From Raineyella fluvialis (GTDB taxonomy: Bacteria; Actinomycetota; Actinomycetes; Propionibacteriales; Propionibacteriaceae), in assembly GCF_009646095.1 (NCBI RefSeq), contig NZ_CP045725.1, forward strand, positions 2,232,001-2,296,000: a stretch of DNA of 64,000 nt, given 5' to 3'. Position 1 is the first letter of the stretch. Every line of letters begins with the position of its first letter. The notes beneath the pieces were generated by a model that saw only the letters and a list, made by a program, of their open reading frames with translations, did not search any database and had not been told where the DNA came from. Below are positions 1-64,000 of this stretch, piece by piece. Position numbers and translations under genes: made by a program.

Positions 1-1094
1 TTGATCGCGGCGATCGCGGCCGCCGCCTCCTTCTGGGTGGCCGGATCCAGCGGAGCCGAGCCGGCGGCGTCGTGAGCGGCCTTCTGCCCGTCGGCCGAGA
101 CCACGTAGGTGCCGAACGCCTTGGCGACGTCGGCGGTGGCCTTGTCCTTGTAGGTGGTGCAGAACACCTGGTAGGACAGCAGGACGACCGGGTAGGTCGA
201 GGAGTCCTTGGAGGTGCGGTCGATCTTCACGGCCATGTCGCCGGGGGCCTCGCCGCCGACCTTCTTCGCCGCGGCGACGGTCTTGGCGGAAGCCTCCGGG
301 CTGTACTTCACGTAGTTGTCGCCGACCTTGACGGCGACGGTGCCCAGCGAACCGACGGCGGAAGCGTCGGCGTAGGTGATGGCACCCTCGGTGGACTGGG
401 TCAGCGAGACCACACCGGTGGTCTGCTGGGCCGACTCCTGGCCGGTGTACTTGGCCGGCCAGGTCTGGGCGGCCTTGTCGGACCAGGTGCTCGGGGCGGC
501 CTGGTTCAGGTAGTCGGTGAAGTTCTGGGTGGTGCCGGAGTCATCGGCGCGGTGCACGACGGTGATCTTCGTGCTCGGCAGGGTGACACCCGAGTTCTGG
601 TCGGCGATGGCCGGGTCGTTCCAGGTGGTGATCTTGCCGGCGAAGACCTTGGCGATGGTGTCGGCGTCCATCTTGATGTTCTCCTTGACCGACGGCAGGT
701 TGTACGCAACCGCGATCGGGGAGATGTACACCGGGATGTTGATGGCGCCGTCGGTGCCACAGATCGACTTCGACTTCTCCCACTCGTCCGCCTTGAGGGC
801 GGCGTCGGAGCCGGCGAACATGTACTGGCCGTTGAGGAAGCCGGTGCGGCCCGCGCCAGAGCCGACCGGGTTGTACTGGACAGCCACGCCGGGCTGGGCG
901 CCCTTGAAGCCGTCGGTCCAGGCGGTCATCGCGGACTCCTGCGCGGACGAGCCGCCGCCGGAGAGCGTCCCGGTCAGGGTGCCGCTGCTCTTGGAGGCAG
1001 TGGCGCCGGACTGGGAGGAGTTGGAGCAGGCCGACAGACCCAGCACCAGGGCGGTGGCAGCAGCGACGGTAGCGCCAACACGCGAGATCTTCAC
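1..1094 (-). CDS. pstS: Phosphate ABC transporter substrate-binding lipoprotein PstS (3' end cut by window edge)
   Basis: Extracellular phosphate-binding lipoprotein of the high-affinity Pst importer, which passes inorganic phosphate to the PstC/PstA channel. Read on the minus strand from GTG at 1094, with AAGGGAA about 6 bases upstream as ribosome site. The N-terminus is a lipoprotein signal ending in lipobox LSAC (Cys23). A GGGSSAQ phosphate-loop motif and the usual PstS periplasmic fold sequence follow. The frame runs off the window after about 364 codons, close to the usual ~370 residues, so only the last few residues are missing. The rest of the pst operon should lie beyond the edge. A direct-repeat PHO box lies upstream, consistent with induction on phosphate limitation. 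Confidence 0.95.
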   Translation of the reverse strand, partial: MKISRVGATVAAATALVLGLSACSNSSQSGATASKSSGTLTGTLSGGGSSAQESAMTAWTDGFKGAQPGVAVQYNPVGSGAGRTGFLNGQYMFAGSDAALKADEWEKSKSICGTDGAINIPVYISPIAVAYNLPSVKENIKMDADTIAKVFAGKITTWNDPAIADQNSGVTLPSTKITVVHRADDSGTTQNFTDYLNQAAPSTWSDKAAQTWPAKYTGQESAQQTTGVVSLTQSTEGAITYADASAVGSLGTVAVKVGDNYVKYSPEASAKTVAAAKKVGGEAPGDMAVKIDRTSKDSSTYPVVLLSYQVFCTTYKDKATADVAKAFGTYVVSADGQKAAHDAAGSAPLDPATQKEAAAAIAAI

Positions 1095-1189
1095 GAGGTT
1101 CCCTTCGGGACGATGATGGTCGAGCATGGGGCCGCACAGGCTGGTCCCAGGAGGGGACGTTAGGTGGGGGTGGTGACGCGATGCCCATG

Positions 1190-1211
1190 TTTCGGTGAAC
1201 ACTCGGTGAAC
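1190..1211 (-). promoter_or_regulatory. PHO box upstream of pstS
   Basis: On the minus strand two 11-base direct repeats stand head to tail, GTTCACCGAGT and GTTCACCGAAA, the form of actinobacterial PhoP/RegX3 boxes. Two weaker copies (GTGACC at 1237-1242 and 1226-1231, again 11 bases apart) lie further upstream, nearly in phase. A possible -10, TAACGT, is at 1157-1162, so the box would sit around the -35 region. The motif is directly visible. Binding by the RegX3 encoded at 22281 is inferred. Confidence 0.8.
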
Positions 1212-1323
1212 AGGGGCATGCTTCCGGTCACGATTTGGTCACGCGTCCAAGGATCAGGGCGCCGTCCGGGTCAGCTGGCGCCATCGTGACCCCACCATTG
1301 CGCGGACCATGGTGTGACCGCAC

Positions 1324-2232
1324 TCATGCGTCGTCGGAGAAGACGAAGTGGTCGGGGGCGAGTTGGGACGTGCCGTCTGCCGAGACGTACGCGACCACGG
1401 AGTCGGCCGGGCCGAAGAGGCGATCCTCGAGTCCCAGCGCAGCCAGCATCAGCGGCAGCACGGGCCGATGTCCACAGACCGCGGTGGGGAGGGACGCGGT
1501 GCCGGCTCGGACGGCCAGGTCACCGGTGGCCGCGGTCGCCGCCGCCGGCTCACTCGCCGCGACGTCCTCGTCGAGGGCGGCGAGCGGGCGCACCTGGAGG
1601 CCGGCGAGGCCGGCATACGGGGCCAGAGTGTCGATGCAGCGGACAGCGCGGGAGCTGACCACCTCGCGGACGCCGAAGGCGGTGAGCAGGGCGATCAGGG
1701 CCAGGGACTGGCGATGACCCCGTGCGGTGAGCGGACGGCGGCGATCCTCCTGGCTCCACTTGGCGCGGGCGAGCGCCTTGCCGTGGCGGACGACGATGAA
1801 GGGCACCAGGCGCCCACGCTCCATGGCCTGGTCCACGAGCCGGCGGTCCGACTCGAAGGTGAGCAGGGAGACCGCCTCCTCGGTCGCCACCCAGCGCACC
1901 TCGTCGGTCTCCGGGTCCGGGGCCGGGCCCTCGTCGGCGACCGGCACCGCGACCCACCAGTGGACCTCCTTCGGGCGTCCGTTCACCGGGTAGGCACTGG
2001 TGTCGAGGCGAGCCCCGAGCCGTACGACCCACCCGGTCTCCTCCCGGACCTCCCGGACGGCCGTCACCGGCAGCGACTCACCGGGGTCGACGTGGCCCTT
2101 GGGCAGTGACCAGTCGTCGTAGCCCGGACGGTGCACCACGAGCACCTCATGCGTTCCCGCTTGGGTGGGCGACGGACGCAGCACGACGGCACCTGCGGCC
2201 AGCACCGGACTCGTGCTCGTACTGCTCGTCAT
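1324..2232 (-). CDS. Nudix hydrolase fused to histidine-phosphatase domain (MutT1-like)
   Basis: 302 residues with two domains. Residues about 8-145 are a Nudix hydrolase with a full box (G46 to about residue 68, REVREETG). Residues about 146-302 are a histidine phosphatase of the SixA/phosphoglycerate-mutase type, with RHG at 150-152 and a second GH at about 255-256. This layout matches mycobacterial MutT1, which degrades 8-oxo-dGTP and related oxidised or diadenosine nucleotides; that substrate is inferred from family. The ATG at 2232 is the only start giving an intact Nudix domain. It lies 31 bases after mshD on the same strand, so co-transcription with glnR-mshD is likely. Confidence 0.85.
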   Translation of the reverse strand: MTSSTSTSPVLAAGAVVLRPSPTQAGTHEVLVVHRPGYDDWSLPKGHVDPGESLPVTAVREVREETGWVVRLGARLDTSAYPVNGRPKEVHWWVAVPVADEGPAPDPETDEVRWVATEEAVSLLTFESDRRLVDQAMERGRLVPFIVVRHGKALARAKWSQEDRRRPLTARGHRQSLALIALLTAFGVREVVSSRAVRCIDTLAPYAGLAGLQVRPLAALDEDVAASEPAAATAATGDLAVRAGTASLPTAVCGHRPVLPLMLAALGLEDRLFGPADSVVAYVSADGTSQLAPDHFVFSDDA

Positions 2233-2263
2233 CGGGGGAAGCCTGTTCTCGAGGGAGTGACGC

Positions 2264-3142
2264 TCAGGCGGGAGCGTACAACACGTCCTTGTGCGTGGTG
2301 CGGAACCCGTGCGCCCGGTAGAGGCCGATCGCGGTCTCCTGGTCACCCTCCACGTACAGCTGCACCCGCTGGCCTCGTTCATCGGCCATGTGCCGCATCC
2401 CGGCCCGCAGCAGGGCCTTGCCGATGCCGCCGCCGTGCAGGTCCGGGTCGACCCCGATGACGTAGACCTCCCACAGCGCACTGTCGTGCCGCTTGGTCCA
2501 GTGGAAGCCGACGACCTGCCCGTCCCGCTCGGCGACGAGCAGATCCTCCGCGCGGAACCACGGCTCGGCCCGGCGTGCCGCGAAGTCGGCGGTGTCCATG
2601 GCGCCCTGCTCCGGATGGTGGGCGAACGCGCGGGCGTTGACGTCCAGCACGGCCGCCTCGTCGTCGGCCCGGAAGCCGCGGATCGTCACACCGGCCGGGA
2701 GGCGTAGGGAGGGGACGGTGTCCAGCAGTGACTCCATCACCAGCAACTCCCGGACGGGTCGCAGTCCGTTGGTCCGGGCGAAGCCGCGTGCGGCGGGCAG
2801 GTCGCCGAAGGACCAGACGGCGCCCGTCGCGCCGTCCGGCACGATCGCCAGTGCCGTCGCCAGGACGGCGGTGCCGAGCCCGGTGAACCGGGCCTCGGGC
2901 GCCACGGCGAGCTGGATCGTCTCCGCGGCGCCAGTGTGCTGCAGGTTCGCGTACGCCTCGGGACCGGTCGGCCCGACCAGCAGAATGTGGCGAGCGCTGC
3001 GGGCGCCGGACTCGAGGCTCATCCGGGCCGCCTCGTTGAGGGGATCGGTGCCGTCGACCGCCGTGACCTCGGCCACCAGGGCCAAGATCTGGGCCCGCTG
3101 GGTGGCGTCGAGTTCGTCGAGGACTTCCGGCTCAAAGCGCAT
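2264..3142 (-). CDS. mshD: Mycothiol synthase MshD
   Basis: Transfers acetyl from acetyl-CoA to Cys-GlcN-Ins, the last step of mycothiol synthesis. Mycothiol is the actinobacterial substitute for glutathione. 292 residues with tandem GNAT folds. The C-terminal domain carries the acetyl-CoA loop (VDPDLHGGGIGKALL) and ends with the Y-R-x-H-G-F element usual in the family. Length and the glnR-mshD order match Mycobacterium. I chose ATG at 3142 because GGTGGG lies at a proper distance; a GTG at 3151 would add three residues but lacks a ribosome site. It begins 18 bases after the glnR stop, so they probably share a transcript. Confidence 0.92.
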   Translation of the reverse strand: MRFEPEVLDELDATQRAQILALVAEVTAVDGTDPLNEAARMSLESGARSARHILLVGPTGPEAYANLQHTGAAETIQLAVAPEARFTGLGTAVLATALAIVPDGATGAVWSFGDLPAARGFARTNGLRPVRELLVMESLLDTVPSLRLPAGVTIRGFRADDEAAVLDVNARAFAHHPEQGAMDTADFAARRAEPWFRAEDLLVAERDGQVVGFHWTKRHDSALWEVYVIGVDPDLHGGGIGKALLRAGMRHMADERGQRVQLYVEGDQETAIGLYRAHGFRTTHKDVLYAPA

Positions 3143-3159
3143 GGCGCCCACCGTAGCGA

Positions 3160-3816
3160 CTAGTTCCCGGCCTCGGGGACCAGTCGGTACCCGACGTTGC
3201 GGACGGTGCCGATGATGCCCTCGTACTCCGGCCCCAGCTTGGCCCGGAGCCGACGGACGTGGACGTCGACCGTACGGGTACCGCCGAAGTAGTCGTAGCC
3301 CCAGACATCGGCGAGCAGTTGCTCACGGCTGAACACCCGGCCGGGGTGCTGGAGAAGGTACTTCAGCAGTTCGAACTCGGTGTAGGTGAGATCGAGCGGT
3401 TGGCCGTTGACGGAGGCGGCGTAGCTCGCCTCGTCGATGGTCACGCTGCCGGCGGAGATCACCTCGTCACGGCCGACCGGTGAGGTCACCAACCGCAACC
3501 GCGCCTCGAGCTCGGCGGGGCCCGCACTGGACAGCACGAAGTCGTCGAAGCCCCAGTCGGTGGACAGCGCCGGCAGGCCGCCCTCGCCGGTGACCAGCAG
3601 GATCGGCGCGTGCTTGCCGCTGGTGCCGATGACGCGGGTGAGGGCCCGGGCCGCGGTCAGCGCGGTGGTGGCGTCGATCAGGATGACGTCCGGCAGTTGG
3701 GCATGCAGCAGCACCGCGGCGTCCAGCGGCGCCAGAGCCACTTGGTGCGGCAGCAGGGCGAGGGAGGAGAGCACGCTCTCCGTGTCGCCGCGCGTCGTCA
3801 TCAGCAGTAGTTGCAC
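3160..3816 (-). CDS. glnR: GlnR-type orphan response regulator (nitrogen regulation)
   Basis: OmpR-family transcription factor, 218 residues. The N-terminal receiver-like domain keeps an aspartate (D48 in VILIDAT) but lacks the acidic pair near residues 7-8, where it reads TT. This is typical of GlnR, which is not phosphorylated by a partner kinase. The C-terminal winged helix (about 120-215; FGGTRTVDVHVRRLRAKLG) is nearly identical to known GlnR. In actinobacteria GlnR controls glnA, amtB and nitrite/nitrate genes. Start GTG at 3816 has GGAGGTGA five bases upstream; GTG at 3825 overlaps that ribosome site. No sensor kinase gene is adjacent. A GlnR-like box lies in the divergent intergenic region. 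Confidence 0.92.
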   Translation of the reverse strand: MQLLLMTTRGDTESVLSSLALLPHQVALAPLDAAVLLHAQLPDVILIDATTALTAARALTRVIGTSGKHAPILLVTGEGGLPALSTDWGFDDFVLSSAGPAELEARLRLVTSPVGRDEVISAGSVTIDEASYAASVNGQPLDLTYTEFELLKYLLQHPGRVFSREQLLADVWGYDYFGGTRTVDVHVRRLRAKLGPEYEGIIGTVRNVGYRLVPEAGN

Positions 3817-3957
3817 CGTGGTCACCTCCGGGAGAAAAGTACCGCGACGAGGCGGTCCGGTGATGCAGGACGGGCGCATCCGGAGGTGCGCTTTCGCTCG
3901 GATCCCCCGTGATCACGGGGATCGGGACCTGTGACGCCATCACACCGCAACAGGCTT

Positions 3958-3973
3958 GTTACGCGCCCGGAAC
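3958..3973 (+). promoter_or_regulatory. Candidate GlnR box
   Basis: GTTAC, six bases, then GGAAC. This fits the GlnR half-site pair GTnAC-N6-GnAAC known from Streptomyces. It lies between divergent glnR (start 3816) and the MoaD-like gene (start 4004). The motif is short and degenerate, so binding, and which gene it serves, are inferences. Confidence 0.5.
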
Positions 3974-4003
3974 ATCTCTTGCCCGGCGTGCGAGCATGTC
4001 CCC

Positions 4004-4261
4004 ATGGCCACGATCACCATCCGATACTGGGCCGGCGCCCGGGAGGCGGCCGGCGTCGCCGCCGAGGAGTTCGATGCCCCGACGGTCGACGACGCGCTCC
4101 GGCAGGCCGGCACTGCCCGCGGTGGGGACGCCGAGTTCACCCGCGTGATCGGGCTGTGCTCGTTCCTGCTGGACGGGCGGCGGCTGGGCGTGGAGGATCG
4201 TACGCGTCCGCTCACCGGCGCCGTGGAACTGGAGGCGCTACCGCCCTTCGCCGGCGGCTGA
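4004..4261 (+). CDS. MoaD/ThiS-family ubiquitin-like sulfur carrier
   Basis: 85-residue beta-grasp protein ending in Gly-Gly, the tail that is adenylated and thiocarboxylated in MoaD and ThiS. Typical elements are the N-terminal strand TITIRYWAGAREAAG and LLDGRRL in the middle. No moaE, moeB or thiG lies nearby, so whether it serves molybdopterin, thiazole or another thiolation pathway cannot be told. A MoaD-like gene divergent from glnR is a recurrent actinobacterial arrangement. Start ATG at 4004 gives the standard N-terminus; an upstream in-frame ATG at 3956 would add a non-conserved stretch. Confidence 0.82.
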   Translation: MATITIRYWAGAREAAGVAAEEFDAPTVDDALRQAGTARGGDAEFTRVIGLCSFLLDGRRLGVEDRTRPLTGAVELEALPPFAGG

Positions 4262-4267
4262 GGCCTT

Positions 4268-4300
4268 CTCGTTCGACGACCTCGTTCAACGATCTCGTTC
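4268..4300. repeat. Three CTCGTTC units at 13-base spacing
   Basis: CTCGTTC occurs at 4268-4274, 4281-4287 and 4294-4300, with related spacers (GACGAC, AACGAT). The array spans the convergent 3' ends of the MoaD-like gene and dtd, and the dtd stop codon (4286-4288) lies inside it. It looks like a small local duplication at a gene end. Confidence 0.7.
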
Positions 4301-4747
4301 GGGTCCGGTCGGGGCCAGCGGGGGCTGGTCCATCACCACGGTCACCGGCCCGTCGTTCACCAGGGCGACCTGCATCATCGCGCCGAACTCCCCTGTCTCG
4401 ACCGTGGCGCCGAGCCCGCGCAGCGCCGCGACGAACGCCTCGACCAAGGGCTCGCTGACCGGGCGGGGCGCGGCGGCGCTCCAGCCGGGGCGGCGGCCCT
4501 TGCGGGTGTCGGCGTACAGGGTGAACTGCGAGACGACCAGGATCGGGGCACCCAGGTCGGCGCAGGACCGCTCGTCGTCCATGATCCGCAGGTTCCAGAT
4601 CCGCTCGGCCAGCCGCTGGGCGTACGCCTCCGTGTCGTCATGGGTGACCCCGAGCAGAACGAGCAGGCCGGGGCCCTCGACGGCGCCCACCGTCCGTCCC
4701 TCCACCGTCACCGACGCCTGACCGACCCGCTGGACCACTGCACGCAC
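4286..4747 (-). CDS. dtd: D-aminoacyl-tRNA deacylase
   Basis: Hydrolyses D-aminoacyl-tRNAs (and Gly-tRNA-Ala), removing mischarged species from translation in the cytoplasm. 153 residues, the usual Dtd length is about 145-150. Family signatures are RAVVQRV at the N-terminus, SQFTLYAD in the middle and NDGPVTV near the C-terminus, which hold the D-chirality-sensing and catalytic positions. GTG at 4747 gives the canonical N-terminus. A TAGGGT hexamer (4755-4760 on this strand) ends 7 bases before it, suggesting a leaderless transcript. The C-terminal tail PERDR is encoded by the CTCGTTC repeat. Confidence 0.93.
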
Positions 4748-4791
4748 GGCGACGACCCTACCCCGCTGGTGCGCCGCCCTAGACTGGCCCG

Positions 4792-4899
4792 GTGGCGACC
4801 TTCTACTCCGCACTCCTGATCGCTGTGTGCGTGCTCGTGGGCCTGCTGGCCCTGTACGGGATCGTCCGCCTGACCATCACCAGACAAGGACGGAACTGA
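4792..4899 (+). CDS. Small single-pass membrane protein, 35 residues
   Basis: GTG-started frame of 35 codons ending one base before the next gene. The centre is one hydrophobic segment (about residues 6-27, [21 protein letters not shown]), followed by a short basic tail ending RQGRN. TAGACT at 4780-4785 ends 6 bases before the GTG, the same leaderless spacing seen at many real genes here. The tight link to the downstream gene supports translation. No function is recognised. Confidence 0.6.
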
Positions 4900-4900
4900 C

Positions 4901-5397
4901 ATGTTCGAGATTCGCCCCGACCTCCATCCCTCGCTCGTCCCGTTGGCGTGGATGATCGGTCGTTGGGAGGGCACCGGCAGGGGCCAGTGGCCCGGCCAGG
5001 GCGAGTTCGAGTACGGGCAGGTCGTCGAGTTCACCGAGAACGGTGGGGACTATCTGCATTACCTCTCCCAGACGTTCATCGCCGATGCGGAGGGCCGCCC
5101 GGTGGCCCCACGGTCGATGGAGACGGGCTTCTGGCGTCCGCAGGCCGATCGGTCCATGGAGGTCGTGATGTGTCACCCCGAGGGTACTCCGAGGTCTGGT
5201 ACGGCACCGTCGAAGGCGCGAAGATCGAGCTCGTCACCGACGCCGTCGCGCGCACGGCGACGGCCCCGGGTTACACCGGCGGCCAGCGTCTCTACGGCCA
5301 GGTCGACGGTGACCTGTTGTGGACCTTCGACCGCTCCACCACCGAGCACGAATTGCAGCCCTACATGTGGGCCCGGCTCAAGCGCACCGCGGTCTGA
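4901..5397 (+). pseudogene. Nitrobindin/FABP-like heme-binding protein (DUF1794), one-base frameshift
   Basis: The first ~93 codons from ATG 4901 encode the start of a nitrobindin-type beta-barrel (IGRWEGTGRGQW, a G-x-W-x-G-x-G motif). The frame then breaks near 5176-5184. The rest of the domain (YSEVWYGTVEGAKIEL to MWARLKRTAV) continues in another frame to TGA at 5395-5397. One extra base in the GGG run at 5182-5184 would restore CHPEG-YSEVWYG and a full ~165-residue protein. Either the gene is broken or the sequence has lost a base. Nitrobindins bind ferric heme and isomerise peroxynitrite; that role is family knowledge. Confidence 0.75.
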
Positions 5398-5406
5398 GGC
5401 GGCGCC

Positions 5407-6380
5407 ATGGGACTCGTACGCGCCGAGAGTGGCGCCGACGCCGGAGCCGTGGTGCACTGTGGCGACCCGATCCGTGAGCAGCGTGGCCTGGAGGCCGGAC
5501 GTGGCTGGGTGGACCTCTCGCACCGCGGGGTGTTCACCGTCAGCGGGCCGGACCGGCTGACCTGGCTGCACGCCATCACCACCCAGCACCTGACCGCGCT
5601 GGCCCCCATCGGGGCACCAGTGCCCTCCTGCTCGACCACACCGGTCACATCGAGCACGCCCTGTTCCTCGTCGACGACGGCGAGGTCCTCTGGGGCCACA
5701 CCGAACCGGGACGGGTCGGCGCCCTCGTCGAGTTCCTCGACCGGATGCGGTTCCTCAGCCGGGTGGAGGTCACCGATCGTACGGACGACGTCGCGGTGGT
5801 CTGGACCGTTGAGGACCCGGCCGCCTTCCCCGCGCCGCTGGTCACCCGGACCGCCGACGACTCGTTGGGTGGCACCGACCTGTTCCTGCCCCGCGCGACC
5901 CTCGAGGACCTCGCCGAGCGGCCGGACCGGGCCGGCTTGTGGGCGTACGAGGCGCGGCGGATCGCGGCGGGCATCGCCAGGATCGGGCTGGACACCGACG
6001 AGCGCACGATCCCCAACGAGATCGGGGTGCTCGGCGGTGCCGTCCACATGGACAAGGGGTGCTACACCGGCCAGGAGACGGTGGCGCGGGTGTGGAACCT
6101 GGGCCGGCCGCCCCGCCGTCTGGTCCGTCTCCAGCTCGACGGCTCGATGGACCGCTTGCCGGTGCACGGGGAGCCCGTCGCGCTCCGGGACGCGCCGGAC
6201 CGGCCGATCGGGTTCGTCGGATCAGCCGCCCGCCACCACGAGCAGGGCCCGATCGCCCTGGCGCTGGTGAAGCGCTCCACTCCTGTCGACGCCGACCTGG
6301 TCGTGGGCGACGTCGCGGCGGCCCAGGAGGTCCTGGTCGACCCGGAGGCCGGCCTGCACGTACGTCCCGGCCGCGGCTGA
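5407..6380 (+). pseudogene. ygfZ: Folate-binding protein YgfZ/GcvT-like, one-base frameshift
   Basis: Tetrahydrofolate-binding protein thought to assist maintenance of certain Fe-S enzymes. The family signature is intact (KGCYTGQETVARVWNLG, around 6055-6105). The N-terminal part from ATG 5407 is in one frame through TTQHLTALAP. From about 5615 onward the rest (TSALLLDHTGHIEH to the stop at 6378-6380) is in another frame. One missing base in either CCCCC (5603-5607) or GGGG (5611-5614) explains the switch, and restoring it gives about 325 residues. It starts 9 bases after the likewise frameshifted gene upstream. I favour sequence error over decay because both halves are fully conserved. Confidence 0.78.
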
Positions 6381-6426
6381 TCGCAGAAGCTTCCCGCGCG
6401 GCGTGGGCCGCGCCTACAGTGACGCC

Positions 6427-7161
6427 ATGGGCACTGTGACGGCGCTCGACTGGGGCTCGGTCGATGCCGCCCTGTTCGACCTCGACGGGGTGGTCACGCC
6501 CACCGACGAGATCCACCGGCGGGCCTGGGCGGAGATGTTCCGCGACGTCCTCGCCGAGGCGGGTGCACCCGCCTGGAGCGACGAGGACTACTTCGACCAC
6601 GTCGACGGCCGTCAGCGGCTGGACGGGGTGCGGGCCGTCCTCGAGGCCCGGGGCCTCACCCTGCCCGAGGGCTCTCCCGACGATCCACCCCGGGCACGGA
6701 CGATCCACGGGCTGGGCGCCCGGAAGAACGAGGCCTTTCTCGAGGTCCTGCACCGGCAGGGCATCGCCGGTTATCCGGGCTCGGTGCGACTTCTCGACCA
6801 CCTCGCCGCCAAGGGGATCGCGACGGCGGTCGTCTCCTCCTCACGCAATGCGCGGCTCGTCCTCGACACCGCCGGCCTCACCGGCAGGTTCGACGCGGTC
6901 ATCGACGGACTCGTCGCCGCGGAGCACGATCTGCCCGGCAAGCCGGCCCCGGACACCTACTGCTACGCCGCCCGCCTCCTCGGCGTGGCGTGCGACCGGG
7001 CGGTGGTCCTGGAGGACGCCGTCAGTGGGGTCGCGGCCGGGCGGGCCGGTGGTTTCGCCGCTGTGGTCGGCGTGGACCGTGGTGTCGGTGCCGACGCGTT
7101 GCTGGCCGCCGGCGCAGACCTCGTGGTCACCGACCTCGCCGACCTCGTCCCCTGCCCCTGA
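6427..7161 (+). CDS. Beta-phosphoglucomutase-like HAD phosphatase
   Basis: 244-residue HAD-superfamily protein. The nucleophile motif FDLDGVVT (D18, D20) is followed by a cap domain, then VSSSRNA (motif II), a GKPAPDTY lysine region (motif III) and VVLEDAVSGVAAG (motif IV). These match beta-phosphoglucomutase, which converts beta-glucose 1-phosphate to glucose 6-phosphate. It sits 15 bases before a GH65 phosphorylase, and such pairs commonly process the beta-Glc-1-P released from an alpha-glucoside. TACAGT at 6415-6420 ends 6 bases before ATG 6427, so a leaderless promoter is likely. Confidence 0.88.
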   Translation: MGTVTALDWGSVDAALFDLDGVVTPTDEIHRRAWAEMFRDVLAEAGAPAWSDEDYFDHVDGRQRLDGVRAVLEARGLTLPEGSPDDPPRARTIHGLGARKNEAFLEVLHRQGIAGYPGSVRLLDHLAAKGIATAVVSSSRNARLVLDTAGLTGRFDAVIDGLVAAEHDLPGKPAPDTYCYAARLLGVACDRAVVLEDAVSGVAAGRAGGFAAVVGVDRGVGADALLAAGADLVVTDLADLVPCP

Positions 7162-7176
7162 TCGCGAGGAGGACCG

Positions 7177-9690
7177 ATGCGTGCGCCGCAGGATTCCCAC
7201 ATCCCGCCCGATCCCCTCGACCCGATGGACCGGACCCGCTTCCCGGTGGACGAGTGGCGGCTGGTCGAGACCTCACCGGAGCTGGCCGACCTCGGCCGCA
7301 CCGAGACCCTCTTCGCCGTCGCGAACGGCTACCTCGGGATGCGTGGCAACCCGGAGGAGGGTCGGGAGAGCGCCGCGCACGGCACCTTCATCAACGGCTT
7401 CCATGAGACCTGGACGATCCGGCACGCCGAGGAGGCGTACGGCTTCGCCCGGGTCGGGCAGACCATCATCAACGCCCCCGACACCAAGGTGCTCAAGCTC
7501 TACGTCGATGACGAGCCGATCACCGTCCCCGACGCGGACCTCGACGAGTACGAGCGCAGCCTCGACTTCCGCGACGGCATCCTGCGCCGGCACCTGGTGT
7601 GGCGGACACCGGCCGGGAAGAGGGTCCGGATCGACACCACCCGGATGGTGAGCATGTCGGCGCGTCATCTGGCGGTGATGACGATGGACGTGACGCTGCT
7701 CGACGCCGATGCCCCGGTCGTCATCTCGTCACAGATCCTCAACCGCCAGGACGGGGAGGACGAGTACCACGTCCGCTCGGCCGCCCAGGGGCTGGATCCG
7801 CGACGGGCGGAGGGCCCCGCCCGTCGCGTCCTGGTACCCCAGATGAACTGGACCAAGGGCCTGCGGGCCATGCTGGGTTATCGGGCGACGGACTCGGGGA
7901 TGACGCTCACGGTCGGCATCGACCACGCGATCGAGACGGAGAACGTCTGGCAGTCCCAGGTGATGTCCGACGAGGACGTGGCCAAGGTCATCTTCCGGAT
8001 CTGGGCCGGACGGGGCAAGCCGATCCGGCTGGTCAAGTACGCCGCCTACCACACCTCCCGCTCGGTGCCGGTGCGCGAGCTGATCGATCGGGTCTCGCGC
8101 ACACTCGACCGGGCGGTGGAGACCGGTGTCGAGGAGTACCGGGCGGCGCAGCGGAGCTGGTACGAAGATTTCTGGGAGCACGCCGACGTGGTGGTGGGGA
8201 CCGAGCCCGGAGTGCAGCAGGCCGTCCGCTGGAACCTCTTCGCCCTGGCCCAGGCCTCAGCGCTGTCCCAGACGCACGGCATCCCCGCGAAGGGGGTCAC
8301 CGGGGCCGGTTACTCCGGGCACTACTTCTGGGACGCGGAGGTGTACGTGCTGCCGTTCCTCACGTACACGATGCCGCAGGTCGCGCGCAGCGCGCTGCGG
8401 TTCCGCTACCTGATGCTGGATGCCGCCCGGCGCCGCGCGGGGGAGATGGCGACGCGGGGGGCGCTCTTCCCGTGGCGGACGATCAACGGCGAGGAGGCAT
8501 CGGCGTTCTACGCCGCCGGCACCGCCCAGTACCACATCGATGCCGACATCGCGTACGCCCTGAGCCGCTACGTCGAGGCCACCGGCGACATGGATTTCCT
8601 GCTGCGGGAGGGCATCGACATCCTCGTCGAGACGGCCCGGATGTGGGCGGACCTCGGCTTCTGGACGGAGAACGTCTCCCCGGCCTTCCACATCCACGCG
8701 GTGACCGGCCCCGACGAGTACACCACCGTCGTCAACGACAACCTCTTCACCAACGTGATGGCCCGGCACAACCTGCGGCTGGCCGCGGAGAACGTCGCCA
8801 GGCTGGCCGCGGACTGGCCGGAGGCGTACGAGCGGATGGTGCGGCGGCTGGACCTGCACGAGGACGAGGTGGAGGAGTGGCAGCGCTGCGCGGAGCACAT
8901 GGCCATCCCGTACGACGAGCACATCGGGGTGCACCCGCAGGATGCGCACTTCCTCGACCGTGAGGTGTGGGACCTCGATGCCACCCCGCCCGACCGGTTC
9001 CCGTTGATGCTGCATTACCACCCGTTGGTCCTCTACCGGTTCCAGGTGCTCAAGCAGGCCGACGTGGTGCTCGCCATGTTGTTGCAGGGCGACCAGTTCT
9101 CCCGTGAGCAGAAGCGCGCCGACTTCGAGTACTACGACCCGATCACCACAGGCGATTCGACCCTGTCGAGCGTCGTCCAGTCCATCATCGCCGCCGAGGT
9201 GGGCTACCAGGAGCTCGCCCTGCGCTACTTCTACGGTGGGCTCTTCGTCGATCTCGTCGACAGGCACGGGAACACCAGCGACGGGGTCCACGTCGCCTCG
9301 CTCGGCGGCGTGTGGATGGCACTGACCGCCGGCTTCGCCGGGATGCGGGACCACCACGGCGCCCTCGCCTTCGACCCGCGGTTGCCGACGCGCTGGGAAT
9401 CCATCAGCTTCCGGCTCCGCCGACGGGGTGGGGCCATCCGGGTCGAGCTCACCCGCGACGCCCTCACCGTCACCCTGCTGGAGGGGACGTCGGAGTCCTT
9501 CAGCGTGCGCGGCGAGGACTACGAGGTCCGCGACGACGCCCCGTGCGTGCGGGTCCCGCTGGCCGATCAGGGCCCGCAGGTGCCCGGTCCGGTGCCGCCG
9601 CAGACGGTGATCGGCGTCCGCCGCGACGGGAGCCGGATCACCGCCGGCGTCCCCGGCACCTTCCCGGGCTCACTGCGGTCGACCGAGTAG
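7177..9690 (+). CDS. Glycoside hydrolase family 65 phosphorylase (maltose/trehalose/kojibiose-type)
   Basis: 837 residues with the GH65 layout: N-terminal beta-sandwich, helical linker, (alpha/alpha)6 catalytic barrel and C-terminal beta-sheet domain. The general-acid motif TGPDEYT places the catalytic glutamate at about residue 514. HYFWDAEVYVLPFL is the conserved substrate-site strand, and KQADVV lies in the expected phosphate-binding region. Phosphorolysis of an alpha-glucobiose would give beta-glucose 1-phosphate for the upstream mutase. The exact disaccharide (maltose, trehalose, kojibiose, nigerose) cannot be assigned from motifs alone. GAGGAGG precedes ATG 7177. The two genes form an operon. 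Confidence 0.9.
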   Translation: MRAPQDSHIPPDPLDPMDRTRFPVDEWRLVETSPELADLGRTETLFAVANGYLGMRGNPEEGRESAAHGTFINGFHETWTIRHAEEAYGFARVGQTIINAPDTKVLKLYVDDEPITVPDADLDEYERSLDFRDGILRRHLVWRTPAGKRVRIDTTRMVSMSARHLAVMTMDVTLLDADAPVVISSQILNRQDGEDEYHVRSAAQGLDPRRAEGPARRVLVPQMNWTKGLRAMLGYRATDSGMTLTVGIDHAIETENVWQSQVMSDEDVAKVIFRIWAGRGKPIRLVKYAAYHTSRSVPVRELIDRVSRTLDRAVETGVEEYRAAQRSWYEDFWEHADVVVGTEPGVQQAVRWNLFALAQASALSQTHGIPAKGVTGAGYSGHYFWDAEVYVLPFLTYTMPQVARSALRFRYLMLDAARRRAGEMATRGALFPWRTINGEEASAFYAAGTAQYHIDADIAYALSRYVEATGDMDFLLREGIDILVETARMWADLGFWTENVSPAFHIHAVTGPDEYTTVVNDNLFTNVMARHNLRLAAENVARLAADWPEAYERMVRRLDLHEDEVEEWQRCAEHMAIPYDEHIGVHPQDAHFLDREVWDLDATPPDRFPLMLHYHPLVLYRFQVLKQADVVLAMLLQGDQFSREQKRADFEYYDPITTGDSTLSSVVQSIIAAEVGYQELALRYFYGGLFVDLVDRHGNTSDGVHVASLGGVWMALTAGFAGMRDHHGALAFDPRLPTRWESISFRLRRRGGAIRVELTRDALTVTLLEGTSESFSVRGEDYEVRDDAPCVRVPLADQGPQVPGPVPPQTVIGVRRDGSRITAGVPGTFPGSLRSTE

Positions 9691-9691
9691 G

Positions 9692-11275
9692 TCAGTAGTA
9701 GACGACGACCTTGTCACCGATCTGCACCTGCCCATAGAGCCAGTTGATCCCTTCCCAGTCGCGCAGGTTGACGCAGCCGTGGCTGCAGCCCGCGTAGCCA
9801 CGGGCTGCGAAGTCAGGGGAGTAGTGCACCGCCTCGCCACCGTTGTAGAACATCGCCCGCGGCATCCAGGTGTTGTACAGCGTGGAGGTGTGGTCGTAGC
9901 TCTTCCAGTAGACCGTGAAGGAGCCGTTGTCCGTCGGGCTCGTCGAGCAGCCGAACCTGGCGTCGTACGTGCTGATGATCTCGCCGTTGATCATCCAGCG
10001 CAGCGCGCGATCGTTCTTCGAGGCACACATCGTGCGGCCGGTCAGGCACCGCCCGTCGACGCCGTAGGTGAGGAAGCCGCCCTCGAAGCGTTGGGTCGGC
10101 TTGCCGGCGGACCAGTACTCCGTGCCGAGCGGGTAGCCGTACCGGCCGTTCTCCCAGCCCGCCGCTCGCCAGGCCTCGACGATCGCGCCGCGGATCACGT
10201 GGGCCCCGGTCCCGGGGGACCAGTAGATCTCACCCCGTTGGAAGTGCTGGCCGCACCCGCCGCGGACCAGGCCGCAGAACTCGTCGGAGACGGGGTAGCC
10301 GAGCGGCCCGTTCTCCCAGCCCTGGCCGCGCCAGGACTCGACGATGGAGCCGCGGGACCAGTGCGCCCCGGTGTTCGGCGTCCAGTAGATCTCGCCGTGC
10401 TGGAAGTGCTGGCCGCAGCCGCTCTGGGTGAGGCCGCAGAACTCGTCGGAGGTGGGATAGCCCAGGGAGCCGTTCTCCCAGCCCTGACCGCGCCAGGACT
10501 CGACGATGGAGCCGCGGGACCAGTGCGCCCCGGAGGCCGGGGACCAGTAGATCTCGCCGTGCTGGAAGTGCTGGCCGCAACCGCCGCCGGCGAGCCCGCA
10601 GAACTCGTTCGAGGTGGGGTAGCCCAGGAAGCCGTTCTCCCAGCCCTGGCCGCGCCACTTCGCGAGGATGCTGCCGCGGGTCCAGTGGGCCCCCGTGCCG
10701 GGCGACCAGTAGACCTCGCCGCCCTGGAAGTGCTGGCCGCAGCCGCTCTGGACCAGGCCGCAGAACTCGTCACTGGTCGGGTAGGCGAGGAAGCCGTCCT
10801 GCGCACTCGTCCGGGTCCAGGCGTCGCGGATCGCTCCCCGGGTCCAGTGCGCCCCGGTGGCGCTGGTCCACAGGATCGTGCCGCGTTCGAACGGTTGCGA
10901 ACAGCCGTCAGCGACCAGGCCGCAGGTGACCGGACCGGTCGCCGCGCCGATGGCGTCCTTCGACGTCGCGGCCTTCGCCGCGATCGCCTCCTCTCCCGGT
11001 GACACCGTGACGGCCAGTGGGGCCGGGGCGGGTGCCGCCAGCGTCGCGGAGGCCGTCGGTGTCGGTGTGGGCTTGGGCGTGGCCGAGGCAGTGGGTGTCG
11101 GTGTCGGTTTGGGCGTGGCCGAGGCGGTCGGTGTCGGTGTCGGTGCCGGAGCTGCGGCGGCGGGCCCGCTCCCCCAGGGAGCCGCCAGGAGCGTGGCGAC
11201 GGCAGCCACAGCCACCGCGCGTCCGAGGCGACGACGCCTCGGACCCGCGGATGTGTCCCTCGTGGACAGAAACAT
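9692..11275 (-). CDS. Secreted L,D-transpeptidase with LGFP repeats
   Basis: 527 residues, exported. A signal peptide with an RRRR start leads to a hydrophobic core ending near GPAAAA. A Pro/Thr-rich linker follows, then about six LGFP-type repeats of 54 residues (motif GxLGYPTSDEFCGL), then a C-terminal YkuD L,D-transpeptidase domain with catalytic SHGCVNL (Cys about 501). LGFP repeats bind the cell wall; the YkuD domain forms 3-3 peptidoglycan crosslinks or anchors proteins. Each full repeat carries a Cys pair, suggesting disulfides. ATG at 11275 is preferred because GGGGGA lies just upstream; ATG at 11287 has no ribosome site. Convergent with the GH65 gene, two bases between stops. Confidence 0.87.
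   Translation of the reverse strand: MFLSTRDTSAGPRRRRLGRAVAVAAVATLLAAPWGSGPAAAAPAPTPTPTASATPKPTPTPTASATPKPTPTPTASATLAAPAPAPLAVTVSPGEEAIAAKAATSKDAIGAATGPVTCGLVADGCSQPFERGTILWTSATGAHWTRGAIRDAWTRTSAQDGFLAYPTSDEFCGLVQSGCGQHFQGGEVYWSPGTGAHWTRGSILAKWRGQGWENGFLGYPTSNEFCGLAGGGCGQHFQHGEIYWSPASGAHWSRGSIVESWRGQGWENGSLGYPTSDEFCGLTQSGCGQHFQHGEIYWTPNTGAHWSRGSIVESWRGQGWENGPLGYPVSDEFCGLVRGGCGQHFQRGEIYWSPGTGAHVIRGAIVEAWRAAGWENGRYGYPLGTEYWSAGKPTQRFEGGFLTYGVDGRCLTGRTMCASKNDRALRWMINGEIISTYDARFGCSTSPTDNGSFTVYWKSYDHTSTLYNTWMPRAMFYNGGEAVHYSPDFAARGYAGCSHGCVNLRDWEGINWLYGQVQIGDKVVVYY
10130..10925 (-). repeat. Tandem 162-base coding repeat (LGFP units)
   Basis: Within the L,D-transpeptidase gene, units of 54 codons recur about five times plus a degenerate last copy (recognisable cores GFLAYPTSDEF, GFLGYPTSNEF, GSLGYPTSDEF, GPLGYPVSDEF, GRYGYPLGTEY). 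The central units are nearly identical at DNA level, consistent with recent duplication or gene conversion. Confidence 0.85.
11048..11146 (-). repeat. Tandem 36-base coding repeat (Pro/Thr linker)
   Basis: Encodes about 2.5 copies of PTPTPTASATPK between the signal peptide and the LGFP repeats. Low-complexity linkers like this span the cell wall. The copy number could vary between strains by slippage. Confidence 0.8.
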
Positions 11276-11369
11276 GGAATCCCCCATGGTCAGGCCGTGC
11301 CGCGAGGCGGCACGGCTTACGCTGCCCTCAGGATCCCATGCCGGGAGGGCAGCGATGGGGGGAAACGCG

Positions 11370-13229
11370 TCAGCTCTTGGACCGACGCGCGGCCTTCACC
11401 CGCTCGCTGTGGTCGAGGATCGTCTTGCGGATCCGGACGGCGTCCGGGGTGACCTCGAGGCACTCGTCGGCGCGGCAGAACTCCAGCGACTGCTCCAGGC
11501 TCATCAGCCGCGGCGGAACCAGGCGCTCCAGCTCGTCACCGGTGGAGGAGCGGACGTTGGTGACGTGCTTCTCCTTGGTGGGATTGACGTCCATGTCGTC
11601 GGGGCGCGAGTTCTCGCCCACCACCATGCCCTCGTAGACCTCGTCACTCGGCTTGATGAACAGGGTCCCGCGCTCCTGGAGGTTGAACAGGGCGTACGAC
11701 GACACCGTCCCGAGGCGGTCGGCGACCATGGAGCCGCTGGGACGCGTCCGCAGCTCGCCCACCCAGGGCGTGTAGCCCTCGAACACGTGGTTCATCAGGC
11801 CGGTGCCGCGGGTCTCGGTGAGGAACTCGGTGCGGAAGCCGATCAGGCCGCGTGACGGCACGATGTACTCGATCCGGACCCAGCCCGAACCGTGGTTCGT
11901 CATCGTGCGCAGCTGGCCCTTGCGGGTGCCGAGCATCTGGGTCACGGCGCCGACGTACTCCTCGGGGACGTCGACGGTGAGGAACTCGGTCGGTTCCTGC
12001 GTCTTCCCGTCGATGACGCGGGTGACGACCTCGGGCTTGCCGACGGTCAGCTCGAACGATTCACGGCGCATCTGCTCGACCAGGACGGCCAGCTGCAGCT
12101 CGCCTCGGCCCTGCACCTCCCAGGTGTCGGGACGCTCGGTCGGGTTGACGCGGATCGACACGTTGCCGATCAACTCACGATCCAGGCGCGCCTTCAGCAG
12201 CCGCGCGGTGAGGTTCTTCCCGGAGCGGCCCGAGAGCGGGGAGGTGTTGATGCCGATCGTCATCGAGATCGACGGCTCGTCCACCGTGATCAGCGGCAGC
12301 GGCTTGGGGTCCTCGGGGTCGGACAGGGTCTCACCGATGGTGATCTCGGGGATGCCCGCGATGGCCACGATGTCGCCAGGTCCGGCCGACTCGGCCGGCA
12401 CCCGCTCCAGCGCCTCGGTCATCAGCAGCTCGGAGAGCTTGACGTTCACGATCGTCCCGTCGTGCTTGCACCAGGCCACGGTCTGGCCCTTGCGGAGCTC
12501 GCCCTGCTTGATCCGGCACAGGGCCAGCCGGCCGAGGTAGGGGGATGCGTCCAGGTTGGTCACGTGGGCCTGGAGGGTGGCGCCCTCCTCGTACTGCGGG
12601 GCGGGGATCGTCGACATGATCGTCTCGAACAACGGCTCGAGGTCCTCGTGGTCGGGCATCCCACCGTCCTCGGGACGGGTCAGCGAGGCCCGGCCGGCCT
12701 TCGCCGACGCGTACACCACCGGGAAGTCCAGCACGGCGCCGTCGGAGTCCTCCGGCAGCAGGTCCATGAACAGGTCGTACGTCTCCTCGACGACCTCGGC
12801 GATCCGGGCGTCAGGACGGTCGACCTTGTTCACCACGACGATCAGCGGCAGATGCTTGGTCAACGCCTTGCGGAGCACGAACCGCGTCTGCGGCAGCGGC
12901 CCCTCGGAGGCGTCGACGAGCAGCACCACGCCGTCCACCATCTCCAGACCGCGCTCCACCTCGCCACCGAAGTCGGCGTGGCCGGGGGTGTCGATGATGT
13001 TGATGGTGACGGGCTCGTCGTTGATGACGTGCTTCACCGCCGTGTTCTTCGCGAGGATGGTGATGCCCTTCTCGCGCTCGAGGTCCATGGAGTCCATGAC
13101 GCGGTTGTTCACGTCCTGACCTTCGCGGAATGCGCCGGACTGCCACAGCATGGCGTCGACGAGAGTGGTCTTGCCGTGGTCGACGTGGGCGACGATGGCG
13201 ATGTTGCGCAGGTCAGGACGCTGGGGCAT
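11370..13229 (-). CDS. typA: Translational GTPase TypA/BipA
   Basis: 619-residue ribosome-associated GTPase involved in ribosome assembly and in adaptation to cold and other stress. G1 motif AHVDHGKTT (14-22), G2 region with [24 protein letters not shown] (G3), NKVDRPDAR (G4) and SAKAG (G5) are all present, followed by EF-G-like domains III and V and the TypA-specific C-terminal domain. Length is normal for TypA. ATG at 13229 gives the standard start and has GGAAG about 9 bases upstream. Confidence 0.96.
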
Positions 13230-13316
13230 AAGCAGGACTTCCGATTGTGAGAGCAGGAGCACAAAGATGGTAGTTCCCTGGGGCGCCGCGACGTGAATCC
13301 CGCCTAGGCTCGTGCC

Positions 13317-14438
13317 ATGTCCGACTGGTTCACCGACGCGTTCCGCACCGAGTACGAGCGCCAGCTCGACCTGCTCGGGCGCTTCAACCTGGCCCTCTTC
13401 GGCAAGACCGGGGTCGGCAAGTCGACCCTGGTCAATGCCATCTTCGGCGAGCCGGTGGCGGCCACCGGCATCGGTGAGCCGGTGACCCACGACTCCCACC
13501 TCTACCTCGACCATCGGGGCCGGCTCGGTCTGCTCGACACCCGAGGCCTGGAGATCGGCCGTGACGACCGGCAACTGCTCAAGGAGCTCGAGGCGTACGT
13601 CCGGCAGATGCGCCGCGGTCCGCTCGAGGACCAGATCCACGTGGTCTGGTACTGCGTACGCGGCATGGACCGGCGCTTCGAACCGTTCGAAGCCGAGTTC
13701 GTCCGTCGGCTCGATGCCCTCGGCCTGCCGGTCGTCGTCGTGCTCACCCAGGTGCCCCGCGGCGTCGGTGGGCAACTCCATCCCGACGCGATCGCCCTGG
13801 CGCAGCACATCACCGGGCTCGGCCTGCCCATCGTCGACGGCCATCCGTACCTCACCTACGCACTGGAGGACCCGTTCAGTGGTCAGTCGTCCTACGGCTT
13901 GACGGCGCTCCTCGACGCCACCTTTCGCGGCGCACCGCAGGCGGTCCATGCGGCGCTCACCGCGGCCCAGCAGGTCGACCGGCGACGGAAGACCGTTCTG
14001 GCGCGCCGGACGATAGCTGGCGCGGCCGCCACCGCCGCCGCCACGGCCGCCACCCCGATCCCGTTCTCCGACGCCACTGTCCTGGTCCCGCTGCAGCTGG
14101 GGATGATGGCCCGGATCGCCCAGCTCCACCAGGTCCCGGTCGACCGTGCCGCGCTGATGGCGGTCGCCTCCACCACGGTGGCGACGCAGGCGGGCCGCGC
14201 GTCGGTGAGCAGCCTGCTGAAACTCATCCCGGGGGCGGGGACCGTGGCCGGCGGGGCGATCGGAGCGGCGGTGGCGTCCTCCTTCACCTACGCGATGGGG
14301 GAGGCCTGGCTCAGCGTGGTCGAGCGGACCGCGGCCGGGACGCTGCGCGGCCTCGACGGCCTGCCCGACACCGAGCAGGTGCGGGCGGCTTTCGTCGAGG
14401 AGTTCCGCCGCCGGATGCCCGGGACCCGGCGCACCTGA
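13317..14438 (+). CDS. GTPase with DUF697-like membrane-associated C-terminus
   Basis: 373 residues. The N-terminal Era/YeeP-like G domain has GKTGVGKST at 29-37, LDTRGLE as G3 and VVLTQVP near the G4 position, where the canonical NKxD is replaced by TQxP. The C-terminal half (about 225-340) is Ala-rich with hydrophobic helices and resembles DUF697 of YcjF-type proteins, so a membrane location is likely. The cellular role is not known. TAGGCT at 13305-13310 ends 6 bases before ATG 13317, implying a leaderless transcript divergent from typA. Confidence 0.75.
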
Positions 14439-14465
14439 AACGATCGTGTGACTTTTACTACACAT

Positions 14466-14491
14466 TGTCGTACGACGCAGGGCGTACGATG
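14466..14491. other. Inverted repeat upstream of the transcarboxylase operon
   Basis: TCGTACG (14468-14474) and CGTACGA (14483-14489) flank 8 bases, with two extra wobble pairs outside. It lies in the 168-base intergenic region 14439-14606. It could be an operator or a weak RNA hairpin. A third CGTACGA at 14582-14588 precedes the 5S start. No regulator is identified. Confidence 0.4.
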
Positions 14492-14606
14492 TCGTCAGGC
14501 CCGGGCCCGATCCGATGATTGACGGCGATCTCCCTAGCAGACCGTGGTTTCGCCGGAGGGGGAGGGGGCCCTGTGCCGGCACGTACGACGATGGCAGTAT
14601 GAAGCC

Positions 14607-16106
14607 ATGAAGCCGCGAGAGATTGGTATAACCGAACTCGTCCTTCGCGACGCGCACCAGAGCCTGATGGCGACGCGGATGGCCATGGAAGACATGGTCG
14701 ACGCCTGCGCTGACATCGACGCTGCCGGTTACTGGAGCGTGGAGTGCTGGGGCGGTGCAACGTACGACGCTTGCATCCGCTTCCTGAACGAGGACCCATG
14801 GGAGCGTCTGCGGACCTTCCGCACACTGATGCCCAACAGCCGCCTGCAGATGTTGCTCCGCGGCCAGAATCTGCTGGGCTACCGCCACTACGAGGACGCA
14901 GTGGTCGAGAGGTTCGTCGACAAGTCGGCGGAGAACGGCATGGACGTGTTCCGTGTCTTCGACGCGCTGAACGACCCGCGCAACCTCGAACACCCCATGC
15001 AGGCCGTGAAGAAGGCCGGCAAGCACGCCCAGGGCACGATCTGCTACACCGTCAGCCCCGTCCACAACACCGAGGACTACATCAAGCTGGCCGGCCGGCT
15101 GCTCGACATGGGTGCCGACTCGATCGCACTGAAGGACATGGCGGCTCTGCTCAAGCCCCAGCCCGCGTACGACATCGTCAAGGGCATCAAGGACACCTAC
15201 GGCCAGGACGTGCAGATCAACGTGCACTGCCACTCCACCACCGGTGTCACCCAGGTCGCCCTGATGAAGGCGATCGAGGCCGGTGCCGACGTCGTCGACA
15301 CCGCGATCAGCTCGATGTCCCTCGGCCCGGGCCACAACCCGACCGAGTCCGTGATCGAGATGCTCGACGGCACCCCGTACACCACGACGGTGGACCGGAC
15401 CAGGCTGAAGCCGATCCGCGACCACTTCGCCAAGGTCGCCCCCAAGTACAAGAAGTTCATGTCCGCGGTGACCGGTGTCAAGACCGACATCTTCGACTCG
15501 CAGATCCCCGGCGGAATGCTCTCCAACATGGAGTCGCAGCTGAAGGCCCAGGGTGCCGGAGACCGGATGGACGACGTCCTCGCCGAGGTGCCGAACGTCC
15601 GCAAGGACGCCGGTTACCCGCCGCTGGTGACCCCCTCCTCGCAGATCGTCGGGACCCAGGCCGTGTTCAACGTGCTGATGGGCAAGTACCACGTCCTCAC
15701 CGGTGAGTTCGCCGACCTGATGCTCGGCTACTACGGCGAGTGCCCGGCCGAGCGCAACCCCGAGGTCGTCGAGAAGGCTAAGGCCCAGACCAAGAAGGAG
15801 CCGATCACGCAGCGTCCGGCGGACCTGCTGGCGCCCGAGTGGGACGCGCTCGCCGAGCAGGCCAAGAGCCTCGAAGGCTTCAACGGCACCGAGGAGGACA
15901 TCCTCACCAACGCGATGTTCCCCCAGGTCGCCCCGAAGTTCTTCGCCGAGCGGTCCCAGGGCCCGCGCAACGTCGGGATGACCGACGAGCAGGTCGAGGA
16001 GGAGCGCCGCAAGGCAGCCGGCCTCGACAAGGCCCTGCACGAGCCCATCAAGTACAAGGTCACCATCAACGGCCAGTCCCGTTCGGTGTCCGTAGAGCCG
16101 GCCTGA
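14607..16106 (+). CDS. Methylmalonyl-CoA carboxytransferase 5S subunit
   Basis: Metal-dependent carboxytransferase subunit of transcarboxylase. It moves the carboxyl from carboxybiotin on the 1.3S subunit to pyruvate, giving oxaloacetate. 499 residues, near-identical in layout to the 505-residue Propionibacterium 5S protein. By alignment, metal ligands are D15 (LRDAHQS), H207 and H209 (HCHSTTG); K176 (SIALKDM) is the carbamylated lysine. HMGL-like TIM barrel first, then a conserved carboxylase domain. ATG 14607 gives the conserved [10 protein letters not shown] start. CAGTAT at 14595-14600 ends 6 bases upstream. First gene of a four-gene operon. Confidence 0.96.
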
Positions 16107-16116
16107 GGTGACGACG

Positions 16117-17682
16117 ATGCCTGAAACGAAGAAGATCCACGACATGGCCGAACGCCTCGCGACGCTCAGCCAGCGTCGCGAGGAGGCCCAGCTGGGCGGC
16201 GGCGCCTCACGGCTGGAGAAGCAGCGCGAGAAGGGCAAGATGACCGCGCGGGAGCGCGTGGACGCCCTGCTCGATCCGGGGACGTTCCAGGAGACCGGGA
16301 TGTTCCGGACCCACCGGACCACCACCTTCGGGATGGACACCGCCAAGGCTCCTGCCGACGGCGTGGTCACCGGCTCCGGTGCCGTCCTCGGCCGCCCGGT
16401 GCACGTCGCCTCCCAGGACTTCACCGTGATGGGTGGCTCCGCCGGTGAGACGCAGTCCAAGAAGGTCGTCGAGATGATGGAGGCATCGCTCTCCACCGGC
16501 ACGCCCTTCGTGTTCATCAACGATTCGGGCGGCGCCCGGGTCCAGGAGGGCATCGACTCGCTGTCCGGCTACGGCCAGGTGTTCTACTCGAACGTCCGGC
16601 TCTCCGGTGCGGTGCCGCAGATCTCGATCATCGCCGGCCCGTGCGCCGGTGGTGCCGCCTACTCTCCGGCCCTGACCGACTTCATCATCCAGACCCGCAA
16701 GGCCCACATGTTCATCACCGGGCCGGGCGTGATCTCGGAGGTGACCGGCGAGAAGGTCTCCCAGGACGACCTGGGTGGCGCCGACGCCCACATGACCCGC
16801 TCCGGGGTCAACCACTTCGTGGCGAACGACGACCAGGAGGCCGTGCTGATCGCCAAGAAACTGCTCAGCTTCCTGCCGCAGAACAACCTCTCCGAGCCGC
16901 CGCGGGTCAACCCGGACGACGTGGTGGAACCGAACGAGGCGCTGCGCGACATCGTCCCGGTCGAGGGCAAGAAGGGCTACGACGTCCGCGAGGTCATCCG
17001 TGGCATCGTCGACCACGCCGACTTCCTCGAGGTCCAGGCCGGCTACGCCCAGAACATCGTCGTCGGCTTCGCCCGGATCAACGGTTACTCCATCGGTGTG
17101 GTGGCGAACCAGCCGGGCGTGATGTCCGGGGTGCTGGACATCAACTCGTCCGACAAGGGATCGAAGTTCGTCCGGTTCTGCAACGCGTTCAACATCCCGC
17201 TGGTCACCCTCGTCGACGTGCCGGGCTTCCTGCCCGGTGTCGCCCAGGAGCACAACGGCATCATCCGCCACGGCGCGAAGATGCTGTACGCCTACTCCGC
17301 GGCGACCGTCCCGAAGATCACCGTCGTGATGCGCAAGGCGTACGGCGGCGCCTACCTGGCGATGTGCTCCAAGGACCTCGGTGCCGACCGCGTCTTCGCG
17401 TGGCCGACCGCCGAGATCGCGGTGATGGGCGCGGAGGGTGCGGCGAACATCGTCTTCAAGAAGGAGATCGCCGAGGCCGCCGACCCGGTCGAGCGGAAGG
17501 CTGAGCTCGTCGAGGAGTATCGCGAGACGTTCGCGACGCCGTACATGGCCGCCTCCCGCGGTCTGGTCGACGACATCATCGACCCCGCCGACACCCGTCG
17601 CGAGGTGGCGATGGCCCTGGAGATCCTCCGGACCAAGCGCCAGCTGCGCCCGGACAAGAAGCACGGCCTCGGGCCGGCGTGA
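16117..17682 (+). CDS. Methylmalonyl-CoA carboxytransferase 12S subunit
   Basis: Hexameric core of transcarboxylase. It takes the carboxyl from methylmalonyl-CoA onto biotin of the 1.3S subunit, releasing propionyl-CoA. 521 residues with two crotonase-type carboxyltransferase domains. Oxyanion-hole motifs include [14 protein letters not shown] and AYGGAYLAM, plus [12 protein letters not shown] and [14 protein letters not shown]. Ends KKHGLGPA, matching the Propionibacterium subunit (KKHGNFPC). ATG at 16117 is chosen because GAGGTGA lies six bases upstream; GTG at 16108 overlaps that site. It follows 5S by 10 bases. Confidence 0.96.
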
Positions 17683-17695
17683 TCGGGAGCTGACG

Positions 17696-18010
17696 ATGGC
17701 ACAGGACAACGAGATCGCCGCTCTCCAGCGGCAGATCGAACAGCTCACCGCTCGGCTCGCCGCGGCGGAGAAGCGGATCACGGACTTCGACCAGATGGCC
17801 GATGTCTTCGCCGAGGAGCACAAGGTCGACGAGGACACCATGATGGTCATCTCGGCCGCCGTGGCAGCCGTTCTCGGGCATCGGGCCAAGATCCGTCAGG
17901 TCCAGTTCCACGAGGGGTCGGGCTGGGTCTCCGCGGGCCGCATGGAGGTCCAGGACCACCGGAAGACCCAGGCGCGTCCGGCCGCCCAGAACCCGCTCAC
18001 GCTGCACTGA
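17696..18010 (+). CDS. Small unknown protein of the transcarboxylase operon, 104 residues
   Basis: Lies between the 12S and biotinyl 1.3S genes. The N-terminus (about 4-40) is a strong heptad coiled coil (EIAALQRQIEQLTARLAAAEKRI). The rest (HKVDEDTMMVISAAVAAVLGHRAKIRQVQF, then GSGWVSAGRMEVQDHR) resembles small accessory or tail segments found beside other biotin-dependent decarboxylases. Role is unknown. Position suggests an assembly or accessory subunit of transcarboxylase. ATG 17696 lies 13 bases after 12S, with GGGAGCTGACG upstream. Confidence 0.75.
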   Translation: MAQDNEIAALQRQIEQLTARLAAAEKRITDFDQMADVFAEEHKVDEDTMMVISAAVAAVLGHRAKIRQVQFHEGSGWVSAGRMEVQDHRKTQARPAAQNPLTLH

Positions 18011-18027
18011 GGACGAGGAGGAACAAG

Positions 18028-18395
18028 ATGAGACTCAAGGTGACAGTCAACGGAACCCCGTACGACGTCGATGTCGAGGTCGAGCAGTCGCACCCCTCGC
18101 TCGGTGACCTGGGCGTGATCGGTGCGTACACCGGCCCCGCCCCACCGCGCCCGTGACGTCGACGATGCCGGCGGCCAGTGCGAACTCGATCGTCGCCCCG
18201 CTGGCCGGATCCGTCGCGCGGATCATGGTCGAGGAGGGCCAGACGATCACGGCGGGCCAGGTGCTCGTGGTGCTCGAGGCGATGAAGATGGAGACCGAGA
18301 TCACCGCGCCGTCGGACGGCACGGTCGGCTCGATCCTCGTCGAGGTCGGCGACGCCGTCCAGGGCGGCCAGGCCCTGATCTCCCTGGCCGACTAG
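18028..18395 (+). pseudogene. Transcarboxylase 1.3S biotinyl subunit, one-base frameshift
   Basis: Biotin carboxyl carrier linking 12S and 5S. From ATG 18028 (GAGGAGG upstream) the frame encodes the conserved start MRLKVTVNGTPYDVDVEVEQ but reaches TGA at about 18154 in the Pro/Ala linker. The biotinyl domain follows in another frame, with EAMKMETEI (biotin Lys at 18285-18287) and [13 protein letters not shown], to the stop at 18393-18395. One extra C in the run 18140-18143 would restore a single ~122-residue protein, the size of Propionibacterium 1.3S (123). Since transcarboxylase is central here, sequence error is the most likely cause. If real, the biotinyl part could only start from GTG 18153 or an internal ATG. 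Confidence 0.85.
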
Positions 18396-18423
18396 CGGCA
18401 CGGCCGGACCAGAGCGGCTCAGC

Positions 18424-18462
18424 GGGGGATCGGTCGGAGGCAGTGCCTCCGACCGATCCCCC
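18424..18462. terminator. Perfect 17-bp hairpin between 1.3S and SDR genes
   Basis: Stem 18424-18440 pairs fully with 18446-18462 around loop CAGTG. No U tract follows, as usual in high-GC actinobacteria. It lies between convergent genes and can serve both. Confidence 0.88.
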
Positions 18463-18467
18463 GTCGC

Positions 18468-19235
18468 TCATTCCTCGGCCCGCAGGATCTTGTGCGCCGC
18501 GGGCTGGACGCGGGGCCGGACCACCATCCGGTCGATGTTGACGTGGGCTGGCAGGGACGCGACGAACCCGATGCAGGAGGCGACGTCCTCGGCCGTGAGG
18601 ACACCCTCGACGCCCTGGTAGACCTTGTCCGCGCGCTCCTGGTCGCCGTCGAACCGCACCAGCGAGAAGTCCGTACGGACCATGCCCGGCGCGATCTCCA
18701 CCACCCGCAGCGGTCGGTCGTACATCTCCAGGCGCATCGCTTGGGTCATCGCGCGCTCGGCGGCCTTGGCGCCGCAGTAGCCGGCGCCGCCCTCGTACCC
18801 ACCGTCCGCGGCGACGGATGTGACGAAGACGACCTGGCCGCGCCCGCCCTCGGCGGCGAGTAGCGCCGGGGTGAGCGCCCGGGTGACCCGGGCCGCCCCG
18901 AGCACGTTCATGTCGTACATCTGCTGCCAATTGTCGAGGTCGGCGTCCTCCACCGGGGCAAGGCCGAGGGCGCCGCCGGCGTTGTTGACCAGCAGTTCGA
19001 CGCGGGGCCCGGCCGCTGCCGCCAGTGCCTGTACCGAGGCTTCATCGGTGACGTCGCACACCTGGACGTGGCCGCCGATCTCGTCGGCGATCTCCCGGAG
19101 CCGCTCCTCGCGACGGGCGGCGCAGATGACCTCGTATCCCTGGGCGGCGAGAGTGCGGGCCGTGGCGGCACCGATGCCGCTGCTGGCCCCGGTGACGACG
19201 GCGATCGGACGGGCGGGTGTGGCGGGAGCGTTCAT
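18468..19235 (-). CDS. Short-chain dehydrogenase/reductase (YdfG/serine dehydrogenase-like)
   Basis: 255-residue classical SDR. Cofactor motif [12 protein letters not shown] near residues 15-26, ARREER after strand 2 (suggesting NADP), NNAGGALGL, catalytic Ser in VTSVA and YCGAK (Tyr-x-x-x-Lys). The closest characterised group is the YdfG type, acting on hydroxy acids such as serine or 3-hydroxypropionate; the substrate here is not known. CATACT (19242-19247 on this strand) ends 6 bases before ATG 19235, indicating a leaderless transcript. Single-gene unit. Confidence 0.88.
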
Positions 19236-19320
19236 GTCCGGAGTATGCCCGGCTCCGGGGCCGCCGGGAAGTGTGGGGCCGCTGGCGGCGCCCCGACCGG
19301 CGCCCACTAGGCTTCGCACC

Positions 19321-20070
19321 ATGACTGCAAAGCTGATCCTGCTGCGCCACGGCGAAAGCGAGTGGAACGCCAAGAATCTCTTCACCGGCTGGGTCGATGT
19401 CGACATCAACGACAAGGGCAAGGCCGAGGCCCAGCGCGGCGGCGAGCTGCTCGCCGCCGAGGGCCTCCTCCCCGAGGTGCTGTTCACCTCGACCCTGAAG
19501 CGGGCCATCCACACGGCCGAGATCGCCCTGCGCACCTGCGATCGCCACTGGATCCCGGTGGAGCGCTCCTGGCGCCTCAACGAACGCCACTACGGTGCCC
19601 TCCAGGGCAAGAACAAGACCGAGATCCGCGACGAGTTCGGCGAGGACCAGTTCATGCTGTGGCGCCGCTCGTACGACCAGCCGCCGCCGGTGCTGGCCGC
19701 CGACGACAAGTGGTCGCAGTACAACGACCCGCAGTTCGCCGACCTGCCTAGCGAGATCCGTCCCCGGACCGAGTGCCTGAAGGACGTCGTCTTCCGCATG
19801 CTGCCGTTCTGGTACGACCGGATCGTCCCCGAGCTGAGTGCCGGCCGGACGGTGCTCGTCACCGCCCACGGCAACTCCCTGCGCGCCCTGGTCAAGCACC
19901 TGGACGGGATCTCCGACGAGGCCATCTCCGGGCTCAACATCCCGACCGGCATCCCGCTGTTCTACGAGCTGGACGAGGACATGAAGCCCACCGTGCCCGG
20001 CGGCCGCTACCTCGACCCGGAGGCCGCCAAGGCCTCCATCGAGGCGGTCAAGAACCAAGGCAAGAAGTAG
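19321..20070 (+). CDS. gpmA: 2,3-bisphosphoglycerate-dependent phosphoglycerate mutase
   Basis: Glycolytic interconversion of 3- and 2-phosphoglycerate in the cytoplasm. 249 residues. RHGES at 9-13 holds the phosphohistidine (H10). [23 protein letters not shown] and [14 protein letters not shown] are diagnostic of the dPGM family. TAGGCT at 19308-19313 ends 7 bases before ATG 19321, so the mRNA is probably leaderless. Convergent with phoU, sharing a terminator hairpin. Confidence 0.96.
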
Positions 20071-20082
20071 TAGTACTCCCGT

Positions 20083-20126
20083 TCGTCACCGGGGACCGGC
20101 TCAGACCGGGTCGTCCCCGGTGACGA
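20083..20126. terminator. 14-bp hairpin between gpmA and phoU
   Basis: TCGTCACCGGGGAC (20083-20096) pairs perfectly with 20113-20126 around a 16-base loop. The right arm lies inside the last codons of phoU and the loop contains its stop codon, so one structure may end both convergent transcripts. Confidence 0.8.
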
Positions 20127-20745
20127 CATAGACCATTCGCTCCGCGATCTCCACGGCATGGTCGGCGATCCGCTCGTAGTAACGGCCCAGCAGGGCACTG
20201 TCGACGGCCGCCTCCACGGTGTGGCTCCAGCTACCGTCGACCAGTGACTTGAACTGATCGCGGCGCAGTTCGTCCATCACCTTGTCCTCGGCGGCGAGCT
20301 TGCCCGCCGTGTCGACGTCGAGGTTGCGCAGCATCGCTCCGGCGTCGGCCACCATCGATCCCGCCACGTCGGCCATCTGGCGGAAGTTGTCCTGGAGCGT
20401 GTCCGGGACCGCGCAGGCGGGGAACCGCAGCCGGGCGATCTTGGCGACGTGGGCCGCGAGGTCGCCCATCCGGGTCAGCTCGCCCAGCATCCGGATCGCC
20501 GAGAACACCGTCCTCAGCTCCCCGGCGACGGGAGCCTGGCGCGCGAGCATCGAGAAGGTCCGCTTCTCCAGCTCCTCGGCGAGGTCGTCGATCATCCGGT
20601 CGTTGGAGATCACCTGCTCGGCCAGTGAGAGGTCGCTGGTCAGCAAGGCCGTGGTGGCATCGGCGAGTGCCGTGTGCACCAGGTCGACCATCCGGGCCAG
20701 GTCTGCCATCGTCTCGCGCAGCTGCTCACGGTAGGTGTCGCGCAC
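20101..20745 (-). CDS. phoU: Phosphate transport regulator PhoU
   Basis: 214-residue two-bundle helical protein that links the Pst transporter to the phosphate-sensing kinase and damps the Pho response. Tandem PhoU repeats are visible, with E-x-x-x-D metal-binding-type motifs (NDRMIDDLAEELE, AEDKVMDELRRD) and YYERIADHAVEIAERM at the C-terminus. GTG at 20745 (VRDTYREQL, the conserved start) has GAGGAGG six bases upstream; ATG at 20772 would add a short non-conserved tail. Divergent from senX3, with a PHO box between them. The stop codon sits in the terminator hairpin shared with gpmA. Confidence 0.92.
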   Translation of the reverse strand: MRDTYREQLRETMADLARMVDLVHTALADATTALLTSDLSLAEQVISNDRMIDDLAEELEKRTFSMLARQAPVAGELRTVFSAIRMLGELTRMGDLAAHVAKIARLRFPACAVPDTLQDNFRQMADVAGSMVADAGAMLRNLDVDTAGKLAAEDKVMDELRRDQFKSLVDGSWSHTVEAAVDSALLGRYYERIADHAVEIAERMVYVVTGDDPV

Positions 20746-21001
20746 CACCGGCCTCCTCTCGTGTTCCACCATCGGCTCCGACGGCTCCGGCTCCGGGACG
20801 TCGCGCCATGCCCGCCGTCGGCGGATCCTGCCCCGTCCCGGATCGTCCCTGGTCACTGTCCTGCCGTCCTGTCTCTACAGCGGGGTGACAAGCAAATATA
20901 GCCCGTCCTAATATCTGCGGGCGCAGAGGCCCGGTGGTGAGGCCGTCGGCGCCGCTTGCCGGAGGGTATCCCGGCCGGGGTGCTGACCCGCCCACCTGGG
21001 C

Positions 21002-21071
21002 TGAACACCGCGTGAACACTGGATGAACCGGGCACGACGCAATTGGGGTGGCTGTCGCTCGCCCGTATGAT
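21002..21071 (+). promoter_or_regulatory. PHO box and promoter of senX3-regX3
   Basis: TGAAC occurs at 21002-21006, 21013-21017 and 21024-21028, exactly 11 bases apart (GTTCA units on the minus strand), the form of a PhoP/RegX3 box. Downstream are TTGGGG (21043-21048) as -35, 17 bases, then TATGAT (21066-21071) as -10. The GTG start of senX3 at 21079 is 7 bases further, so the transcript begins at or next to the start codon. This suggests auto-activation upstream of -35. Confidence 0.8.
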
Positions 21072-21078
21072 CTGGCCT

Positions 21079-22284
21079 GTGAATGCCTACCTCGTCGCTG
21101 TCGGTGGCCTCGTGGTGGGTGTCCTCATCGGGGTCGCGATGATGGCACTGCGGGCCCGGGCCGACCGGCTGCGCGAGGAGCGCGTCCGGGCCGAGATGGC
21201 CGCCCGGGTGACCGTACGACCCGAGGTCTCGCGCGTGCTGAACGTGTTGCGTTCCGGCGCGATGGTGGTCGGGCCGCACGACGAGGTCCTCCAGTCGACG
21301 GCGCAGGCCCGTACGCTCGGCGTCGTCCGCGGTGCGCGGGTCGTCGTCCCGGCAGTCCTCACCCTGGTGCGTGCGGTCCGCCAGGACCGCCAGCCCCGCA
21401 GCACCGAACTGGACCTCAAGCGTGAGGGGCTCACCAGCCTGCATGTGATGGCGCGGGTCGCCCCGCTGGACGACCGGACCATGCTGGTCCTCGTCGAGGA
21501 CCGGACAGCCGCCCGTCGCGTCGACGAGACGCGGCGTGACTTCGTCGCGAACGTCTCGCACGAGCTGAAGACGCCGATCGGCGCGGTGACACTCCTGGCC
21601 GAGACCCTCGAGGATGCCGCGGACAGCCCCGATGACGTCCGCCGCTTCGCCCGCCGCCTGCAGATCGAGGGGGGCCGGCTGTCGGATCTGGTCCGCCAGA
21701 TCATCGACCTCAGCCGCCTGCAGTCCGATGATCCGCTGCTCGATCTCAACGAGGTCCTCGTCGACGACGTGATCACCGACGCCGTGGACCGTAACCGGGT
21801 CGACGCCGACGACCGACACGTGACCCTCACCGTGGCGGGCAGGTCCGATCTGGAGGTGTTCGGTGACCAGGAGCAACTGACCATCGCGGTCTGCAACCTG
21901 ATCGAGAACGCCATCATGTACTCCGAGCGCGGGGCTCGGGTCGCCGTCGCCGCCCGCGCCGTGGCGGTCGGTGAGGAGGACTTCGTCGAGATCAGCGTCT
22001 CGGACAACGGCATCGGCATCCCCGAGGACGAGGTGCAGCGCATCTTCGAGCGTTTCTACAGGGTCGACTACGCGCGCAGCAGGGACAACGGGGGGACCGG
22101 TCTCGGCCTGTCGATCGTCAAGCACATCGCCGCCGCCCATGGCGGCTACGTGCATGTCTGGAGCAAGCTGGGGCAGGGCTCCACGTTCACGATCCGGATC
22201 CCCCGGCACCATGAGCGGGAGGCCGTCGATGGCCCCTCCGCGGCCGACCAGGCCACCACCCACTCCCAGGAGGTAGACGGATGA
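21079..22284 (+). CDS. senX3: Phosphate-sensing histidine kinase SenX3
   Basis: 401 residues. One N-terminal transmembrane segment (about 3-23) is followed by a short PAS-like region, a HisKA domain with H161 in FVANVSHELKTP, and an HATPase domain with NLIENAIMYS (N box), DNGIGIPEDE (G1), FERFYRVD (F box) and GTGLGLSI (G2). Autophosphorylates and signals to RegX3 on phosphate limitation, normally held off by Pst/PhoU. GTG 21079 is chosen from the promoter spacing; an earlier TTG at 21043 would overlap the -35. Overlaps regX3 by ATGA (22281-22284). Confidence 0.93.
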   Translation: MNAYLVAVGGLVVGVLIGVAMMALRARADRLREERVRAEMAARVTVRPEVSRVLNVLRSGAMVVGPHDEVLQSTAQARTLGVVRGARVVVPAVLTLVRAVRQDRQPRSTELDLKREGLTSLHVMARVAPLDDRTMLVLVEDRTAARRVDETRRDFVANVSHELKTPIGAVTLLAETLEDAADSPDDVRRFARRLQIEGGRLSDLVRQIIDLSRLQSDDPLLDLNEVLVDDVITDAVDRNRVDADDRHVTLTVAGRSDLEVFGDQEQLTIAVCNLIENAIMYSERGARVAVAARAVAVGEEDFVEISVSDNGIGIPEDEVQRIFERFYRVDYARSRDNGGTGLGLSIVKHIAAAHGGYVHVWSKLGQGSTFTIRIPRHHEREAVDGPSAADQATTHSQEVDG

Positions 22285-22958
22285 CCCGAGTTCTCGTGAT
22301 CGAGGACGAGGAGTCCTATCGCGAAGCGCTGTCCTACATGCTGCGCAAGGAGGGTTTCGACGTGGTCGAGGCTCCCGACGGCACGGAGGGGCTGGCGGAG
22401 TTCGATCGGGGCGGTGCCGACATCGTGCTGCTGGACCTGATGATGCCGGGGATCTCCGGCACGGAGGTGTGTCGTCAGCTGCGTTTGCAGAGCTCCGTCC
22501 CGGTGATCATGGTGACCGCCCGGGACACCGAGGTGGACAAGGTCGTGGGTCTCGAACTCGGAGCCGACGACTACGTCACCAAGCCGTTCTCCCAGCGGGA
22601 ACTGCTCGCCCGGATCCGCGCCGTCCTCCGCCGCGGTCAGGAGGTCGAGCTCGTTCCCGACGTCATCGAGTCCGGAGGCGTACGGATGGACGTCGAACGC
22701 CACGAGGTCGCGGTGAACGGGGAGCCGGTCCGGCTGGCCCTGAAGGAGTTCGAGCTGCTCGAGATGCTGCTGCGCAACGCCGGCCGGGTGATGACCCGCG
22801 GCCAGCTCATCGATCGGGTGTGGGGTGCCGACTACGTCGGCGACACCAAGACCCTGGACGTCCATGTCAAGCGACTGCGCGCGAAGATCGAGGAGAACCC
22901 CGCTCGTCCGGTCCATCTGGTCACCGTCCGTGGTCTGGGGTACAAGTTCGAGGGCTGA
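22281..22958 (+). CDS. regX3: Response regulator RegX3
   Basis: 225-residue OmpR-family regulator. Receiver with acidic pair E8/D9, phospho-acceptor D52 (IVLLDLMMPG), T80-region VTARD and K102-region TKPFSQRE. The C-terminal winged helix has LKEFELLEMLLRNAGRVMTR and KTLDVHVKRLRAKIE. Activates phosphate-starvation genes through direct-repeat PHO boxes such as those before pstS and senX3. Translationally coupled to senX3 by a 4-base overlap. Confidence 0.95.
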   Translation: MTRVLVIEDEESYREALSYMLRKEGFDVVEAPDGTEGLAEFDRGGADIVLLDLMMPGISGTEVCRQLRLQSSVPVIMVTARDTEVDKVVGLELGADDYVTKPFSQRELLARIRAVLRRGQEVELVPDVIESGGVRMDVERHEVAVNGEPVRLALKEFELLEMLLRNAGRVMTRGQLIDRVWGADYVGDTKTLDVHVKRLRAKIEENPARPVHLVTVRGLGYKFEG

Positions 22959-23001
22959 GCCCGCCTCGTACGCCCCCAGCCTCGTACGGCCCCGACAGCG
23001 C

Positions 23002-23038
23002 ACCACCCCCGGCGGGAGGTCTCCCGGCCGGGGGTGGT
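23002..23038. terminator. Strong hairpin between regX3 and the LpqE-like gene
   Basis: ACCACCCCCGGC (23002-23013) pairs with 23027-23038. The enclosed GGGAG and CTCCC (23014-23018, 23021-23025) extend the stem with a single bulge. Serves convergent transcripts. Confidence 0.82.
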
Positions 23039-23082
23039 CTGCGTCTGCGGGTGGTGCCTGCGGTGGGGTGCCCAGGTCTGGG

Positions 23083-23763
23083 TCAGCCGTTCGTCTTCGG
23101 AGAGGCCGAAGCGGAGGGAGAGGCGGAGGCGGAGGCCGGGGCCGAAGCCGCCGCGGCGGCGGAGGCGGAAGCCGACGTGGAGGGCGACATGGTGGCGAAG
23201 TCGGGCTTCGTCGCGTCGATGACGGGGACCCGTACGGTCAGCCTGCCGTTGTTCTGGAAGGTGAGGGTCAGTTCGACGTCGACGCCGGGGGTCAGCTTGG
23301 CCCCAGTGACGGCCGCGGTGCGCTCCTCGAGCCGGACCGGCTTCTCCACGGTGATCGCCAGCGGCTCAGGCAGGGCGACGCTCAGCGTGCCTGCGGCGTC
23401 ACCGTTGCTCTTGAGGGCGCGGCCGGACACCGACTGGAGGGTGTCGAGCGTCGGCTTGGCGGCGGTGGCCACCTGGCTGTTGCTGAAGGGGGTGCTCGAC
23501 GGCGAGGCGTAGAGGCTGCCGGCGAGGTGGGCCTGGGAACCGTCGGGCTGGGCGATGACCATGAGGTTGCGCACCTTGATGTCGCCGCGGCCCTGCTCGA
23601 CCTGGTGACCGCCGGCGAGGTCGGCGTTGATGCCCTCAGCCTGGGTGTACTGCTGCAGGGTCTGGTGTTCGAATCCCATGCGGCATCCCGCGAGCCCGAA
23701 GAGGGAGGCGGTGACAACAACGGCAACAGCGGCGCGCTTGGCGTGGTTCTTCAGGGTGGGCAC
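23083..23763 (-). CDS. LpqE-like lipoprotein
   Basis: 226 residues. N-terminal signal with lipobox LAGC (Cys27), so exported and lipid-anchored. The middle is a beta-rich domain ([21 protein letters not shown], then [20 protein letters not shown]) like the LpqE/PCuAC-type fold. The C-terminus is a Ser/Ala/Pro low-complexity tail. In mycobacteria lpqE is likewise divergent from carD. Function is uncertain; I did not see clear metal-binding Met/His clusters. GTG 23763 has GAGGAG about 9 bases upstream. Confidence 0.75.
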
Positions 23764-23940
23764 GATTCAGGACTCCTCGTTGGGCCAGGTCAGACTCGTG
23801 CACAGAGTAGCCAGAAAGGTGGGCGCCGGGCACATCGTTTGCCACGCTCGCCGTCACAATTCCGCGTCAATCCGCACCACGCTAACGCCTCCGAGGGGGG
23901 TCGTGCCAACTCGATCCGGGCGTGTCACGCACCCCCGTGA

Positions 23941-23946
23941 TAGAAT
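23941..23946 (+). promoter_or_regulatory. -10 element of carD
   Basis: TAGAAT, one of the best -10 hexamers in the window, about 22 bases before the carD ATG. Unlike most genes here, carD then has a short leader with GAAAGGGGA as ribosome site. Confidence 0.6.
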
Positions 23947-23968
23947 CGGCACGCGAAAGGGGACATGT

Positions 23969-24454
23969 ATGACGTTTGCAGTCGGTGAAACGGTGGTCTA
24001 CCCCAATCATGGGGCGGCCGTCATCGAGGACATGGAAACCCGCAAGATCAAGGGGGAGGACAAGCTCTACCTGGTGCTGAGGATCGTGGGCCAGAACGAT
24101 CTGGTGGTCCGCGTCCCAGCATGCAATCTCGACCTGGTCGGCGTTCGGGACGTCGTGGATGCCGATGGTCTGGAGAAGGTCTTCGAGGTGTTGCGCGCGC
24201 CGCACGCCGAGGAGCCCGCGAACTGGTCCCGTCGTTACAAGGCCAATCTGGAGAAGTTGCACTCCGGCAACGTGCTGAAGGTCGCTGAGGTCGTCCGTGA
24301 CCTGTGGCGGCGAGGCAATGATCGTGGCCTGTCCGCCGGTGAGAAGCGGATGCTGGTCAAGGCCCGGCAGGTGCTCGCGTCGGAGGTGGCCCTCGCCGAG
24401 AAGTGTGACGAGGTCCGCGCGGAGGAGTTGCTGGACGAGGTCCTCGCTTCCTGA
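23969..24454 (+). CDS. carD: RNA polymerase-binding transcription factor CarD
   Basis: 161 residues, the normal CarD length. The N-terminal RNA-polymerase-interacting Tudor-like domain (1-60: [13 protein letters not shown]) is followed by a helical DNA-binding domain (about 80-160: [12 protein letters not shown], and LSAGEKRML). CarD stabilises open promoter complexes at housekeeping promoters. ATG at 23969 is in frame; the ATG at 23965 is in another frame. Ten bases separate it from ispD, so it probably drives ispD-ispF as in mycobacteria. Confidence 0.96.
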
Positions 24455-24464
24455 TCTTCTCCCA

Positions 24465-25223
24465 ATGACATCTCTGCACAGTACGCAAGGCACCGCGTAC
24501 CCAGCGCATGAACCGGTCGTCGCCGTAGTGGTGGCGGCCGGTTCCGGCGTCCGGCTTGGGGAGGGTGGGCCGAAGGCCCTCCGCGACGTCGGTGGGCGCG
24601 CCCTCGTCGCGCACGCGCTCGATTCGCTCGCCGGCGGCGGGGTGTCCCGGGCCGTGATCGTCAGCCGGGCCGAGCTGGCTGCCGCCTTCGCCGACGCCCT
24701 CGCCGACGCCCCCATCCCGTGGACACTCACCGAGGGCGGTGCGGAACGCCAGGACTCCGTCGCCAACGGCCTCGCCGAGGCGGAGCGGGTCGCACCGGAC
24801 TCTCGCTACGTGTTGGTCCATGACGCGGCGCGCCCGTTCGTGCCGGCATCCGTGGTGGCCGCGGTGATCGCGGCCCTGCGAAGCGGCGCCTCCGCGGTGA
24901 TTCCCGCGATCCGCGTCATCGATACCATCCGCGTCGCCGACCCGCACCCCGGCGAGGCGACGGTGGTGGACCGGTCCCGTCTTAGGGCGGTCCAGACGCC
25001 GCAGGGTTTCGATCTCGCCACTCTCGTCCGGGCCCACGACCACGTACGATCCAAGGGTCTGGCCGTCACTGATGATGCGATGGCCTGCGAGGCGATAGGC
25101 GAGCATGTCACGCTCGTCGAGGGCTCGCGGGACTCACTGAAGATCACCGAGCCGTTCGACCTGCTGGTCGCCGAGGCGGTCTGGCGGCGTCGGACCGATG
25201 CTCTGGAAGGGACTGTCTGGTGA
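24465..25223 (+). CDS. ispD: 2-C-methyl-D-erythritol 4-phosphate cytidylyltransferase
   Basis: Third step of the MEP isoprenoid pathway: joins MEP and CTP to CDP-ME. 252 residues with a nucleotidyltransferase fold: [18 protein letters not shown] (CTP loop), [20 protein letters not shown] and the late [16 protein letters not shown] (metal and substrate site). The first ~17 residues are not conserved. Overlaps ispF by GTGA (25220-25223), so coupled translation is expected. Confidence 0.95.
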
Positions 25224-25753
25224 ACCACGAACCGCTCCCCGTCGGCCCCGCCCGGATCCGGACCGGCATCGGCACCGACGTGCACCGCTTCGCCGAGGGC
25301 ATACCGATGTGGGTCGCCGGGCTGCACTTCCCTGAGGAGTCGTACGGTCTGGCCGGGCACTCCGACGGTGACGTGGCCTCACACGCCGTCTGTGACGCGC
25401 TGCTCTCCGCCGCCGGGCTGGGCGATCTCGGCTCCAACTACGGCACCTCGGACCCGGAGTGGGCGGGTGTGGGCGGGGTCGTGTTCCTTGCCGAGACGGC
25501 CCGCCGGGTGCGGGAGGCCGGCTGGGACATCGGCAACGTCGCCGTCCAGGTGGTCGGAGTCCGGCCCCGGATGGCCGCCCGTCGGACCGAGGCGGAGAAG
25601 GTGATGTCCGATGCCCTCGCGGCACCGGTGAGCGTCTCCGCCACCACCACGGACGGGCTGGGGTTCACCGGCCGGGGCGAAGGGCTGGCTGCCCTCGCCA
25701 CGGTGCTGCTGGTGCGCCGTGATCCGATCCGAGCCCGGCCGTCGCATCCCTGA
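25220..25753 (+). CDS. ispF: 2-C-methyl-D-erythritol 2,4-cyclodiphosphate synthase
   Basis: Fifth MEP-pathway step: cyclises CDP-ME 2-phosphate to MEcPP with CMP release. 177 residues; homotrimer in the family. Zinc-site motif GTDVHRF (Asp and His ligands), [12 protein letters not shown] (third ligand His) and [14 protein letters not shown] near the C-terminus are all intact. GTG 25220 overlaps the ispD stop. A short basic tail follows the core. Confidence 0.95.
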
Positions 25754-25843
25754 CCTCGGCCCCAGTGTGGATCGCCGCCACCGGGTAGGTGGCCGGTTGG
25801 TAGATTGTTGCCCGCCTTCCATCCCATCGTCGAGGAGAAGCAA

Positions 25844-27286
25844 GTGTCCGACTCCACTGCCGCCGCCACCCGTGCCTATCGGGAGGCGCTCTCGGTCATC
25901 GAGGGCGTCGAGCCCCGCATCGCCGACGCCACGCGCCAGGAACTGACGGACCAGCGAGGTTCGCTCAAGCTCATCGCCTCCGAGAACTACGCCTCCCTGC
26001 CGGTGCTGCTGACGATGGGCACCTGGTTCTCCGACAAGTACGCGGAGGGCACGGTCGGTCACCGCTTCTACGCCGGCTGCCAGAACGTCGACACCGTCGA
26101 GTCCGTCGCCGCGGAGCACGCGCGTGAGCTGTTCGGCGCCGAGTACGCCTACGTCCAGCCCCACTCCGGCATCGACGCCAACCTCGTCGCCTACTGGGCC
26201 ATCCTCGCCCACCACGTCGAGGCCCCCGGCCTGGCCGAGAAGGGCGTGAAGAACGTCAACGATCTGTCCGAGGAGGACTGGGAGCTGCTCCGCAAGCGCT
26301 TCGGCGACCAGCGGCTGATGGGCATGAGCCTCGACGCGGGCGGGCACCTGACCCACGGCTTCCGGCCCAACATCTCCGGCAAGATGTTCAACCAGCGTTC
26401 GTACGGCACCGACCCCGAGACCGGGCTGATCGACTACGACGCGCTGCTGGCCAAGGCCCGCGAGTTCAAGCCGCTGATCCTCGTCGGTGGCTACTCCGCC
26501 TACCCCCGCCGGGTCAACTTCGCCAAGATGCGCGAGATCGCCGATGAGGTCGGCGCCGTGCTGATGGTCGACATGGCGCATTTCGCCGGGCTGGTCGCCG
26601 GCAAGGTCTTCACCGGTGAGGAGAACCCGGTGCCGTACGCCGACGTGGTGACCACCACGACGCACAAGTCGCTGCGCGGCCCGCGTGGCGGTCTGGTGCT
26701 GGCCAAGGAGGCGTACGCCGCCGATGTCGACCGCGGCTGCCCGATGGTGCTCGGCGGTCCGCTGTCGCACATGATGGCCGCCAAGGCCGTCGCGTTGGCC
26801 GAGGCCCGGACCCCCGCCTTCCAGACGTACGCGCAGAACGTCGCCGACAACGCGAAGTCGCTGGCCGAGGGCCTGATGAAGCGCGGCGTGAAGCTCGTCA
26901 CCGGCGGCACCGACAACCACATCGTGCTGGCCGACATCGCCGCGTCGTTCGGGCTCACCGGCCGCCAGGCCGAGTCGGCGCTGGTCGACTCGGGCATCGT
27001 CACCAACCGCAACTCCGTCCCGGCCGACCCGAACGGCGCCTGGTACACCTCGGGCATCCGGCTGGGCACGCCCGCGCTCACCACGCGTGGCTTCGGTGCC
27101 GACGAGTTCGACCGGACGGCCGAACTGATCGTCGAGGTGCTGTCGAACACGAAGGCTGCCGACGCGCCGAAGGGTGGCGCCTCGAAGGCGAAGTACATCA
27201 TCGCCGACGGCATCGCCGACCGCGTCAAGGCAGAGGCCGGCGAGCTGTTGGGCAAGTTCCCGCTGTACCCGGGCCTGGAGCTCTGA
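25844..27286 (+). CDS. glyA: Serine hydroxymethyltransferase (long form)
   Basis: PLP enzyme that converts serine and tetrahydrofolate to glycine and methylene-THF. 480 residues, longer than the ~420 of typical bacterial GlyA because of an insertion after [15 protein letters not shown] (about residues 125-190, with [19 protein letters not shown]). The PLP lysine lies in [20 protein letters not shown] and [11 protein letters not shown] are also intact. GTG 25844 has GAGGAGAAG 5 bases upstream. TAGATT at 25801-25806 is a possible -10. The preceding 90-base spacer showed no riboswitch I could recognise. Confidence 0.94.
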
Positions 27287-27336
27287 CGTCTGACCTGGCT
27301 CACTGAGTTGATCGGCGTGATCCGCCGCCACTGAGG

Positions 27337-27365
27337 ACCCGTCCTGGCGCAGTGCCGGGGCGGGT
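27337..27365 (+). terminator. Hairpin after glyA
   Basis: Stem 27337-27348 with 27354-27365, 12 pairs including two G-U, loop GCAGT, about 50 bases after the glyA stop. The rest of the glyA-HNH spacer (27366-27457) may hold the 3' end of the HNH gene if its frame is corrected. Confidence 0.6.
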
Positions 27366-27457
27366 TCTCGCGTTGCCGGAGCCGGTCGACGTGGGTTGTC
27401 GAGCTGGTCAGCCGATGGTGCGGCGACGCGCGCGTCGGCCCCGCTGACCACGCATGG

Positions 27458-29047
27458 TCAGCCTGCCCGCCGACGCGCTCCTCTCCCCGCTCGCGTCCGG
27501 GTCCTGGTCCGCGCTCGCCGACCCGGGCGGCGGGCACCGCAGCGTCGCCTCTTGCGGCGGTTCGGTCGGTGTCGCCTGGGCTCGGGTGGCTGTGGGGCTG
27601 GTGGTTGGGGGTGGGTGAGGTGGAGGAGGGCGTCGAGTTCGGTGGTGGAGTGCTGGTCGGTGGTGGGGTTGTCGGGGGTGTGGGTGCCCCAGTTGTCGAC
27701 GTGGTAGGTGCGTCCGTAGGGGGTGCGCCAGAGCCAGTGGCCGGGGCGGGTTTGGTGGCAGCGCCAGCCGGCGTGGGTTTTCGCCCGGTGGGCGGTGCGG
27801 CCCAGCGGGCCGAGGTTGGCGGGGCTGGTTTCTCCGCCGTGGCTGTGGGGGGTGGTGTGGTCGAGGTCGGTGTGGCGGGCCCGGCGTGATCCCCAGGGGA
27901 AGATTTCGTAGGGGTTGGCGAGGATGACTTGTTCGCGCATGCGTTCGGGGATCTCGTAGGCGTCGACGGGCTCGGAGGTGCGGTGGTCGATCACGCCGGT
28001 GACCCGCACGGTCGAGTCGGCCAGCAACGCCCGCAGGCTCTGGACGGGGACGGCGCCTTCGCCTTCGAGGCGGGCGACGCCGTCGGGGCCGAGGCGGTCG
28101 GCGTTGACGTGGACGTAGAGGCGGACGGGGGCTTTGAGTCGGTCGGCGGTGGTGGTGTCGCCGGCGAGGAGGGCGGCGGCGCGTTCGGGGGTGGCGAGGA
28201 TGCCCAGGGCGCGGGCGCGGCGCTCGTCCAGGCTCTCGTCCTTCCCGTCGGTGGTGGCGAGGCGGGTGGCGAGGCGGGTGAGGGTCGCGTCGAGTTGGGT
28301 CGCGTCGGGGGTCGCGATCCGGGCGAGGACGGTGCGGACGCCGGCGGTGCCGGTTTCGTCGCGGTGGACGTGGGCGTAGCGGCCGGTGCGGGCGCGTTCC
28401 TCGGCCTGGGCGGCCCGGGCGGGGTCGGCGGCGACGATCTCGCCCTCGACGAGCTGCTCGAGGCGGGTCCAGGACAGGGCGCCGAGCGCGGGGGCGATGG
28501 CTTTGTCGACGCGGAGGGCCTGGGCCCGGTCGAGGCCGGCCCAGCGGACGGCTTGGGCGATCTTGCGGGCCTGCCACACGGGTAGGCGGGCGCCCATCAC
28601 GGCCTGCCACATGCGGGGGTGGCGCCAGCGCACGGAGAGGGCGTCGGCGATCTGGCCGCGGGTGGCCTGGTGGGTGGTGTGGAGCAGGGCGGCGATCTCC
28701 AGGACGGCGAACTCCGCGACCGGGGGGCAGCCGTCCCCGCCGAGGTCGACCATGCCCTCCCCGCCGGGCAGCAGGGCCTGCTCGGGCGCGGGGGTGGGGG
28801 TGAGGGCGGCGAGGTGGGCGGTGATCGCGAACTGGCGGGCTTCCACCGTGGCCTGCAGGGTGCGCAGGGCGTCGATCTCCTCCATCGCCTCGTCGATCGT
28901 GGCGGGCAGCAGCCGTTGCGGGCTCAACGCCAGCGGGGTGACCACGTCCAGCATCGTCGGATCGGCCGCGTCGACCGGGCCGGTATCCAACTCCCGGCCC
29001 GTACGCTCCGGGCCCGGATCGGGCCCGTCGAACAGTTCTCCTTGCAT
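27458..29047 (-). CDS. DUF222 / HNH endonuclease protein (13E12 repeat family)
   Basis: 529 residues. The N-terminal and central helical DUF222 (about 45-340) is followed by an HNH nuclease motif (DLDHTTPHSHGGETSPANLGPL). This multicopy actinobacterial family is probably of mobile or selfish origin; its role is unknown. TAGCGT on this strand (29055-29060) ends 7 bases before ATG 29047. The final ~55 residues are unnaturally Arg-rich. An alternative frame reached by one extra base in the G run 27607-27611 gives a normal-looking tail ending at TGA 27408-27410, so the annotated C-terminus may be wrong. Confidence 0.8.
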   Translation of the reverse strand: MQGELFDGPDPGPERTGRELDTGPVDAADPTMLDVVTPLALSPQRLLPATIDEAMEEIDALRTLQATVEARQFAITAHLAALTPTPAPEQALLPGGEGMVDLGGDGCPPVAEFAVLEIAALLHTTHQATRGQIADALSVRWRHPRMWQAVMGARLPVWQARKIAQAVRWAGLDRAQALRVDKAIAPALGALSWTRLEQLVEGEIVAADPARAAQAEERARTGRYAHVHRDETGTAGVRTVLARIATPDATQLDATLTRLATRLATTDGKDESLDERRARALGILATPERAAALLAGDTTTADRLKAPVRLYVHVNADRLGPDGVARLEGEGAVPVQSLRALLADSTVRVTGVIDHRTSEPVDAYEIPERMREQVILANPYEIFPWGSRRARHTDLDHTTPHSHGGETSPANLGPLGRTAHRAKTHAGWRCHQTRPGHWLWRTPYGRTYHVDNWGTHTPDNPTTDQHSTTELDALLHLTHPQPPAPQPPEPRRHRPNRRKRRRCGARRPGRRARTRTRTRAGRGARRRAG

Positions 29048-29139
29048 GACCCCAACGCTAGGGCAGGCCACAGACATCAACCGATCACACGTACGACCGG
29101 GGCCGATCCTCAGGACCGGCAGCGTCCTCAACGCAGATC

Positions 29140-29160
29140 GGCCCGGCACAGGGCCGGGCC
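29140..29160 (-). terminator. Possible hairpin after the 42-residue protein gene
   Basis: GGCCCGGC (29140-29147) pairs with GCCGGGCC (29153-29160), loop 5 bases, 18 bases beyond the stop of the small minus-strand gene. Eight strong pairs and no T tract. Confidence 0.5.
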
Positions 29161-29178
29161 GTCAGGAGAACGGGTGGA

Positions 29179-29307
29179 TCAGAGGGCGGTGCGGGAGGCC
29201 CCACGCCAGAAGGGCTCGGTGCCCTCGAGAACCCACTGCGGGGTGAAGGAGTCGGCGCCGGTGAGGGCGAGCAGGGCGGCTTCGTTGATGCGGGAGTCCT
29301 GGGACAT
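29179..29307 (-). CDS. Small protein of unknown function, 42 residues
   Basis: Minus-strand ATG at 29307 with AGAGGAAG five bases upstream, a hairpin just after the stop, and a strongly coding third-position GC pattern. The sequence is acidic-amphipathic at the start (SQDSRINEAALLALTGADSF) and aromatic later (TPQWVLEGTEPFWRG); no signal peptide, membrane segment or Cys. A possible -10 (TACCGT on this strand, about 29376-29381) lies some 70 bases upstream. I do not recognise it, and no modifying enzyme or transporter is adjacent. Could be a regulatory peptide or an unstudied conserved microprotein. Confidence 0.55.
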   Translation of the reverse strand: MSQDSRINEAALLALTGADSFTPQWVLEGTEPFWRGASRTAL

Positions 29308-29509
29308 GACGTCTTCCTCTGCGGTCGTTCGGGGTGGTGGCTGCAGATGACGCCGTCGTCGGTCCTGCCCTTCAACGGTAAATGAGCGCCTCGACAGGCC
29401 CAAAAAGGGGCAGACGCAACGGCGCCCCCGGCTACGTGATTCTCGGCACCCGGTCCATCCTGGCAGCGGGCTGCGATGGGGGACCGGGTCACACCGGAAT
29501 CGGGCGAGG

Positions 29510-30496
29510 TCACACCCCGGCCGAGTCAGCCCCGGACGGCCCCGCGCGAGCGCGGCTGATCTCGTACAGCGCGATGCTGGTGGCCACGCCGGCGTTCAGC
29601 GACTCCACCTCGCTGCTGATCGGGATCGACGCGAGGACGTCGCAGTTCTCCCGGACGAGCCGCTGCAGGCCCTCGCCCTCGGAGCCGACCACCAGCAGCA
29701 CCGGACCGTCGACGCCAGGGATTGCGGCGATGTCCGTCTCGCCCTCACCGGCCAGCCCGACCACCACGAAGCCTGCCTTCGCGTAGTCCTGGAGGACGCG
29801 GTTGAGGTTCGTCGCGCGGGCCACCGGGATCCGCGCCGCGGCGCCGGCCGACGTCTTCCACGCCGCTGCCGTCATGCCGGCCGAGCGCCGCTCCGGGATG
29901 ACCACGCCCTGCGCGCCGAAGGCCGCCGCGGAGCGGATGATCGCGCCCAGGTTGCGAGGATCGGTGACCTGGTCCAGCGCGACCACCAGGGGAGTCCCGG
30001 GCGCCTGCAGGGCATCGGCCATCAGGTCGGCCGGGAAGGCGTACTCGTACTCCGGCAGCTTGATCGCGAGCCCCTGATGGGTCGCACCGGCGGTGAACCG
30101 GTCCAGCTCCTGCTTGGTCGTCGCCAGCATCGGGATCGACTTCTCGGCGCAGATCTTGAAGACCTCGCGCACCCGGTCGTCCCGGTCGATGCCTTCGGCG
30201 ACGTAGACGGACACCACGGGGATCCCGGCCCGCAGGGCCTCGACCACGGGGTTGCGCCCGGCCACCCACTCCGCACCCCCGCCGCGAGGGGCGGACTGCT
30301 GCGTACGCTTCGGCCGCGAGGCCTCACGCGACTCCGCGAGTTGCTTGGCCTTGTACGCCTTGTGGTAGACGCGGTCCTCGGCCCGGGGGGTGGGGCCCTT
30401 GCCCTCGAGCCCCTTGCGGGCCCGGCCGCCCGAACCGGCGGTGTTGCTCTTGCCCTTGTGCCGTACGGCGCCTCGGCGCTGCGAATTGCCTGCCAT
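29510..30496 (-). CDS. rlmB: 23S rRNA 2'-O-ribose methyltransferase RlmB (TrmH family)
   Basis: SPOUT methyltransferase that modifies G2251 (E. coli number) of 23S rRNA. 328 residues. A basic, disordered N-terminus of ~75 residues, usual in actinobacteria, is followed by a substrate-binding domain (VAGRNPVVEALRAG) and the knotted SPOUT domain with DQVTDPRNLGAIIRSA, VVGSEGEGLQRLV and SSEVESLNAGVATSIALYE. Its ATG overlaps the cysS stop (TGATG), so translation is coupled. The cysS-rlmB order matches Mycobacterium. Confidence 0.93.
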   Translation of the reverse strand: MAGNSQRRGAVRHKGKSNTAGSGGRARKGLEGKGPTPRAEDRVYHKAYKAKQLAESREASRPKRTQQSAPRGGGAEWVAGRNPVVEALRAGIPVVSVYVAEGIDRDDRVREVFKICAEKSIPMLATTKQELDRFTAGATHQGLAIKLPEYEYAFPADLMADALQAPGTPLVVALDQVTDPRNLGAIIRSAAAFGAQGVVIPERRSAGMTAAAWKTSAGAAARIPVARATNLNRVLQDYAKAGFVVVGLAGEGETDIAAIPGVDGPVLLVVGSEGEGLQRLVRENCDVLASIPISSEVESLNAGVATSIALYEISRARAGPSGADSAGV

Positions 30497-31911
30497 CAGT
30501 GCTCCACGCTCCACTTCGGGCCCTGGGGGGTGTCCTCGACACGGACGCCCAGCGCGCCCAGCGAGTCGCGGATGGCGTCTGCCGCCGCGTAGTCCTTGCG
30601 CGCCCGGGCCTCCTGGCGCTGGTCGAGCAGGGCCTTGACGAGGCCGTCCACCACGGGTTCGAGCGAGGCTCCGGGCCCGGTGGCGCCCGCCCAGATCGGA
30701 TCCAGCGGATCGAGGCCCAGGACGCCGAGCATTGCCCGGACGGCGGCGTACGCCTCGCGCACGGCCGACGCGTCACCGGCATCGAGGGCCTGGTTGCCGG
30801 CCTTCACCTCGGTGTAGATGGTCGCCACGGCCGCGGGAGTTCCCAGGTCGTCGTCCATGGCCGCGGCGAACGCTGCGGGCAGGACAGCGGCGGGTTCGGT
30901 GTCGCCGACCAGGTCGTGTGCCCGGTCGAGGAAGGAGTCGATCCGCGCCAGCGAGGCGGTGGCCTCGGCGAGCGACGTGTCCGAGTACTCGATGGCGGAC
31001 CGGTAGTGCGGCGCCACCAGGTAGAAACGCACCGCGCGCGGCGGGTACTGCGTGGTCACTTCCGTGACCAGCGCGCCGTTGCCGAGAGACTTGGACATCT
31101 TCTCGCCGGCGGCGGTCACCCAGGCGTTGTGCATCCAGTAACGGGCGAACGGCCTGCCGGCCGCGGTCGACTGGGCCAACTCGTTCTCGTGGTGCGGGAA
31201 GCGCAGGTCGAGGCCGCCGCCATGGATGTCGAACTCGGCGCCGAGGTACTTGCCGGACATCGCCGAGCATTCCAGGTGCCAGCCGGGGCGCCCGCGTCCC
31301 CACGGGGTGTTCCACGAGGCGCTCTCCGGCTCGTCGGAGTCCGTGCGGCCCTTCCAGAGGGCGAAGTCGTGCGGGTCGTGCTTGCCGCGTGGATCGGAGT
31401 CCTCGGCCGGAGCCATGTCGGCGACCCGTTGGCCGGAGAGCCGCCCGTAGTCGGGCCAGGACCGGACGTCGAAGTAGACGTCGCCCGACCCGTCCTCCGC
31501 CACGTACGCGTGACCGCGGGCGATCAACTGCTCGACCAGTTCGATCATCTCCGGGATGTGGCCGGTCGCCCGCGGTTCGTACGTGGGGGCGAGGCAGCCG
31601 AGGGCCTGGTAGGCCTTGTGCAGCTCGAGCTCGAAGTGATAGGCCAGCGCGTACCACTCGACACCCTGCTCGGCGGACTTGCGCAGGATCTTGTCGTCGA
31701 TGTCGGTGACGTTCGCGACGATCTTCACCTCGTAGCCGGAGGCGGACAGCCAGCGACGCAGGACGTCGAAGACGACCTCCTTGCGGATGTGACCCAGGTG
31801 CGGGGCCGACTGCACCGTCAGCCCACAGTGGTAGATCGAGACCTGGCCGGGCACGGCGGGCACGAACTCCCGGGTGCGGTGGGTCATCGAGTCATAGAGC
31901 TGGAAGGTCAC
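30496..31911 (-). CDS. cysS: Cysteinyl-tRNA synthetase
   Basis: Charges tRNA-Cys. 471 residues with class I motifs: [10 protein letters not shown] (HIGH site, 37-46), zinc ligand Cys29 (YHCGLTV), WHLECSAMS with the second zinc Cys, and EKMSKSLGN (KMSKS). The C-terminal DALR-like helical domain ([14 protein letters not shown]) is present, so this is CysS and not the shorter MshC of mycothiol synthesis. TAGGCT on this strand (31919-31924) ends 7 bases before GTG 31911. Confidence 0.95.
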
Positions 31912-31931
31912 GGGCCCCAGCCTACCGAGGA

Positions 31932-33314
31932 TCACCCGGTGGTGCGGCGGGCGGCCTTGGCCCGGATGGCGGACATGTCAAGATAACCGCCCATCGGTGT
32001 CTTCCCGGAGCCCTCGTCGACGACCTCCCAGGGGTCCTCCGGCATCCGGTCGTCGTCGATGTCGTCGGCGCTGACCGCGGCCATCACCTCGCGGGGCTGG
32101 TCGGTGCCGGTGGGGGCGACCGAGAGCTCCTCGTCGGGGAGGTGGCTGAGGATGTCGCGTACGTAGCCCTGGGTGGCCTCGAGCAGCGGGATCTCGTGTC
32201 CGGCGGACTCGCTGCGGTACCAGCGGTAGTCCAGCATCTCGTGGTAGATCTGTGCGGGCTCCAGCTTGGAGGCGTACTCGCCGGGGACCATGTGGAGCAC
32301 CGGCTCGAAGCACTCCGTCAGCCACTGGTGCGCGACGACGGACTCGTCGAGGTTCTGCTGGCCGGTGCGGGCCCGGTAGGAGTCGAGGTCGTTGAGCAGG
32401 CGCCGGGCCTGGTTCTCCTCGGTGTCCAGACCGGTGAGGCGCATCAGGCGCCGGGCGTGGTGGCCGGCGTCCACGACCTTCGGCTGGATCCGGATGGTCG
32501 ACCCGTCGATGTCGGTGGTGATGTCCAGTTCGGCCACGTCGAAGCCCAGGGCGTTGAGTCGGCGGACCCTGCCCTCGATCCGGTGCATCTCGCTGCCGTC
32601 GAACTCCTCGACGCCGGTCAGCTCGTGCCACAGCTCGCGGTAGCGGGTGACGATGGTCTCGACCAGCAACCGGGGATCGAGCGCCGAGTCGAGCATCCCG
32701 CCGGCCTCGAGGTCGAGGAACTCACCGAAGAGGTTGACCCGGGCCATCTCCAGGTCGTGTTCGCGCTGGCCGTCGGAGAGCCGTTCGTGGAGCTCGCCGG
32801 TCTCCGCGTCGACCAGGTGGGCGGCGAAGTCCGACGCGTCGCGGCGGAAGAGGGTGTTCGACAGGGACACGTCGCCCCAGAGGAAGCCGATCAGGTGCAG
32901 CCGCGCCAGCAGGACGACCATCGCGTCCAGGAGCCGGGTGACGGTGTCGGAGCGGACGCCCTTGGAGAAGAGCGTGCGGTACGGCAGGGAGAACTGCAGG
33001 TGCTTGGTGATCAGGATCGGGTCGAGCGGCTCACCGGTCCGGGTGAAGCGACGCGTGACCACACCGACGGGCTCCACCGCCGGGGTCCCGAGCCGCATCA
33101 GGTCGTGCAGCAGCCGGTACTCGTGCATCGCGAGATGCTCGACGACCTCCTTGGCCGCGTACACCTCGTCGCCGACGCGGATGAACCGGACGACGTGGCG
33201 CGAGATCCCTCGTGGGAGCGCGACGAGGTGCTCCGCGGGCCATTCGGCGAGCGGAGTCCCCCAGGGCAGCGGGAGCAACCGGGCGTCCGGATGCGCGGAG
33301 AGGAACCGAGGCAC
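31932..33314 (-). CDS. DUF4032 protein with kinase-like fold
   Basis: 460 residues, family DUF4032. The N-terminal half (about 40-180) has protein-kinase-like features ([18 protein letters not shown] with a Lys/Glu pair, and [19 protein letters not shown] resembling a catalytic loop). The second half holds conserved helical sequence ([37 protein letters not shown]). Function unknown; a lipopolysaccharide-kinase-like phosphotransferase is suggested by fold only. CAGACT (33322-33327 on this strand) ends 7 bases before GTG 33314. Confidence 0.8.
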
Positions 33315-33357
33315 GATCCCCAGTCTGACAGGGAATTCAAGCGGAGGGTGGCGCCGT

Positions 33358-34455
<1,098 letters not shown>

Positions 34456-34666
34456 ACTCGAGGTTCTCCTATCCACGGGCAGGAACGTGCCCGACGATCC
34501 GACTGGAAGACTTACCGACGACTGGAATCTGTACACCAGTATGACCGTCGTGGTGCCGTCATTCGACACCGGATGCCCGGATTTGCCGACGGATACTGAT
34601 TTGCACGCTAACATAGCCCGCTTTCACCCTGAAGGTGCAGGAGGGGGCCCACCCCGCAAGCCTGCC

Positions 34667-35473
34667 TCAGGTCAGGACCACGGGGGCCGTACGTTCCTCG
34701 GAAGACAACTCGTCGATGTCCGCCCGCACCCGGTAGCCGGTCAGCCGCAACCCGGCGCCGTAGCTGGACAGGAAGGCGGTGTCGGCCGCGTCACGGCCGG
34801 TGGCGATCCGGACCATCGCCCGGCGCGGCGCCAGGTGGGTGGGGTCCAGGACCTGCCACTGCCCGTCGACGTACGCCTCGGCGACGGCGTGGAACTCCAT
34901 CGGCCGCAGCCCCGGCGCCCAGACCGCCACGAAACGCGCAGGCGTGTTGCGGGCGCGCAGCATGCTGATCGCCAGGTGGGCGTGGTCCCGACAGACCCCC
35001 TGGCGGGATTCGAGGACGTCCAACGTCGAGTGCGAGGGCCCCGTCGACCCCGGGACGTACGCGAGGTGGTCGTGCACCCACTCGGTGACCGCCTCGGTGA
35101 GGACGGCGCCGGTGAGACCACCGAACCGCTCCCGGGCGAGCTGACCAAGCCGGTCGCTCTCGCAGTAGCGGCTGGGGCGCAGGTAGATGGGCAGGTCGAC
35201 CGGGTCGTCGAGGGGCGGCGGGGCCTCGCCGTCGAGGACGGCATCGTAGGCGAGCTCGAAGTGCGCCGGCCGAGCACCCGGCTCCAGCGCGAAGCGGTGC
35301 AGGCGGGTGCCGTGCGGGCCGACCAGTTGGGAGACGTCGGCCGGTTCCCCGTCCAGGGTCACACTCAGCGATTCCTGGCTGGGGGCGTACGTAGCGGCGG
35401 CGGCCACGATCGCGTACACGGTCTGGGGCCCGGCCAGTTCGCCGGACAGGGTGGTGTGGAGGGTGCGCCGCAT
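34667..35473 (-). CDS. Transglutaminase-like protease-fold protein
   Basis: 268 residues. An N-terminal beta domain (about 1-100) is followed by a transglutaminase-like core with the triad motifs RQGVCRDHAHLA (Cys), MEFHAVAEAYV (His) and WQVLDPTHLAPR (Asp). No signal peptide, so probably cytoplasmic. Such proteins are often proteases or amidases acting on peptides; the substrate is unknown. TAGAAC (35481-35486 on this strand) ends 7 bases before ATG 35473. Confidence 0.85.
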   Translation of the reverse strand: MRRTLHTTLSGELAGPQTVYAIVAAAATYAPSQESLSVTLDGEPADVSQLVGPHGTRLHRFALEPGARPAHFELAYDAVLDGEAPPPLDDPVDLPIYLRPSRYCESDRLGQLARERFGGLTGAVLTEAVTEWVHDHLAYVPGSTGPSHSTLDVLESRQGVCRDHAHLAISMLRARNTPARFVAVWAPGLRPMEFHAVAEAYVDGQWQVLDPTHLAPRRAMVRIATGRDAADTAFLSSYGAGLRLTGYRVRADIDELSSEERTAPVVLT

Positions 35474-35570
35474 GCCGGCTGTTCTACCCGTGCCGGTGGC
35501 CGATTGTCGACCCGGCGCAAGGTGGGGCGCGCCGCGTATCATCCGAGCAGCCTTCCGAAGGAGTGCCCCC

Positions 35571-36299
35571 ATGAGCGACCAGGCTCCGAGCGACCCCGCT
35601 CCCGAGTCCGACGCCGCCGCGGAGCGTCCCTGGTGGGACGACCCGTCGCTGCCCTGGGCACACGAACCGACCCGGCGTGACCTGACCTGCTGGACCGGGA
35701 TCGGACTGGTCGGCATCTACTCACTGCTGATGCTGCCGCTGCGGCCGGTCCTGCTCGGCTACTCCCCGTACGTGCTCGCCGCGGTCTCCGGGTCGCGGAC
35801 CGCGGTGGTGATGATCGGGGCGCTCGCGGCCACCGGGGACCAGTGGTGGTGGCTCGGCTGGCTGATGGCCACCGTGAGTGTGGTGAAGTTCGACTGGGTC
35901 TACTTCTGGGCCGGCAAGCTCTGGGGCCGTGGGCTGCTCGAGGTGATGACGGGGACCTCGGAGCGGGCGCGACGCCGCAACGAACGGGCCGAACGGTTCG
36001 CGCTGCGCTGGTCGGTGCCCGCGGTCCTCGCCACGTACCTGCCGATCCCGCTGCCGGGCGCCGTCATCTACGCGACGGTGGGGGCGGCCGGGATGTCGTG
36101 GCGTCGCTTCCTCGTCGTCGACGTGATCGGTGCCGGCGTGCTGCAGGCCCTCTACCTCTACCTCGGCTACCGGATCGGTGAGCCCGCGGTCCGGTTCGTG
36201 CAGGAGTACGCGAAGTACAGCATCTGGCTGTCGCTGGTGCTGCTGGCCGTGGTGATCGGCGGCATGCTTCTGGGTGACCGCCGGCGCAGGCGGGCCTGA
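35571..36299 (+). CDS. DedA/VTT-like membrane protein
   Basis: 242 residues. A ~40-residue hydrophilic, acidic N-terminus is followed by about five hydrophobic segments (near 45-65, 75-95, 100-125, 155-180 and 215-235). FALRWSVPAVLATYLPIPLPGAVIYATVGAAGMSWRRF fits the re-entrant Arg/Pro/Gly core of DedA (VTT) proteins, which scramble or flip lipids and support membrane potential. The assignment is by pattern and less certain than for full DedA members. GAAGGAG lies about 8 bases before ATG 35571. Confidence 0.7.
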   Translation: MSDQAPSDPAPESDAAAERPWWDDPSLPWAHEPTRRDLTCWTGIGLVGIYSLLMLPLRPVLLGYSPYVLAAVSGSRTAVVMIGALAATGDQWWWLGWLMATVSVVKFDWVYFWAGKLWGRGLLEVMTGTSERARRRNERAERFALRWSVPAVLATYLPIPLPGAVIYATVGAAGMSWRRFLVVDVIGAGVLQALYLYLGYRIGEPAVRFVQEYAKYSIWLSLVLLAVVIGGMLLGDRRRRRA

Positions 36300-36313
36300 G
36301 CAAGGGGGCCCGG

Positions 36314-36844
36314 TCAGCCGCGGAGCTCGAGCAGGGCCGCCTCGAAGATCCCGAAGGTGGGCTCGTCGTGCAGCACGAACGTCGCCTCGGCGACCTGCGT
36401 GGGGGTGGTGGAGACCGTGGTGATCGCCACCCGGGCCGCCTCGAGCACCGGCCACCCGTACGCACCCGCCGAGACCGCCGGGAAGGCGATGGTCGTCACC
36501 GCGAGCTCGTCGGCCACCCGCAGGCATTCCCGATAGGACGACATCAGCAGGTGCGTGCGGTCCTCGATCGGTGACCAGATCGGACCCACCGTGTGGATCA
36601 CCCACTGCGCGCTGAGCCGCCCGGCCGTGGTGGCCACGGCCTGACCGGCGGGCAGTCCGTTCGGCAATGTCGTGGCCCGCAGCCGGCGGCAGGCCTCCTG
36701 TAGTTCCCGGCCGGCGGCCCGGTGGATGGCCCCGTCGACCCCGCCGCCGCCGAGCAGGCTCGAGTTGGCGGCGTTGACGATCGCGTCGGTGCGTTGGTGG
36801 GTGATGTCGCCGATGGTGAGGGTGACGGCTGCGTGGTTGCTCAT
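36314..36844 (-). CDS. Macrodomain protein (O-acetyl-ADP-ribose deacetylase, YmdB-like)
   Basis: 176-residue single macrodomain. The ADP-ribose loop DAIVNAANSSLLGGGGVDGAIH and the second loop AFPAVSAGAYGWP are complete, including the catalytic-type Asn and Asp of the MacroD/YmdB class. These enzymes remove acetyl from O-acetyl-ADP-ribose and reverse some ADP-ribosylation. Its ATG overlaps the stop of the unknown gene upstream by four bases (36841-36844), so the two are co-translated. Convergent with the DedA-like gene. Confidence 0.9.
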   Translation of the reverse strand: MSNHAAVTLTIGDITHQRTDAIVNAANSSLLGGGGVDGAIHRAAGRELQEACRRLRATTLPNGLPAGQAVATTAGRLSAQWVIHTVGPIWSPIEDRTHLLMSSYRECLRVADELAVTTIAFPAVSAGAYGWPVLEAARVAITTVSTTPTQVAEATFVLHDEPTFGIFEAALLELRG

Positions 36845-37527
36845 CGCGGCGGCTCCTGGCCGGGCTCCCAGAAGTTCGTCTGGTAGTTGAGCACCTCGCC
36901 CGGCTCGAACAGGTCGTCCACCCCGTCGGCGGCGTCGACCTCGCGGCGGGAGGGGGAGACCGTCCGGCTCGAGACGGCATTGACCTCCAGGAGCGGCCGC
37001 AGGCCAGGGGTGGTGGTGAGCTGGCCGAGCCCCATGTAGTTCAGGATCGCCATCGCGTAGCCGAGGTCACCCGGCGGGACCGGGGTAGCGCCGGCGATGC
37101 TGGCGAACTGCTGGGCGGTCTCCTCGACCGCCGACTGGTCGACCAACTCGAAGTCGTGCCGGGTCATCACGGAGATCACCTCACCGCGGGTCACCGACGT
37201 CGAGGACGCCTCCGGCTCCGGCGGGCCGGCAGCTCCGGGTCCCCCGGAGGAGGGCCCGCCCGCGGCGGACGGCCCGTCGGAGCCGTCGGGAAGGAACTCG
37301 AACCCTCGCCCGCAGTAGGCGGTCTGGGCATCCTGGAAGTCCAGCAGGGCGCCCTCCAGGCGGATGTTCGCGTCCTCGAGGTCCCGGGGATCCGAGCTCG
37401 GTTGCAGAGCGGCCAGACGCTCGAGATGGATCAGGACCTGCTCGGCGAACTGCCGCCCGCTGCGGACGAGTTCCTGGTAGGCGGTGGGGGACCACTCGGC
37501 GCCGGCGGAGGGGGACGTGGGGACCAT
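36841..37527 (-). CDS. Unknown two-domain protein coupled to a macrodomain
   Basis: 228 residues, not recognised. Residues about 10-75 are helical (YQELVRSGRQFAEQVLIHLERL), a Gly/Ser/Pro linker spans about 78-110, and residues about 112-228 form a second conserved-looking segment (SVTRGEVISVMTRHDFELVD, LGYAMAILNYMGLGQL). One cysteine. No signal peptide. TACCGT (37535-37540 on this strand) ends 7 bases before ATG 37527. The ATGA overlap with the macrodomain gene suggests shared function, possibly in ADP-ribose signalling. It shows no ADP-ribosyltransferase motif I can identify. Confidence 0.65.
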   Translation of the reverse strand: MVPTSPSAGAEWSPTAYQELVRSGRQFAEQVLIHLERLAALQPSSDPRDLEDANIRLEGALLDFQDAQTAYCGRGFEFLPDGSDGPSAAGGPSSGGPGAAGPPEPEASSTSVTRGEVISVMTRHDFELVDQSAVEETAQQFASIAGATPVPPGDLGYAMAILNYMGLGQLTTTPGLRPLLEVNAVSSRTVSPSRREVDAADGVDDLFEPGEVLNYQTNFWEPGQEPPR

Positions 37528-37580
37528 GGTCTCTACGGTATAGCGGCGCCCCCGCGTCCGGGAGGCGCGCCCGCGGATGG

Positions 37581-37652
37581 AGCTCCCACAGGGAGTCGAA
37601 CCCTGGTCTGCTCTTTACAAGAGAGCTGTTCTGGCCGTTGAACTACGGGAGC
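37581..37652 (-). tRNA. tRNA-Thr (anticodon UGU)
   Basis: Reverse strand folds into a cloverleaf: acceptor GCTCCCG/TGGGAGC, D stem GTTC/GAAC, anticodon stem GCTCT/AGAGC with loop CTTGTAA (anticodon TGT) and T stem CAGGG/CCCTG with TTCGACT. The 3' CCA is not encoded, as TCC follows. Confidence 0.95.
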
Positions 37653-37728
37653 GCAGGGCTTCATTGTGCCGTGGTGGGCCGAGGATGTCGAAAACGTGGA
37701 GCATCCGCCGGGCCTCTAGCATGGGGCC

Positions 37729-37992
37729 ATGACCGACGAGCGGGACCGGCGGCTGCTCGACTTCGAGGCGGCGTGGTGGAAGTACGCGGCGAGCAAGGAC
37801 GAGGGCATCCGCGAGCAGTTCGGCCTGTCCTCGACCCGCTACTACCAGGCCCTCAACGCTCTGCTCGACGACCCGGAGGCCCTCGCGTACGCTCCGGGGC
37901 TGATCCGGCGGCTGCGCCGCGAGCGGGAGCGCCGTCAGCGGGAACGGTCCGCGCGGCGCCTGACCGGGCGCCCGGATCCCGCCGCGCGGTAG
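37729..37992 (+). CDS. DUF3263 protein
   Basis: 87 residues, family DUF3263, found only in actinobacteria. RRLLDFEAAWWKYAASKDEGIREQFGLSSTRYYQALNALL is the conserved core and resembles a small helix-turn-helix. The C-terminus is very basic. Role unknown, possibly DNA-binding. TAGCAT at 37717-37722 ends 6 bases before ATG 37729. Its last 58 bases overlap the opposing gene at 37935. Confidence 0.85.
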   Translation: MTDERDRRLLDFEAAWWKYAASKDEGIREQFGLSSTRYYQALNALLDDPEALAYAPGLIRRLRRERERRQRERSARRLTGRPDPAAR

Positions 37993-38375
37993 CCGCCGTC
38001 GGCCAGTCCGGCCCGCACCTCGAAGACGTTGGCGGACGCCTGGTCCCCGGTCCGCAGCCACGACCACGCCATCGCGAGCAGGTACGCCGGCAGCATCGGC
38101 AGGCCCAGCCAGGCGGCCCACTGGGTGGCGTGCCGTTCCTCGTGAGTGAGCAACCGGGGCAGGCGGACGCCCAACACCTCGAGGTCGCCGGGCGTGATGA
38201 CGACCGAGCCGACGGTGAAGGCGCCGGCGATCGGGAAGCTCAGCCGGTACCCCTCGGCCAGCAGCAGGCCCCGCGGGCCGCGGCGGAGCCGGCTCCGGCC
38301 GAGGGCGGCGATGAGCAGACCCAGCGGCGTGGACAGGTTGATCCAGTTGGCCGTCGTGCGCAGGCGAGCGTCCAT
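37935..38375 (-). CDS. Small HExxH-motif protein with membrane segments
   Basis: 146 residues. THEERHATQWA carries HExxH, a zinc-peptidase-like motif. Hydrophobic stretches lie near residues 15-25, 45-60 and 90-108. It resembles small actinobacterial proteins of M48/M56-like or DUF4157 type; the family is uncertain. CAGACT (38382-38387 on this strand) ends 6 bases before ATG 38375, supporting the gene. The last ~20 residues overlap DUF3263 on the other strand and are Arg-rich, so the native end may be as given or slightly shorter. Confidence 0.65.
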   Translation of the reverse strand: MDARLRTTANWINLSTPLGLLIAALGRSRLRRGPRGLLLAEGYRLSFPIAGAFTVGSVVITPGDLEVLGVRLPRLLTHEERHATQWAAWLGLPMLPAYLLAMAWSWLRTGDQASANVFEVRAGLADGGYRAAGSGRPVRRRADRSR

Positions 38376-38399
38376 GCGGCCAGTCTGACACCAGAAGTG

Positions 38400-38426
38400 T
38401 TTGCACTCCCTTGGGGTGAGTGCTAA
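38400..38426. promoter_or_regulatory. CIRCE operator 1 (HrcA site)
   Basis: TTTGCACTC, 9 bases, GAGTGCTAA. One mismatch to the consensus TTAGCACTC-N9-GAGTGCTAA. It lies about 160 bases before groEL. Confidence 0.92.
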
Positions 38427-38434
38427 CAATTGCT

Positions 38435-38461
38435 TTGGCACTCGCCGCTGGTGAGTGCTAC
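38435..38461. promoter_or_regulatory. CIRCE operator 2 (HrcA site)
   Basis: TTGGCACTC, 9 bases, GAGTGCTAC, a second copy 35 bases after the first. Tandem CIRCE elements give tight heat-inducible repression by HrcA. hrcA itself is not in the window. Confidence 0.9.
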
Positions 38462-38536
38462 GTACGTGGGACTGGTGAGGCCCGGCCGGGCCGTCCGTCG
38501 CGGGCATCGGTCACATGCGCACCCAGACACTACTGA

Positions 38537-40207
<1,671 letters not shown>

Positions 40208-40240
40208 GCCGTACGCTGCCACAGAGCACAGAGCACAGCA

Positions 40241-40272
40241 CGGAGGGCGGTCCCGCGAGGGGCCGCCCTCCG
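40241..40272 (+). terminator. 14-bp hairpin after groEL
   Basis: CGGAGGGCGGTCCC (40241-40254) pairs with 40259-40272 around loop GCGA, with one G-U pair, 34 bases after the groEL stop. Confidence 0.85.
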
Positions 40273-40284
40273 GCGTCTGGCGGG

Positions 40285-40362
40285 TCAGGGCCGGCGGGTC
40301 GTCCAGGTGACGTCGGCCCAGCTGATCTGCAGGTCGTCGCGGTTGCGGGATGACCGCCCCAT
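40285..40362 (-). CDS. Possible 25-residue peptide
   Basis: ATG at 40362 with GGAGG four bases upstream and TGA at 40285-40287. The product starts MGRSSRNRDDLQISWADVTW and ends TTRRP: polar, with two Trp, no membrane segment. It lies opposite to and just after the groEL terminator. Only the ribosome site and reading frame support it. It may be a chance frame. Confidence 0.3.
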   Translation of the reverse strand: MGRSSRNRDDLQISWADVTWTTRRP

Positions 40363-40423
40363 CGCGCCTCCGCTCCCGTGCGTTGTCCCGCCATTCCTCC
40401 CGTGAGCTTGCCACAATGGCCCC

Positions 40424-41575
40424 ATGGACCTGATACCGGTGGTGGACGGACACAACGACCTGGCCTGGGCGCTACGCGAACACGGGTACGACCTGCTCGC
40501 CCACGAGCTCGATCGGGACCGGCCCGAGTTCCATACCGACGTGCCGCGACTACGGGCCGGCGGGGTGCGGGCCCAGTTCTGGTCGGTCTTCGTGCCGGGC
40601 ACGCTGGCGGGTGACCGCGCCGTCGCCGCGACGCTCGAGCAGATCGACGCGGTGGAGGCCTTCATCGACCGTTACCCCGCCCACTTCAGCCGGGTGAGGG
40701 ACGCCGACGACTTCGACCGGCTGGTGACCGCCGGGCCGGACGCACCGATCGCCTCCCTGATGGGCGCCGAGGGCGGCCACTCGATCGCCAACTCGCTGGG
40801 CGTGCTGCGGACCCTCCACCGTCTGGGGGTGCGCTACCTCACCCTCACCCACAACGAGAACAACGACTGGGCCGACTCGGCCACCGACGAGCCCCGCCAC
40901 CACGGGCTGACCGCGTTCGGCACCGAGGTGATCCGGGAGATGAACCGGCTGGGCATGATCGTGGACCTGTCGCACACCTCGGTCGACACCATGGCCGATG
41001 CGCTCGCCGTCTCGACCGCGCCGGCGATCTTCTCGCATTCCTCCGCCCGCGCGGTGTGTCCGCACCCCCGCAATGTGCCCGACGACGTCCTCGCCGACCT
41101 GGCCGGCCAGGGTGGGGTGTGCATGGTCACCTTCGTGGCGCCGTTCGTCTCCGAGGCGGCGTACGAATGGCGGAGCCGGGCCGACGACGAGGCGCGCCAC
41201 GAGGGCATCGACGTCCACGACCACGAGCAGATGGCGGCCTTCTACGAGTCCTACCCGATCGCCATGCCCCCGGCGCAACTGGAGGATGTCGTGGCCCACT
41301 TCGAGCACCTGCGCGAGGTGGTCGGGATCGACCATCTCGGTGTCGGCGCCGACTTCGACGGCACGACCTGGCTCCCCGACGGGCTGTCCGACGTCTCCTG
41401 CTACCCGCGCCTGTGGGACGCCCTGGCGCGGGGCGGCTGGAGCCGCGATGACCTGGCGAAGGTCGGCTGGCGCAACATGTCGCGGGTCCTGCACACCGTC
41501 GAGGAGCGCGCCGCGGCGATGCGGGCGACGGAGCGGACCCCCGCCGACGAGTCCGCGGCGATGCGGCCGGCCTGA
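40424..41575 (+). CDS. Membrane dipeptidase-family metallohydrolase (M19)
   Basis: 383 residues, peptidase family M19. Zinc-ligand motifs DGHNDLAW (His-x-Asp), MGAEGGHS (Glu), DLSHTS (His) and IFSHSSARA (His), and GVGADFDGT near the C-terminus (Asp), are all present. No signal peptide, so probably cytoplasmic. Hydrolyses dipeptides, including D-amino-acid forms, in characterised relatives. CACAAT at 40412-40417 ends 6 bases before ATG 40424. cutC follows after 11 bases. Confidence 0.92.
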
Positions 41576-41586
41576 CGGGAGGGTCG

Positions 41587-42303
41587 ATGGACAGCGTCCT
41601 GGAGGTGCTCTGCGGGCATGGCGACGACGCCCGCCGGGCCGAGGAGGGCGGGGCGGACCGCGTCCACCTCGTCGCCGACCCGAAGGACGGTGAGATGTCA
41701 CCGGCACCCGCCCTGGTGGCCGAGGTGTGCGGGGCGACCCGGCTGCCCGTCCGGGTCACCCTGCGCCTCCGGGAGGGCTGGTCGACGGACGGCGGGGAGG
41801 TGACCCGGCTGCGCGGCCTCGCCGCGGCCTACCTCGACGCCGGTGCCGAGGGCATGGTGATGGGCTTCCTGGACACCTGGTCCGAGGTCGACGCGCAGGT
41901 CTGCGCGGCGCTCGCCGGGGAGGCCGGCTGGCCCTGGACGTTCGACCGGGCGATCGACCGGTGCCTGGACTTCGACCACGCCTGGGCCGCCGTGCGGCGG
42001 CTGCCGGGGGTCGACCAGGTGATGAGCGCCGGCTCCGCCCGTGGTGTCGAGCACGGCCTGGACGGCCTGGTCGAGCGCGCCCGCGCCGACCGCTGGGTGG
42101 CGGACAACCTGATGGCCGCCGGGGACCTGCAACCCGAACATGTGCCCTGGCTGCACCGGGCCGGGGTGCGGGCCTTCCACGTCGACACGCAGGTGCGCCC
42201 CCTCGGCTCGTACAAGGCGTGGGTGGACGCCGGACTCGTGCACACCTGGCGGGACCTGCTGGACCGCACCGACCTACGGGCTGCCGGCGCCCGTAGGGCA
42301 TGA
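41587..42303 (+). CDS. cutC: CutC-family protein
   Basis: 238-residue TIM-barrel protein. ADRVHL, VRVTLRLREGW, GAEGMVMGFLD, TFDRAIDRCLD and VDQVMSAGSARGVEHGLDGL match the CutC family (GADRIEL, VMVRPR, FHRAFD, LTSGG in typical members), with some divergence at the usual Arg-Pro-Arg site. CutC was named for copper tolerance, but a metal role is doubtful and the enzymatic activity is not settled. Downstream of the dipeptidase in the same operon. Confidence 0.85.
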   Translation: MDSVLEVLCGHGDDARRAEEGGADRVHLVADPKDGEMSPAPALVAEVCGATRLPVRVTLRLREGWSTDGGEVTRLRGLAAAYLDAGAEGMVMGFLDTWSEVDAQVCAALAGEAGWPWTFDRAIDRCLDFDHAWAAVRRLPGVDQVMSAGSARGVEHGLDGLVERARADRWVADNLMAAGDLQPEHVPWLHRAGVRAFHVDTQVRPLGSYKAWVDAGLVHTWRDLLDRTDLRAAGARRA

Positions 42304-42304
42304 T
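42273..42304 (+). promoter_or_regulatory. Hairpin at the cutC end and -10 of the next gene
   Basis: CCTACGGG (42273-42280) pairs with CCCGTAGG (42290-42297) in the last cutC codons. CATGAT (42299-42304) follows and ends 7 bases before ATG 42312. A terminator/promoter junction is plausible. Confidence 0.45.
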
Positions 42305-42311
42305 CGGGAGC

Positions 42312-42983
42312 ATGTACATCCCGCAGCACTTCGCGATGGACGATGACGAGATCCGTACGCTGCTGGCCTCGGTCGGGGCGGCGGACCTGGTCACCCGGCA
42401 CGGCGACGACCTCGAGGCGACCTACCTCCCGTTCGTCCACGACCCGTCCCCGGCGCCGTACGGTCGCCTCATCGCCCACCTGCAGCGCAACAACCCCCAG
42501 ATCCGCCGGGCCATCACCGGAGCGGGGCTGGTCATCGCCCACGGCACCGAGCACTACGTCAGCCCGGTCGGACTGCCGTCGAAGGCCGAGCACGGTCGGG
42601 TCGTCCCGACGTGGGACTACGTCACCGTCCACGTGCGTGGCGAGGTGCGGCTGCACGACGACCCGGGGTGGACCCGGCAAGCCGTGACGCTGCTGACCGA
42701 GCGGCACGAGCCGGCGGGGGAATGGACCGTGGAGGACCCGCCCGGGGACTTCGTCGACCGGATGCTGCGGGCCGTCGTCGGGCTGGAATTCGTCATCACC
42801 GGCTGGTCGGGCAAGGCGAAGATGGCGCAGAACAAGGCTCCGGCCGACCTGGTCGTGCTGATCGACCGGCTGCGGAATGCCGGGGACACCGAGGGCGCCG
42901 CGTATCTGGAGCGGGTCAGCCTGCCCGCGGCGACGGCCAGGGCCGAACTGGTCGAGGACGTCCGGACCCGCGGCCGTGGCTGA
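42312..42983 (+). CDS. PaiB-like FMN-binding protein
   Basis: 223 residues. MYIPQHFAMDD opening, PYGRLIAHLQRNNPQ, then VIAHGTEHYVSP and VPTWDYVTVHVRGEVRLHDD are hallmarks of the PaiB family, with a split-barrel flavin-binding fold. Bacillus PaiB was described as a negative regulator of sporulation and protease genes; the biochemical role elsewhere is unclear. FVITGWSGKAKMAQNK is the conserved C-terminal signature. No paiA acetyltransferase is adjacent. Confidence 0.9.
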   Translation: MYIPQHFAMDDDEIRTLLASVGAADLVTRHGDDLEATYLPFVHDPSPAPYGRLIAHLQRNNPQIRRAITGAGLVIAHGTEHYVSPVGLPSKAEHGRVVPTWDYVTVHVRGEVRLHDDPGWTRQAVTLLTERHEPAGEWTVEDPPGDFVDRMLRAVVGLEFVITGWSGKAKMAQNKAPADLVVLIDRLRNAGDTEGAAYLERVSLPAATARAELVEDVRTRGRG

Positions 42984-43004
42984 GCCGCCGATTACGCTGG
43001 GGCC

Positions 43005-43628
43005 GTGAGCTCCGCACACCAGCCCCACTTCCGTGAACGCACCGGGATCGCCGTCGAGCCCGAGGCACGGCCGTGGCGACACCGCCGCGCCTCGCGGGTG
43101 GTGGTCGTCAGCCCGGGGCAGGACGAACCGGGGGTGCTGCTGATGCACGACTCCGATCCGGGCCTGCCGGGGACGCACTGGTGGGTCACCCCCGGCGGTG
43201 GCATCGACGGCGACGAGACTGCGGCGCAGGCCGCGACGCGCGAGGTGCGCGAGGAGACGGGCTACGTCGCCGAGGAGGCCGACCTGCTCGGCCCGATCGC
43301 GCATCGTACGGTGCGGCACGGCTACTCCGACCAGGTGCTGGAGCAGGAGGAATGGTTCTTCCTGCTGGCCACGCCACGGTTCCGGGTCTCCACCGAGGGA
43401 CACACCGAGGACGAGCAACTCACCTTCACCGGGTCCCGCTGGTGGCCGCTCAGCGCCATCGCCGCAACGGACGAGTGGATCTGGCCCGTCGGGCTGCTCG
43501 ACCTCGTCGCGCTCGGGGACCTGCCGCAGGACTGGCCCCGCGAGCTCGGGCTGGTCGACGCCGAGTCGACGGTGCCGGTGACGGCCGTCAGCCTCGATCG
43601 AGCTCCTCGAGATCATCGGCGTCCATGA
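43005..43628 (+). CDS. Nudix hydrolase
   Basis: 207 residues. Nudix box GGGIDGDETAAQAATREVREETGY is complete (about residues 64-87). Preceded by WWVTPGG and followed by EEWFFLLATPRF, a type often seen in actinobacterial Nudix proteins of unknown substrate. TACGCT at 42993-42998 ends 6 bases before GTG 43005. The 3' end overlaps the opposing helicase gene by 41 bases. Confidence 0.88.
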   Translation: MSSAHQPHFRERTGIAVEPEARPWRHRRASRVVVVSPGQDEPGVLLMHDSDPGLPGTHWWVTPGGGIDGDETAAQAATREVREETGYVAEEADLLGPIAHRTVRHGYSDQVLEQEEWFFLLATPRFRVSTEGHTEDEQLTFTGSRWWPLSAIAATDEWIWPVGLLDLVALGDLPQDWPRELGLVDAESTVPVTAVSLDRAPRDHRRP

Positions 43629-45240
43629 TCCGGTAGCTGTAGCCCTGCTCGGCCAGGAACCGCTGCCGGTGCTGGGCGAAGTCGGCGTCGGAGGTGTCGC
43701 GCGACACCACGGCGTAGAAGCGGGCCGTCTTGTCGCCGGAGGGCCGAAGCAGCCGACCGAGCCGCTGCGCCTCCTCCTGACGCGACCCGAAGGCCCCGGA
43801 GACCTGGATCGCCACCTCGGCGGTCGGCAGGTCGATGGAGAAGTTGGCGACCTTGGAGACGACCAGCAGGGTGATCTCCCCGCGGCGGAAGGCGTCGAAG
43901 AGTTCCTCACGCCGGGAATTCGGGGTGGACCCCTTGATCAGCGGGGCGTCGAGTGTCTCGGCGAGTTCGTCGAGCTGGTCGACGTACTGCCCGATCACCA
44001 GTGTCGGGGTGCCCCGGTGGTGCTCGACCAGATCGAGGATGGCCCGCTGCTTGGTCTCCGCCGTGGCGGCCAGCCGGTACTTCACGTCCGGCTCCGCCAT
44101 GGCGTACGCCAACCGCTCGTCGTCCCTGAGGGTGACCCGCACCTCGATGCACTGCGCGGGGGCGATCCACCCCTGGTTCTCCAGGTCCTTCCACGGGGCG
44201 TCGAAGCGCTTCGGCCCGATCAGGGAGAACACGTCCCCCTCGTGGCCGTCCTCGCGGACCAGCGTCGCGGTGAGCCCGAGGCGGCGGCGCGCCTGCAGGT
44301 CCGCGGTCATCCGGAACACCGGGGCCGGCAGCAGGTGCACCTCGTCATAGATGACCAGGCCCCAGTCGCGGGCACTGAACAGTTCCAGGTGCGGGTGGAT
44401 ACCGTTGCGTTTGGTGGTGATGACCTGGTACGTCGCGATGGTCACCGGCCGGATCTCCTTGCGGGCACCGGAGTACTCGCCGATCTCGTCGGGCGTGAGG
44501 GTCGTGCGGCGCAGCAACTCGTCGCGCCACTGCCGGGCCGAGACGGTGTTGGTGACCAGGATGAGGGTCGTCGCGGCCGCCCGGGCCATCGCCGCGGCCC
44601 CGACCAGCGTCTTACCGGCTCCGCAGGGCAGGACGACGACCCCCGAACCTCCCTGCCAGAAGGAATCCACCGCCTGGTTCTGGTAGGTCCGCAGCTGCCA
44701 GCCGTCCTCGGCCAGCGCGATCGGGTGACGTTCGCCGTCGACGTAGCCGGCGAGGTCCTCGGCCGGCCAGCCGAGCTTGAGCAGCACCTGCTTGAGATGG
44801 CCTCGTTCGGAGGGATGGACCGCGACGGTGTCGGCGTCGATCACCGCCCCCAGCATGCCCGCCACCTGCTTGGCACGGACCACCTCGGTGAGCACCGCCG
44901 CATCGGTGGAGACGAGGATCAGTCCGTGCACCGGGTGCTTCTCGATCCGCAGCCGCCCGTAGCGGTCCATCGTCTCAGCCACGTCGACCAGCAGAGTGCT
45001 CGGCACGGGATAGCGCGAGTAGGTGAGGAGGACGTCGACGACCTGCTCGGCGTCGTGGCCGGCGGCACGCGCGTTCCACAGTCCCAGCGGGGTGAGCCGG
45101 TAGGTGTGGATGTGCTCGGGGGCCCGCTCCAGCTCGGCGAACGGGGCGATGGCCAGTCGGCATTCGTCGGCCAGCGGGTGGTCGACCTCGAGCAGGAGCG
45201 TACGGTCCGACTGCACGACCAACGGCCCGGGAGATGACAT
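43588..45240 (-). CDS. ercC3: XPB/Ssl2-type DNA helicase (ERCC3 homologue)
   Basis: 550-residue superfamily 2 helicase. An N-terminal damage-recognition-like domain (1-200) is followed by PCGAGKTLVGAAAM (Walker A), VIYDEVHLLPAP (DEVH), LGLTATLVREDGHE (motif III with the RED element), LVVSKVANFSIDLP and QRLGRLLRP (motif VI). Bacterial XPB unwinds DNA and probably acts in repair. GAGAAT (45248-45253 on this strand) ends 7 bases before ATG 45240; an ATG at 45249 is possible. Same strand as its partner gene upstream, 70 bases away. Confidence 0.93.
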   Translation of the reverse strand: MSSPGPLVVQSDRTLLLEVDHPLADECRLAIAPFAELERAPEHIHTYRLTPLGLWNARAAGHDAEQVVDVLLTYSRYPVPSTLLVDVAETMDRYGRLRIEKHPVHGLILVSTDAAVLTEVVRAKQVAGMLGAVIDADTVAVHPSERGHLKQVLLKLGWPAEDLAGYVDGERHPIALAEDGWQLRTYQNQAVDSFWQGGSGVVVLPCGAGKTLVGAAAMARAAATTLILVTNTVSARQWRDELLRRTTLTPDEIGEYSGARKEIRPVTIATYQVITTKRNGIHPHLELFSARDWGLVIYDEVHLLPAPVFRMTADLQARRRLGLTATLVREDGHEGDVFSLIGPKRFDAPWKDLENQGWIAPAQCIEVRVTLRDDERLAYAMAEPDVKYRLAATAETKQRAILDLVEHHRGTPTLVIGQYVDQLDELAETLDAPLIKGSTPNSRREELFDAFRRGEITLLVVSKVANFSIDLPTAEVAIQVSGAFGSRQEEAQRLGRLLRPSGDKTARFYAVVSRDTSDADFAQHRQRFLAEQGYSYRIMDADDLEELDRG

Positions 45241-45276
45241 GGGGACCATTCTCCCACCGCCGGACAAGCGCGGTCG

Positions 45277-45319
45277 ATCACTGCAGTTCTGTATCACTGC
45301 AGGTCTGTAATCACTGCAG
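45277..45319. repeat. Three ATCACTGCAG units at 16-17 base spacing
   Basis: ATCACTGCAG at 45277-45286, 45293-45302 and 45310-45319, with related spacers. On the minus strand each copy repeats the last codons Leu-Gln-stop (CTGCAGTGA) of the upstream gene. Probable recent local duplication between the two helicase-operon genes. Confidence 0.75.
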
Positions 45320-47302
45320 GGACGCGGCCAGCTCCTCGGCGAGTTCGGCGATCGCGGCGGCATCCGGGGGGCCGGGGGGCGCGTCAACGGTCCGGGGCCG
45401 GGCCCGGGGGCGGACGGGGGCCGTGACGAGCCGGCCCGAGGAGTCCTCGGCGGCCGGCGACAGGCCGAGGTCGTGCAGCAGGCCGACCACCTCGTCGGCC
45501 TCCGCATCGGCGACGATCACGCCGGGAGCGAGCCGGCGCAGGCCCAGCGGGCCCGCCTCCGGATGGGTGAGCAGTTGGCTGACCACCGCCGCGTCGTCGG
45601 TCTGGATCCAGCTACCGACACTGCCCACACGGATCCGGCCGTGCCGGCGGGCCACGTCGCCGACCAGGTACTCCAGCGGTTGCGGCACCCCGGTGCTGGA
45701 GTGCTCGGCGAGCCAGCCGAGCACCCGGTCGGCTGACCAGCCCGCGTCGAAGGCGCGGCGCAGCGAGCCCTGGCTGAACCGGAAGACGCCGCCCGCCCCG
45801 CGCGACTCCTGGTCGGCCAGCAGCCGGGCCACCCGGCTGGTCTCATGGTCGAGCGGGCCGGGGGCGACGGCGGTGAGGTCGGACTGCAGGATCAGTTCGC
45901 TGACCGGCTCGGGGAACTCGGCGGCCAGCCCGTCGGGGACGGCGGCCCCATCATCGGCAGCGACGGCCATCAGGCTGGTCACCGCGTCGAGGGCCTGCAG
46001 ACCCAACCAGCCGGCTTCCTCCCACCACTGGCCGGTCATCTCGGCGAGGTCGACCTGGGAGGCCAGGGCCGGGCGGTGCCAGGCGTACGTCTCGGCCAGT
46101 CGCTCCGCCCCGATCAGGCTGCCCGGCGCGACCGCCGTGCAGACCTCGAGCAGGCCCCGGCGCAGATCGGCGGCCCCACGCCAGTCCGCGTCCGGGCCGA
46201 GGGCATGGGCCTTGGGCCGGACCGACCAGTGGAACCAGCGCAGTGCCCCCTTCCAGACCCGGACCAACTCGGTCCACCGGTCCACCGCGGGCCGCTCGAG
46301 CCACTGGTCGAACGCTGGGGTCGGCAACAGCGTCTCCCCGTTGACATGGTTGACCAGACCCGCGGCCCAGGCCAGTTCCACGACGAGGGCGGCGTACGCC
46401 TGGGAACGGGCCTGGTGGGAGGGGGGCAGCCGCAGCAGCGACACCACCGCGCCGAGGTCCTTCGCCGACAGGCTGCCCTCGCGCAGTAGTCGGACGTCGA
46501 GGTCGGGCAGGGAGGAGACGAGTTGCTCGATGTCGCGCAGCAGGGTGATCGCCGCGCCGACGCCGGCTCGGTCGATGAGTGCGGCCTTACGCCGGTGCCC
46601 GGTGGCCGGCTCCGGGGGAGTGGAGGAGGGGAGCGTACGCACCAGCCGGTGCCCCCGGAGGTGCCAGGCGACCTCCCGCGGCATCACCACCGTGTCCGCG
46701 TCCAGCGGGCGCAGCAGCCGGTGGGCCAGCGCGACCTCCATCGGCGTGGCCGCAGTCTCGGGCGTGACGTGGCGGTCGGCGTTCTTCACCCGGCCGGTCG
46801 GCGGACCCCAGGTCAGTTGGTCCAGCAGGGGTCGCACCACCTCTCCGGCGGCGGCCAGGGCGGCGGTGAGCTCGGGCTCCGTGAGCGGACGGACCGAGTC
46901 GTCGGCCAACCCGGCCGGCCAGGGGCCGAAGGCTGTGCGGGCGGGGACGAGCAGGTGGAGGTCGGTGTCCGGCCCCCAGACCAGGCCGCGTTCACGTAGG
47001 TCGGCGATCCCGCGGCGGACGGCGAGCTCGTCCGCACTGCCGAGGAGATCGGCGACTGCCGCACGGGTGGTGCCGTCGGGCAGAGCCGCCAGGGCCTCGG
47101 CGACGACGTGCTGCCACGCGTTGAGCCGGTGCAGCGCGCCCATCGTCGAGCCGCTGGTCGTCATCCGGACCACGAGGTCACCGACCGAACGCGGCGGCGG
47201 GGTGCACAGGTCGGGACGCGCCGCGAGCAGGGCGGCGAAATCCTTGGCCTTCCACCGGCGCAGCGACTCGGCCAGTGAGCGGGGTGCGGCCTGACGGGTC
47301 AT
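45311..47302 (-). CDS. Helicase-associated protein (XPB partner, Rv0862c-like)
   Basis: 663 residues. An N-terminal winged-helix-like segment (RWKAKDFAALLAARPDL to RGIADLRERGLVW) leads to a long helical middle. The C-terminal part resembles the XPB drive/helicase-associated domain (LILQSDLTAVAPGPLDH; ESRGAGGVFRFSQGSLRRAFDAGW). Always found beside the XPB-type helicase in actinobacteria, so a partner or loading factor is likely; no nuclease motif seen. ATG 47302 overlaps the stop of the membrane-protein gene upstream by four bases. Confidence 0.85.
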   Translation of the reverse strand: MTRQAAPRSLAESLRRWKAKDFAALLAARPDLCTPPPRSVGDLVVRMTTSGSTMGALHRLNAWQHVVAEALAALPDGTTRAAVADLLGSADELAVRRGIADLRERGLVWGPDTDLHLLVPARTAFGPWPAGLADDSVRPLTEPELTAALAAAGEVVRPLLDQLTWGPPTGRVKNADRHVTPETAATPMEVALAHRLLRPLDADTVVMPREVAWHLRGHRLVRTLPSSTPPEPATGHRRKAALIDRAGVGAAITLLRDIEQLVSSLPDLDVRLLREGSLSAKDLGAVVSLLRLPPSHQARSQAYAALVVELAWAAGLVNHVNGETLLPTPAFDQWLERPAVDRWTELVRVWKGALRWFHWSVRPKAHALGPDADWRGAADLRRGLLEVCTAVAPGSLIGAERLAETYAWHRPALASQVDLAEMTGQWWEEAGWLGLQALDAVTSLMAVAADDGAAVPDGLAAEFPEPVSELILQSDLTAVAPGPLDHETSRVARLLADQESRGAGGVFRFSQGSLRRAFDAGWSADRVLGWLAEHSSTGVPQPLEYLVGDVARRHGRIRVGSVGSWIQTDDAAVVSQLLTHPEAGPLGLRRLAPGVIVADAEADEVVGLLHDLGLSPAAEDSSGRLVTAPVRPRARPRTVDAPPGPPDAAAIAELAEELAASLQ

Positions 47303-48051
47303 CGGGGCATCTCCGGAGGCTCGCCCCAGGTCCGTCGACGCCGCTCCGCATCGATCGCGGCCCGCTGGCGGATGTACCAGACGGCCAGGACGATGCTGTA
47401 GACGAGGCCGATCAGCCGGGACAGCCAGGAGAAGTCGCTCCAGGTCTGGCCGGCGAGGATACCCAGCAGGAGCAGCGCCCCGAGCAGCCCCGCGACCGTC
47501 CGGGACAGGCCCTTGGCGGCGGCGGGGACGGACGGCACGGCGGAGAGCAGCACTGCCCCGGCGAGGACGGCGGCCGTGACGTACGGTCCGGCGAGGGCGC
47601 CGGCGATGTACAGCACGGGGGGCAACGCCAGCCATCGAGCGGCCCGTGAGCGCTCGTCGAGGTCGGGGTAGTGCGGTGCGTCCGGGGGTGCCATCACGTA
47701 GGGGATGTACGGCTGGTACGGCGCCGCGGGGGTCTCCGGTTCCGGGATGACTGCCGGGGAGGCGTGGACCGAGCTCCACGCGGAACCCACGTGGTGTGGT
47801 CGGCTGACGAGCGCGAACGGCTGACGCGGGTCCCGGAACGGCGCCGTGGGCGGCGCCAGCGCGGTCAGCGGCACCGCATCGGCCGGTGGCCGGTAGGCGG
47901 GCGGGGTGGCGCTGGGCGGTGTGTCGGGAGACGACTGCGCCGCGTTGTCCGCCAGTTCGGACAGGGCCGGAGTGACGCTCGTGGCCGCGGGCTCGTAGCC
48001 CGAGGGTGGCACCAGCGGTGCGTACTCGGGGCCGTCCAGCCAGGTCGCCAT
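47299..48051 (-). CDS. Membrane protein with long Pro/Ala-rich N-terminus
   Basis: 250 residues. Residues 1-135 are low-complexity, Pro/Ala-rich and probably cytoplasmic. About four transmembrane segments follow (near 140-160, 163-178, 186-202 and 207-228), then a basic tail. Not recognised by function. TAGCAT (48059-48064 on this strand) ends 7 bases before ATG 48051. ATGA overlap (47299-47302) couples it to the helicase-partner gene, so it heads this operon. Confidence 0.75.
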   Translation of the reverse strand: MATWLDGPEYAPLVPPSGYEPAATSVTPALSELADNAAQSSPDTPPSATPPAYRPPADAVPLTALAPPTAPFRDPRQPFALVSRPHHVGSAWSSVHASPAVIPEPETPAAPYQPYIPYVMAPPDAPHYPDLDERSRAARWLALPPVLYIAGALAGPYVTAAVLAGAVLLSAVPSVPAAAKGLSRTVAGLLGALLLLGILAGQTWSDFSWLSRLIGLVYSIVLAVWYIRQRAAIDAERRRRTWGEPPEMPR

Positions 48052-48091
48052 GGCTTCGATGCTACCCGGGCCCGGACGTACGATGATCGCC

Positions 48092-48934
48092 ATGACCCTC
48101 GCCGCTCCGGACCTGCTGGCCGTGCGACTGCGCGCACTGCAGGAATCCCTGGCGGCGTTGCCGGGCCTGCTGGTCGCGTTCTCGGGCGGGGCCGATTCGG
48201 CCTTCCTGCTGGCCGCGGCCGTCCGGGCGTTGGGGTCGGAACGGGTGCTGGCGGCGACCGGGGTCTCCGGCTCGTTGCCGCTGGTCGAGCGCGGGCCTGC
48301 CGCCGACTTCGCCGCCTCGCTGGGCGTCGCGTCGTGGACCCCGGCCACCCATGAGATCGACCGCGAGGGCTACCGGGCCAATGCCGGGGACCGCTGCTAC
48401 TTCTGCAAGAGCGAACTGCTCGAGGTGCTCACACCCGAGGCGGAGCGGCGGGGGTGGCCGGTCGCTACCGGCACGAACGCCGACGATGTGGTGGCCGGTT
48501 TCCGGCCCGGCATCCGGGCGGCCGCCGAGCGTGGGGCGCTCACTCCGCTCGCCGATGCCGGGATCACCAAGGACCAGGTCCGCCAGGCCTCGGCCGCCTG
48601 GGGGCTGGCCACCTGGGACAAGCCGGCCGCCGCCTGCCTCGCCTCCCGGATCGCCTACGGTCTCGAGGTGACGCCCGCCCGCCTCGCCCGGGTCGAACGT
48701 GCCGAGGCCGCCCTCCGGGCAGCCCTCCCGGGGGTGCGGGACCTGCGGGTGCGCGACCTCGACGACCACGCCCGGGTGGAGATCGACCGGGCGACGCTGG
48801 CCGGCCTCGACGCCGCGGCACAGGGCCGCCTGCGCGAGGCGCTGGCGGCCGAGGGCCTTTCGGTGGTGGAGTTCCGGGCCTTCCGCTCGGGGTCCATGAA
48901 CGATCTGCTGGCGGACCCGGCGCGCTACCGCTGA
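48092..48934 (+). CDS. larE: ATP-dependent sacrificial sulfur transferase LarE
   Basis: 280 residues. PP-loop FSGGADSAFLL near residues 30-40, RCYFCKSELL, GTNADD and KPAAACLASRIAYG, the last including the conserved Cys that LarE sacrifices to sulfurate pyridinium dicarboxylate during nickel-pincer cofactor synthesis. No larB, larC or lactate-racemase gene is nearby, so the target may be encoded elsewhere. TACGAT at 48079-48084 ends 7 bases before ATG 48092. Divergent from the helicase operon. Confidence 0.9.
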   Translation: MTLAAPDLLAVRLRALQESLAALPGLLVAFSGGADSAFLLAAAVRALGSERVLAATGVSGSLPLVERGPAADFAASLGVASWTPATHEIDREGYRANAGDRCYFCKSELLEVLTPEAERRGWPVATGTNADDVVAGFRPGIRAAAERGALTPLADAGITKDQVRQASAAWGLATWDKPAAACLASRIAYGLEVTPARLARVERAEAALRAALPGVRDLRVRDLDDHARVEIDRATLAGLDAAAQGRLREALAAEGLSVVEFRAFRSGSMNDLLADPARYR

Positions 48935-48960
48935 CGACCTCGCGATGCTCCCGGCCCGGG

Positions 48961-49082
48961 TATGCTGGGCCATCCGGACCCCGCCAGGAACGTCTCCGGG
49001 CGGTGGTGGACGTCCGCCGCACCCGGGCATGCTCCCGGCGGGGCCAGACCCATCGAGACCCCCACGAGTAAGCGAGGTTGCT
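48961..49082 (+). promoter_or_regulatory. Promoter and long leader of the cold-shock gene
   Basis: TATGCT (48961-48966) is a good -10, giving an mRNA leader of about 110 bases before GTG 49083. It contains GC-rich inverted segments (CGGGCGGTGG, CCGCACCCGG). Long structured leaders are typical of cold-shock mRNAs. Confidence 0.5.
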
Positions 49083-49466
49083 GTGCCCACTGGCAAGGTG
49101 CGGTTCTACGACGCCGACAAGGGCTTCGGATTCCTGACGAAGGACGGCGGTGGGGACGTCTACGTCCGCGCCAACGCCCTGCCCGAGGGGGTGACGACCC
49201 TCAAGGCCGGACAGCGGGTGGAATTCGGTGTGGTCGAGGGGCGCAAGGGCGAGCAGGCGCTGAGCCTGCACCTGGTCGACAAGCCGGTGTCGGTGGCCAA
49301 GGCGGCGCGCAAGAAGCCCGAGGACATGGCGGTCATCGTCGAGGACCTGATCAAGATGCTCGACCACCTCGCCGCGAGCTACCGGCACGGCCGCTACCCG
49401 GACGCCAAGTCCGCCGAGCGTACGGCTCACGTGCTCCGCGGTATCGCCGACGAACTGGAGCTGTGA
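49083..49466 (+). CDS. Cold-shock-domain protein with C-terminal extension
   Basis: 127 residues. Residues 1-65 form a cold-shock domain (GKVRFYDADKGFGFLTKDGGGDVYV) with RNP1 (KGFGFL) and RNP2-like (DVYV) motifs; the usual second aromatic of RNP2 (VFVH) is changed. Residues 70-127 are an actinobacterial helical extension (PEDMAVIVEDLIKMLDHLAASY). Binds single-stranded nucleic acid. GTG 49083 gives the conserved PTGKVRFYD start. DUF3027 follows, a common pairing. Confidence 0.9.
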   Translation: MPTGKVRFYDADKGFGFLTKDGGGDVYVRANALPEGVTTLKAGQRVEFGVVEGRKGEQALSLHLVDKPVSVAKAARKKPEDMAVIVEDLIKMLDHLAASYRHGRYPDAKSAERTAHVLRGIADELEL

Positions 49467-49496
49467 CGCCCGTCAGGGCGTGAGAGGATGACGGGT

Positions 49497-50300
49497 ATGG
49501 CAGCCCCCAGCGAACACGAGGCCCGCCGGGCACCGCGGCCGAAGCTCGACGCGGTGACCGCGGCGGCGGTCGACATCGCCCGCGAGGCAGCGCTGGCCGC
49601 TGCCGGGACGCACGGTGTCGGGGAGCATCTCGGGACGATCGTGGAGGGTGACCGGGTCGTCACGCACCTCTTCGCCTGCACCCACGGGGGCTATCGCGGC
49701 TGGCGGTGGAACGTCACGCTGGTCCGGGCCCTGCGGGCGAAGGTACCCACGGTCGACGAGGTGGCCCTGCTGCCGGGCGAGGACGCTCTGCTGGCCCCGG
49801 CCTGGGTGCCGTGGTCGGAGCGCGTCTCGCCCGACGACGTGACCCCCGGCATGCTGATGCCGACACCCCTGGAGGACGAGCGGCTGGAGCCGGGTTACAC
49901 CGGCGGCGAGCATGCCGCCGATCGCGACCCCGCGGAGGCCTCGCAGACCCGCGCCGTGGTCGCGGAGCTCGGGTTGGGCCGGGAGCGGCTGCTGTCGCCG
50001 TACGGGCGGCAGGAGACGGCCGAACGCTGGCTCGCGGGTGAGGGGGGCCCGGACAACCCGATGGCCAAGCAGGCCCCCGGGCCCTGCGTCACCTGCGGCT
50101 ACTTCGTCCGGCTGCAGGGCAGCCTCGGCACGATCTTCGGCGTCTGCGCCAACCTGATGTCGCCGTCCGACGGCACCGTCGTCGCGGTCGACCACGGCTG
50201 TGGTGCGCACTCCGACGTCCACGACGAGACGCACGCGGCAGACCTGACGGCCCCGATCTGGGACACCATCAGCATGTCCGAGGGGTCCCTCTTCGACTGA
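49497..50300 (+). CDS. DUF3027 protein with zinc-ribbon-like cysteines
   Basis: 267 residues, family DUF3027. FACTHGGYRGWRWNVTLVR and APAWVPWSERV form the N-terminal core. PCVTCGYFVRLQGSLGTIFGVC followed by DHGCGAHSD supplies four Cys and a His, a likely zinc site. Commonly follows a cold-shock gene in actinobacteria; function unknown. GAGGAT at 49484-49489 ends 7 bases before ATG 49497. Confidence 0.87.
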   Translation: MAAPSEHEARRAPRPKLDAVTAAAVDIAREAALAAAGTHGVGEHLGTIVEGDRVVTHLFACTHGGYRGWRWNVTLVRALRAKVPTVDEVALLPGEDALLAPAWVPWSERVSPDDVTPGMLMPTPLEDERLEPGYTGGEHAADRDPAEASQTRAVVAELGLGRERLLSPYGRQETAERWLAGEGGPDNPMAKQAPGPCVTCGYFVRLQGSLGTIFGVCANLMSPSDGTVVAVDHGCGAHSDVHDETHAADLTAPIWDTISMSEGSLFD

Positions 50301-50359
50301 GCAGATCCATGAGGGGGGCGCGAGATCAACGCGTAATCTGCGCCCCATAGGCTGCCCTC

Positions 50360-51850
50360 ATGGAATCTGCTGCATCCACCACGGCACCCACCCCCACCGG
50401 ACAGGGGGAGCGCGGCGTCCTGGACCGTTGGTTCGAGCTCACCGCGCGCGGGTCGACCATGGGCCGCGAGATCCGCGGCGGCCTGGTCACCTTCTTCGCG
50501 ATGGCCTACATCATCGCCCTCAACCCCGCGATCATCGGCACCGTCCCTGACATCAACGGCAACCTGATCACCGGTCAGCCGGTCTCCGACGCCAACATCG
50601 CCCTCTCCAAGGCGGCAGTGGCCGCCGTCACCGCATTGATCGCCGGCGTGATGACGATCCTGATGGGCGTCGTGGGTCGTTATCCCCTCGCCCTCGCCGC
50701 CGGTCTGGGCCTCAACGCGCTGCTGGCGTACACCCTCGCGCCGATGATGACATGGCCGCAGGCCATGGGTCTGGTCGTGCTGGAGGGCGCGCTGATCACC
50801 ATCCTGGTGCTCACCGGCTTCCGGACGGCGGTCTTCAGGGCGGTCCCCGCGTTCATGCGGGCCGCGATCAGCGTCGGGATCGGCGTCTTCATCACCTTCG
50901 TCGGGCTCGTCGACGGCGGCGTCATCCGTCCGGCCCAGGGCACCCCGGTCACCCTCGGCATCAACGGCAGCTTGATGGGCTGGCCGATCGGGATCTTCCT
51001 CTTCGGGCTGGTGCTCGCCGCGGTGCTCTACTCCCGCAACGTCCGCGGCAGTCTTCTGATCGCCATCGCCGTCGCGACCGTCGTCGGCGTGCTCGTCCAG
51101 ACCTTCCGTCCGCTGGGCACCGTCTTCAGCGGCCAGGTCGACGGCTGGAAGTCCAACCCGCCGGTGCTCGGCTCCTGGCACGCGCCCGACTTCCAGTTGC
51201 TCGGCAACGTCGACATCTTCGGCGCCTTCACCCAGCGTGGTCTCACCGCGCTCGGCGTCATCCTGCTGATCTTCTCCCTGCTGCTCGCGGACTTCTTCGA
51301 CACCATGGGCACCGTGGTGGCCGTCGGCGCCGAGGGCCGGCTGCTCGACGGCAACGGCAACCCGCCTCACCTGGGCGGTATCCTGGTCGTCGACTCGCTG
51401 GCCGCCATGTTCGGTGGCCTCGGCTCGTCCTCCTCCAACACGTCCTACATCGAGTCGATCGCCGGCGTCGCCGAGGGTGCCCGGACCGGCATCGCCTCCA
51501 TCGTCACCGGCCTGTGCTTCCTGGTCGCCATCGTGGCCTCCCCGGTGGTCTCGCTGATCCCGGCCGAAGCGGTCTCCCCGGTGCTGGTCATCGTCGGCGC
51601 GCTGATGATGTCCAGCGTCACCGAGATCAAGTGGTCGCGGATGGAGCAGGCGATCCCGGCCTTCCTGACGATCGTCTTCATGCCGTTCGCCTACTCCATC
51701 ACCGTGGGGATCGGGATCGGCTTCATCATGTTCGTGGTGCTGGAGATCGCCAAGGGCCGCACCCGTGAGGTGCACCCGCTGATGTGGGTCGTCTCGGCGG
51801 CGTTCGTCCTCTACTTCATGCAGGGGCTGCTGGGACAGATCGTCGCCTGA
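50360..51850 (+). CDS. NCS2/AzgA-family purine permease
   Basis: 496 residues with about 12-14 transmembrane helices. VTFFAMAYIIALNPAII, GLGLNALLAYT, FFDTMGTVVAVGAEG and FGGLGSSSSNTSYIESIAGVAEGARTG are AzgA-type signatures for adenine, guanine or hypoxanthine uptake by proton symport. The exact substrate is not determined. TAGGCT at 50348-50353 ends 6 bases before ATG 50360. Monocistronic; the hairpin that ends it lies in the opposing gene. Confidence 0.93.
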   Translation: MESAASTTAPTPTGQGERGVLDRWFELTARGSTMGREIRGGLVTFFAMAYIIALNPAIIGTVPDINGNLITGQPVSDANIALSKAAVAAVTALIAGVMTILMGVVGRYPLALAAGLGLNALLAYTLAPMMTWPQAMGLVVLEGALITILVLTGFRTAVFRAVPAFMRAAISVGIGVFITFVGLVDGGVIRPAQGTPVTLGINGSLMGWPIGIFLFGLVLAAVLYSRNVRGSLLIAIAVATVVGVLVQTFRPLGTVFSGQVDGWKSNPPVLGSWHAPDFQLLGNVDIFGAFTQRGLTALGVILLIFSLLLADFFDTMGTVVAVGAEGRLLDGNGNPPHLGGILVVDSLAAMFGGLGSSSSNTSYIESIAGVAEGARTGIASIVTGLCFLVAIVASPVVSLIPAEAVSPVLVIVGALMMSSVTEIKWSRMEQAIPAFLTIVFMPFAYSITVGIGIGFIMFVVLEIAKGRTREVHPLMWVVSAAFVLYFMQGLLGQIVA

Positions 51851-51858
51851 GCCTGTCC

Positions 51859-52566
51859 CTACTTCCGCGGGCCCCGGCCGCTTCGGCGCCGGGGCCCGTT
51901 GCTCGTCCGGGCAGGCTTCTGCGGGCGCTCGGGTGCGGGCCGCCCGGGTGCGGGCTCGCCGGGGACGGGCGAGCGAGAGCTGTTGGCGGTCCGGCCGCGG
52001 ACGATGCCGATGAAGTAGTCGGTGCGTTCGTCGGAGCGTTCGGTGAGCCAGGCCAGCCCGATCCGGGAGGGGGCGACGCCGCTGACCGGCCGGGCCGTGA
52101 CGTCCTTGCGGTGGTGCAGCCGGGCCAAGGACATCGGGACGATGACGATGCCGGTGCCGGCGCCGACCGTCCCGATGGCCTCCTCGAGGGTCAGCGCGGG
52201 CACCGGGTACCGGGAGCCGTCGGCCACCTCGGTGGCGACATCGCGCCACGCCGGCACCTCGTCCGGATCCTGCAACAGGTGCTCCTCCGACAGATCGGCC
52301 ACGTCCACCTCGTCGTAGGCGGCGACCGGGTGGTCCTTGGGCACCACGACCACCGGCACCTCCTCGTGCAGTTCGATCACGGACAGCCCGTCCCGCTCGA
52401 CCGGGAGACGGACGAGGGACATGTCCGCGCGACCGTCGCGGAGCACGGTCAGTTGATCGGCGTCGGGGACGGGCAGCAATTCCAGCGGCACCCGGGGCAC
52501 CCGGTCGCGCCACTTGCGGGCCCAGGTGTCGGGGGAGACGCCGGGGACGAAGGCGACCCGGAACAC
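51859..52566 (-). CDS. LysR-type effector-domain protein without HTH
   Basis: At least 235 residues from GTG 52566. VAFVPGVSPDTWARKWRDR to YDEVDVADLSEEHLLQ, and LTLEEAIGTVGAGTGIVIVPM match the LysR substrate-binding domain, but no N-terminal helix-turn-helix is present. The last ~40 residues are basic and low-complexity. Upstream, ATG 52595 with a perfect GGAGG site is in another frame. One extra base in the run 52568-52572 would join it, adding MPGVPPEVPP. Divergent from DUF5997, a constant pairing, so it may be the sensor half of a split regulator. Confidence 0.8.
   Translation of the reverse strand: MFRVAFVPGVSPDTWARKWRDRVPRVPLELLPVPDADQLTVLRDGRADMSLVRLPVERDGLSVIELHEEVPVVVVPKDHPVAAYDEVDVADLSEEHLLQDPDEVPAWRDVATEVADGSRYPVPALTLEEAIGTVGAGTGIVIVPMSLARLHHRKDVTARPVSGVAPSRIGLAWLTERSDERTDYFIGIVRGRTANSSRSPVPGEPAPGRPAPERPQKPARTSNGPRRRSGRGPRK
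51868..51898. terminator. 11-bp hairpin after the purine permease
   Basis: CGGGCCCCGGC (51868-51878) pairs with 51888-51898. It lies within the last codons of the opposing LysR-like gene, so it can serve both transcripts. Confidence 0.75.
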
Positions 52567-52642
52567 CGGGGGACTTCGGGTGGGACACCGGGCATCGTGG
52601 ACCTCCTCGTCTGCGGCCTGGCCGCCACCCTAGTCTTGGAGG

Positions 52643-53014
52643 ATGACGAAGGCCGCGAAGTCCCAGAGCATGAAGCCCGCGACAGCCGCCAAGAAGCTCG
52701 GCGTGCACCTGCCGGCCACCCCGGAGGACTTCCGCGAGGGGGTCGTGACCCGTGAAGAGCTCAACGCCCTGCTCGCTGACCCGCCGGCCTGGTTGGTCGA
52801 GCTGCGCCGCAACGGGCCCTACCCGCGTGAGGAGGTCGCCCGCAAGCTGGGGGTGTCCAACTCGGGGCTGGCCCGGGCGGGGATCACCGAAGCCCTCACC
52901 GCCGACCAGATCCGCGAACTGCTGCGCACCATGCCACAGTGGCTGGTCCGGGAGCGAGCCACCCAGGCCGAGGTCCGGGCGGAGAACGCCCGGCTGAAGG
53001 GCACCCGCGACTGA
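52643..53014 (+). CDS. DUF5997 protein with possible HTH
   Basis: 123 residues, family DUF5997. KPATAAKKLGVHLPATPEDFREG and YPREEVARKLGVSNSGLARAGITE are conserved; the second looks like a helix-turn-helix. The C-terminus is a short coiled-coil-like helix. Role unknown. TAGTCT at 52631-52636 ends 6 bases before ATG 52643. It is divergent from the LysR-effector protein, with 47-76 bases between starts. Confidence 0.82.
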   Translation: MTKAAKSQSMKPATAAKKLGVHLPATPEDFREGVVTREELNALLADPPAWLVELRRNGPYPREEVARKLGVSNSGLARAGITEALTADQIRELLRTMPQWLVRERATQAEVRAENARLKGTRD

Positions 53015-53060
53015 TCCGTACCGGAGAGGAACGCCTGGTCGGAGCGAGCTGGGTCGGGTC

Positions 53061-53066
53061 TACACT
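53061..53066 (+). promoter_or_regulatory. -10 element of pyc
   Basis: TACACT, about 73 bases before the pyc ATG, implying a leader of about 65 bases with its own ribosome site. One of the few units here that is not leaderless. Confidence 0.45.
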
Positions 53067-53138
53067 GCACTGTGGTCCCCCTCACAATGGCGTGTCGGTG
53101 ACCTTGAAGAGCTGTTCGTCGGCCCCGAAGGTGTGTGC

Positions 53139-56100
53139 ATGTTCAAAAAGGTCCTGGTCGCCAATCGTGGCGAAATCGCTGTTCGTGCGTTCCGCGCCGC
53201 GGTCGAACTCGGGGCGAAGACGGTCGCCGTGTTCCCGTACGAGGACCGCAATGCGGTGCACCGGATCAAGGCGGACGAGGCCTACATGATCGGTGAGAAG
53301 GGGCACCCCGTCCGGGCCTACCTCGACATCGCCGAGATCATCCGGGCGGCCAAGGAGGCCGACGCCGACGCCATCTACCCGGGCTACGGCTTCCTCTCGG
53401 AGAACCCCGACCTGGCCGAGGCCTGCGCGAAGAACGGCATCACCTTCATCGGGCCCTCCAAGGAGACCCTGGAGATGGCGGGCAACAAGAAGCACGCCAT
53501 CGACTCCGCCCGTCGCGCCGGCATCCCGACCCTGCAGTCCTCCGAGCCGTCCACCGACCTCGACTACCTGTCGGCCCAGGCGGAGGAGATCGGTTTCCCG
53601 GTCTTCGTGAAGGCCGTCGCCGGCGGCGGCGGGCGGGGCATGCGGCGGGTCGACGACCCGGCGGCACTGCGCGACGCGATCCGGGCGGCGATGCGTGAGG
53701 CGGAGTCGGCCTTCGGTGACGCCACCGTCTTCATCGAGCAGGCCGTCGGGCGCCCCCGGCACATCGAGGTGCAGATCCTCGCCGACCGGCAGGGCGACAC
53801 CGTCCACCTCTTCGAGCGCGACTGCTCCATCCAGCGCCGCCACCAGAAGGTGATCGAGCTCGCGCCGGCCCCGCACATCTCCGAGGAGTTGCGCGCCGCC
53901 CTGACCCGCGACGCCGTCGCCTTCGCGAAGTCCATCGACTACACCCTCGCCGGCACCGTCGAGTTCCTCCTCGAGACCGAGGGCCCGCGGGCCGGCCAGC
54001 ACGTGTTCATCGAGATGAACCCGCGGATCCAGGTCGAGCACACGGTCACCGAGGAGATCACCGGCGTGGACCTGGTCCAGGCCCAGATGCGGTTGGCGGC
54101 GGGGGAGACCCTGACCGACCTCGGGCTGTCCCAGGACTCCATCCAGATCATGGGTGCGGCCATGCAGTGCCGGATCACCACCGAGGACCCGGCGAACGGC
54201 TTCCGCCCCGACACCGGCGTGATCTCCGCCTACCGCTCCGCGGCCGGCGCGGGCGTACGCCTCGACGGTGGCACCGCCGCGACCGGCGCCCTGGTCAGCC
54301 CGCACTTCGACTCGCTGCTGGTCAAGCTGACCACGCGCGGCCGCGACTTCGACCAGGCCGTCGCCCGGGCCCGCCGGGCGCTGGCGGAGTTCCGCATCCG
54401 CGGCGTCGCGACGAACATCCCCTTCCTGCAGGCGGTGCTCGAGGATCCCGACTTCCGGGCCGGTGAGATCTCCACCGCCTTCATCGACGAACGCCCGCAG
54501 CTGCTCAACGCCCGGGTCTCGGCCGACCGCGGCACCAAGGTGCTCACCTGGCTGGCCGACGTGACGGTGAACAAGCCGAACGGTGAGTCCCCGATCAGCG
54601 TCCACCCGCGGACCAAGCTGCCCGCCCTCGACCTCAAGGCGCCGGCGCCGTCCGGCTTCCGCCAGCAGCTGCTCGACCTCGGCCCGGAGAAGTTCGCCGC
54701 CGCCCTGCGCGCCTCCGACAAGCTCGAGGTCACCGACACCACCTTCCGCGACGCGCACCAGTCGCTGCTGGCGACACGCATGCGGACCTACGACATGCTC
54801 GAGTTCGCGCCGTACATGCAGCGGATGCTGCCGGGACTGTTCTCGGTCGAGGCGTGGGGCGGTGCGACGTACGACGTGGCGCTGCGCTTCCTCGGCGAGG
54901 ATCCGTGGGACCGGCTGGCCCGGTTCCATGAGGCCCTGCCGGGCATCCCGATCCAGATGCTGCTGCGGGGACGCAACACCGTCGGCTACACCCCCTACCC
55001 CACCGAGGTGACCGACGCCTTCGTGCACGAGGCCGCCGAGGTCGGGGTGGACATCTTCCGGGTCTTCGACGCCCTCAACGACGTCTCGCAGATGGCCCCC
55101 GCGATCCGGGCGATCCGGGACACCCCGAAGGTCGCCGAGGTGGCCATGTGCTACTCGGGCAATCTGCTCGATCCGCGCGAGGACATCTACACCCTCGACT
55201 ACTACCTGCGGCTGGCCGACCAGATCGTCGACGCCGGCGCGCACATCCTGGCGATCAAGGACATGGCCGGCCTGCTGCGCGCCCCCGCGGCCGCGAAGCT
55301 GGTCACCGCCCTGCGCGAGCGGTTCGACCTGCCGGTCGTGCTGCACACCCATGACACCGCGGGTGGCCAGTTGGCGACCCTGCTGATGGCCGCCCAGGCC
55401 GGTGTCGACGGTGTCGACGTGGCGGCTGCGCCGATGGCCGGCACCACCTCCCAGGTCTCGATGTCCGCCCTTGTGGCCGCCGTGGCCGACACCGAGCGCG
55501 ACACCCGCCTCGACCTGCGCAATGTGATGGACCTCGAGCCGTACTGGGACATGGTCCGGCGCGAGTACAAGCCGTTCGAGTCGGGCCTCGGCTCGCCCAC
55601 CGGGCGCGTCTACGACCATGAGATCCCGGGTGGGCAGCTGTCCAACCTGCGCCAGCAGGCCAAGGCTCTCGGGCTCGCCGACAAGTTCGAGCAGATCGAG
55701 GACATGTACGCCGCCGCGGACAAGATCCTCGGCCGCCCCAGCAAGGTCACCCCGTCCTCCAAGGTGGTCGGTGACCTCGCCCTGCACCTGGTGGCCGTCG
55801 GTGCGGACCCGAAGGCCTTCGCGGAGGACCCCGCCTCGTTCGACATCCCCGACTCGGTGATCGGCTTCCTGTCCGGTGACCTGGGCACGCCGGCCGGTGG
55901 CTGGCCCGAGCCCTTCCGGACCAAGGCCCTGCAGGGTCGCGTCATCAAGGCGGTCGAGGAGAAGGTCGCCCCCGAGGACGCCGCCGCGCTGGCCGAGCCC
56001 GGCCGGGAGCGTCAGCAGACCCTCAACCGGCTGCTCTTCCCGGGCCCGGCGAAGGCCTTCGCCGATTTCCGCGCGCTCTATGGCGACCTGTCCTCGATGA

Positions 56101-56540
56101 CGTCCATCGACTACCTCTACGGGCTGAAGACCGGTGACGAGCATGTCGTGAAGCTCGGCAAGGGCATCGACCTGCTGATCGGGTTGGAGGCCATCGGTGA
56201 GGCGGACGCCCGCGGCTTCCGTACGGTGATGGCGACGATGAACGGCCAGATCCGTCCGATCCGGGTGCGTGACCGCTCGATCGAGACCGACGTGGCCGTC
56301 GCGGAGCGCGCAGACACGACCAATCCGGGTCACGTCGCGGCGCCGTTCCAGGGCGTCGTCTCGGTGACCGTCGCCGAGGGCGCCCAGGTCGAGGCCGGCC
56401 AGCCCGTCGCCACGATCGAGGCGATGAAGATGGAAGCGGCGATCACCAGCCCGATCGCCGGGGTGGTGGAGCGGGTCGCCCTGCACGGTCCGCACCAGGT
56501 GCAGGGTGGCGATCTGGTGCTGGTCGTCCGGCCGGTCTGA
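53139..56540 (+). CDS. pyc: Pyruvate carboxylase
   Basis: Biotin enzyme converting pyruvate, bicarbonate and ATP to oxaloacetate. 1133 residues, full length. Biotin carboxylase about 1-450 (VLVANRGEIAVR, GGGGRGMRRV, EMNPRIQVEHTVTE); carboxyltransferase about 530-810 (TDTTFRDAHQSLLATRM, MAGLLRAPAA, HTHDTAGG); biotinyl domain at the C-terminus with EAMKME (biotin Lys about 1097). The CT domain is homologous to the 5S transcarboxylase subunit at 14607. ATG 53139 has GAAGG 8 bases upstream; GTG 53133 lies too close to it. Confidence 0.97.
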   Translation: MFKKVLVANRGEIAVRAFRAAVELGAKTVAVFPYEDRNAVHRIKADEAYMIGEKGHPVRAYLDIAEIIRAAKEADADAIYPGYGFLSENPDLAEACAKNGITFIGPSKETLEMAGNKKHAIDSARRAGIPTLQSSEPSTDLDYLSAQAEEIGFPVFVKAVAGGGGRGMRRVDDPAALRDAIRAAMREAESAFGDATVFIEQAVGRPRHIEVQILADRQGDTVHLFERDCSIQRRHQKVIELAPAPHISEELRAALTRDAVAFAKSIDYTLAGTVEFLLETEGPRAGQHVFIEMNPRIQVEHTVTEEITGVDLVQAQMRLAAGETLTDLGLSQDSIQIMGAAMQCRITTEDPANGFRPDTGVISAYRSAAGAGVRLDGGTAATGALVSPHFDSLLVKLTTRGRDFDQAVARARRALAEFRIRGVATNIPFLQAVLEDPDFRAGEISTAFIDERPQLLNARVSADRGTKVLTWLADVTVNKPNGESPISVHPRTKLPALDLKAPAPSGFRQQLLDLGPEKFAAALRASDKLEVTDTTFRDAHQSLLATRMRTYDMLEFAPYMQRMLPGLFSVEAWGGATYDVALRFLGEDPWDRLARFHEALPGIPIQMLLRGRNTVGYTPYPTEVTDAFVHEAAEVGVDIFRVFDALNDVSQMAPAIRAIRDTPKVAEVAMCYSGNLLDPREDIYTLDYYLRLADQIVDAGAHILAIKDMAGLLRAPAAAKLVTALRERFDLPVVLHTHDTAGGQLATLLMAAQAGVDGVDVAAAPMAGTTSQVSMSALVAAVADTERDTRLDLRNVMDLEPYWDMVRREYKPFESGLGSPTGRVYDHEIPGGQLSNLRQQAKALGLADKFEQIEDMYAAADKILGRPSKVTPSSKVVGDLALHLVAVGADPKAFAEDPASFDIPDSVIGFLSGDLGTPAGGWPEPFRTKALQGRVIKAVEEKVAPEDAAALAEPGRERQQTLNRLLFPGPAKAFADFRALYGDLSSMTSIDYLYGLKTGDEHVVKLGKGIDLLIGLEAIGEADARGFRTVMATMNGQIRPIRVRDRSIETDVAVAERADTTNPGHVAAPFQGVVSVTVAEGAQVEAGQPVATIEAMKMEAAITSPIAGVVERVALHGPHQVQGGDLVLVVRPV

Positions 56541-56562
56541 ACCCGGCGCTAGGCTGGGGTCC

Positions 56563-56652
56563 GTGAAGCTGCGAACCGGTCACCATCTCGTCAGCGCGGT
56601 CGCCGTGGCGTTGCTCCTCATCGTCATCATCGGCTCACTGCTGACGCACTGA
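56563..56652 (+). CDS. Small single-pass membrane protein, 29 residues
   Basis: GTG 56563 to TGA 56650-56652. A short basic N-terminus (KLRTGHH) leads to one hydrophobic span (LVSAVAVALLLIVIIGSLL). TAGGCT at 56550-56555 ends 7 bases before the GTG, the same arrangement as at established genes. No homologue recognised; likely a small membrane peptide. Confidence 0.5.
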   Translation: MKLRTGHHLVSAVAVALLLIVIIGSLLTH

Positions 56653-56673
56653 GCCGTGGAGAAGGGAGAACAC

Positions 56674-56979
56674 GTGCGGGTCACCACGCTGCGTGCGATC
56701 GGGGTCGCGGCGGCCGGGCTCGTCCTGGCCGGCGCGTCCACGTGGGCGTACGCCGCCCCGGCCTCCGGCACGGACCGCAGCGGCACCTGGATCGCCCTCG
56801 CCGTGGCCGCGGTCGTCGCCGTGGCCGCGGGGGTGGCGGTGCTCGTCGGTCCGAGCCGCCAGCCCCGCCTCGGGACTCCGCAGAGTCCCGACGACACGGG
56901 CGAGATCCAGGCGTGGGCGGAGGAGACGCACGCGCGACGGGCCAGCCTCGGCCGGGGAGGACCGCGGCGAGGCCGCTGA
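56674..56979 (+). CDS. Small membrane protein with two hydrophobic segments
   Basis: 101 residues. Hydrophobic spans at about 6-26 and 38-58, then a charged C-terminal tail (DDTGEIQAWAEETHARRASLGRG). The first span could be a signal peptide (cleavage near AYAAPA). Function unknown. GTG 56674 has GGGAG six bases upstream; GTG 56656 would add six residues. Convergent with serC. Confidence 0.65.
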   Translation: MRVTTLRAIGVAAAGLVLAGASTWAYAAPASGTDRSGTWIALAVAAVVAVAAGVAVLVGPSRQPRLGTPQSPDDTGEIQAWAEETHARRASLGRGGPRRGR

Positions 56980-56996
56980 CCCGTCGCGGGTACGCC

Positions 56997-58232
<1,236 letters not shown>

Positions 58233-58267
58233 TCACCCGAGCCTGCGCGCCCTGAGAAAGGAGTGTC

Positions 58268-58636
58268 ATGAAGGGGTTCAAGGACTTCCTCATGCGCGGC
58301 AACCTCATCGAGTTGGCCGTCGCTTTCATCATGGGTTCCCTCTTCGCGGCCGTCGTGAAGGCCTTCACCGACCTGATCCTCGACCTGATCGGCAAGGCCC
58401 TGCCGCTGGACGGCAAGGCGTTCTCGTCTGTCGTCATCGCCGGTATCACCATCGGCCCGTTCCTGTCGGCCATCGTGACCTTCGTACTGACGGCGTTCGT
58501 GGTCTACTTGGCGATCGTCAAGCCGTACGAGATGTACAAGAACCGCAAGAAGCGGGAGGAGCCGGAGGTCCAGACGACCGACGAGCTCCTCGCGCAGATC
58601 CGCGACCTGATCGCCGAGCGGCGCACCGAGCTCTGA
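58268..58636 (+). CDS. mscL: Large-conductance mechanosensitive channel MscL
   Basis: 122-residue pentameric membrane channel that opens under membrane tension to release solutes on osmotic downshock. FKDFLMRGNLIELAVAFIMGSLFAAVVKAF (TM1 with the gate), IGPFLSAIVTFVLTAFVVYLAIV (TM2) and a C-terminal helix (TTDELLAQIRDLIAER). AAAGGAG lies 5 bases before ATG 58268. Confidence 0.95.
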   Translation: MKGFKDFLMRGNLIELAVAFIMGSLFAAVVKAFTDLILDLIGKALPLDGKAFSSVVIAGITIGPFLSAIVTFVLTAFVVYLAIVKPYEMYKNRKKREEPEVQTTDELLAQIRDLIAERRTEL

Positions 58637-58665
58637 GCGTCCCGACGAGGGCCACGCTCAGAGCT
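58629..58665. terminator. 12-bp hairpin between mscL and the next gene
   Basis: 58629-58640 pairs perfectly with 58654-58665, loop 13 bases. The left arm holds the mscL stop codon and the right arm the stop codon of the convergent gene. Confidence 0.82.
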
Positions 58666-59044
58666 TGCCGAAGTGCGGCGGCAGGTCGCGGAGCAGCCGC
58701 TCATCCCCTGCGGAGGCCTTGGGCGGCGGCCCCGAGCGCACCTGCCGTCGCGGTGGCGCAAGCTCCCACTCCGCGTTCAGCGCCCTGAGCGCGGCGGCCA
58801 GTTGGGCCGCCGACAGATCGGCCGTCAGCTGCGGCGGCACCGGGTGCGGCCACGGCTCACCGGCCGCCCTGGTCCGGGCAACGTGATCGCGCAGGGCGAG
58901 GCGATCCCACCCGGCCTCCCTCAGCTCCTCGGCGAGGGCGGCCGGGTCGGGGGCAGGCCGATCGACGAGGCCGGGCAGGTCCTCGCCGCACAGGGCGTAC
59001 GCCAAGGCGCGGTGCCAGCCGGCGACGTCCCCGGGCTCAGCCAC
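58658..59044 (-). CDS. Unknown protein downstream of UDP-glucose pyrophosphorylase
   Basis: 128 residues, Ala/Pro/Leu-rich, not recognised. WHRALAYALCGEDLPGLVDRPAPD and LAEELREAGWDRLALRDHVARTR suggest a helical protein; no membrane segment. GTG 59044 overlaps the end of the upstream gene by eight bases, so it is probably translated from the same mRNA. Confidence 0.6.
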   Translation of the reverse strand: MAEPGDVAGWHRALAYALCGEDLPGLVDRPAPDPAALAEELREAGWDRLALRDHVARTRAAGEPWPHPVPPQLTADLSAAQLAAALRALNAEWELAPPRRQVRSGPPPKASAGDERLLRDLPPHFGKL

Positions 59045-60437
59045 GGGCGTCGAGGATCGTGCCGCCAGGGACCCGCCGGGGTTCGTCGGTCGGTGGCAGC
59101 ACCACGTCGCCGCGGACCTCGACGTGGGGACCGAAGGTCCAATCGCCGTCGACGGTGAGGGACGCGGCGTCCCGCAGCCCCGGTGAACCGTGGGGGAAGT
59201 GGGCCTCGAAGTCGGCGATGAGTTTGTAGGGTCCGGGCGCCAGGGTCACCAGGGGAGTGGCGGGACTGACCCGGTCCAGCGTCCCGTCGCCGTTCACCCG
59301 GTAGACATCGGAGCGCAACACCAGCAGATCACTGGTGGTCTTCACCGGCAGGAACCGGCTGCGCGGGACCACGATCGCCGTCGATCCCTCGAACACCTCG
59401 ATGGCCGCGCCCATCGCCGTCTCGAGTTGGAGCACCTCGGGGCTGGCGGGGTCGGTCGGGTCGACGGTCTTGCGGTTGCAGATCAGGGGCAGGCCGAGCA
59501 CGCCGTTGCGGCTGGCGAGGGCTTCGGCCAACTGTTCGAGGTCGAGCCACAGGTTGTTGGTGTTGAAGTAGCGGTGCCGGGCGATGTCGGTGAAGCTGCC
59601 CTCGTCGTCGGACGCGGTCTGGGCCTTCTCCCGAAGGATCAGGCGTCCGTCGCTGTTGCGGACCGCGAGGTGGCCACCCTTGCGATCGGCACGTGTCCGT
59701 TCACAGACCTCCATCGCGAACGGGGCCCCGGTGTCGGCGAACCAGGATGCGAGCGTCGCGGAAGGGGCGGCGCCGAGGTTGTCGACGTTGGAGACCGCCG
59801 CGTACCGGAAGCCGGCGTCGAGCAGTGTGCGCAGCAGGCCCGAACCCTCCAGCGCGGTGTAGAGGTCACCGTGGCCGGGCGGACACCATTCCAGGTCGGG
59901 CGACGCGGGCCATGCGACCGGGGTGAGGTCGTCGGCGCGCAGCTTCGGCTCCTGGTTCTGGACGAACTCCAGCGGCAACCCATCGGTGCGGATCGCGGGG
60001 GACGAGGCCAGTTCCGCCATCGTGTCGGCGCTCGTCGCGAACGAGTCCATCATCACGAGGGGCAGCGCGACCCCGTGTTCGGCGCGCGCTGCCAGCACCT
60101 GGGCGACGGTGAGGTCGAGGAACGTACGTCCCTCCCGGACCGGCAGCAGGGACTTCGCCCGCTGCATCCCCATCGAGGTGCCCAGGCCCCCGTTGAGCTT
60201 GATGACGACGGTGCGGGCGAGCGCGGATCCGGCGCCGGTCGTGTCGTCGGAGGTGTTGGAGGTCAGGTCCTCGAGCCGTGGCAGGTCCTGGACGGGACTG
60301 ATCGACTCCTCGGGGATCACGCCGGTGAGGCCGTCGAGGAGTTGGGCGTAGTAGTGGCTGAACACCCTGATGGCGTTCTCAGCCACTGCGGCGTCGCGCA
60401 TCTTCCGCTGCGCCTGATCCAGACCTTCGCTCGTCAT
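59037..60437 (-). CDS. UTP-glucose-1-phosphate uridylyltransferase (UDPGP family)
   Basis: Makes UDP-glucose from UTP and glucose 1-phosphate. 466 residues of the eukaryotic-type UDPGP family, distinct from bacterial GalU. KLNGGLGTSMGMQRAKSLLPV is the nucleotide loop, LPLEFVQNQEPKL and WCPPGHGDLYTAL bind UTP, and FNTNNLWLDL and PRSRFLPVKTTSDLL follow; the C-terminus is a left-handed beta-helix. TAGACT (60445-60450 on this strand) ends 7 bases before ATG 60437. Confidence 0.92.
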   Translation of the reverse strand: MTSEGLDQAQRKMRDAAVAENAIRVFSHYYAQLLDGLTGVIPEESISPVQDLPRLEDLTSNTSDDTTGAGSALARTVVIKLNGGLGTSMGMQRAKSLLPVREGRTFLDLTVAQVLAARAEHGVALPLVMMDSFATSADTMAELASSPAIRTDGLPLEFVQNQEPKLRADDLTPVAWPASPDLEWCPPGHGDLYTALEGSGLLRTLLDAGFRYAAVSNVDNLGAAPSATLASWFADTGAPFAMEVCERTRADRKGGHLAVRNSDGRLILREKAQTASDDEGSFTDIARHRYFNTNNLWLDLEQLAEALASRNGVLGLPLICNRKTVDPTDPASPEVLQLETAMGAAIEVFEGSTAIVVPRSRFLPVKTTSDLLVLRSDVYRVNGDGTLDRVSPATPLVTLAPGPYKLIADFEAHFPHGSPGLRDAASLTVDGDWTFGPHVEVRGDVVLPPTDEPRRVPGGTILDARG

Positions 60438-60537
60438 GGCGTTCAGTCTATGGATGGGAGGGTCCCCGGCTTCGCGACCGGTGGATGGGCGGATGCCGGG
60501 ACGGCCACCGGTCGTCGGCTAGTGTTGGCAAGGTCAT

Positions 60538-60613
60538 GGCCCCGTAGCTCAGGGGATAGAGCGACGGTTTCCTAAACCGTGCGTCGGAGGTTCGAATCCT
60601 CTCGGGGCCGCCA
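60538..60613 (+). tRNA. tRNA-Arg (anticodon CCU)
   Basis: Cloverleaf with acceptor GGCCCCG/CGGGGCC, D stem GCTC/GAGC, anticodon stem ACGGT/ACCGT with loop TTCCTAA (CCT at 60571-60573), and T stem GGAGG/CCTCT with TTCGAAT. Discriminator G and an encoded CCA end. Confidence 0.96.
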
Positions 60614-60628
60614 GGAGTGGACAAACGC

Positions 60629-60667
60629 CGCGCCCCGTACCGTCCGTGTCGGAAGGTACGGGGCGCG
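60629..60667. terminator. 13-bp hairpin between tRNA-Arg and trxA
   Basis: 60629-60641 pairs perfectly with 60655-60667 around a 13-base loop. Lies between the convergent tRNA and thioredoxin genes. Confidence 0.82.
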
Positions 60668-60698
60668 AGGCGTCAGGGGCCGTTAAGCCTGCGAGGGC

Positions 60699-61058
60699 TC
60701 AGGCCATCGGCTTGGCCTGCGCCTTGACCTCGTCCATGTCGAGCTCCTTGATCTGGGAGATCAGGGACTTCAACGAGGAGCCGTTCATGGCGCCGGCCTG
60801 GTTGAACAGCAGGATCCCCTGACGGAAGGCCATCAGGGTCGGGATCGCGGTGATCTGGAAGTTCATCGCCAACTCCTGCTCGGCCTCGGTGTCGACCTTG
60901 CCGAAGACGATGTCGGTGTTCTCCTCCGAGACCTTCTCGTACACCGGGGCGAAGCGCTTGCACGGGCCACACCAGTCGGCCCAGAAGTCGACGAGGACGA
61001 TCTCGTTCTCATCGACGGTCTTCATGAAGTCGTCGTTGCTCAGGTTCGTGGTGGCCAT
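60699..61058 (-). CDS. trxA: Thioredoxin
   Basis: 119-residue thioredoxin with the active site WCGPC (Cys30, Cys33) in FWADWCGPCKRFAP and the cis-Pro loop AIPTLMAF. Reduces disulfides in the cytoplasm using thioredoxin reductase, which is not in the window. A C-terminal extension of ~12 residues (VKAQAKPMA) exceeds the classic 105-108. The AGAGACACCC stretch before ATG 61058 gives a weak ribosome site. Confidence 0.93.
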   Translation of the reverse strand: MATTNLSNDDFMKTVDENEIVLVDFWADWCGPCKRFAPVYEKVSEENTDIVFGKVDTEAEQELAMNFQITAIPTLMAFRQGILLFNQAGAMNGSSLKSLISQIKELDMDEVKAQAKPMA

Positions 61059-61243
61059 GGGTGTCTCTCGTTTCCGTTGACGGTCGCGCGTGGGCGCGGC
61101 TGTGGCGTCGGCAGCTGCGCCGTACGGGGGTGCAACAGTCGCGGCGCCCTCAGTATTCCCGCGTCGTGGGTGTCGTTCCGCTCCGCGAGCCCAGCGGTCC
61201 GGGCGACAGGCGGGTACGCGTCCAGCCTAGCGGACCCCCTGCG

Positions 61244-62032
61244 TCACTTGATGCCGACGAAGCGGCGCATCGGCACCGTGATGTGGACCGGACGGCGGTA
61301 GGCGTTCTCGGTGAGCGTGTCGATGGCGCGGCTGATCCGGGCGGCAGCGACCCCCGGCAGGTAGAGCGCCTCGAGCAGCCGCTCGGCGTCCTCGCGGGTG
61401 CGGACCGTGTAGGTGTAGCGCTCCTTCGCGTCCTCGACCTTGCGGATGCCGTGGGCGGCGAACAGTGACGGCAGTCCGGGCTGGGAGCGGCCGGAGGGGA
61501 AATGCGGCGTGGAGTGCAGGATCGACATCAGCTTGGACACGATCGGGATGTCGTGCAGCTGCATCGCCTGCCACGACGGCGACATGATCGCCACCACCCC
61601 GCCGGGGGCCAGCACCCGCTCCACCTCGCGCGCCAGGACGGGCATCGGACGGACGACGGCGAAGCCGAAGCTCGACACCACCGCCTGCATGCTTCCGTCC
61701 CGGAGTGGCAGGTGCCGGGCGTCGGCACGGAGGAAGACCCCCTCGGGCGTACGCCGGTGCGCTTCGGCGAGCTCGTGGGCCGACATGTCGACCCCGATCA
61801 CCGTACGGCCCCGACGGGCCAGTTCCCGGCCGACGCCGCCGGTCCCGCAGGCCAGGTCGAGGACCATCGTCGACGACTCCGAGACGGCTCGGGCCAGCCA
61901 ACTGTAGGGGCTACGGCCGCCGGACTCGATCCGTTGGAGCAACTCCTCGATCGCCCCCACGTGCTCGCGGTGGAACTGGCTCAGGTACCTGTGCCAGTCG
62001 ACCTCGTCCGCGCTCCGTGAGAACAATCCCAT
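61244..62032 (-). CDS. Class I SAM-dependent methyltransferase
   Basis: 262 residues. SAM motif I VLDLACGTGGVGRELA, motif II region DMSAHELAEA, FLRADARHLPLRDGSMQAV and a post-core strand (VLAPGGVVAIMSPS). The small-molecule substrate cannot be assigned; UbiE-like and other Methyltransf_11 proteins look similar. CAGAGT (62039-62044 on this strand) ends 6 bases before ATG 62032. Downstream of the unknown Cys-containing gene, 29 bases away. Confidence 0.85.
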   Translation of the reverse strand: MGLFSRSADEVDWHRYLSQFHREHVGAIEELLQRIESGGRSPYSWLARAVSESSTMVLDLACGTGGVGRELARRGRTVIGVDMSAHELAEAHRRTPEGVFLRADARHLPLRDGSMQAVVSSFGFAVVRPMPVLAREVERVLAPGGVVAIMSPSWQAMQLHDIPIVSKLMSILHSTPHFPSGRSQPGLPSLFAAHGIRKVEDAKERYTYTVRTREDAERLLEALYLPGVAAARISRAIDTLTENAYRRPVHITVPMRRFVGIK

Positions 62033-62061
62033 GGGCCAACTCTGCCACGTCGGCGACGGTG

Positions 62062-63153
62062 TCAGACGCGGGTTGGACGTTCGTCCACATCGTCGAACAG
62101 CGCGATGACGTCCGCTCCGATGTCCTCGATGACGTGCCCGGGGCCGATGGGCCGGTCGGCGACCGCCGAGACCAGGGCCGACAGGCCCGGCAGCGCCTCA
62201 TCGGGGACGACGACACGAGGGGCATCGGCGGCCAGCAGGGGATTGCCGCCGTCGGGCCACTGTTGGGTCAGCCTGTCCCAGGTGCTCAGCCAGGCCTCGG
62301 AGATCTCGGCGACGGAGGGCACCCCGAAGAAGTGCCCGACCGGGGCGTGATGGCGCAGGGCGACGATGCGGGAGTCCTGGTAGATCTTCGCGAGGCGTAC
62401 CCGCGCGTCCAGGTGGCGGCGCTCGGGGAGTGGACGGCGCCGCGCGAACTCACACGGGGCGGGACAGGTCTCGCCGACGTCGGGTCGTTCGCCCGCGTCG
62501 ATGGTGTCGTGGTTCATCGCACAGACCGACAAGGCATCGCCGAGCCGGGAATGGAAGCGGTCCAGATAGGCCGTGTAGCCCGCCACGTCACCGTCGCAGG
62601 CGTTGAGCGAGCGCTTGGCGGTGGCCCGCTGGGCCGAGGTGTGAGGGCAGCCGGGGTCGTCGCTGCCCCACAGTCCGTCGGTCGACTCACGCATCCGGGC
62701 GGGGTCGCCGGCGTGGCCGAGGGTGCCCTGCCAGGCCAGGTGCCCGAGGTATTCGCCGATCAGATGCGCGGTGACGACGACCTGCAGGGACTCCTGCCGG
62801 GCGGAGCGGAGCTGGACCACCTCGAGCATCAGCTCGTAGAGGGGGACCAACGACCCGAGCGCTCCCCGGTTGGCCTCCCGCGGCTCCAGGGGGAAGCGTG
62901 CTGACGCCAGGGACGCGGCCCACGGCTGCTGGAAGCCGGCGGCGATCGGTCCGAAGTCCTCGGCGTCGAGGTCAAGGACCCGTTTGGCCGCCGTGGCCAG
63001 CTGTCCGGCCGTCTCGAGCAGGGCCCGATCGTCGCCGGGCACCGCCGAGGCCACCCTGGCCGCCAACATCGATGCCGCGGCGTCGTACCAGTGGTGGCCG
63101 ACGAGCGCGACGACGGCGTCTGGCAGGGGCAGCAGGTGCAGGGTCGCGGTCAT
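62062..63153 (-). CDS. Unknown Cys-containing protein next to a DtxR regulator
   Basis: 363 residues, largely helical, not recognised. Cys residues occur as GCPHTSAQ, LNACDGD, LSVCAMNHD and TCPAPCEF, enough for a metal or Fe-S site, though no standard spacing is clear. HTS, NHD and LRHHAPVGHFF add histidines. No signal peptide. ATG 63153 lies 7 bases after the stop of the DtxR-type gene, so the two form an operon and a metal-linked role is a reasonable guess. Confidence 0.65.
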   Translation of the reverse strand: MTATLHLLPLPDAVVALVGHHWYDAAASMLAARVASAVPGDDRALLETAGQLATAAKRVLDLDAEDFGPIAAGFQQPWAASLASARFPLEPREANRGALGSLVPLYELMLEVVQLRSARQESLQVVVTAHLIGEYLGHLAWQGTLGHAGDPARMRESTDGLWGSDDPGCPHTSAQRATAKRSLNACDGDVAGYTAYLDRFHSRLGDALSVCAMNHDTIDAGERPDVGETCPAPCEFARRRPLPERRHLDARVRLAKIYQDSRIVALRHHAPVGHFFGVPSVAEISEAWLSTWDRLTQQWPDGGNPLLAADAPRVVVPDEALPGLSALVSAVADRPIGPGHVIEDIGADVIALFDDVDERPTRV

Positions 63154-63160
63154 CGCCCGC

Positions 63161-63874
63161 TCACGCGGTACCGGTGGGTGCGACGAAGACGAAGGCCGCG
63201 GCCTCGCGGGCGAGCTCACAGCCGGGCAGTCCTTCCGGGACCAGGGCGATGCCGTTCGGGACGGCGAAGGCCTCGACCGACACGCCGGGCGCGACACCCG
63301 CCTCGTGGAGCGTCGCCAGCACCTGCGGGTCGGTCTGCAGCTGTTCGCTGAAGCGCACCACGACCGCCGCGATCCTGGCCGCGGGACCGGCGACAGGCCG
63401 GTCGAGCAGATCGACCAGGTTGACCGCCGCGGGCTCCTGGTGGTCGGATCCGGCGACGCCGAGTTCGTCCAGGCCCGGGATCGGGTTGCCGTACGGGGAA
63501 TCGACCGGGGTGTGGAGGATCGTCACGAGCTTGCGCTCCACCTCGTCGGAGATCACGTGCTCCCACCGGCACGCCTCGTCGTGGACGAGCTCCCAGTCCA
63601 GACCGATGACGTCCGACAGCAGGCGCTCGGCCAATCGGTGCTTGCGCATCACGCGCATGGCCCGCTCGTGTCCCTCGGCGGTCAGCTCGAGGTGGCGGTC
63701 GTTGCGGACGGTCAGCAGCCCGTCGCGTTCCATCCGGGCCACCGTCTGGGAGACCGTGGGGCCGCTCTGGTGCAACCGCTCGGCGATCCGGGCACGCATC
63801 GGGACGATCCCCTCCTCGCCCAGTTCGAAGATGGTCCGCAGGTACATCTCCGTGGTGTCGATGAGGTCGCTCAC
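63161..63874 (-). CDS. DtxR/IdeR-family metal-dependent repressor
   Basis: 237 residues. A winged helix (about 5-70: TTEMYLRTIFELGEEGIVPMRARIAERLHQSGPTVSQTVARMERDGLL) is followed by a dimerisation and metal domain (HRLAERLLSDVIGLDW; EACRWEHVISDEVERKL, with the Cys/Glu/His ligands) and an SH3-like C-terminal domain. Represses iron-uptake genes with Fe(II) in IdeR; Mn is possible. TAGGAT (63881-63886 on this strand) ends 6 bases before GTG 63874. Confidence 0.92.
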   Translation of the reverse strand: MSDLIDTTEMYLRTIFELGEEGIVPMRARIAERLHQSGPTVSQTVARMERDGLLTVRNDRHLELTAEGHERAMRVMRKHRLAERLLSDVIGLDWELVHDEACRWEHVISDEVERKLVTILHTPVDSPYGNPIPGLDELGVAGSDHQEPAAVNLVDLLDRPVAGPAARIAAVVVRFSEQLQTDPQVLATLHEAGVAPGVSVEAFAVPNGIALVPEGLPGCELAREAAAFVFVAPTGTA

Positions 63875-63891
63875 AGGGACATCCTAGGCGG

Positions 63892-64000
63892 TCAGCCCAG
63901 CCTGGCGCGGTGTGCGGACATCGCGTCGGCAAGGACGGGGTCGACGAGCCCCGCGGGCAACTTGCGCAGGTAACGGGGCCGGTCCGGGTTGAGGCCGAGC
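63892..64000 (-). CDS. C-terminal fragment of an unknown protein (cut by window edge)
   Basis: The last ~36 codons of a minus-strand gene ending TGA at 63892-63894. The visible sequence, LNPDRPRYLRKLPAGLVDPV followed by LADAMSAHRARLG, has no recognised motif. It ends 18 bases before the DtxR-type start and could be upstream in the same direction. Confidence 0.55.
   Translation of the reverse strand, partial: LGLNPDRPRYLRKLPAGLVDPVLADAMSAHRARLG

Follow-up and report, generated by a model that had tools for sequence, protein, structure and literature searches.

Transcarboxylase operons contain a real, conserved fourth gene, which has mostly been overlooked in the literature that we examined. 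In the window, a 64,000-nucleotide stretch of the Raineyella fluvialis genome, this small gene occupies positions 17696..18010 of the plus strand and encodes a protein of 104 aa, as indicated by the open reading frame (ORF) call and by homologues in the same slot of other operons. The gene order is 5S, 12S, small gene and, downstream, the biotinyl domain of 1.3S. The 5S subunit gene (14607..16106, plus strand; NF008984, 978 bits, above the NCBIfam cut-off) is given here from the ATG of its conserved part, the listed ORF opening at 14544, and is followed by the 12S subunit gene (16108..17682, plus strand; PF01039, E 2.7e-196). The best solved-structure matches of the two products are the transcarboxylase subunits of Propionibacterium freudenreichii, 1rqb for 5S and 1on3 for 12S. 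The ATG of the small gene lies 13 nt past the 12S stop, which ends at 17682, and has GGGAG upstream of it; a gap of 17 nt leads to the start of 1.3S. The small gene is single-copy in the genome. The 104-residue protein that the earlier note placed between 12S and 1.3S is thus real, as judged by its ORF, its ribosome site and homologues in the slot of 75 of 75 operons.

The 1.3S gene of the window (18028-18395) is broken by a one-base shift, equal to one base missing in the Pro/Ala linker. Comparison of the frames with those of relatives shows an N-terminal part shortened to 42 aa by this shift (18028..18156, plus strand) and the biotinyl domain, with its EAMKMET motif, in the other frame (18153..18395, plus strand; PF00364, E 4.1e-21). 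1.3S is continuous in all 74 relatives with a biotinyl match, and the frameshift of the window is either a sequencing error or a real mutation.

A key question is whether the small gene is a regular component of such operons or a chance ORF in GC-rich DNA, a reading favored by the many spurious long ORFs that overlap here. Searches with the single window protein gave matches at E ≤ 0.001 in 101 of 147 Propionibacteriaceae genomes, distributed over 21 of its 29 genera; a search of this genome set with the 5S model gave matches in 110 genomes at E ≤ 1e-150. Both 5S and the small gene were found in 94 genomes, 5S only in 16, the small gene only in seven and neither in 30. The 80 family loci examined consist of sequence downstream of 5S or flanking the small gene. 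Of these, 77 contain 12S, which is truncated by a contig end in two, and the remaining 75 present a complete slot. Each of these 75 slots contains an ORF of 70-107 aa behind 12S. The slot ORFs were first chosen by position and were therefore tested against an independent profile of 56 other members, from which sequences identical to those of the family loci were excluded, while other members of the same bacterial family were kept. This profile matched 75 of 75 slot ORFs (worst E 4.4e-7); among 456 control ORFs of 60-130 aa from these loci, it matched none at E ≤ 0.05. Such a difference, together with the spread over the genera of the family, refutes the chance-ORF explanation, the probability of which we consider practically nil.

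The apparent absences are mostly divergent copies, because 11 of the 16 genomes scored as having 5S only do carry the slot ORF, which the single-protein search had missed. Among the remaining five, the locus is cut by the contig end in three (G007, G085 and G089), and no 12S is present in the 2.9 kb behind 5S in two (G078 and G100; L024 and L028). In the latter two, the search that had missed the 11 divergent copies gave no small-gene match at E ≤ 0.001; the pathway has perhaps been rearranged or dismantled there.

To extend the survey beyond the family, 84,980 species genomes were scanned for the pattern I[ASG]A[AG][VA][AS]A[YF][LMF]G, with confirmation by tblastn and with gene context ignored. 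The scan revealed 138 confirmed relatives, the best 80 of which were analyzed, and a further 290 pattern matches that are unconfirmed. Among these best 80 of 138 loci, several of which are the same genes as in the family loci, 12S lies upstream in 79, a 1.3S domain downstream in 79 and 5S upstream of 12S in 76; the five exceptional loci (L101, L103, L161, L179 and L180) sit at contig ends according to their coordinates. The hosts include Propionibacteriaceae, Corynebacterium, Nocardioides, Arsenicicoccus and Kineosphaera, as well as Bryobacter, Solibacter, Holophagaceae, Rhodoferax, Dechloromonas, Zoogloea and Tautonia, which we take to represent four phyla: Actinomycetota, Acidobacteriota, Pseudomonadota and Planctomycetota. 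In one scanned locus, from Corynebacterium lactis (L117, 2371-3911), 12S was matched as two overlapping pieces, perhaps owing to an insertion or a frameshift. Two alignments were used as profiles: A1, comprising 50 of the 75 family loci and the window, and A2, comprising 68 of the 80 scanned loci and the window, with near-duplicates left out by eye. Among 296 Actinomycetota genomes, the A1 profile matched three, and 5S exceeded the cut-off in the same three, including the genome of the window. Searching transcarboxylase operons for the gene had been proposed in the earlier note as a check, with absence from most of them as a refuting outcome; the gene is instead present in nearly all those examined, both in the complete family slots and in the scan, where 12S is its neighbor in all but one of the 80 loci analyzed.

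Comparison of the small gene with its two nearest relatives gave dN values of 0.17 and 0.19 versus a dS of 0.47, so relative to these the gene is under purifying selection; such selection is not visible against a third, more diverged relative (dN 0.42, dS 0.46).

The operon of the P. freudenreichii transcarboxylase (12S 1on3, 5S 1rqb, and 1.3S) also contains the small gene, where it has been read as the C-terminus of 12S. In the portion of PMC2909200 that we draw on, four coding sequences are reported, of which this one is taken as the C-terminal part of 12S, PFREUD_18850 being 98% similar to the C-terminal region of the Swiss-Prot entry Q8GBW6, and the enzyme is described with three subunits. 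That similarity favors the view that the small ORF is a C-terminal part of 12S split off in some strains, as does the arrangement in one locus (L076), where the small gene lies in frame five codons past the TGA of 12S. However, a stop codon separates the two genes, and the 12S frame is shared by only 23 of 76 small ORFs, the other 53 lying out of frame. The 12S of L076 differs from the crystallized 12S (1on3) at one of 523 residues, and the last residue of the 1on3 chain is the one encoded just before this TGA. A frame continuous with 12S was therefore not found, and the reading is largely refuted; we regard it as very improbable. Loss of the stop codon in an older sequence would yield the longer Q8GBW6 entry. 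In the titles and abstract openings of the open-licence papers listed, the product is not described as a separate subunit; earlier reports may exist elsewhere. The suggestion of a missed accessory subunit or assembly factor thus fits the presence of the gene in nearly all operons examined, but the gene was not wholly unnoticed, as the quoted part of PMC2909200 attests.

Two parts of the small protein were delimited. The first is a predicted N-terminal coiled coil of residues 2-41 (17699..17818, plus strand). AlphaFold modeled this region as a single helix spanning residues 2-41, with block-mean pLDDT values of 91, 97, 94 and 81 across residues 1-40, followed by a second helix at residues 46-59 (pLDDT 76-81) and a poorly predicted third helix; confidence is low past residue 60 (pLDDT 54-61), and the pTM is 0.38. 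In the window protein, one a/d register takes seven of the nine large hydrophobic residues of positions 1-34, a value reached in 22 of 5000 shuffles, and the same heptad test gave p ≤ 0.05 in 99 of the 129 distinct family members tested (of 134). The register and the modeled helix bear out the coiled coil that had been recognized in the earlier note. A search of solved structures with the single window protein yielded nothing significant; with the A1 profile, the best 60 of 130 matches were mostly coiled coils located on the N-terminal half. No clear membrane helix is present: the peak hydropathy is 1.3 in the window protein and does not exceed 1.6 in 125 of 134 distinct family members, the other nine lying slightly above, with a maximum of 1.77.

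The second part is a C-terminal module of residues 44-83 (17825..17944, plus strand), consisting of the helix VISAAVAAVLG, of the general type AISAAVAAYLG, and a segment with W77...G81-R82, and is delimited by conservation in A2 and by the alignments of relatives described below. Six positions are invariant in the 69 rows of A2 (I52, A54, V56, A58, G61 and W77), and four are nearly so (L17, E25, A55 and R82). The module is the best conserved part of the small protein because the invariant and near-invariant columns concentrate there, while the sequence outside it diverges fast. The strict form W-x-x-x-G-R occurs in 54 of 69 A2 rows, yet in only 15 of the 75 family loci, where the G is often replaced; W itself is found at that position in 69 of these 75 loci and is absent in six. 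Small proteins with the helix motif and without the W segment are encoded at L021, L022, L023, L027, L030 and L053. The earlier note, which had seen the coiled coil only, missed this better conserved and more informative module, which resembles MmdE and the tail of OadG.

Another important question concerns the affinity of the module. In the tables examined, the small protein and its relatives score below the cut-off of every Pfam and NCBIfam model. At lower scores, more A1 members match MmdE than any other NCBIfam family (five of 51, best E 2.4e-4). In A2, it is matched by seven of 69 members, two unrelated families matching more (eight); against Pfam, two coiled-coil families are matched by more A2 members than OAD_gamma, which ranks third (15 of 69; best E 0.0081). 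Matches of many members to DUF7310 and SlyX were taken as composition matches to the N-terminal helix and set aside. Among 16 relatives tabled individually, three match MmdE over a stretch that includes both the helix and the W segment, three match OadG models at their C-terminal end and ten match neither. These single-protein matches, of 12-16 bits versus curated cut-offs of 36-84, carry weight because they are placed at the right position, namely in the module and at the C-terminus of the model.

The alignments to MmdE (NF047904, 57 positions) in these three relatives are weak, with residues 36-83 placed on model positions 6-53, 34-78 on 11-55 and 30-74 on 7-51, and the module thus covers 45-48 of the 57 positions. 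The scores of the relatives (13-15 bits) do not reach the NF047904 cut-off (65 bits), and the window protein gives no match. MmdE, a small soluble subunit of a membrane pump, accompanies a biotin carrier and a carboxyltransferase of the 12S type. The operons described here hold 5S (76 of 80 scanned loci, from the best 80 of 138). The 57-position model, in contrast to the small protein, has no room for a long coiled coil. A survey of 100 Pseudomonadota genomes yielded three weak MmdE matches, none of them over the cut-off. The actinobacterial acyl-CoA carboxylase epsilon subunit was not among the 13 Pfam families listed for the window protein up to E 1, a list from which the HMMER filters drop very weak matches.

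The resemblance to OadG (PF04277, TIGR01195, NF003004) is concentrated in the C-terminal helix of the AAISAAV-x-x-Y type, which aligns with the small-protein module; in L157, for example, residues 38-61 fall on positions 61-84 of the 86 positions of NF003004. Comparison by hhalign with 23 OadG sequences (from 23 of 25 loci, L208 and L209 being left out, out of 40 genomes with matches) gave E 2e-4 over 19 columns ending in AISAAV-x-x-Y, and none of 100 column shuffles scored as high. On this similarity, the small-protein family carries a putative C-terminal amphipathic helix of the OadG type, which in OadG binds alpha. The cited sections of PMC7274780 state that deletion of OadG residues 61-84 severely cut the amount of co-purified alpha (the numbers are those of residues and do not correspond to model positions 61-84 of NF003004, although both lie at the C-terminus) and that the pumps for methylmalonyl-CoA and glutaconyl-CoA have delta subunits homologous to OadG. 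The same sections, with those of PMC2881705, describe the association domain of alpha as tightly bound by the gamma C-terminus. Two differences are evident. A membrane helix was found in 23 of 23 OadG sequences examined (peak hydropathy 2.4-3.0), whereas the small protein has a coiled coil instead, and an N-terminal transmembrane helix of this type was found neither in the window protein (1.3) nor in its family (maximum 1.77). Moreover, the W segment is lacking in the examined OadG sequences, which terminate shortly after the helix. The PF04277 gathering cut-off (27 bits) is not reached, the window protein being unlisted up to E 1. The small protein is not filed as MmdE or OadG because the cut-offs are not reached and, for OadG, the membrane helix is lacking.

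The same resemblance could also mark the gene as a relic of the delta or epsilon subunit of a sodium-pump decarboxylase, kept but dispensable for transcarboxylation, and the fast divergence outside the module, like the loss of W in six of 75 family members, would fit such a relic. A relic, however, should be lost often, whereas the gene has hosts in four phyla and six invariant positions in 69 rows, and dN is lower than dS against its two nearest relatives; the relic explanation is accordingly improbable in our estimation.

One additional piece of evidence comes from a natural fusion. In a distant Actinomycetota class, fused 5S-like proteins occur in six of the 36 genomes with a 5S-like match (L190 and L216-L220, all of one family, f33). 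The 5S match of the fused protein stops at residue 455, and the tail comprises a helix of the EEL-x-A type ending in LLG, followed by a variable linker and finally WAA-x-GR; the gene lies next to 12S-like and biotin-carrier sequences. An hhalign comparison of this tail with the small-protein module gave E 8.4e-6 over 50 columns covering both blocks, with none of 100 shuffles as high. A similar module is thus physically present on a 5S-like protein, being fused to its C-terminus. Compared with the small gene, the module of f33 is covalently attached, with no coiled coil between; the fused protein is also without the 5S hairpin described below, and its match to the 5S model is below the cut-off.

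The fusion bears on the possibility that the small protein is a transient chaperone, which assembles 12S, 5S and 1.3S or presents 1.3S to the biotin ligase and is absent from the finished enzyme. Co-encoding with the three subunits in the loci examined is compatible with such a function, for which a coiled coil and an amphipathic helix are suitable, and a description of the enzyme with three subunits (PMC2909200, in the part cited above) is what this possibility would lead one to expect. A module covalently attached to a 5S-like enzyme in one lineage, on the other hand, suits a permanent part, and OadG, which the module resembles, is a stable part of its complex according to the sections cited. 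We consider the chaperone unlikely, albeit the most serious of the alternatives.

We propose instead that the small protein is probably a fourth, structural subunit of transcarboxylase, a soluble counterpart of the MmdD/MmdE (delta/epsilon) and OadG (gamma) scaffolds, on the basis of gene conservation, operon linkage, module similarity and the fusion. The active enzyme has been rebuilt from three purified subunits, which counts against it, as do the low scores of the MmdE and OadG matches, the length of the OadG match (about 20 residues), the uncertain AlphaFold model past residue 60, the variable W segment of the family loci and the two genomes with 5S but no 12S behind it (G078 and G100). 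A candidate docking site is a predicted beta-hairpin at the C-terminus of 5S (16038..16103, plus strand), with like segments in other operons: 5S of these operons ends with Y-x-V-T-V-x-G...V-x-V, and 1.3S begins with a similar segment. Profile comparison of the 5S C-terminal and 1.3S N-terminal segments gave E 2.7e-4, with none of 100 shuffles as high; these profiles include a misread 5S row (L179) and some rows of 1.3S, such as L110, L119 and L130, that begin before the true start.

From these resemblances we infer the binding partners, stoichiometry and docking role of the small protein. Its C-terminal amphipathic helix and W...R segment would bind the beta-hairpins of the 5S C-terminus and the 1.3S N-terminus, and the two hairpins and the helix may together form a composite association domain comparable to the one made up by OadA and the OadG tail. 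In this way, 5S and its biotin carrier would remain attached to the 12S core. The coiled coil, which replaces the OadG membrane helix, may pair two modules or anchor them on the core. In the fused lineage, which has no 5S hairpin, this portion of the model would have to be different, with the strands supplied by the carrier.

As well as being a key enzyme of propionate fermentation, transcarboxylase serves as a classical model for the assembly of multienzyme complexes. The 1.3S structure was solved separately, and to our knowledge the attachment of 5S to 12S via 1.3S is a gap between separately solved subunits. A conserved fourth subunit, if true, would change reconstitution, structural work and heterologous expression, and the enzyme may express poorly in other hosts if just three genes are transferred. 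A shared docking module, if true, would tie transcarboxylase to the sodium-pump decarboxylases. At its widest, the proposal, to which we give an even chance, is that transcarboxylase is a four-subunit enzyme that evolved from or with these pumps, with 5S in place of beta and a coiled coil in place of the delta membrane anchor; the small protein would clamp 5S and 1.3S to the 12S core, and the reference 12S entry would merge two genes.
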